From assembly GCA_001303545.1 (NCBI GenBank), contig LJUA01000018.1:1-33021 (forward strand): DNA of 33,021 bases. The letters run 5' to 3'. The notes beneath the pieces were generated by a model. The model did not search any database. It was not told where the DNA came from and saw only the letters and a list, made by a program, of their open reading frames with translations. How positions within the stretch are numbered: position 1 is the stretch's first letter; every line of letters starts with the position of its first letter. Below, piece after piece: positions 1 to 33,021 of this stretch. The DNA is from Dehalococcoidia bacterium SM23_28_2 (GTDB lineage Bacteria > Chloroflexota > Dehalococcoidia > SM23-28-2). The position numbers and the translations under genes were made by a program.

Positions 1-963
1 GCCATCCGCGAACGAGCTCGTCAGAAGACGGGCCGGGAAGACCTAATGGTGGCCGTCGGCGCTACCCACAACCATTCCGCTCCGGACATGACTGGCGCCT
101 ACGGTGGCGTGTCCAGACGCTACAAGTGGCTGATCCACGAGCGGGCTTCGGACGCCGTGGCGGAGGCAGTGGCCGACATGGCGGCGGCCCACATCGGCTT
201 CGCCACGACCCGGCTGGAGGGCATCGTCAGGAACAGGCGCGATCCGGAAGGGGGGCCGGTGGACGAGGAGGTGGCGGTGATGGTGGTCGAGGGGAAGAAT
301 GACGACGCGCTTGCTGTGCTGGTCAACTTCGCCTGCCACGCCGACGTCCTGGGCCGACGCAATACGCTTATCACTGCCGACTTTCCAGCCTATCTCCGTC
401 GCGATCTGGAGAGAGAACGCGGCGGAACGGCCATTTTCTTCAACGGCGCTGAGGGAGACATCCATCCCTGCCAGAGCATCGAGGACCCCGACGATGAGAA
501 GGGGCTGCGCACGTTCGAGGAGGCGGAGGCGGTGGGCTCAGCCATCGCTAAGGCTGCCCTGGATGCTCTGGGGAAGGCGAAACTGACCTCCGATGTGGCC
601 ATCGACCTGCGGGTTGCCTATCCGGAGGTGCCGATGGACAACCGAAGGCTGAGGATCGCCAGCCTGCTGCGGATAATCCCCCGCAAGCTGCGCAAGGGTC
701 GCGTCCGCTCGGAGATGTGGGCGGTGAACATCAACGATGCCCAGATCGTGACCCTGCCCGGCCAGTTCTTCTGCAAGCTGGGGCTGGAGCTAAAGGAGCA
801 GATGAAGGGGCGCTACAAGTTCCTGTTTGGGCTCACCGCCGACGATCTGGTGCACGTGCTGCCGCCGGACGAGTGGGACCCCAAGCGGAAGGCGGTGGAG
901 GAAGCGCTCTCCCTGGGCGTGAACACCTGGGCGGCCATCAAGGAGCAACTGCCGCCGCTTTAA
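1..963 (+). CDS. Neutral/alkaline ceramidase-like protein, 5' end cut by the window
   Basis: Frame 1 is open from base 1. Translation has ATHNHSAPD and NGAEGDIHP, resembling neutral/alkaline ceramidase N-terminal motifs. Confidence 0.55.
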   Translation, partial: AIRERARQKTGREDLMVAVGATHNHSAPDMTGAYGGVSRRYKWLIHERASDAVAEAVADMAAAHIGFATTRLEGIVRNRRDPEGGPVDEEVAVMVVEGKNDDALAVLVNFACHADVLGRRNTLITADFPAYLRRDLERERGGTAIFFNGAEGDIHPCQSIEDPDDEKGLRTFEEAEAVGSAIAKAALDALGKAKLTSDVAIDLRVAYPEVPMDNRRLRIASLLRIIPRKLRKGRVRSEMWAVNINDAQIVTLPGQFFCKLGLELKEQMKGRYKFLFGLTADDLVHVLPPDEWDPKRKAVEEALSLGVNTWAAIKEQLPPL

Positions 964-1101
964 CGGCTGCCGATGGCCAGGCTTGGAGGCGAAAGCCTGA
1001 TTCGTGGGAGGTTTGCCATGCGGTTTCCATGGCACTATCTGCTGGCCGTCGCAGGGCTGCTCGCCGCTCTCCTGCTACTGGCGGCCTGCGGCGGCGAGGG
1101 G

Positions 1102-1175
1102 GAAGAGGAGGCCACTACTCCGACGCCTAGTCCCATCCGAAGAGGAGGCCACTACTCCGACGCCCAGTCCCATCC
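1102..1175 (+). repeat. Two tandem 37-bp copies (1102-1138 and 1139-1175), one mismatch
   Basis: gaagaggaggccactactccgacgcc[t/c]agtcccatcc occurs twice back to back; 37 is not a multiple of 3. Confidence 0.95.
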
Positions 1176-1344
1176 CTACGCCGACGGCGACGGCCACTCC
1201 CACGCCCAGCTCTATCCCATCGCCGACGACTGGGCAGGCCACGCCCACCGCGGCCCCAACCGGCGGGCGCGTGCCGATGTTCCGTGGCGACCCCGCTCGC
1301 AGCGGCGTGAACCCCGGTCCGGGGGTTGAGCGCTCGCCCACGCT

Positions 1345-2305
1345 GCTCTGGCGCTTCCAGACGGACGGCCTGGTCTTCTCCTCGCCGGCGGTGGTGGACG
1401 GTGTAGTCTACATCGGCAGCGACGACAAAAACGTCTACGCTCTGGACGCGGCTACGGGTGAGGAGCGCTGGCGCTTCGAGACGACCGGCTGGGTCGGCGG
1501 CTCGCCGGCGGTGGCGGAGGGCGCAGTCTACATCGGCAGCGCAGGCTTCCTTCGGGGTCTCTACAATGTCTATGGCCTGGATGCCGACACAGGAGAGCAG
1601 CGCTGGCGCTTCCACGCAGGCAACGAGATTTGGTCCTCGCCGGCGGTGGTGGACGGAGTGGTCTACATCGGCAGCGATGACAGCCACGTCTATGCCCTGG
1701 ACGGCGTCACAAGAGAAGAGATCTGGAGCTTCAAGGCGGACTATTGGTTTCGGTCCTCGCCGGCGGTGGTGGACGGAGTGGTCTACATCGGCAGCCTAGA
1801 CAGCCGCGTTTACGCCCTGGACGCGGCGACGGGGGAAGAGCGCTGGCGCTTCCAGACGGGCGACAGGGTTGGCTCCTCGCCGGCGGTGGTGGACGGTGTA
1901 GTCTACATCGGCAGCGACGACAGCCACGTCTATGCCCTGGAAGCGGCGACGGGAGAGGAGCGCTGGCGCTTCCAGACGAGTGGCGCCGTTGGCTCCTCGC
2001 CGGCGGTGACGGACGGTGTAGTCTACGTCGGCAGCGACGACAGCCACGTCTACGCCCTTGACGCGGCCACGGGAGAGGAGCGCTGGCGCTTCCAGACTGG
2101 CGACAGCGTCGGCTCCTCGCCAACGGTGGTCGATGGTGTAGTCTACATCGGCAGCCAAGACAGCTACGTTTACGCCCTGGACGCGGCGACGGGGGAAGAG
2201 CGCTGGCGCTTCCAGACGGGCGACAGGGTTCGCTCCTCGCCGGCGGTGGTCGATGGTGTAGTCTACATCGGCAGCTACGACGGCTACGTCTACGCCATCA
2301 CTGAG
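1345..2305 (+). repeat. Eight intragenic repeats, mostly exactly 120 bp, encoding propeller blades
   Basis: tcctcgccggcggtggtggacggtgtagtctacatcggcagc recurs in register every 120 bp from about 1636 to 2275; the first two units are more divergent. Confidence 0.9.
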
Positions 2306-2352
2306 GAGTGATGGGCCCAAGGTGGGAGCCCGCGCGCTAGGTTCGTCGCTCG

Positions 2353-4080
2353 CTAGTATTCGGGGAACGTGACTCCTTCGAACCAGATAGCCACGGCGGT
2401 GGCTAAGTCGGGCGGTCCGAGGTTGGCCTGGCTGTCGACGATGACGTCGAGGAGGGCGGGCTTGCCCGAATCCACCGCTCGCTTCAGGGCGGGGGTGATC
2501 TCCTTGGGGTCCTCCACTCGCTCGCCGTACCAGCCGGCGGCCTCCGCCATTTTGTCGTAGCGCACGTCGGTGAAGTCCACGCCGATGTAGCGCTTGGCGA
2601 AGGAGCCATCCTGAGCGGCCTTGATCATGCCGAAGGCCCGGTCGTTGTTCACGATCATGACCAAGTTCGTCCCCAGGCGGGCGGCGGTCTCTAGCTCTTG
2701 GACGTTCATCATGAAGAAGCCGTCGCCGCAAATGGCATACACCGGACGGTCGGGGCAGATGAGCTTGGCAGCGATCGCCTTGGGAAGGCCGTCGCCGCCC
2801 TGGCCGGAGTCGCCGGCCCAAAGACAGGTGCCCGGCTCGTAGATGCGGGTCAGGTAGTTGGTCCAGACGGTCGTGTTGCCGCCGTCGGTGACGAATAGGG
2901 CATTTCGGGGGAAGAAAGTGCGGGCATCCTTCACCACGCGCAGGGGATGGATAGGGACCGCATCGGAGCTGCCCAGGTTCTCGAAGTTCTGTAACCAGGC
3001 GGCCTGAGTGGCTCGGTATTGGGTCAGTTGAGGGCTCTCCTCTCGCGGCTCAATTAGGGTGTCCAGAACGGCGTGGATGTCTCGCACAACCGCCTTGGCG
3101 TCGCCGAGGATGGCCAGATCGACCTGTCGATTCTCGCCCAGGCTCTCAGGGGCGGTATCGATCTGGATGATCGCCTGCTCGCTTGGCTTACCCCACATCG
3201 GCGACTTTCCCCAGAAGTCGAAACCCCCCAGGCGCGAGCCGATGACCAGCACTAGGTCGGCCTGGGAGCGGGCGAGGATGGATCCCAGTCCTGGAGGGAT
3301 GAGGTACAGAGGATGATCCTCGGGGATGGTGCCACGGGCAGTGACGCCGGTGGTCATGGGGCACCCCAGCAGTTCGGCCAGGGCGATGATCTCGTCGGAC
3401 GCGCCTGACCGCAGCGCCCCTCCGCCGGCGTGGATGACAGGGCTTCTGGCCTGGGCCAGCATCTCGGCCGCCTGCTTGATCAGTTGGGGGTCGCCGCTGG
3501 CGGCGACGGTGGCGCGATAACGAGCGGGCGGCAGGATCTCGATGTCTGCTTCTTCGCCCTCCTCGAAGAGGACGTCCACCGGCAGGTCGAGGTGAACGGG
3601 CCCCGGCCGACCGGTGGTCGCCTGGCGAAAGGCTTCCTGTACCATCTCTGGGATTCGCTTCCAGTGGGAAACGACAGCATTCCACTTGGTGATCGGCCTG
3701 AACAAACCGAGCTGGTCACATCCCTGAGTGGAGCCGTGGTCGGGGTAGGATTTCCAGGTCTGGTTCTGGGCGGTCAGCACCAGGATGGGTATGCTATTGA
3801 CATAGGCCTCGTAGACGCCGGGCACGAGGTCCACCGCTCCTGGGCCCACTGTGCCCACGCAGACGCCGACCTTTCCGGTGAGCCGCGAGTAGGTGTCGGC
3901 CATGTGGGCGGCTGCCTGCTCGTGGCGGGTCATGATGAACTCCAGCCCTTCTTCTCGGCCGAAGCGATGTATGGCATCCAGAAGGGTGGTTAGCTGACCG
4001 CCGGGGATGCCAAACACGAAGCGTGCGTCCTCCTGGATGAGACATTTGACCAGGACATCAGCTCCCAATATCTTGCTCAC
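2353..4080 (-). CDS. ThDP-dependent enzyme, acetolactate synthase large subunit-like
   Basis: FGIPGGQLTTLLDA, RHEQAAAHMADTYSRLTGKVGVCVGTVGPGA and GDGFFMMNVQELETAARLGTNLVMIVNND are typical ThDP-enzyme motifs. GTG start at 4080 follows ggaaggagg. Confidence 0.85.
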   Translation of the reverse strand: MSKILGADVLVKCLIQEDARFVFGIPGGQLTTLLDAIHRFGREEGLEFIMTRHEQAAAHMADTYSRLTGKVGVCVGTVGPGAVDLVPGVYEAYVNSIPILVLTAQNQTWKSYPDHGSTQGCDQLGLFRPITKWNAVVSHWKRIPEMVQEAFRQATTGRPGPVHLDLPVDVLFEEGEEADIEILPPARYRATVAASGDPQLIKQAAEMLAQARSPVIHAGGGALRSGASDEIIALAELLGCPMTTGVTARGTIPEDHPLYLIPPGLGSILARSQADLVLVIGSRLGGFDFWGKSPMWGKPSEQAIIQIDTAPESLGENRQVDLAILGDAKAVVRDIHAVLDTLIEPREESPQLTQYRATQAAWLQNFENLGSSDAVPIHPLRVVKDARTFFPRNALFVTDGGNTTVWTNYLTRIYEPGTCLWAGDSGQGGDGLPKAIAAKLICPDRPVYAICGDGFFMMNVQELETAARLGTNLVMIVNNDRAFGMIKAAQDGSFAKRYIGVDFTDVRYDKMAEAAGWYGERVEDPKEITPALKRAVDSGKPALLDVIVDSQANLGPPDLATAVAIWFEGVTFPEY

Positions 4081-4178
4081 AGCGTCCTCCTTCCTGCCCT
4101 CCCAGATGATCGATGACTGAGCCGGGCTTGTCAAATAGCGGCAATGGGGTTCTAGTGACTCGTCATACGGCAGGGGCT

Positions 4179-6245
4179 TCAGGGGCTGAACGACCAGATG
4201 ACTCCGTAGGGTTGGGTGACGAGGACAAGGAGGGAGTCGAACTGCTCCAGTTGGGCGAGTTCGCTTGACCCCTGCCTGTCGGGGATGAACCGGAGCCAGG
4301 ACTGGTCGGGCTTTAGAAGGTAGATTATTGCAAACTGGTCATTGATGGCTTCCGTGGCCGATTCTATGTCCTGCGGAGGGCCGCCGTAGCAGACGCTGTT
4401 CCATCCCGACCCCAGGCTGACGCTCGTGAGGGCTGTGCTGGAGGTTTCTTGCTCCCAAATAGCGTCGCTGCCCATGAGGATGAACAGGGAGTCGTAGGGG
4501 CTGAGGGTTTTGAGGTTGCTGGCTTCCGGTCGGCCGGCGAACCACCTGTCGAACTGCTGATCGGGCCTGAAACGGTAGATGGCCACGGCGCTGTTCAGCA
4601 CGTTAGCCAGAGCCGTTTCGGTGGGCCGCTGTGGGCCCCTGTAGCACACAGCGTTCCAGTTGCGCACGAGCGGAACGGTGGTGGTGTTCACCGGCGGAGG
4701 CGGGCCTGGGTACAACTCGGGGCCGAAGCCGGCGAAGAGGGCATCGGCATCGCCTTGGTAGGCGTCGGAGGTGATGCCTGCGACCACGGCGATGGGCTCA
4801 TCGGAGGTGATCACCGCCGCTCCCTCGAAGTCGTCCGGTAGCAGGGCGTCGGTATGCTGGTCGAAGATCTTGGAGCTTGCCACAGTGTCGCTGAAGGACA
4901 GGGAGCCGCCCTCCAGTTCGTTGCTGTGGTAGGTGACCTGAATGTTGGCTGTATCGCCATCGGCGACCTGAACTTGGAACCAGGAGTTCCAGCCAGCAGC
5001 AGCGTTGAGAGGACCCTTCCAGCCCGAATTCTTATAGACCACCGGTAGCCAGACCTTGGTCGAGGCCGTCGACTGGGGGATGCCCGCGAAGGCCCCGAAG
5101 GAGGCCTTGCCGGGGACGGCGGAGGCCATCGTCTGGACAACCGCCAGCAACTGCTCACCAGTGATGGTGGCCGAGCCCACGAAGCCGTCGGGTAGGTCGG
5201 CCTCCAGGGCCTGGTCGATGACGGTGGAGGCCTGCACCACGTAGGTCTTGCGAAGGGAGCCATCGGGATCGGGAAGGCGTTCATCGCAGCAGTACGTGAC
5301 GCTCACTTCGGTCGTCTGGGTGGGGTCAGCAGTGCTGATGGAGAGCTTGGTGTTCCAGCCCGTGGTTTCACCGAAGTTCTTGAACACGAGAGGCACGAGG
5401 ACAGCGGTGGACAGGTCGCCTGTCCCCGAGGGATCCCAGCCCAGGCCCTTGTAAGAGGCGAGGCTGGGCTGCTGGCTGTTGAAGATATCGGCGCCGGCCG
5501 CCAACAGGGGAGCGGGGGTTGCCTCCTCGGCGTTGCTTACCGTCTCTACGATGAGGGAGCCCTCGAACTGCTCCGGGAGTTCCTCGGTCATGTTGGCCTG
5601 GTTGCGCAGGATGGTGCCTCCTGCCGGCAGGACTCGGCCGCCATTGGGGCACTGGGGGTCGGCCACAGCATCGACCGCCGGCTCGCTGAAGGCCACCGTG
5701 CCGTCGTGGCTGAGATAGGTCATCTGCACACAGGCGATGGTGGATGTGCTCACGTTCTGGATGGCGAAGCGTGTGTTCCACGCACCGTCGGGTCCAAAGC
5801 GGCTGTAGATGAGCGGTAGGTAGACACGGCTGGAGCCGACCGAGAGGCCGTTGTCGGCACCCAGGGAGAGGGCGGGTCTCTCTCCGATAGACTTGAGGAC
5901 GACGGTCTTTATCGGCTGATCAGCGGTGACCACGGCAGAGCCCGCGAAGCCGGAGGGCAGTTCGGGCTGCTGGGCTTGCTCGAAGAGGGTGGAGGCGCCG
6001 GGAGAGAGATCGTCCACGCTGTCCTGGGCGACGCGGAGGCCGTCAGGGTCGTAGTAGTCGACAATGACCGAAGCGGGGAACAGGCCGGCGTTCTGCACCC
6101 AGAAGGAGCTGTTCTCCACCCCCAGGGTGTAGGGCTGGCCTACAGGCTGGGCTCTAAGGCCACGGGGAGGATTAATGATGACCAGGATCGCCAACAGCGA
6201 GAGGAAAGCACCAAGGCCTAGCGCTATCCAGAGTCGTCCCCTCAT
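4179..6245 (-). CDS. Secreted or membrane-anchored multi-domain repeat protein, possible surface protein
   Basis: N-terminal hydrophobic segment MRGRLWIALGLGAFLSLLAILVII; repeated GFxGSAxxTxxQPI blocks; two C-terminal WNxVCYxGPxxxxExA units. Confidence 0.7.
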   Translation of the reverse strand: MRGRLWIALGLGAFLSLLAILVIINPPRGLRAQPVGQPYTLGVENSSFWVQNAGLFPASVIVDYYDPDGLRVAQDSVDDLSPGASTLFEQAQQPELPSGFAGSAVVTADQPIKTVVLKSIGERPALSLGADNGLSVGSSRVYLPLIYSRFGPDGAWNTRFAIQNVSTSTIACVQMTYLSHDGTVAFSEPAVDAVADPQCPNGGRVLPAGGTILRNQANMTEELPEQFEGSLIVETVSNAEEATPAPLLAAGADIFNSQQPSLASYKGLGWDPSGTGDLSTAVLVPLVFKNFGETTGWNTKLSISTADPTQTTEVSVTYCCDERLPDPDGSLRKTYVVQASTVIDQALEADLPDGFVGSATITGEQLLAVVQTMASAVPGKASFGAFAGIPQSTASTKVWLPVVYKNSGWKGPLNAAAGWNSWFQVQVADGDTANIQVTYHSNELEGGSLSFSDTVASSKIFDQHTDALLPDDFEGAAVITSDEPIAVVAGITSDAYQGDADALFAGFGPELYPGPPPPVNTTTVPLVRNWNAVCYRGPQRPTETALANVLNSAVAIYRFRPDQQFDRWFAGRPEASNLKTLSPYDSLFILMGSDAIWEQETSSTALTSVSLGSGWNSVCYGGPPQDIESATEAINDQFAIIYLLKPDQSWLRFIPDRQGSSELAQLEQFDSLLVLVTQPYGVIWSFSP

Positions 6246-6319
6246 GGTCTACTGCATCTTCTTCCACAGCGAGACTTGATGCCTTATCGTATCCTGGCTA
6301 CGTTGGCAAGTCAATTCTG

Positions 6320-6372
6320 CAAAAAAGGGGGAGGGGTGCTCCCAGCGGCCGGTAAGTCTGGAGAGCACCCCT
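6320..6372 (-). terminator. Intrinsic terminator-like hairpin followed by T6 on the minus strand
   Basis: Perfect 10-bp inverted repeat aggggtgctc (6332-6341)/gagcacccct (6363-6372). The minus strand reads ...gggagcacccctcccccttttttg. Confidence 0.7.
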
Positions 6373-6398
6373 GCGGAAGGAACGGACATCGATGTGCA

Positions 6399-6485
6399 TC
6401 AAGGGGGTGACTTGCGCACAGGCGGTGAGCGCTCGGTTAAGGACAACACGTCTGTAACCACAGACAGGTTGACTACTCGTTTCAT
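6399..6485 (-). CDS. Possible 28-aa small ORF MKRVVNLSVVTDVLSLTERSPPVRKSPP
   Basis: ATG directly follows gaaggag on the minus strand, so spacing is poor; stop at 6399-6401. Not in the ORF track. Confidence 0.15.
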   Translation of the reverse strand: MKRVVNLSVVTDVLSLTERSPPVRKSPP

Positions 6486-6652
6486 CTCCTTCGTTCCTTA
6501 TTTGGCTGACCGAACCGTTGCTCGGTCGGTCCGCTCACTATCGCTGCCCGCTGTTGGCGGTTGCCGTTGGTCAGACTAGGATAAGCCTGGGTCGTGCATT
6601 CTGTTCATTCCTTCGAGACGAAGGAATGTAAGATGGCTCAGGGGATATGGAG

Positions 6653-6690
6653 AAAAGGGAGTCGCTGCCTCTTGGGCTGACGTCCCTTTT
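6653..6690. terminator. Bidirectional terminator-like hairpin
   Basis: aaaaggga...tccctttt, an 8-bp perfect stem with an A/T run on both sides, 25 nt downstream of the 80-aa minus ORF. Confidence 0.4.
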
Positions 6691-6714
6691 CGATCAGAAC
6701 CTGGTGCGACAGTG

Positions 6715-6948
6715 CTAGGCTATCACCTCCTCCCTGCTGCGCCGTGCAGGCCCGCGACGGTGGGGGTGCGGCAGTCCCTGAGCGGGTCGGCCGGGCACGG
6801 CAGTCCCTTGATGGGAGTGCCCCGATAAGGAGCCAGCAGGGAGGATGGAGACTACAAGAGGGAACGCCGGAACAGGTCCCCCCGGTCGTGCCGTGGCCGA
6901 GTAGACCCCTGGCCGGGTTCCGGCGTTCGCAGATGAGGCGTCGGTCAC
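6715..6948 (-). CDS. Small ORF (about 77-80 aa) directly downstream of the riboswitch-like element
   Basis: aaggagg lies 9 nt upstream of GTG at 6948 (track start TTG 6957): MTDASSANAGTRPGVYSATARPGG... No recognised family; composition is compatible with a chance ORF. Confidence 0.25.
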   Translation of the reverse strand: MTDASSANAGTRPGVYSATARPGGPVPAFPLVVSILPAGSLSGHSHQGTAVPGRPAQGLPHPHRRGPARRSREEVIA

Positions 6949-6965
6949 TTGTCCCAACCTCCTTC

Positions 6966-7050
6966 GGCGGCTCGGCAGCCGTAGCCTTTCGGCTTTAGGC
7001 CCGAAGCTTTGCGCCTCGCCCTTTCGGGCGGTTTGCCTTTATCGGGAGTG
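6966..7050 (-). ncRNA. Cyclic di-GMP-I (GEMM-I) riboswitch-like aptamer
   Basis: Minus strand: gataaaggcaaaccgcccgaaagggcgaggcgcaaagcttcgggcctaaagccgaaaggctacggctgccgagcc. Matches GEMM landmarks: GGCAAACC, GAAA-capped stem, GACGCAAAGC-like segment, CGGGCCUAAA receptor strand, GGCUGCCG 3' segment. Confidence 0.82.
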
Positions 7051-7286
7051 TGGGCACTCCGCTCGACGTTGCCTGGTTAACATAACCAGGGCTGCACAGA
7101 TAAGACATCGGAATCGCGCATCTGTTACAGGGAATGCGTGTTAGGTTGGTAGAAAATCGTAGCTTCGGTGGCAGGAGATATGAAGTGAGCGCTGTTTTGG
7201 TGGGGATGCGGGGGCGGGTGGCGCGCTTAGTTAGCGCAATCAGTGAACGATTGAGCTTGCTGGCAGCGCTTCGGGGAGCCGACGGG

Positions 7287-7769
7287 CTATTTCTTTTCCC
7301 AGATGAACTCGCAGATGGGGTCGCCCTTGGGGATCGCCTTGGTCAGGACCCACCTGTATTGTGGATTGATGACCTCGGCGATGCCGTCGCATATGGGCTG
7401 GAAGGCGTAGCAAACATCAACGGGGAGGTTCTGGAACGGGCAGGCGGTAACCTGTTTCACCACTCTCTCCGAACTGGCGTCGGTGGGCTTGCCCACAACC
7501 CGCAGCACCTGCTCCTCCATCAGGTGGGTGATGGCGGAGAGGGCCAGGGCATCCTTGCCGGTGATGCCCAGCTCAGGTGCCAGGGAGGCGATCTCTTTTC
7601 CGAGCTGCTTGAGGGAGGGGTAGACGATCTTCTGGGCCTCCTCTGGACCAAATCTGTCCACCATGGCCTGCATCAGCGCGGCGGCGGCCTGACCCAGAAG
7701 GACCACCGCCTGCTGGTGGGCCACCTCTGGAGGCAGCCGTGGGACCTGTACTTCGGTCATAGCCTTCAC
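7287..7769 (-). CDS. L-2-amino-thiazoline-4-carboxylic acid hydrolase-like family protein
   Basis: CPFQNLPVDVCYAFQPICDGIAEVINPQYRWVLTKAIPKGDPICEFIWEKK resembles the C-terminus of this family. Confidence 0.55.
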   Translation of the reverse strand: MKAMTEVQVPRLPPEVAHQQAVVLLGQAAAALMQAMVDRFGPEEAQKIVYPSLKQLGKEIASLAPELGITGKDALALSAITHLMEEQVLRVVGKPTDASSERVVKQVTACPFQNLPVDVCYAFQPICDGIAEVINPQYRWVLTKAIPKGDPICEFIWEKK

Positions 7770-7810
7770 ATCCCTTCCGTGTTCTTCTGCGGCATCATTA
7801 TACCCCAGGT

Positions 7811-8245
7811 CTATTCATACCCCACTTCCGGGGAGAGGGCGATGGTACTGGGCATGAAGGTTCCGCTGCCGCGGGCGATTTCCCGACCGTCGGAGTCAAC
7901 CAAGACGGACTCCGCTATAAACAGGCGTGCGGAACGGTAGACTACCCGGCCGGTCGCCTTCATCTCCCCTTCCGAAATGGGGCGGGTGAAGTACAGGTTG
8001 AAGGAGGCGGTCAGCACAAAGACGTCGTCAACCAGCGAGCTGACGGCGAAGAAAGCGGCGTCATCGAGCGCTTTGAAGTACACCAGGCCGTGGACGGCAC
8101 CGCCTGCGTGAAAGAACTCCGAGCGGACAGGGATGGTCACCTCCGCACGCCCTTCGCTCACTCGCATCGTCGGGGCGTAGTACTTGTTCACCGGCGCCGA
8201 GGCATACATCCGCTCCAGCTTTCGGTAATGCTCTTCCTTGGTCAA
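7811..8245 (-). CDS. Hotdog-fold thioesterase, PaaI/YiiD-like
   Basis: EFFHAGGAVHGLVYFKALDDAAFFAVSSL plus a hydrophobic hotdog beta pattern. TTG start at 8245 follows aaggaggtacgag. Confidence 0.65.
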   Translation of the reverse strand: MTKEEHYRKLERMYASAPVNKYYAPTMRVSEGRAEVTIPVRSEFFHAGGAVHGLVYFKALDDAAFFAVSSLVDDVFVLTASFNLYFTRPISEGEMKATGRVVYRSARLFIAESVLVDSDGREIARGSGTFMPSTIALSPEVGYE

Positions 8246-8378
8246 CTCGTACCTCCTTCTACGTGCGGCCAGTGCTGCGCGGACTGTGGACTCGATTGCG
8301 CCCCGGTGTGGGTTCATTGCCGGGGCCGTTCTCGACGCTCGCCGCTGGCAGCAAGCATAAGGCCGAGTGAACGATTCG

Positions 8379-11375
8379 CTACGGGTTCGGAAGTGGTGGT
8401 TTCTGGGTGGGGGCGAAGCCGTGGCGCATCGTGTTCTCGGTTACGGTGCGGGGCTCCATGAACTGCCGGAGGTAGTCAGGCCCGCCGGCCTTGGAGCCGA
8501 TGCCGGACATGGCGAAACCGCCGAACGGCTGGCGGGCGACCATGGCACCCGTGCAGCCGCGGTTGATATACAGGTTGCCGACCCGGAACCGCTGGCGGGC
8601 CAGCTCGATGTGAGAGCCGCTGCGGCTGTAGAATGAGCCGGTCAGCGCATATGGCGTATCGACGGCGATCTCGATGGCTTCCTCCACGCTCGAGGCGCGC
8701 AGCACGGCCAGTACGGGGCCAAAGATCTCCTCCTGGGCGATGACGGCCTGCGGGTCCACCTCGCCGAAGATGGTCGGAGCGACGTAGTAGCCTCCGTCCT
8801 CGGGGGGCGTGCCCTCGAATAGGACGGACGCCTCGCCGCGGCCGATCTCGATGTAGCGTTCGATTCCGGCCTTGGCCTCGTCGGTGATCACCGGCGGCAC
8901 AAATACGGCGGGGTCTTCGGCCGGCCCGACACGCAGGCTGCGGGTGGCCTCGACAACCCTTGAGAGCAGGCGGTCGTATATGGCGTCCAGGGCGATGACG
9001 CGGCTGCAGGCGCTGCACTTCTGGCCGGCGTAGCCGAAAGCGCTCTTCACGATGCCAAGGACGGCCTGATCGAGGTCGGCGTCGTCATCGACGATGATGG
9101 CGTTCTTGCCGCCCATTTCGGCGATGATCTTCTTGATCCCTCTCTGGCCCTCTTTCGTCTGTCCGGCCTTCTCCACGATCCACAGGCCCACCTCGCGGCT
9201 GCCGGTGAAGGCGATCATGTCCACGTCGGGATGCTCCACGAGCGTCGCTCCCAGCGCGCCGCCAGGCCCGGGCAGGAACTGGACTACGCCAGGCGGCGCT
9301 CCCGCGCGGCAGAGGATCTCGATCAGGCGGGCGGCGATCCGCGGCGCCGGACTCGCCGGCTTGAGGATGACCGTGTTCCCGGTCACGAGCGCCGCCGTGA
9401 ACATCCCGCAGGGGATGGCCAGCGGGAAATTCCAGGGGGAGATGATCGCCGCTACGCCGCGGGGCTGATAGCGGTAGTCGTTATACTCTCCGGGCAGGGA
9501 GAGCAACTCCTGGGGATCGCCCAGGGCGACCGCTTCGCGGGCGTAGTACTCCAGATAGTCGATGGACTCGCTGACATCGGCGTCGGCCTCTCGCCAGGAC
9601 TTGGCCTCTTCCAGGACCTCGATGGCGGCCAGATCATGGCGCTCGCGGCGCATGATGGCCGCCGCGTCGAATAGCACCTGTGCGCGCTCTCTTGCCGATC
9701 GGTCTCGCCAGGCTGGGAAGGCCTGTCTGGCAGCCTCGATCGCCTGGCGGGTGAGATCGTCGTCCGCCTGTCCCACGTCGCAGATGACCTCGTCGGGGCA
9801 GGCCGGGTTCACGCTCGGCTGCCGATCGGAGCTTTTCACGTAGTCGCCAGCCACGAGCGGGTCGCAGGTCTCGGGAAGGCGGGCCCTGAGCTGTTCGATG
9901 GCAAAGGCGAAATCCTGGCGCTCGCGCGTCGTGTGGAAGGCGGTATCGGGCACGTTGCGGAACGGACCGGGGACGTCGGTCGGCCGGACACGGGGGATGG
10001 CCGCCGAGGGTGGTCCCGCGGCTGGCGTCACTGCTGGCGGGGCCAGCAACTCGGGGATGGGGGCTCTCTCCTCGAACAGCTCGAAGAGCCAGGACTGGCT
10101 GGAGGCGTTCTCCAGCAGCCGTCTCACAAGGTAGCCCATGCCGGGGATGAGCTCGCCCACCGGCGTGTAGATGCGCACTCGCTCGTAGGAGGCGATGGCC
10201 GCCTGCAGCGCCTCTGCCATTCCATACAGAAGCTGGAACTCGAGGGCACGAGGAGGCAGCCCTCGCTGCCGCGCGGACACCATGGCGTGCGCGACGGAGC
10301 GCGCATTGTGGGTGCCGAAGGCGGGAAGCAGGTGAGGGTAGGCGTCGAGGAGGGCCTCCGTGCAGCGCTCGAAGTTGGCATCCGTCTCCGCCTTGCTCTC
10401 GAATACAGGGACGGGCCAGCCGTGCTGCGAGTTGACTATCCGCTCCTCATCCCAGTAGGCCCCCTTGACCAGCCGGATCGTCAGTGGGGCGCCGCGGGCC
10501 TTGGCAAACTCCGCCAGTCCGCGAAGGTCATCGAGGGTCTCAAACAGGTAGGTCTGCAAAGCTACGCCCACGTGCGGGTAGCTGACCAACTCCTGCTCCG
10601 CTAGAAGGTCGCGGAGGATGCGCAGCGTCAGCTCCTTGTGCTCGTACTGCTCCATATCAACATTGACGAAGGCCCCGGCTTCCACGGCTCGGCGCATGAT
10701 CGGGCGAATGCGTTCGCGAACCCGCTCACCGGTGTCGTCCGGCGCGGCCGAGTTGAACTGGGAGTAGAGCGATGTCAGCTTGATGGACACGTTGAGGCGG
10801 GGGACGGTGCCCCACGGCGCCTCGTCGAGGGCGGGGTTGGCAGGCCAGGCGCGGACAACCCGGTCGAGCGTGTCGAGGAGCTCGAGGTAGCGGGCCTGGT
10901 ATTCGTCCGCCTCGGCCTCGCTCACCGTGGCCTCGCCCAGCAGGTCCAGCGAGAAGCCGAGGCCGTCTGCGTGCAGTTTCTCCAGGACGGGCACGGCTTC
11001 CTGGGCCGTGCGACCGGCTATGAAGCGCTGGCCGACCTCAAGGACACTGCGCTGGACGAGATGGGCGAGGACGGGCCGGGTCAGTGCGCTGGAGGCGAGG
11101 GCGGTGCCTATCCGGCGGGGGAGCAGGCTGAGCTCCTCGCCGCCGAAGTAGTCGCGGAAGTGGCTGACTATGGCATCTTCGTCCTGGAGCATGGGGAACA
11201 CGTCGACGAAGCGCAGCACCTGCGTCTTGAGCGCCTCCTCGGCCACCGCCCGACGAAGGAGTTGCTCGTACCACCACTCGCCCTCCCAGAGGTGGGGGCG
11301 ATGGCGGTCCATCACTTCGATCAGGTCGCGTCCCAGACGGTAGATCTCTTGCTCGGTCTCGTGGCTGGTCGTCAC
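8379..11375 (-). CDS. putA: Bifunctional proline dehydrogenase / L-glutamate gamma-semialdehyde dehydrogenase
   Basis: N-terminal ProDH motifs (IRLVKGAYWD, TPVGELIPGMGYLVRRLLENAS) and C-terminal aldehyde dehydrogenase motifs (SPWNFPLAI, FTGSREVG, EMGGKNAIIVDDDAD, GYAGQKCSACSR). Confidence 0.9.
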   Translation of the reverse strand: MTTSHETEQEIYRLGRDLIEVMDRHRPHLWEGEWWYEQLLRRAVAEEALKTQVLRFVDVFPMLQDEDAIVSHFRDYFGGEELSLLPRRIGTALASSALTRPVLAHLVQRSVLEVGQRFIAGRTAQEAVPVLEKLHADGLGFSLDLLGEATVSEAEADEYQARYLELLDTLDRVVRAWPANPALDEAPWGTVPRLNVSIKLTSLYSQFNSAAPDDTGERVRERIRPIMRRAVEAGAFVNVDMEQYEHKELTLRILRDLLAEQELVSYPHVGVALQTYLFETLDDLRGLAEFAKARGAPLTIRLVKGAYWDEERIVNSQHGWPVPVFESKAETDANFERCTEALLDAYPHLLPAFGTHNARSVAHAMVSARQRGLPPRALEFQLLYGMAEALQAAIASYERVRIYTPVGELIPGMGYLVRRLLENASSQSWLFELFEERAPIPELLAPPAVTPAAGPPSAAIPRVRPTDVPGPFRNVPDTAFHTTRERQDFAFAIEQLRARLPETCDPLVAGDYVKSSDRQPSVNPACPDEVICDVGQADDDLTRQAIEAARQAFPAWRDRSARERAQVLFDAAAIMRRERHDLAAIEVLEEAKSWREADADVSESIDYLEYYAREAVALGDPQELLSLPGEYNDYRYQPRGVAAIISPWNFPLAIPCGMFTAALVTGNTVILKPASPAPRIAARLIEILCRAGAPPGVVQFLPGPGGALGATLVEHPDVDMIAFTGSREVGLWIVEKAGQTKEGQRGIKKIIAEMGGKNAIIVDDDADLDQAVLGIVKSAFGYAGQKCSACSRVIALDAIYDRLLSRVVEATRSLRVGPAEDPAVFVPPVITDEAKAGIERYIEIGRGEASVLFEGTPPEDGGYYVAPTIFGEVDPQAVIAQEEIFGPVLAVLRASSVEEAIEIAVDTPYALTGSFYSRSGSHIELARQRFRVGNLYINRGCTGAMVARQPFGGFAMSGIGSKAGGPDYLRQFMEPRTVTENTMRHGFAPTQKPPLPNP

Positions 11376-11538
11376 TCTGTCTCACCCAAACAAAGGCGTG
11401 GAGCGCCTACTCTTTTGTTTTAGGCCGATTATACACCGGCTTCCTATTAGGCGCGATTGTGCCGGCTATCTGCAGTTCTGTGAGTAAGACGCTTCTGAAA
11501 CCCAGGTGTTTCGGCGGCTGGCCTGTGGAGACAAGATG

Positions 11539-11570
11539 AGGTGGTCGCCTACTTCGCGAGGCGACCACCT
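11539..11570 (-). terminator. Perfect 12-bp stem hairpin downstream of the 11685-12260 gene; terminator-like with a poor T tract
   Basis: aggtggtcgcct (11539-11550)/aggcgaccacct (11559-11570), 8-nt loop. Confidence 0.45.
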
Positions 11571-11684
11571 GGCTGAGTGGCGCTATCGGTGTCTGGTCTC
11601 GATTCTTGCCGCAACGGCAGGATCGGCGCGGGCGATGAATGCGTCCGCCGAGAGGGGGGGACTAGCCGATGGGGCCGCGGGCTA

Positions 11685-12260
11685 TTACTTCTCTTTGTCG
11701 CCCTTGAAGGGCTCGCGGAGGACGACCTTGACGCCAGAGATCGTGCCGGTGACCACGTTGCGCACCTGCTCCACGGCGGTGCTGCTGACCTTGCCGGCGC
11801 CCTTGATGGCGCCGCTGGCCGCTGCCGAGGCAGCCTCTTCGGCACTCATGCCGACCTCTTTGGCGCCTTGGATGGCTCCTTCCACTGCGCCCTTGGCCGC
11901 CGATGCCATGTCGCCGCCCACGTCGCCGACGGCCTTCACCGCCGCCTCCGCGCTGGCGCTGATCGCCTCCACCGAGCCGGTGGCGATCTCCTTGGTTCCT
12001 CTGATCACGCCGAGAACCGCATTCTTGGAGGCAATGCCCACGTCGCCGCCGACCTCCGCCACGCCCTTCACCGCCGCGCTGACCGTGTCGAAGATGAGCC
12101 CTAGCGTCTCGTTGGTGATCGCCCGCACACCTTTGAGAGCGCTCACCAGAGTGCCGCTGACGGTATCGACCACCGCTTGGGCCACGTCTCCGACGCCGCG
12201 GATGGCGCTCACGACGCCGTCCTTCACCGAATCGAATATGCTCTTCTTCTCCTCAGCCAT
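11685..12260 (-). CDS. Ala/Val/Gly-rich amphipathic repeat protein, function unknown
   Basis: ATG at 12260 follows ggaggtgcttgtg. Near-repeats AVKGVAEVGGDVGIASKNAVLGVIRGTKEIA and AVKAVGDVGGDMASAAKGAVEGAIQGAKEVG. Confidence 0.75.
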   Translation of the reverse strand: MAEEKKSIFDSVKDGVVSAIRGVGDVAQAVVDTVSGTLVSALKGVRAITNETLGLIFDTVSAAVKGVAEVGGDVGIASKNAVLGVIRGTKEIATGSVEAISASAEAAVKAVGDVGGDMASAAKGAVEGAIQGAKEVGMSAEEAASAAASGAIKGAGKVSSTAVEQVRNVVTGTISGVKVVLREPFKGDKEK

Positions 12261-12361
12261 CACAAGCACCTCCACTTACTTGACCGATTACAGCCCATGC
12301 GAGATTTGCGAATCTAGCTTAACGAAGGGCACCGATCTTGTCAAACGCCACGCTGAGGCCA

Positions 12362-13178
12362 TCACAGGTGGGCCTTGTACCACTCGATGGCCTCGCCGCA
12401 GGTGCGCTCCATGCCCTCGCCTTCATAGCACTGGAAGTGGGTGACCCCCTCCACGAGCACGAACTTCTTCGGGTTGCCGGCGCGCTCGTACATGCGCTTG
12501 AGCTCGTCCGCCGGACAGATGACGTCGTGCTCAGCGGCGATGATCAGCAGGGCCCGGGGCGCAATACGGTCCACCACCGATATCGGGCTGAACTCGAGAT
12601 GCGCTTCCACGTACTGGAGGAGGATCTGGGTCTTGAGGTGGGGCATGGACGTACATCCCTCGTCCGGTCAGCACCCGCTGCCTGCGGTCTTGTTCGATCC
12701 CCCCCTTCAGCGCCTCCACCTGCTGGGGGTTCAGGGTGCGGGTAGCGGAGGTGAGGCCGTCGGCGATGCCGATCTGGGCCACCACCGCCTTCACCCGCTG
12801 GTCGAAGGCCGCGGCGTAGACCACCAGCCCACAACCGTAGGATGTCCCCCACAGGCCGATCCGCTGGGGGTCTACCTCCGACCGGCTGCGGACGTAGGTC
12901 ACGGCATTGCGGATGTCCTCCGCCTGCTCCAGGGCCAGCAACCTGCCCCGCTGGCCCTCGCTGGTGCCGAAGCCGCGGTAGTCGAAGGTGAGGGCAACCC
13001 ATCCCTGGTCGGCGAACCGCTCGGCGTACGCCGGGAGGATCTGCTCCTTGACGCCGGTGAAGCCGTGGGCCAGTACCACCGCCGGCCTTTGCTCCCCTTC
13101 CTTGCGGTCATCGGGAAGGTACAGGTGCGCGGACAGCCGGCACCCCTCTGAGTAGAAGGCGACATCTTCTCGCTTCAT
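12362..13178 (-). pseudogene. Alpha/beta hydrolase split by a frameshift near 12640-12660
   Basis: Upstream ORF has AHGFTG and GTSYGCG (nucleophile region); downstream ORF has AAEHDVICPADE and GVTHFQCYEG (Asp and His regions) in another frame. Confidence 0.75.
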
Positions 13179-13382
13179 GGTGTCTCCTCCGATTGAACGT
13201 CATCGACCCGATTTTGGGTTGGAGACCGGATAGGGCGGGCTCAACCCTAAACGATACTAGAGTGAGCGCCGTAGAAACAGGGGTGACACCTAGAAGCGTG
13301 GCGTCATGCGCACTACCGGAGTGCTGGCGCCTGGGCTGCTAATCGTCTGACAGGCTGGGGGCGCTACTTGTGATTCCGCCTA

Positions 13383-13661
13383 TCAGCGGCTCATAGGCAA
13401 AGCACACAGCTCGCCGGAAGGCTGCCATACCATCATCGTTCCGGCTGAGCCATTGTCCCGGTCTAGCCAGGAGCTGCCGGCGAAAACGGGCTGTCCTCGT
13501 GGCCGAAGGTGCTTCGGCTCCAGCTCAAGGGGGTCAAACTCGTAGCCACAGTTCTCGCAGGCGTAGAAGGGCCCCCACATATCGGATAGTTCGAATAGAG
13601 AACTAGCACAATGGGGACAAGTCCCGGCAGAAATCAGCGCTGAGTGACGCATCGAAACCAT
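13383..13661 (-). CDS. Small zinc-ribbon-like protein
   Basis: CPHCASSLFELSDMWGPFYACENCGYEFDP (two CxxC pairs); start MVSMRHSAL after a purine-rich SD-like stretch. Confidence 0.45.
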   Translation of the reverse strand: MVSMRHSALISAGTCPHCASSLFELSDMWGPFYACENCGYEFDPLELEPKHLRPRGQPVFAGSSWLDRDNGSAGTMMVWQPSGELCALPMSR

Positions 13662-14004
13662 TCCTTCCCCTTCCCGTGAACGACCGAATGATGGGCCGGT
13701 TTCAGGGCGGCAACCCCCGTCTGGACGCAAGCCAACATCAACCGCTGCATCCCCCCGGCCTTCCACCTCAGGTTACCGGCACGCATAGTTAAGCTTGTTG
13801 GGGCTTACATCGCGTGCACAACGAGAGACGCTAGAAGTCCTGTGGATGTTACGAAGATCTGGCACTTAAGGGTTTCATAGTGGTGAAAATGGAGGTGGTC
13901 TACCATTCAGTGCCGGCCGCCGGCTGCGCCGCGCGTAGACGACGGTGGTAGTGATATACTGCTCTCCACAGCCCTCAAGCTGAATCGAGAGCAGGGAGGC
14001 CGCG

Positions 14005-14664
14005 ATGGGCGCCTTGTTCCTTCTTGTTCGCCTTCTGGTTGTCGCCTGGGCGGTGATATCCGCCCTGTGGCTGTACCTGCTCGCCCAGCGGTACAAGGGC
14101 ACTCGCGCCTGCCCCTACGCCGGGCGCTGGATCCTGGACAATCTGCCCCGGCGAGTGATCCAGCCGGTGCGCTCGACGGTCGACAGCTTTCACGTAGCCG
14201 AGGGTCAGACCGTCCTCGAGCTGGGCCCGGGCTCCGGCTATTTCAGCGTCGAGGTCGCCCGCAGGGTTGGCCAAGAGGGACGGCTGGTGTGCGTGGACAT
14301 CCAGCCGAAGATGATAGAAGCGCTTCGCCGCCGTCTGCTGCGAGAGGGGGTCGCCAACGTCATGCCGATGGTGGGGAATGCGTTGGCCTTGCCCCTGGCC
14401 GATCGCTCGGTTGACCGCGCCTTCCTGGTCACCGTCCTGGGAGAGGTTCCCGATCGGCCGAGGACGCTGGCCGAGCTTCGGCGCGTGCTCAAGCTGGGCG
14501 GCATCCTATCGGTCACTGAGACCCTGCCGGACCCCGACTATCAGTTCCCGGATGTCGTGCGCGATCTCTGCCTGGCGAGCGGCTTCAGGTTGGTGGAGCA
14601 CCGTCGGCACCTTCTGGGCTTCACGATGAACTTCGCCGCAGACGAAGGGGCTCCTGCTCCCTGA
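14005..14664 (+). CDS. Class I SAM-dependent methyltransferase with N-terminal TM segment
   Basis: VLELGPGSGYFSVEVARRVGQEGRLVCVDIQPKMIE; N-terminal LFLLVRLLVVAWAVISALWLYLL. Confidence 0.85.
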   Translation: MGALFLLVRLLVVAWAVISALWLYLLAQRYKGTRACPYAGRWILDNLPRRVIQPVRSTVDSFHVAEGQTVLELGPGSGYFSVEVARRVGQEGRLVCVDIQPKMIEALRRRLLREGVANVMPMVGNALALPLADRSVDRAFLVTVLGEVPDRPRTLAELRRVLKLGGILSVTETLPDPDYQFPDVVRDLCLASGFRLVEHRRHLLGFTMNFAADEGAPAP

Positions 14665-14788
14665 CCCTGCGGGCGGTGAACGCTCCCAACCGACGCGACC
14701 CCTGGCCGCTTCTGTGCTAGATTGACATCCTGAGAGGGGCGGTGAGCGGCGTCTTCCCTGTCTTGGGTAGACAACAGGAGGTTGAAAG

Positions 14789-15970
14789 TTGAGCACGCAA
14801 GTGAACCATACAGCCAGGCTCAAGAAGATCCAGGCCAGGATGGATGAGCAAGATATCGATGTATTGATCGCCACCAGGCTAAGCACCGTGGGGTACGTCT
14901 TCGGCGCCTTCGTTCCCTGGCGGGGCGTCGCCGTCATCCCCCGCGAGGGCGAGCCGCAGCTATACGTGGTGGGCCTCGATGCCGAACGCGTGAGGGACGA
15001 CAGCTTCTTCAAGAACGTGGCCGCTGCCGCTCCCCTGCCGGGGATGGTTCTGTGGGACCAGATTGTCTCCTATCTCAGAGGCAGGGGGCTGGAGAAAGCG
15101 CGGATAGGGGTCGAGCTGGGCCACTCACCGATCAGGATAGAGACGTTTCTGCTGGCCAGCGAGTACGAGCTCCTGAGGGAGGCCTTCCCCCAGGCCACCT
15201 TCAAGAACGCCACCCACCTTTTGAACGAGATATTCATCATCAAGGATGAGGCCGAGGTCGAGTCCTTCAGGCGGGCGGCCGAGATCTGTGATTTGGGGCT
15301 GGGAGTAGTGCTCAAGGAGCTGAGGGTGGGCATGACGGAGACGGAGGTGGCGGGCATCGCCGAATACGCCATGCGGAAGGCCGGCAGCGAGCTCAACTGG
15401 ACGTTTACCGGCGGCCAGGAGATAGGCTCCGGCCATCGAGCGGCCTACTACTGGGGAGGCTGCACTCCGCCTACCAGGAAGCGGATCGAGCGCGGCGACC
15501 ACGTGATCCTCGATGTGCACGCCATGTACAACCTGTGCCTGGGAGACCTGGCTCGCAATGCCATAATGGGTCAGCCCACGGCCGAGCAGCAGGAGCTATC
15601 GGATGTCTTTGTCGCTGCCTGCAACCTGTTGCTGGAGAACCTGAAGCCGGGGGCAACATACGGCGAGGTGGCGGACAAGGTGGACGCCTTCTTGGATAGA
15701 ACGGGCTACAGGCAGTATGCTCTGCCGGGCTACGGCCATGGGATAGGCATACTGGGCAACGAATGGTTCCCGGTGGTGATGAATTCCGATGTGCCCTACG
15801 AGTCGAAGGGAGACCTGGTGCTCCAACCGAACATGATAGAGATCGCCGCCCTGGTGCTGAACAAGCCGGGGGTAGGAGGGCTCCGGATGGAGATGTCGGT
15901 GCTCATAACCAGGGACGGGAACGAGCCGTTGAACAAGGTGCCCTTCGAGCCGGCGGTCATCGAGCGGTAG
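14789..15970 (+). CDS. M24 family Xaa-Pro aminopeptidase/dipeptidase-like protein
   Basis: HVILDVHAMYNLCLGDLARN, GYGHGIGILGNE and an N-terminal creatinase-like domain; TTG start after aggaggttgaaag. Confidence 0.85.
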   Translation: MSTQVNHTARLKKIQARMDEQDIDVLIATRLSTVGYVFGAFVPWRGVAVIPREGEPQLYVVGLDAERVRDDSFFKNVAAAAPLPGMVLWDQIVSYLRGRGLEKARIGVELGHSPIRIETFLLASEYELLREAFPQATFKNATHLLNEIFIIKDEAEVESFRRAAEICDLGLGVVLKELRVGMTETEVAGIAEYAMRKAGSELNWTFTGGQEIGSGHRAAYYWGGCTPPTRKRIERGDHVILDVHAMYNLCLGDLARNAIMGQPTAEQQELSDVFVAACNLLLENLKPGATYGEVADKVDAFLDRTGYRQYALPGYGHGIGILGNEWFPVVMNSDVPYESKGDLVLQPNMIEIAALVLNKPGVGGLRMEMSVLITRDGNEPLNKVPFEPAVIER

Positions 15971-16000
15971 CCGTTAGAGCGGGCAGGAAGGGAGCAAGCC

Positions 16001-17092
16001 ATGCGATTCGTCGTGCTGGGCGGCGCAGGAGACATGGGCAATGAGGCAGTGCGCACCCTCGCCAATCATCCAGATGTGAGCGAGGTGATGGTGGCCGAGC
16101 TCAACCTGGCAGCGGCAGAGCAACTGGCCGCCGAGCTTGGCGGCCCTGTGCGGGCCTGCCGAGTGGATGCCACTGACCACCAGGCGCTGGTGGAAACCAT
16201 TCGGGGTTATGACGTGGCCCTCGGTTTTGTTGGCCCCTTTGTCTACTTTGAGGGGCCCGTGGCCCGGGCGGCCATCGACGCTGGTGTGCACTACGTTAGC
16301 ATCGCCGACGACTACGAGGCAGCACGGGAGGCCCTGGCGCTGGACGAGGCGGCCAAGAAGGCAGGGGTGGCGGTGCTCACCGGCTTGGGCAACTGCCCCG
16401 GCCTGACCAACCTGGTGGCCAAGAAGGGGGCCCAGGCCATGAGTCAGCCTCGCCGCATCCACATCGCCTGGTTTGGCGGCGCTGACGATGCCGGCGGCTA
16501 TGCCAACTATCGCCATGCAGTGCACATCTTCTGCGGCAAGGTGCCCTCCTTCCAGGGCGGGCGAGAAGTGCTGGTTCGCTCCGGCAGTGGCAGGGAGATA
16601 GTGCAGTTTCCGCCGCCCTGTGGTCGCCTGCCGGTCTACCACACTGGGCACGCCGAGCCGGTTACGATCCCCAAGAATATCGCCGGCCTGGAGACGGTGA
16701 CCCTCAAGGGCGGCATCTGGCCGGGCTGGCTTGCCCGGGCGGGCATCCTGCTGGAGCGCGTGGGCCTGGTGCGCGGCGACCGAAGTCAGAAATTCTGGGC
16801 CGACTTCTTCTATCGCCTCCTGCCGCGGCTTCCGAGCGGGAAGTGCACGGTATCTGGCTTTCGGGTCGACGTATACGGGGAGGAGAACGGCCGCCAGGCG
16901 CACCGCTGGTACACCTGCGTGGGGCGGATGAAGTGCATCACCAGCATCCCGGCTGCCCTGGGAGCAGTGACACTGGCCAGAGGGGAGATCAGTGAGCGGG
17001 GCGTCTTTGCCCCGGAGGCGGTTATCGACCCTGCGCCTTTCCTGGCCGAGCTGGAGCCGCTCGGCGTGAAGATCGAGGAACACGAGGGGTAG
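16001..17092 (+). CDS. Saccharopine dehydrogenase-like NAD(P)-binding protein
   Basis: MRFVVLGGAGDMGNEAVRTLANHPDVSEVMVAELN Rossmann motif; GVHYVSIADDYEAAREALALDEAAKKAGVAVLTGLGNCPGLTN. Confidence 0.8.
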   Translation: MRFVVLGGAGDMGNEAVRTLANHPDVSEVMVAELNLAAAEQLAAELGGPVRACRVDATDHQALVETIRGYDVALGFVGPFVYFEGPVARAAIDAGVHYVSIADDYEAAREALALDEAAKKAGVAVLTGLGNCPGLTNLVAKKGAQAMSQPRRIHIAWFGGADDAGGYANYRHAVHIFCGKVPSFQGGREVLVRSGSGREIVQFPPPCGRLPVYHTGHAEPVTIPKNIAGLETVTLKGGIWPGWLARAGILLERVGLVRGDRSQKFWADFFYRLLPRLPSGKCTVSGFRVDVYGEENGRQAHRWYTCVGRMKCITSIPAALGAVTLARGEISERGVFAPEAVIDPAPFLAELEPLGVKIEEHEG

Positions 17093-17131
17093 ATAGCCAA
17101 GACGCTGTTTGATGGTCAAGGAGGCATTGCC

Positions 17132-18448
17132 ATGGGGACGGTGATGGATCTGGCGGAGAAGATGTGGAGCGGAGAGGTCACCACCGATGAGCATCACGCT
17201 TGGACCCCCGTCGGCGACATCGAGGAGATCGCGGAGGGGGCGATCTTCTACCGTTCCTTCGCCAATGTAACCGCCTTCGAGACAGAGGATGGCCTGGTGC
17301 TGGTAGACACTGGTGCTTACTTCAACCAGAGGCAGACCTTCCAGTCCATTCGGTCGTGGTCGAAGGCGAGGCTGAACACCGCCGTCTACACCCACGGCCA
17401 CGTGGACCACGTTTTCGGCGTGCCTCCGTTCGCTGAGGAGGCCGGCGAGCGCGGCTGGCCACGGCCGCGGGTGGTCGGCCACGAGGCGGTCGCCGCTCGC
17501 TTCCAGCGGTACATCCTGACGGCTGGCTACAACAGCATCATCAACACGCGCCAGTTTGGAGCCGATGCCTTGAGGTCAACCAGGGGCAGCGAAATGGCGC
17601 CGCCGCTCACCATCCAGTGGCCGACCGAATACACCTACCCCGACACCACCTACACGCGTTCCCTGGCGTTGACGGTGGGTGGAGAGCGGTTCGAGCTCTA
17701 TCATGACCGCGGAGAGACCGACGATCACACGTGGGTATGGGTACCTGACCGGAAGGTTCTCTGCCCGGGCGACCTCTTCATCTGGGTGGTGCCCAACGCC
17801 GGCAACCCCCAGAAGGTGCAGCGCTACCCTTTGGAGTGGGCGCGGGCCCTTCGCAAGATGGCGGCGCTGGAGGCAGAGGTGCTCTCGCCGGGGCACGGCG
17901 TGATCGTGGTCGGCAGGGAGCGGGTGCAGCAGGCCCTGACCGATACTGCGGAATTCCTGGAATCGCTGCACGATCAGACAGTGGCCTTAATGAACCAGGG
18001 CGCGACTCTGGATACCATCGTGCACACGGTTCGCCCACCGGCTCACCTCGAGGGGCGGCCCTACCTGCAGCCGGTCTACGACGAGCCGGAATTCATTGTG
18101 AGGAACATCTGGCGGCTATACGGCGGCTGGTACGATGGCACGCCCTCGCATCTGAAGCCGGCACCGGAGGGGCGGCAGGGAGCGGAGATCGCCAGTCTGG
18201 CCGGCGGGGTGCGGCCGCTTGTCGAGCGCGCTCGACAGCTGATGGCCGACGGGCAGCTAGCTATGGCCAGCCACCTTGTTGACTGGGCGATGGCGGCCGA
18301 GGCGGACAACGCCGAGGTGCACGAGGTGCGCGCTGAAGTCTACTCTCGTCGCGCCGACGAGTCGCGAGCGACTATGACCCGCGGCATCTTCCGAGCGGCG
18401 GCATGGGACTCGCGGACGGCGCTCGAAAGGCAAGAGGTACAAGACTAG
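17132..18448 (+). CDS. MBL-fold hydrolase, alkyl-sulfatase-like
   Basis: THGHVDHVFG Zn motif; C-terminal IVRNIWRLYGGWYDGTPSHLKPAP resembles the alkyl-sulfatase dimerisation domain. Confidence 0.8.
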   Translation: MGTVMDLAEKMWSGEVTTDEHHAWTPVGDIEEIAEGAIFYRSFANVTAFETEDGLVLVDTGAYFNQRQTFQSIRSWSKARLNTAVYTHGHVDHVFGVPPFAEEAGERGWPRPRVVGHEAVAARFQRYILTAGYNSIINTRQFGADALRSTRGSEMAPPLTIQWPTEYTYPDTTYTRSLALTVGGERFELYHDRGETDDHTWVWVPDRKVLCPGDLFIWVVPNAGNPQKVQRYPLEWARALRKMAALEAEVLSPGHGVIVVGRERVQQALTDTAEFLESLHDQTVALMNQGATLDTIVHTVRPPAHLEGRPYLQPVYDEPEFIVRNIWRLYGGWYDGTPSHLKPAPEGRQGAEIASLAGGVRPLVERARQLMADGQLAMASHLVDWAMAAEADNAEVHEVRAEVYSRRADESRATMTRGIFRAAAWDSRTALERQEVQD

Positions 18449-18492
18449 AACAACTCTGAGCATGCCAGAGATTTCTGGTAACGATTTTCTAT

Positions 18493-18520
18493 TGACAATG
18501 GCTCGCCTGGCGATAAGATG
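18493..18520 (+). promoter_or_regulatory. Candidate sigma70-type promoter upstream of the hopanoid operon
   Basis: ttgaca-N16-taagat; -35 exact, -10 four of six. Confidence 0.35.
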
Positions 18521-18741
18521 TTGTCTAAGTAATGGGAGAGGAGGGATTTTACAGCTAACCTAGCATTTATCTGCTCGTCACAGGGATTGGGGCAGAGGTG
18601 GAGAGGGTTGGAATCGTCCTTGGGTGGTGCAGAGGCAACATCAGCGGCTATCGTCATTTTGTTCTTCATGTAATCCCCGAAGCAGCTCCTGAGGACGCTC
18701 CCCGTATCTCCCACCTGTTGCCCGAGCATCTGTGATGTTGA

Positions 18742-18765
18742 CGCCCGCCATTTGGTGAGCGGGCG
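18742..18765 (+). promoter_or_regulatory. GC hairpin at or just before the hpnC start
   Basis: cgcccgc-catttggtga-gcgggcg, 7-bp stem, with tactttt about 12 nt downstream. Confidence 0.3.
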
Positions 18766-19696
18766 GTTGGGCTGTACTTTTGTGCGCTCGGCCAGAAGGA
18801 GGGGACCGCTGAAAGGGCAAGCGGCCAACGTGTGCACGCCTGCTGACGCGCTTGTCTACTGTCGGCAGCTCGCCGTGAGCCACTACGAGAACTTCACCGT
18901 GGCCTCCTGGCTGCTACCCAGCGCGCTTCGTCAGCATGTCTATGCCGTCTACGCCTTCTGCCGCCACGTGGACGACCTCGGCGACGAAGCGCCGGGCGAC
19001 CGGCTGAAGCTGCTGGACGACTGGCAGGCCGACCTGGAGCGCTGCTACGACTCGACGCCCAGTCATCCCATCCTCGTGGCCCTCCAGGAGACTATTCGCT
19101 GTTTCGCGATTCCGCCGCAGCCCTTCCTGAAGCTCATCGAGGCCAACCGCATGGACCAGCGGACAAGCCGCCATCGCACCTTCGAGGAGCTCCTCCACTA
19201 CTGCGATCACTCGGCCAACCCTGTCGGCCACCTGTTCCTGTACCTGTTCGGCTACAGAGACTCCGAGCGCCAGGGGTTCGCCGATGCTACCTGCACCGCT
19301 TTGCAGCTGACCAACTTCTGGCAGGACATCGCTGTCGATCTGGGCAAAGGCCGGGTGTACATACCGCAGGAGGACATGGCCCGCTTCGGCTACTCCGAGG
19401 AGGAGCTGAAGGGCGGCATCGTGAACGATAGCTTCCGCGTTCTCATGGCCTTCGAGGTCGACCGGACAAGGGAGTTGTTCGCCAAAGGGCTGGGCCTGCT
19501 GGACATGGTGGATGGCCGTCTGAGGGTCGACGTCAAGCTGTTCAGCCTGGGCGGCCTGGCTGTCCTGAAAGCGCTGGAGAGGAGCGGCTACGACGTCTTT
19601 CGGCGAAGGCCGCGGCTCTCCCGCTGGCAGAAGGCGGGCCTCTTTGTGCGCGGCCTTCTGCTTGGCCGGCCGAAAGTGAAAGCCGGGAGGGTGTGA
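18752..19696 (+). CDS. hpnC: Squalene synthase-type HpnC; start uncertain, GTG near 18831 also possible
   Basis: SHYENFTVASWLLP, YAFCRHVDDLGDE, LTNFWQDIAVDLGKGRVYIP. Confidence 0.88.
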   Translation: MVSGRLGCTFVRSARRRGPLKGQAANVCTPADALVYCRQLAVSHYENFTVASWLLPSALRQHVYAVYAFCRHVDDLGDEAPGDRLKLLDDWQADLERCYDSTPSHPILVALQETIRCFAIPPQPFLKLIEANRMDQRTSRHRTFEELLHYCDHSANPVGHLFLYLFGYRDSERQGFADATCTALQLTNFWQDIAVDLGKGRVYIPQEDMARFGYSEEELKGGIVNDSFRVLMAFEVDRTRELFAKGLGLLDMVDGRLRVDVKLFSLGGLAVLKALERSGYDVFRRRPRLSRWQKAGLFVRGLLLGRPKVKAGRV

Positions 19697-20560
19697 GTGG
19701 TGGAGGGTTCATTGCAGGCGGCCTATCGATACTGCCAGGAGCTGGCCAGACGGGAAGCGAGAAACTTCTACTACGGCTTTGTTCTCCTGCCGCCAGAAAA
19801 GAGGCGCGCTATCTACGCCGTCTACGCTTTCGCCCGGCGCTGCGATGACATTACGGACGACAACCTGGAGCCTGAGGAGAAGGTCCGACGGCTGGCTGAA
19901 TATCGTCGCTCGTTGGGCCAGTGCCTGGGCGGGCATCCTTCTGGCCCTGTCTTCCTGGCCCTGCGGGATACCATTCTCCGATTCCGTATTCCGGCCGAGT
20001 ACTTCTGGCAGCTCATGGACGGCGTGGAGATGGACCTGACCGTGCGTCGCTATCCCAACTTCGCCGAACTGCGCCGCTACTGCTACGGCGTCGCCTCCAC
20101 TGTGGGGCTTATCTGCATCGAGGTCTTCGGCTACCGGGAAGGCGAGCAAGCCCGCCAGCACGCCGAAGACCTGGGCATTGCCTTGCAGCTTACAAACATC
20201 CTGCGGGATATCCGTGAGGACGCTGAGAGGGATCGCATCTACATACCTCAGGATGAGATGGAGCGCTTTGGCTGCTCGGAGACCGAGATCCTTGAAGGCA
20301 TCGCCAGTGAAGCGTCCGTGCGCCTCATGCGGTTCCAGGTTGAGCGAGCGCGCGAGTACTTCGAGCAGGGACGAAGGCTGTTGCCTCTCCTCCCTCGCCG
20401 CTCCCGCGCCTGCACGGCCGTCCTCCAGGGGATCTACAGCCGGATCCTGGAACGCATCGAGGCCCAGCCATCCACTGTGCTGCGAGAGCGGGTCAGCCTG
20501 AGCGGCGGCCAGAAGCTGGCCCTGGCCGGCCGGGAGCTTGTTCGGAGCCTGATGGCATGA
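19697..20560 (+). CDS. hpnD: Presqualene diphosphate synthase HpnD
   Basis: NFYYGFVLLPPEKRRAIYAVYAFARRCDDITDD, LTNILRDIREDAERDRIYIP; next to hpnC and hpnE. Confidence 0.9.
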   Translation: MVEGSLQAAYRYCQELARREARNFYYGFVLLPPEKRRAIYAVYAFARRCDDITDDNLEPEEKVRRLAEYRRSLGQCLGGHPSGPVFLALRDTILRFRIPAEYFWQLMDGVEMDLTVRRYPNFAELRRYCYGVASTVGLICIEVFGYREGEQARQHAEDLGIALQLTNILRDIREDAERDRIYIPQDEMERFGCSETEILEGIASEASVRLMRFQVERAREYFEQGRRLLPLLPRRSRACTAVLQGIYSRILERIEAQPSTVLRERVSLSGGQKLALAGRELVRSLMA

Positions 20561-22008
20561 GCGAGGGAGGGCCGCGGGTGGTCATCGTCGGTGGCGGTCT
20601 CGCTGGCCTGGCGGCGGCCTGCGGGGTGGCGGATCGGGGATACAGCGTCGCCCTCGTCGAGCGGCGGCCCTCGCTGGGTGGGCGTGCCTGGTCCTTTTCC
20701 CACCCCCAGGGGCAGGGAGAGGTGGACAACGGCCAGCACGTGTTCCTGAAGTGCTGCACCTACTACATCCGCTTCCTCCAGAAGCTGGACGTTTGGGACA
20801 AGACCCACATGCAGAAGCGGTTGCGGGTGCCCGTCGTCGATTCCCACAGAGGTGTCAGCAGCCTGGAGAGCTCTCCCCTGCCCGCTCCCTTCCATCTCCT
20901 GCCTTCCTTCCTGCGCTTCCGTCATCTCTCTCCTCTGGACAAGGCGCGGGCGGCCTACGCTATGCTCTCTATCCGCTTCACCGACCGGACGAAGAGCGAT
21001 GAGCTCGATTCGATCAGCTTCTATCGCTGGCTGCGAGAGCACGGCCAGAGCGAGGCGGCCATCGACCGCTTCTGGAACCTGATCGTTCTGGCTACGCTCA
21101 ACGATGATGTGCGAATGGTCAGCGCTGACCTGGCGCTGATGGTCTTTCAGGAGGGTTTCCTCAAACGCGCCGATGGGGCCAACGTTGGCTACGCGACGGT
21201 GGGGCTTACCAGCCTGATCGGCCGGGAGGCCCGCCGCTACATCGAGGAGCGGGGCGGCCGTGTCATTTTGGGCCAGGCGACGCAAGAGCTTCTTCTCGAG
21301 GGGGAGCGCATAGCGGGCGCCAGGCTGGCCGACGGCAGCATACTGCGAGGGCAGTGGTACGTCTGCGCGGTGCCTCACCAGGTGCTGCTCGCCGTCATTC
21401 CGCCCGGCCTTCGCGGCGATCCCTTTTTCCGGCGGGCGAGCGAGCTGGCCACAACCCCCATCATCAACATCCACCTGTGGTATGACCGGCCGGTCATGGC
21501 TCTCGACTTCGCCGCCTTCATCAACAGCGAGGCGCAATGGGTGTTCAACAAGAGCAAGATGTGGCATCTGGCCGGCGACGGTCAGTACCTGGACATTTCC
21601 CTCAGCGGCGCGCGGCAGTATATCGACCTACCCAAGGAAGAGCTGGTCGAGCGCTTTGCTCGCGAGCTTCGCAGGCTGTTCCCCAAGGCTCGCCAGGCGC
21701 GGTTAGAGCGCTGGCTGGTGATGAAGGAGCGGCAGGCCACGTTCGCTGCGGCGCCGGGCTCCGGCGGATACCGCCTGCCCTGTCGTACGCCCATCGATAA
21801 CCTTTTCCTGGCGGGCGATTGGACGGCTACGGGGTGGCCGGCGACCATGGAGAGCGCCGTCCGCAGCGGCGTTGCCTGCGCCGAGGGAATAGCGCGCCTG
21901 GCGTCTCGGCCTGAACAGAGAGGGGGTGATCAACAGCGCTTGGAAACGACTACCGAGGGCTCAGAGAGAAGCAATCTTCGTTTATCATCCATCGGGGGCA
22001 AGGCATGA
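20557..22008 (+). CDS. hpnE: Hydroxysqualene dehydroxylase HpnE
   Basis: VVIVGGGLAGLAAACGVADRGYSVALVERRPSLGGRAWSF FAD motif; C-terminal LFLAGDWTATGWPATMESAVRSG; ATGA overlap with hpnD. Confidence 0.9.
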   Translation: MSEGGPRVVIVGGGLAGLAAACGVADRGYSVALVERRPSLGGRAWSFSHPQGQGEVDNGQHVFLKCCTYYIRFLQKLDVWDKTHMQKRLRVPVVDSHRGVSSLESSPLPAPFHLLPSFLRFRHLSPLDKARAAYAMLSIRFTDRTKSDELDSISFYRWLREHGQSEAAIDRFWNLIVLATLNDDVRMVSADLALMVFQEGFLKRADGANVGYATVGLTSLIGREARRYIEERGGRVILGQATQELLLEGERIAGARLADGSILRGQWYVCAVPHQVLLAVIPPGLRGDPFFRRASELATTPIINIHLWYDRPVMALDFAAFINSEAQWVFNKSKMWHLAGDGQYLDISLSGARQYIDLPKEELVERFARELRRLFPKARQARLERWLVMKERQATFAAAPGSGGYRLPCRTPIDNLFLAGDWTATGWPATMESAVRSGVACAEGIARLASRPEQRGGDQQRLETTTEGSERSNLRLSSIGGKA

Positions 22009-23348
22009 AGATCAAGAAAGCCAAAGCCCTAGGCTTTTGTTTTGGAGTGCGCCGAGCCATCGAGGTGGTGGAGCGAGGGGTGGAGGAGTACGGGCCTATC
22101 GACAGCCTGGGCTCAATAGTGCACAATCCGGAAGTGGTTAAACGCTTGGCTGCCAAGGGCGTTAACGTAGTGGACGGACTGGAGCGCATCCGGAAAGGCA
22201 CGGTTGCCATCACCGCCCATGGAGCGAGACCGGAGGTGATGCATGAGGCGGCGGCGCGAGGGCTGCGCCTGATCGATGCCACCTGCCCCATCGTGCGCAA
22301 GTTGCAGAAGATGGCCCAGCGTCTGCAGGGCGATGGCTTCCAGGTGTTGATCTACGGTGACGCAGATCATCCGGAGGTGCAGGCCGTCCTCGCCTGGACC
22401 AACGGCGATGGCTGTGCCTTGCAGAACCCGGAGGCGCCGCTGGCGCTTCACGGACGGAGGGTGGCCCTGCTCGCGCAGACTACCAAGAGCGAGGAATCCT
22501 TCACTGCTTTCGTGGCCAAGTTCATGACCAAAAACATCGGCTGCATAAACGAGCTGCGGGTCATAAACACCACCTGTCCGGAGACCGAGGAGCGTTACCA
22601 GGCGGCGCGTGGGTTGGCCAAGGAATGCGATCTCATTATCGTCGTAGGGGGCAGGAATAGCGCCAATACCCGCAAGCTGGCCGAGACCTGCATGGCTACC
22701 GGCGTGGAGACTCGGCAGGTGGAGACGGCGGCCGAGATCGATCCTGCCTGGCTGGCGGGCAAGGAGTCGGTGGGGGTGACCGCCGGCGCTTCTACCCCCG
22801 ACGAGTCCATCGAGCAGGTTGTGGAGCGCCTTCAGGGGCTGGCCGGTGAGAATCGGGTACCGGTGAGCGAGCAGAGCGAGGAACAACGGGAGGCCGTAAT
22901 GGGCGTGAAGTTCTCCTTTCGCAGCTTTACGATTCGCACGGACAAGGGGCCCCAGTTCATCGACGTCACCGATCGGGTCGCCGGTCTCGCTCAAGAGTCA
23001 GCCATCCATAACGGATTCGCCATCGTCTTCACTCGCCACACGACGGCGGCCATTCGCATCAACGAGAACGAACCCTTGCTCCTGCGTGACATGGAGGACT
23101 TCCTGAAGAAGGTCGCGCCTTCCCATGTGCACTACAACCACAACGACTTCAGCCGTCGTACAGTGAACATGAACGACGGCGAGGAACCGAACGGTCACTC
23201 CCACTGCCAGCAGTTGCTCCTGGGGGCGAGCGAAGCCGTTCCTATCGTCGATGGCCGGCTCCTACTGGGACAGTGGCAACGCCTCTTCCTAGTCGAACTC
23301 GACCGAGGCCGAGAGCGGGAGGTCGTGGTTCAGCTAGTGGGAGGCTAG
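22005..23348 (+). CDS. ispH: 4-hydroxy-3-methylbut-2-enyl diphosphate reductase fused to a C-terminal YjbQ/UPF0047 domain
   Basis: IspH Cys motifs GFCFGVRRA, DATCPIVRKL, NTTCPETEERYQA. From about residue 299: RHTTAAIRINENEPLLLRDMEDFL...GEEPNGHSHCQQLLLGASEAVPIVDGRLLLGQWQRLFLVELD, typical YjbQ. ATGA overlap with hpnE. Confidence 0.9.
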   Translation: MKIKKAKALGFCFGVRRAIEVVERGVEEYGPIDSLGSIVHNPEVVKRLAAKGVNVVDGLERIRKGTVAITAHGARPEVMHEAAARGLRLIDATCPIVRKLQKMAQRLQGDGFQVLIYGDADHPEVQAVLAWTNGDGCALQNPEAPLALHGRRVALLAQTTKSEESFTAFVAKFMTKNIGCINELRVINTTCPETEERYQAARGLAKECDLIIVVGGRNSANTRKLAETCMATGVETRQVETAAEIDPAWLAGKESVGVTAGASTPDESIEQVVERLQGLAGENRVPVSEQSEEQREAVMGVKFSFRSFTIRTDKGPQFIDVTDRVAGLAQESAIHNGFAIVFTRHTTAAIRINENEPLLLRDMEDFLKKVAPSHVHYNHNDFSRRTVNMNDGEEPNGHSHCQQLLLGASEAVPIVDGRLLLGQWQRLFLVELDRGREREVVVQLVGG

Positions 23349-23349
23349 G

Positions 23350-24378
23350 GTGGCACTGCCCAGCCTTTTCGCCCGCTATCGCAGCGAGCTGGGGGAGTAT
23401 CTCCGTTCGGCTCTACCGGAGGGGAGCCCGGCGCTGCTCTATCGCATGATGCGCTACCACCTTGGCTGGGAGGACGAGCAGGGCCGTCCCCTGGCTGGAG
23501 AGGCGGGGAAGGCTCTCCGTCCCACTCTCTGCCTCTGGGCCTGTCAGGCAGTGGGCGGCGACTGGCGAACCGCTCTGCCGGCGGCGGCTGCCCTGGAGCT
23601 GGTGCACAATTTCTCTCTCGTGCATGACGACATCCAGGATGGGGACAGAGAGCGGCGCCATCGGCCGACGGCCTGGAGCGTGTGGGGCGAGCCCCAGGCG
23701 ATCAACGCCGGCGATAGCCTGCTGATCCTGGGCCGTCTTGTCACCTTGCGATTGGGGGAGAGAGGCGTGGCTCCGGCCAGGGTGATCGAGGCCTGCCGCG
23801 TGCTGGACAGGGCTTGCCTGACGATGATCGAGGGGCAGTGCCTGGATATCAGCTTCGAGGATCAGCGGGAGGTGAGCGTGGAGGCCTACCTTGACATGAT
23901 CGCCAGGAAGACGGGCGCTCTGCTGGGGGCCTCCCTTCATCTGGGCGCTCTGGTGGCCGTCGATGACGAGCCGCTGGTCGAACGGTTTGCCCGCTGTGGC
24001 CAACTCCTCGGCCTGGCCTTCCAGATCCGCGATGACATCCTGGGCGCGTGGGGCGCGGCCGATGTCACCGGCAAGCCGGTGGCGGCCGATATTCGCCGCC
24101 GCAAGAAGTCGCTGCCGGTGGTCTATGCCATGGCGGCGGCCGAGGCTGCTGAGCGCGAGCAGTTGCTTCGGCTCTACAGCCAGGGGGCGCCGAGCGAGGA
24201 GGAGGTGGGCATTGTGCTTGGGCTGCTGGACAGGCACGGGGCCTACGACTACTGTCAGCAGATGGCGCAGGAGCGTGTTGAGCAGGCCCTGGCGGAGCTG
24301 GCACCGATAGACATGGATCCGACAGCCCGACGCGAGCTGGAGGAAGTGGCCAGCTTCCTGCTGGAGCGAGACTTCTAG
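23350..24378 (+). CDS. Polyprenyl (probably farnesyl) diphosphate synthase
   Basis: LVHDDIQDGDRERRHRPTAW and FQIRDDILGAWG Asp-rich motifs; GTG start. Confidence 0.88.
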   Translation: MALPSLFARYRSELGEYLRSALPEGSPALLYRMMRYHLGWEDEQGRPLAGEAGKALRPTLCLWACQAVGGDWRTALPAAAALELVHNFSLVHDDIQDGDRERRHRPTAWSVWGEPQAINAGDSLLILGRLVTLRLGERGVAPARVIEACRVLDRACLTMIEGQCLDISFEDQREVSVEAYLDMIARKTGALLGASLHLGALVAVDDEPLVERFARCGQLLGLAFQIRDDILGAWGAADVTGKPVAADIRRRKKSLPVVYAMAAAEAAEREQLLRLYSQGAPSEEEVGIVLGLLDRHGAYDYCQQMAQERVEQALAELAPIDMDPTARRELEEVASFLLERDF

Positions 24379-24414
24379 GCAGGCGGCGAGCGGACCGACA
24401 TCGAGGGGAGTTGC

Positions 24415-25431
24415 ATGGCCGGACAACCTGTGGAGCTGACTCTGAGGCTGGCCCGCTACCTTGTGGAGAGCAAGATCCGGCGGCGGCGCCGCTTTCCTCT
24501 GACGATGATCCTCGAGCCGCTGGAGAAGTGCAACCTGACCTGCGAGGGCTGCGGCCGCATCCGGGAGTACGCGCCGGTCATCGACCGGATGATGACGGTG
24601 GGGGAGTGCCTGACCGCTGTGGAGGAATGCGGCGCGCCGGTCGTCTCCATCGCTGGCGGCGAGCCCTTGATGCACCCCGACATCGACCGGATCGTGGAGG
24701 GCATCGTCCGCCAGAGGCGCTTCGTTTACCTGTGCACCAATGGCCTGCTCATGAAGGGGGCGCTGACAAGCTTGAGCCCCTCGCCTTATCTCGCCTTCGT
24801 CGTCCATCTGGATGGCCTGCGCGAGACCCATGACAAGTCAGTCGGCCGCCGGGGCGTCTACGACGTGGCGGTCGCTGCCATTCGGATGGCGCGACGGGCA
24901 GGCTTCCGAGTCTGCACCAACACCACCCTCTACAACGGCGTCCAGCCGGGGGAGTTCCAGGCACTGTTCGCCATGCTCACCAGGATGGGCGTCGAGGGGA
25001 TCATGGTCTCGCCGGCGTTCTGGTTTGAGGATGTCGGCGCGAAGGATATCTTCCTGGCCCGTCAGCAGGCCATCGAGTTCTTTCAAGCCATCCTTGAGGG
25101 ATGCCGAAACGGCACCCGCTTCTACAACAATCCGCTCTATCTGGATTTCCTCCAGGGCAAGCGCCGCTACCAGTGCACGCCGTGGTCGGTACCCACTCGG
25201 ACGCCCCTCGGCTGGCGGCAGCCCTGCTATTTGATCGCCGACCAGCACGCGGGTACCTTCGCTGAGCTCATGAGGGGCACCCCCTGGCGCAACTACGGCT
25301 TCGGTCGAGATCCTCGCTGCGCCAGTTGCATGATGCACTGCGGGTACGAGGGCTCGGCCATTCTGGAGGCTTTGGAGAAGCCGGCGGCGGCCTGGGAGAT
25401 GGCGAAGCGAGCGCTTTTCTCCTCCAAGTAG
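24415..25431 (+). CDS. hpnH: Adenosyl-hopene transferase HpnH, radical SAM
   Basis: PLEKCNLTCEGCGRIREY (CxxxCxxC), SIAGGEPLMHPDI, VVHLDGLRETHDKSV, NYGFGRDPRCASCMMHCGYE. Confidence 0.92.
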   Translation: MAGQPVELTLRLARYLVESKIRRRRRFPLTMILEPLEKCNLTCEGCGRIREYAPVIDRMMTVGECLTAVEECGAPVVSIAGGEPLMHPDIDRIVEGIVRQRRFVYLCTNGLLMKGALTSLSPSPYLAFVVHLDGLRETHDKSVGRRGVYDVAVAAIRMARRAGFRVCTNTTLYNGVQPGEFQALFAMLTRMGVEGIMVSPAFWFEDVGAKDIFLARQQAIEFFQAILEGCRNGTRFYNNPLYLDFLQGKRRYQCTPWSVPTRTPLGWRQPCYLIADQHAGTFAELMRGTPWRNYGFGRDPRCASCMMHCGYEGSAILEALEKPAAAWEMAKRALFSSK

Positions 25432-25441
25432 GAGGGAAACG

Positions 25442-26230
25442 ATGATCGCCATCGTTGCCGCTCTGGATGCAGAGCTATCGGCCCTGGGGAGAAGGGCAAG
25501 GGTCAGGCGCGTCCCTTCGCCTTCCTGGCCGCTCATCGGCGAGGGAGCGCTCGCCGGCAGGCCGGTCTTGCTGGCGCGGACGGGGATGGGCGCCGCCTGC
25601 GCTCGGAACGCCACCGCCGTTCTGATGGAGCGCCACAAGCCGGAGGCTGTCCTGTCGATCGGTTTCGCTGGCTCCGTAACGGCCGAGCTTCGGGCGGGCC
25701 ATCTGGTCATCGCTCGTCAGGTATACGTTCTGGAGGAGCCAATTCATGAGGAGCCGCTGGCGATGTCCAACGGGCTGGTCTGCGACCCTGCGCTGGTGGA
25801 ACTGGCGGTAGCAGCGGCTCAGAGAAGGAAGCTGGCCTTCAGTCAGGGGGTCGCTCTCACCGTTCCCCAGGTGGTCGGCCAGCCGGAGGTCAAGTGGCGA
25901 ATCGGAGACAGCTTGCCGGTGGAAATGGTGGAGATGGAGAGCTATTGGGTAGGGCGCGTTGCCGCCGATCAGGACGTTCCATTTCTCGCCGTGCGAGCGG
26001 TGCTGGACGAGGTCGGTGACCGCCTGCCGGACTTGCCCAACCTGATCGACGAGACCGGAGGCGTCGCCAGGCGGCGGGCGTTGCGCCAGCTCCTCCGGCG
26101 ACCGCAGGAGGCGCCGGGCTTCATCCGCATGGCGGCCAGGGCCCGCCGGGCGAGCGGCAGGCTGGCCGTTTTCGCTGAAGGTCTCCTGGACGCGCTCGCC
26201 GCTTCGGATTACGTTGGGAGGCCACAATGA
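25442..26230 (+). CDS. hpnG: HpnG-like nucleosidase/phosphorylase
   Basis: Nucleoside phosphorylase-type fold (LARTGMGAACARNAT, VLSIGFAGSV, VEMVEMESYWVGRVAAD) between hpnH and shc. Confidence 0.8.
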   Translation: MIAIVAALDAELSALGRRARVRRVPSPSWPLIGEGALAGRPVLLARTGMGAACARNATAVLMERHKPEAVLSIGFAGSVTAELRAGHLVIARQVYVLEEPIHEEPLAMSNGLVCDPALVELAVAAAQRRKLAFSQGVALTVPQVVGQPEVKWRIGDSLPVEMVEMESYWVGRVAADQDVPFLAVRAVLDEVGDRLPDLPNLIDETGGVARRRALRQLLRRPQEAPGFIRMAARARRASGRLAVFAEGLLDALAASDYVGRPQ

Positions 26231-28170
26231 GGGAGACTCAACGGGAGACCGCCTCTGGCAGGAGCGTTGCCGGTGTCTCTGAGGCCGTGGAGGTGGCCAT
26301 CCAGCGTGCCCAGGACTATCTGCTGAGCATCCAGTACCCCGAGGGCTATTGGTGGGGCGAGCTGGAGACCAATGTCTGCATGGCCGCCGAGTATCTGCTG
26401 CTGACTCACTTCCTGGGTGCGGCCGACCGTCGGCGCTGGGACAAGATCGTCGAGTACCTGCGGCGCCAGCAGCTCCCCGACGGCACCTGGAGCATCTACC
26501 ACGGCGGCCCCAGCGACCTCAACGCCACGGTAGAGGCCTACTTCGCCCTCAAGCTGGCTGGCGTCTCCCCAGACGAGCCGTCCATGGCCAAGGCACGCCA
26601 GTTCGTCCTCTCGCGGGGTGGTGTGCCTAAGGTTCGCATATTCACCAAGATCTGGCTGGCTCTCTTCGGCCAGTGGGACTGGCGGGGGGTGCCCGTCCTG
26701 CCGCCGGAGCTCATGCTCTTGCCCTCCTGGTTCCCGATCAATATCTATGAGTTCGCTTCCTGGGCGCGGGCGACTGTCGTCCCCATGCTCATCATCCTCA
26801 CCCGTCGGCCCGTTTGCCCGATCCCTGGCGAGGCCCACATCGACGAGCTGTATCCGGCCCCGCGCGAGCAGGTGGACTATTCGCTTCCCAAGAGCGACAG
26901 GCTGCTGAGCTGGAAGACCCTCTTCCTCACTACGGACAAGCTCCTCCGTCTTTACGAGCGCTGGGGCTGGAAGCCTTTCCGCCGACGGGCCGCCCGCGCT
27001 GCCGAGGAGTGGATCGTCGAGCACCAGGAGGCAGACGGGAGCTGGGGCGGCATCCAGCCGCCGTGGGTCTACTCCCTCATCGCCCTCAAGGTTCTGGGCT
27101 ACCCACTGGACCACCCGGTGATGGCCAAAGGCCTTGAGGGGTTCGAAGGGTTTGCCATCGAGGACGAGGAGACCTTCAATCCTCAGGCCTGCCTGTCCCC
27201 CGTGTGGGACACCTGCCTGGCGATGAACGCCCTGCTCGACTCGGGCCTGCCGGCGGATCATCCGGCGCTGGTGAAGGCCGGCCGCTGGATGCTGAAGGAG
27301 CAGATCCTCAGCGGCGGCGACTGGCAGGTGAAGAACCGCAAAGGCCCGCCCGGCGGCTGGGCCTTCGAGTTCGCCAACGACCTCTACCCGGATACGGACG
27401 ACGCCGCCGAGGTGATGATCGCCCTTCTGCGCACTCGCCTGCCCGAAGAGGACGAGAAGGCTCAGGCCCTGGAGCGAGGCCTTCGGTGGCTGCTGAGCAT
27501 GCAGAGCAAGAACGGCGGCTGGGGCTCGTTCGACGTCAACAACACCAGGCGGATCATGACGCAGATACCCTTCTGCGACTTCGGGGCGGTCATCGACCCG
27601 CCGAGCGAGGATGTCACCGCCCACATCGTGGAGCTTCTGGGCCAGATGGGCTACGACAAGACCTTCCGGCCTGTCCGGCGCGCTCTCGCCTATCTGCGAC
27701 GCGAGCAGGAGCCCGACGGCTGCTGGTTCGGCCGCTGGGGGGTGAACTACGTCTACGGCACGGGGGCGGTGCTTCCGGCCCTGGAGGCCGTCGGCGAGGA
27801 CATGGGACAGGAATCCGTTCGCCGGGCTGTGCGCTGGCTGATCGAGCACCAGAACGAGGACGGCGGCTGGGGCGAGACCTGCGCTTCCTATGCCGATCCG
27901 GGCCTGCGGGGCAAGGGCGCGAGCACGGCCTCCCAGACGGCGTGGGCCCTCCTGGGGCTGCTGGCCGGCGGTCAGGGAGCCAGCGAGGCCGCCTTGCGGG
28001 GCATCGGCTACCTGCTGGAGACCCAGGCGGAGGACGGCTCCTGGGACGAGCCCGAGTTCACGGGCACGGGCTTCCCGCGCGATTTCTTCATCAACTACCA
28101 CCTGTACCGCGACTACTTCCCCCTGATGGCCCTGGGGCGCTATTGCGAGCTTGCGGCCACCACCCGTTGA
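26227..28170 (+). CDS. shc: Squalene-hopene cyclase
   Basis: PDTDDAAEVMIALL (DxDD) and QW motifs (QQLPDGTWSIYHGG, QEADGSWGGIQPPW, QSKNGGWGSFDVNN, QNEDGGWGETCASY, QAEDGSWDEPEFTGTGFP); ATGA overlap with hpnG. Confidence 0.96.
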   Translation: MRETQRETASGRSVAGVSEAVEVAIQRAQDYLLSIQYPEGYWWGELETNVCMAAEYLLLTHFLGAADRRRWDKIVEYLRRQQLPDGTWSIYHGGPSDLNATVEAYFALKLAGVSPDEPSMAKARQFVLSRGGVPKVRIFTKIWLALFGQWDWRGVPVLPPELMLLPSWFPINIYEFASWARATVVPMLIILTRRPVCPIPGEAHIDELYPAPREQVDYSLPKSDRLLSWKTLFLTTDKLLRLYERWGWKPFRRRAARAAEEWIVEHQEADGSWGGIQPPWVYSLIALKVLGYPLDHPVMAKGLEGFEGFAIEDEETFNPQACLSPVWDTCLAMNALLDSGLPADHPALVKAGRWMLKEQILSGGDWQVKNRKGPPGGWAFEFANDLYPDTDDAAEVMIALLRTRLPEEDEKAQALERGLRWLLSMQSKNGGWGSFDVNNTRRIMTQIPFCDFGAVIDPPSEDVTAHIVELLGQMGYDKTFRPVRRALAYLRREQEPDGCWFGRWGVNYVYGTGAVLPALEAVGEDMGQESVRRAVRWLIEHQNEDGGWGETCASYADPGLRGKGASTASQTAWALLGLLAGGQGASEAALRGIGYLLETQAEDGSWDEPEFTGTGFPRDFFINYHLYRDYFPLMALGRYCELAATTR

Positions 28171-28262
28171 CAGATAGGCCACCGCCGGATATGATGGCGC
28201 TGTCCTATGCTCTTTCGTAGGCTCTCTTCGCGATAGGCCGGCCTGGAGGAAGGTACGTTGTC

Positions 28263-29744
28263 ATGAGAAGGTCGGCCCTCGCTCTGCTTCTCCTGACCGC
28301 TGTTGCTGGTGCCCTCATCCTATGGGCGAGGCCCGCCGCTCAGGCCAACCCCGATACCACATTCACCGTCAACAGCACCGCCGACCCCGGCGACGGCACC
28401 TGCGACGCCACCGAATGCACGCTACGCGAGGCCATCGCCGCCGCCAATGCCAGCGCCGGCACCGACACGATTGAGTTCAACATCGCCGGCGCAGGCCCCC
28501 ATACGATCAGCCCCGGCAGCGCCCTGCCCACGATCACCGACCCGGTGATCATCGATGGGACGACCGAACCGGACTTCGCCGGCACGCCCGTCATCGAGCT
28601 GGACGGGAGCGGCGCGGGCGATGACGTGGACGGGCTGAAGATCACCGCCGGGAGCAGCACAGTACGGGCGCTGGTGATCAACGGCTTCGACGGTCAGGGG
28701 ATCGAGCTGTCTGGCAGCGGCGGCAACACCCTCCAGGGCAACTACATCGGCACGAACGTCGCGGGCACCGCTGATATGGCCAACGGCACAGGCGTTCGCA
28801 TTAGCTTCATCATGAACAACACCATCGGGGGAAGTGCAGTCGGCGAGGGAAACGTCATCTCGGGCAACGTGAGCGACGCCATGTGGATGAGCGGGGCTAG
28901 CAGCAACGTGGTGATAGGCAACTACATCGGCACCGATGCCACCGGTTCGTACGCTATCGGCAACGGGAACGGGGTGGACATCAATGAGACGGCTCAGAAT
29001 AACACAGTCGGCGGCGCTGGCGAAGGCGAGCGCAACGTGATCTCCGGCAATACCTTCAGCGGCGTGGCCATCGGTGATGGCACCAGCGGCAACGTTGTGA
29101 AAGGCAACTACATTGGAACCGATGCCACTGGCCACAATGGGATAGGAAACGGAATGGGCGTGTGTATCTGGGCTAACGCCGCGAACAGCACCATCGGCGG
29201 CACAGGAGCCGGAGAAGGCAACGTTATCGCCTACAACACCCTGGACGGCGTGCAGGTGCAACTATTCGCCATCGGCAACACCATCCGCGGCAACTCCATT
29301 CACTCCAACGGCGACAAGGGCATTGAGTTAGTAGACGGCGGCAACACGGAACTGGCGGCGCCGGTCATCGACGGCCTGGGCGGCTCCGTCCACGGCCACA
29401 CCAGCCCCAAGTGCTACCCCTGCACGGTGGAGGTCTTCTCCGACAATGAAGACGAGGGGCGCATCTACCACGGCTACACCACCACCAACAACGACGCCAC
29501 GGGCACCTGGACGTATCCCGGCACCGCCGGAGGCCGCAACGTCACGGCCACGATCACCGACAGCGCGGGCAACACGTCCGAGTTCTCGGATCCATTCCCC
29601 TTCCCTGTCGGCGGCATAGCGGAGCTGCCGGGCGCCTCGGATTCGGCGACCCGCAACTACATCGGCCTGGGCGCACTCGCCGCTGCGGCGCTGCTCGCTC
29701 TCGCCGCCGGCGGGTGGTACGCTGGGAGACGCTGGCTCAGGTAG
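28263..29744 (+). CDS. CSLREC-type parallel beta-helix surface protein with C-terminal TM anchor
   Basis: Signal peptide; FTVNSTADPGDGTCDATECTLREAIAAANA; repeated GNYIGTDATG and GGxGxGExNVISGN; C-terminal YIGLGALAAAALLALAAGGWYAGRRWLR. Confidence 0.82.
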   Translation: MRRSALALLLLTAVAGALILWARPAAQANPDTTFTVNSTADPGDGTCDATECTLREAIAAANASAGTDTIEFNIAGAGPHTISPGSALPTITDPVIIDGTTEPDFAGTPVIELDGSGAGDDVDGLKITAGSSTVRALVINGFDGQGIELSGSGGNTLQGNYIGTNVAGTADMANGTGVRISFIMNNTIGGSAVGEGNVISGNVSDAMWMSGASSNVVIGNYIGTDATGSYAIGNGNGVDINETAQNNTVGGAGEGERNVISGNTFSGVAIGDGTSGNVVKGNYIGTDATGHNGIGNGMGVCIWANAANSTIGGTGAGEGNVIAYNTLDGVQVQLFAIGNTIRGNSIHSNGDKGIELVDGGNTELAAPVIDGLGGSVHGHTSPKCYPCTVEVFSDNEDEGRIYHGYTTTNNDATGTWTYPGTAGGRNVTATITDSAGNTSEFSDPFPFPVGGIAELPGASDSATRNYIGLGALAAAALLALAAGGWYAGRRWLR

Positions 29745-29767
29745 ACGCTACGTGAAGCCGGCGAGGC

Positions 29768-30602
29768 TTGGACATGGGTCGCGAAGGCAAGGCCAGGCGG
29801 CGCTCCAAGAAGCCGGCGCCTCTCTCGGCGCGAGAGCGTGTGGCCGCTCGGCCGAAGGGCGGGGGCCGCCTGCGGCACTGGATCGCCGTACTTGTGGCGG
29901 TTGCCATCCTGATCTCCGTAGTCGTAGTCACTCTCCTCAGCTTCTACCGCTCGGACCAGCCAGATCAGCCGTCGGCAGTCCCAACCGTGGCCGGCCCTGA
30001 GGACGGGCCGCGAGCGGTGATAGTGGACGGCCACCGAGCTGCTGGTACAGGCCGGATATGGCGTGGACTACTACCCGGGCGAGCAGGTGACGGTGGAGTT
30101 CTACCGCCATCTTCCCAGCGAGGGCCATGAGCTGGTCATCCTTAGAGTGCACTCGGCGCTCGGTAGAGTTGGCGACCAGCCGGCGGACTGGGTGACCCTC
30201 TTCACGGCCGACTCGTACGACACGGCATACTACCGCAAGGAGCGGGAGGAGCAGCGGCTGAGCAGGGTCTCGTACTACGAAGACGGCCCGCCATACTTCG
30301 GCATAATGCCGGACTTCGTCAAGTCGAGCATGAAGGGCGACTTCCAGGACGCGACAGTGATAATCATGGGCTGCGACGGGCTGAAGTCCGACACCATGGC
30401 CGAGGCGTTCGTGCAGAAAGGCGCGGCGGCCGTTGTGGCCTGGGACGGGCTGGTGTCATCGGAGCATACGGATGCTGCAACGGAACGCCTGCTGGAGCGC
30501 CTGCTGATCGACGGGCTGACGATAGAAGAGGCAGTGACACAGACTATGACCGAGCTTGGGCCCGACCCATCGTACGGTAGTGCCCTGCAGGTCTACCGCT
30601 GA
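29768..30602 (+). pseudogene. Membrane-anchored protein of unknown function; ORF broken near 30028
   Basis: Frame 2 ORF: RLRHWIAVLVAVAILISVVVVTLLSF...GPRAVIVD. Frame 3 continues TATELLVQAGYGVDYYPGEQVTVEFYRHLPSEGHELVILRVHSAL...MGCDGLKSDTMAEAFVQKGAAAVVAWDG. Confidence 0.6.
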
Positions 30603-30658
30603 GGCCAACCGGGGCAGCTCACGTCGGCGGCCTGCTGACCAAGGCCTCACATAGACAC

Positions 30659-30690
30659 GAAGGCCGTCCTTGGGGGCGGCCTTCTCCTTT
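30659..30690 (+). terminator. Intrinsic terminator after the 30063-30602 ORF
   Basis: gaaggccg (30659-30666)/cggccttc (30677-30684), then tccttt. Confidence 0.6.
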
Positions 30691-30692
30691 CC

Positions 30693-30755
30693 GCCGTAAC
30701 AAAGGCCCATCGAGCGCGTCAGAAAAATAAAAGGCAAGCAATAGCGATGTCGATA
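30693..30755 (+). promoter_or_regulatory. Copy 1 of duplicated promoter-like element, GTAAC-N16-CGTC
   Basis: gtaac 30696-30700, 16-nt spacer, cgtc 30717-30720; runs into the ATG at 30747. About 80% identical by eye to 32851-32912. Confidence 0.5.
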
Positions 30756-32777
30756 ACGGCAGACCAGAATGCGGACGGGCGTCCTGGCGGGCACCCTCCC
30801 ACGGCGGTTCAGTGCGCGCTGGCGGTGGTGACCGCTGGCCTGGCCGTGGCTGCGGCGATGCTGGCCCTAATCGGGACGGCCCAGGCCGGCAATGTGGACA
30901 CGTCGCTGGAGGAGGAGCCATACCTGCAGGACTCCGCCTCCGTAATCTCCGATGTCCACGGGGTGCCCAGTTGGCCCGGCCAGGCGGCGAGGGAGGCGTG
31001 TGCGCCTGTCTCCTCGGGCAGCTACAGCGGCAGCCTTCGGCTGGAGGGCGAGGCTGCTACCGACGGCCTAGCGCTCACCGCCAGCATCGATGGGCGGGCC
31101 TGGGGCACGGCGATCATCTCCGACGGCCGCTACGCCATGGACATACCGGGGGATGCACCGGCGAGGTCGCCGTGCTTCCCTGGCAGCGGGACGATCGTGT
31201 TCAGCCTGGACGGCTATAGCTGCATGCCGGCGGAGGAGGATGAGATGGGGAGAGTGGCATGCAGCTACCAATCCTTTACGCCGGGCGATCACGATGTGGA
31301 TCTGGTCTGTCTGGCTGCAACCACCTCGGCCCCCGAGCCCTCGCCAGAACAGGTCACCACGGCCGCTGCTGTGCGTATTGACGAGGCGAACGGCCTTCTG
31401 GAAGCGATCGCAAGGTATGGGCAGCTCTGGCAGGCTCACTCCGAGTCCACCGCCGCTGGGGCGCCTGCTCCACCGACTGACGAGGCGAGCGGCTTTGTGG
31501 ACGCGATCGCAAGGTATGGGCAGCTCTGGCAGGCCCAGCCCGAGTCCACCGCCGTCAGCACCCCTCTTCCGCGTATTGACGGGGCGAACGGGCTTCTGGA
31601 CGCGATCGTGATGTATCGACAGTTCTGGCAGGCTCAGTCCGAGTCCTCCGCTGCCATGGCCGCCTTCGTCAGCGGTCTGATCTCCTACCAGGCTGGCGAC
31701 GCGCAGGGGGCGAGGACAGCCTGGGAGGGGATGCTCGGCGCTTTCCCCAGCCCGGAGGAGCGCGCTCAGGCCCATCTCTGGCTGGCGAAGGCAGAGCTGG
31801 CTTTGACGGGCGACAGCGAGGCAGCCTCCGCTCACCTGCGGCAGGCGCAGGAGGCCGCCCCCAGGAGCTTCTATGCCCTGCGGGCCGAGGCCTGGCTCGT
31901 GGGTCAGGGTGCCGCTCCTTTCGCTGAGCGCGAGGGCGCAATACGGCCCCCCGCTGATCCTGACTGGGATGCAGTCGAAGAATGGATCACTTCCCTTGCA
32001 GGGCCGGAGGCGATGGTGGCTGGGCTCTCGCCCTTCGACCTGGAGGCCTGGCAGCGGGGCCAGCAGTTTCATTGGTTGGGCATGGAGCGTGAGGCCACCA
32101 GCGAGTTTCTCTCGCTCATCGACCAGAGCAGCGCGCACCCCTGGAGCCTCTACCGCCTGGCCCGGACCTTTGACAATCTGGACATGACCCATCTGGCCGC
32201 CCGTGCTGCCAGTCGTCTGCTGGCGAAGGCCAACGTTCCGCTCGAGCAGGTTCCTCGCGCCCTCGTGGAGCTGGTCTATCCCTTCGCTTACCCATCTCTC
32301 ATCGAGACGGTCGCCGCCGAAAACGAACTGTCGCCCCTTCTGCTCCTGGCCCTGATCCGCCAGGAGAGCTTCTTCGATCCTCTGGCTGGTTCCTACGCTG
32401 GCGCTCTTGGCCTCACCCAGGTGATGCCGTCCACAGGCCAAGGGATCGCGGCGGATCTGAACGTCGAGGGCTTCTCGGCTTCAGACCTGCTGCAGCCCGA
32501 GGTGAACATCCGATTCGGTGCCCACTACCTGCGCAGCCAGCTTGATACCTTCAACGGCAACATCTACTTCGCTCTGGCTGCCTACAATGCTGGCCCGGAC
32601 AGCGTCAGACGCTGGAGACAGGGCCTCCCGACCTCAGACATGGGCCTCTTCGTGGAGCTCATAGACTTCGCCGAGACCCGCAGCTACGTGAAACTGGTTC
32701 TGGAGAACTACGCCGTCTATCGCTTCCTCTACGGCGGCGCTGACCATCCCACCCTGGTGAGGATCCCCCGCTCGTAG
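30747..32777 (+). CDS. Secreted SLT-domain lytic transglycosylase with N-terminal carrier domain and tandem repeats
   Basis: LLLLALIRQESFFDPLAGSYAGALGLTQVMPSTGQGIAADL and YFALAAYNAGPDSVRRW; N-terminal TM segment. Confidence 0.88.
   Translation: MSITADQNADGRPGGHPPTAVQCALAVVTAGLAVAAAMLALIGTAQAGNVDTSLEEEPYLQDSASVISDVHGVPSWPGQAAREACAPVSSGSYSGSLRLEGEAATDGLALTASIDGRAWGTAIISDGRYAMDIPGDAPARSPCFPGSGTIVFSLDGYSCMPAEEDEMGRVACSYQSFTPGDHDVDLVCLAATTSAPEPSPEQVTTAAAVRIDEANGLLEAIARYGQLWQAHSESTAAGAPAPPTDEASGFVDAIARYGQLWQAQPESTAVSTPLPRIDGANGLLDAIVMYRQFWQAQSESSAAMAAFVSGLISYQAGDAQGARTAWEGMLGAFPSPEERAQAHLWLAKAELALTGDSEAASAHLRQAQEAAPRSFYALRAEAWLVGQGAAPFAEREGAIRPPADPDWDAVEEWITSLAGPEAMVAGLSPFDLEAWQRGQQFHWLGMEREATSEFLSLIDQSSAHPWSLYRLARTFDNLDMTHLAARAASRLLAKANVPLEQVPRALVELVYPFAYPSLIETVAAENELSPLLLLALIRQESFFDPLAGSYAGALGLTQVMPSTGQGIAADLNVEGFSASDLLQPEVNIRFGAHYLRSQLDTFNGNIYFALAAYNAGPDSVRRWRQGLPTSDMGLFVELIDFAETRSYVKLVLENYAVYRFLYGGADHPTLVRIPRS
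31374..31670 (+). repeat. Three tandem 99-bp (33-aa) intragenic repeats
   Basis: Units at 31374, 31473 and 31572: RIDEANGLLEAIARYGQLWQAHSESTAAGAPAP / PTDEASGFVDAIARYGQLWQAQPESTAVSTPLP / RIDGANGLLDAIVMYRQFWQAQSESSAAMAAFV. Confidence 0.92.
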
Positions 32778-32850
32778 ACGGGCCTGCCCCTGCCCGCGGG
32801 TTCATACCCTCGTCTGGCGCCTCGTCAAAAGCTGCGAAGCCATCGTAAAC

Positions 32851-32912
32851 GCCGTAACAAAGCCCTACCGGCCGCGTCGAAATAGTAAAGGCCAGCGATA
32901 GAGATGTCGATA
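32851..32912 (+). promoter_or_regulatory. Copy 2 of duplicated promoter-like element, GTAAC-N16-CGTC
   Basis: gtaac 32854-32858, 16-nt spacer, cgtc 32875-32878. Confidence 0.5.
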
Positions 32913-32917
32913 GGAAT

Positions 32918-33021
32918 ATGAATCGTCTCCGGGACGCCGATTTCCTCAAGTGGCTGTACCCCGGCATGCACATCAAGCGCTGGCTGGCGCTGCTGCTGCT
33001 GGGGGTGGCAATAATGGGATT
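32918..33021 (+). CDS. Start of a probable YvcK/GlmR-like protein, truncated at window end
   Basis: MNRLRDADFLKWLYPGMHIKRWLALLLLGVAIMG resembles the N-terminal membrane extension seen in some YvcK homologues; too short to be sure. Confidence 0.4.
   Translation, partial: MNRLRDADFLKWLYPGMHIKRWLALLLLGVAIMG

Follow-up and report, generated by a model that had tools for sequence, protein, structure and literature searches.

What does a c-di-GMP aptamer serve when no gene stands beside it? The question is posed by a locus of Dehalococcoidia bacterium SM23_28_2, in a window (the whole 33,021-nt stretch analyzed) that makes up all of contig C82 of a 74% complete MAG of 106 contigs. An earlier note on this DNA had proposed a minus-strand GEMM-I aptamer that might control a small ORF, a noncoding RNA or a distant surface protein. 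The relevant features, in 5′-to-3′ order along the minus strand, are as follows; G001 and G002 are two other species of the same genus, whose members are uncultured.

7101 to 7128, minus: candidate ECF-like promoter GTAAC-N17-GTCTTA, upstream of the aptamer in both congeners too
7072 to 7090, minus: palindrome CCTGGTTATGTTAACCAGG, a 5′ hairpin or operator, with a compensatory change in the congeners
7045 to 7060, minus: small hairpin GGAGTG-CCCA-CACTCC, read from the sequence, overlapping the P1 5′ strand; conserved in G001, weaker in G002
6963 to 7047, minus: c-di-GMP-I (GEMM-I) aptamer (RF01051, 77.7 bits, E 7.8e-14)
6953 to 6962, minus: GGAGGTTGGG, Shine–Dalgarno-like, the P1 3′ strand and also the 5′ strand of an alternative helix with 6840-6852
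6715 to 6957, minus: 80-aa ORF starting at TTG 6957 or GTG 6948, in which mismatches show no codon-phase bias and indels disrupt the frame
6862 to 6928, minus: conserved hairpin (inverted repeat) with arms 6917-6928 and 6862-6873
6826 to 6852, minus: near-invariant GTCTCCATCCTCCCTGCTGGCTCCTT block, able to pair with GGAGGTTGGGAC (alignments of three species)
6726 to 6738, minus: AGCAGGGAGGAGG, perfect partner of CCTCCCTGCT (inverted repeat I2), in the window and G001 only
6435 to 6829, minus: middle segment of ~395 nt, single copy, in the window and G001, absent from G002
6321 to 6372, minus: long terminal hairpin AGGGGTGCTC...GAGCACCCCT followed by TTTTTT (terminator-like scan)
6286 to 6314, minus: putative sigma70-type promoter TTGACT-N17-TACGAT of the repeat protein, conserved in G001
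4179 to 6245, minus: ORF for a 688-aa secreted repeat protein with no Pfam match

Identity and predicted ligand preference of the aptamer

The Rfam comparison suggested in the earlier note gave a significant minus-strand match. Specifically, cmscan aligned positions 6963-7047 with the full length of the c-di-GMP-I model (1-87 of 87), and the score of 77.7 bits, against a gathering score of 35, places the element in that family. The GEMM-I assignment was thus borne out, with every landmark that had been named present and in the order given; the place of the aptamer was also right, with its ends, put at 6966-7050, three bases off. No second Rfam family rose above threshold anywhere in the 33-kb window, and the incomplete genome contains a single c-di-GMP-I match. 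Nine GGDEF-domain matches in the genome indicate that c-di-GMP signaling is present in this organism.

The base directly 5′ of CAAACC, which we take to be the equivalent of G20 in Vc2, is a G in the window, as had been noted, and in both congeneric orthologs (GGCAAACC, GGCGAACC and GGCAACCC). This base favors c-di-GMP over cGAMP as the predicted ligand. Aptamer scores in the three species range from 74 to 81 bits. The window copy resembles RF01051 riboswitches in being complete and in carrying G at the ligand-specifying position.

Conservation of the unit and candidate promoters around it

Matches to c-di-GMP-I were found in 60 of 198 relatives, and an orthologous RNA unit in the two congeners, so that comparison within the genus covers three genomes, all MAGs. 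A pattern scan of the genome contigs recovered only these two known congeners, and a covariance model of the domain that follows the aptamer recovered this genus only; matches elsewhere were weak (24 to 25 bits) and were taken as chance, as was a 28-nt match to the RNA on contig C47 of the source genome (E 0.001). The surroundings in G001 are syntenic with the window, and in both the unit lies after an ATC-hydrolase-like gene and before the repeat protein. In G002, the intact unit is flanked by putA and the ATC-hydrolase-like gene; the latter, not the repeat protein, comes next after the RNA, and the repeat protein is the second gene downstream. The flanks are 88% identical, a higher value than in the surroundings.

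The 688-aa ORF starts at 6245, as had been described, and the absence of a conventional gene adjoining the aptamer was confirmed, the nearest real gene being 718 nt away. One explanation is that the aptamer RNA is a very long 5′ leader of this protein, exerting control via the hairpin or terminator at 6372-6321. Indeed, the protein is the nearest gene on the same strand in the window and G001 and is still second in line in G002. However, just upstream of it there is a separate promoter sequence, TTGACT-N17-TA(C/G)GAT, conserved in all three species (TTGACT-N17-TAGGAT in G002), and in G002 the ATC-hydrolase-like gene intervenes between RNA and repeat protein with a TATAAT box of its own. This box is found at the start of that gene in the window, G001 and G002 alike. 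The simplest reading of these motifs is that each neighbor has its own promoter, and the locus would thus lack the adjacent, cotranscribed gene of a conventional cis-riboswitch. We consider the leader explanation unlikely: the repeat protein is probably not controlled by the aptamer, and the comparison favors a stand-alone RNA unit over a surface-protein leader.

The upstream block stands out from the rest of the intergenic DNA, with identity of ~0.4 at 7250-7151 and of 0.68-0.88 from 7150 on. In nine genomes, GTAAC-N17-GTCTWA occurred 34 times among the matches listed, versus six for a reversed control pattern, and many of these matches fall 20-60 nt ahead of ORFs whose N-termini look like those of membrane or secreted proteins. 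We read the motif as a candidate alternative, ECF-like promoter, which would place the transcription start of the RNA at ~7090-7095 (~7093). By coordinates, copies also lie upstream of GGDEF genes (source genome, C97:10677-10704; G002, C1:1148181-1148208; G003, C328:1254 and 3666), suggesting a putative alternative-sigma regulon that takes in c-di-GMP synthesis genes. Four genomes from another family of the order (loci L038, L037, L040 and L041) have the promoter pattern ahead of a c-di-GMP-I aptamer, with an apparent diguanylate cyclase gene next; the ORF after the aptamer includes a GGDEF-like stretch (LFNRRHFYE in the translated downstream DNA). This order could possibly form a feedback loop.

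Base-pairing is preserved in two hairpins of the unit by compensatory changes, which speak for a stand-alone structured RNA. The palindrome reads CCTAGTTA...TAACTAGG in both congeners, with one double compensatory change from A-U to G-C, and in the hairpin at 6862-6928 one pair has changed in a compensatory way from G-C to C-G. The upstream block recurs, lacking the aptamer, on contig C85 of the source genome (~10220-10310; L053:1463-1550). This copy has a promoter-like GTAAC-N17-GTCTTA, the palindrome and the small hairpin, is 84% identical over 49 nt, and directly precedes the gene of a secreted, subtilisin-like protease whose C-terminal repeats are dockerin-like (domains named by eye).

The aptamer-less copy on C85, like the variability of the middle segment and its absence from G002, would suit the decay of a once ordinary riboswitch after loss of its gene. 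Against this, the aptamer keeps scores of 74 to 81 bits in three species and the flanks are more similar than the DNA around them; decay of this kind seems very improbable.

The downstream RNA, its short ORF and a predicted switch

In the RNA that follows the aptamer, GGAGGTTGG, in the AAGGAGG region, is invariant in the three species, and the block after the conserved hairpin (CUCCAUCCUCCCUGCUGG; GTCTCCATCCTCCCTGCTGGCTC) is near-invariant. The helix between 6840-6852 and 6951-6962 is kept in all three, bar one pair in G002. The middle segment, in contrast, is 74% identical and evolves no slower than third codon positions, indicating that constraint on it is modest. A mobile or repeated element was rejected as its origin, since it is single copy and, besides the window, occurs only in G001. 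The stem of the end hairpin (6372-6332 in the window) is conserved in G001 and G002, and the T6 tract is found in the window only. Thus, the hairpin is likely the end of the RNA in the window, and termination elsewhere is uncertain. The predicted ends give an RNA of ~770 nt in the window and ~400 nt in G002. Predicted folding of the 802-nt region was better than that of 20 shuffled sequences (z-score −3.97). Besides the aptamer, a permissive Rfam scan of 6150-7300 returned only chance-level matches, and thus no other known RNA and no self-splicing intron or ribozyme that would make the locus an aptamer–ribozyme chimera.

The 80-aa TTG ORF at 6715-6957 was found as described. Mismatches between the window and G001 by codon position were 0.24/0.31/0.23 in this region (compared in frame, starting one codon past GTG 6948), versus 0.07/0.05/0.24 for putA and 0.08/0.03/0.23 for the ATC-hydrolase-like gene. 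Of the 19 gaps internal to the RNA, only 6 have a length divisible by three. The ORF thus has no codon-phase signal and a frame broken between species, and it is probably not a conserved protein; the unit contains no conserved ORF downstream of the aptamer. The AAGGAGG sequence is nevertheless followed in all three species by a same-frame start codon (GTG, GTG and ATG), and G001 and G002 have a similar frame over ~40 codons. A well-placed GGAGG and start codon in three species count against a noncoding reading and suggest that translation may occur.

These start sites raise the alternative of a translational OFF switch, in which c-di-GMP would stabilize P1, sequester GGAGG and block initiation at GTG 6948 of a short leader ORF, and what matters would be the peptide or the passage of ribosomes through the downstream RNA. 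A comparable layout, in which CUCC of the P1 region faces GGAG beside a start codon, is seen in two genomes of a different family of the order (G012 and G024). Besides the missing codon-phase bias and the indels, this account must accommodate ORF lengths of ~77, 82 and 56 codons and a protein similarity in the shared frame that exceeds shuffles only for G001–G002 and window–G002. We regard it as somewhat unlikely.

The thermodynamic model points to a structural switch at the same site. When the aptamer and P1 were enforced, P1 took up GGAGG, through pairing of CUCC to GGAG and an extension of CCCA to UGGG. When the aptamer was not enforced, GGAGG in the 330-nt transcript paired with CCUCC, with a probability of 0.95 in the window and 0.87 in G001. 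The two helices are mutually exclusive in the model for both. In G002, the GGAGG:CCUCC helix was not favored (probability 0 to 0.08). The model thus suggests, for two of the three species, that c-di-GMP makes P1 capture a GGAGG that would otherwise pair with CCUCC. The AGCAGGGAGGAGG pairing is predicted to form in the full-length RNA. In full-length RNA from the window and G001, the model has CCUCCCUGCU taken by AGCAGGGAGG whatever the ligand state, so that any switch there would act during transcription.

Computational support for a separate RNA unit comes from the identity of the aptamer, the orthologous unit in three species, the separate promoters of the neighbors and the lack of coding constraint. 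The reading we prefer is that the aptamer serves as the 5′ domain of an RNA that is transcribed on its own, is apparently noncoding, is switched by ligand and probably acts in trans; in our judgment this is about equally likely to hold or to fail. We infer the transcription of the RNA, its ligand response, its 3′ end and its action in trans from the patterns described above. Among the three partners proposed in the earlier note, a noncoding RNA fits best. The distant surface protein is disfavored by its own promoter in three species, and for the small ORF the shared GGAGG and in-frame start codon stand against the flat codon phase and disrupted frame.

For such an RNA, the following sequence of events can be proposed. 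An alternative-sigma promoter would start the RNA and the conserved 3′ hairpin would end it. On binding c-di-GMP, P1 (CCCA..CUCC with GGAG..UGGG) would form and hold GGAGG; without ligand, GGAGG would pair with the downstream CCUCC block, closing a domain around the conserved hairpin. The likeliest use would be as a c-di-GMP-switched RNA in trans, with the C-rich block, GGAGG or a surface for protein binding being exposed or hidden. AGCAGGGAGGR sites, sought as trans targets able to pair with the C-rich block, numbered 5, 8, 4 and 6 per genome, only slightly above the reversed control (2, 4, 5 and 4), and gave no target set.

Comparison with known systems and other aptamers of the class

Nearly all c-di-GMP riboswitches have been read as leaders of nearby genes. 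The sole stand-alone case found in our literature search is merRNA, whose function is still a proposal. This 445-nt noncoding RNA of Bdellovibrio bacteriovorus contains a c-di-GMP riboswitch and no conserved ORF, is massively expressed, has been proposed to serve as a reservoir, was not found to be conserved outside Bdellovibrio and carries no FliA-promoter mark in the table of that paper (PMC3627812). It appears to be the closest known system, the likeness being one of layout: each is a c-di-GMP riboswitch within an RNA of several hundred nucleotides, with no conserved downstream ORF, confined to one lineage, and an alternative sigma factor figures prominently in the regulation around it, for merRNA (PMC3627812) and, putatively, for the present RNA. 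The two differ in phylum, and the conserved GGAGG/CCUCC domain is described for the present RNA only.

By this likeness, and given that the same promoter type precedes GGDEF genes, the RNA could be a c-di-GMP sponge or reservoir, acting by its abundance through binding the messenger, as proposed for merRNA. A conserved domain beyond the aptamer would be superfluous in a sponge, and we think this role improbable. The role of the RNA may thus be that of a trans-acting RNA, a sponge or a translational switch for a tiny ORF.

In Clostridioides difficile, a c-di-GMP-II aptamer is joined to a group I intron. There, as here, a c-di-GMP aptamer is followed by a long structured RNA, but the present RNA has no group I or ribozyme match downstream in the permissive Rfam scan. 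Trans-acting RNAs that contain riboswitches are exemplified by Listeria SreA and the EutV-sequestering sRNA (cited in PMC7266159). They likewise couple an aptamer to an RNA with possible effects beyond the locus that encodes it; unlike the present candidate, they belong to other ligand classes and have known targets.

In its most specific form, our proposal is a c-di-GMP-gated, trans-acting RNA in Chloroflexota that shares its promoter type with diguanylate cyclase genes and in which ligand would decide whether GGAGG pairs within P1 or with a C-rich block that can itself pair with other RNAs. We put this forward tentatively, as a possibility clearly less likely than not. A further independent stand-alone case from a different phylum, linked through its promoter type to diguanylate cyclase genes, would point to noncoding RNAs as recurrent c-di-GMP effectors; it would also be a small, testable switch.

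Aptamers with distant or missing partners are uncommon in the class, though not unique. By a crude longest-ORF heuristic applied to 80 other class loci, the median distance from aptamer to first co-oriented ORF was 141 nt in the 77 that have one, compared with 718 nt here, to a gene with its own apparent promoter; the distance exceeded 600 nt in 8 of the 77, and in several of the 80 the first ORF was convergent. By the same heuristic, the aptamers at L118, L122, L129, L154 and L170 have a convergent first downstream ORF and are possibly further orphans. The second c-di-GMP-I aptamer of G002 (L032:6903-6993) is conventionally placed, upstream of a 434-aa ORF whose product was named TadG-like by eye. 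At L034, the aptamer is followed by a Shine–Dalgarno sequence and the ATG of a short ORF; this ORF traverses a hairpin resembling a terminator, and its end, ATGTTGA, overlaps the start of the next gene, which encodes a helix-turn-helix excisionase-like protein; this arrangement possibly represents translation-coupled attenuation.
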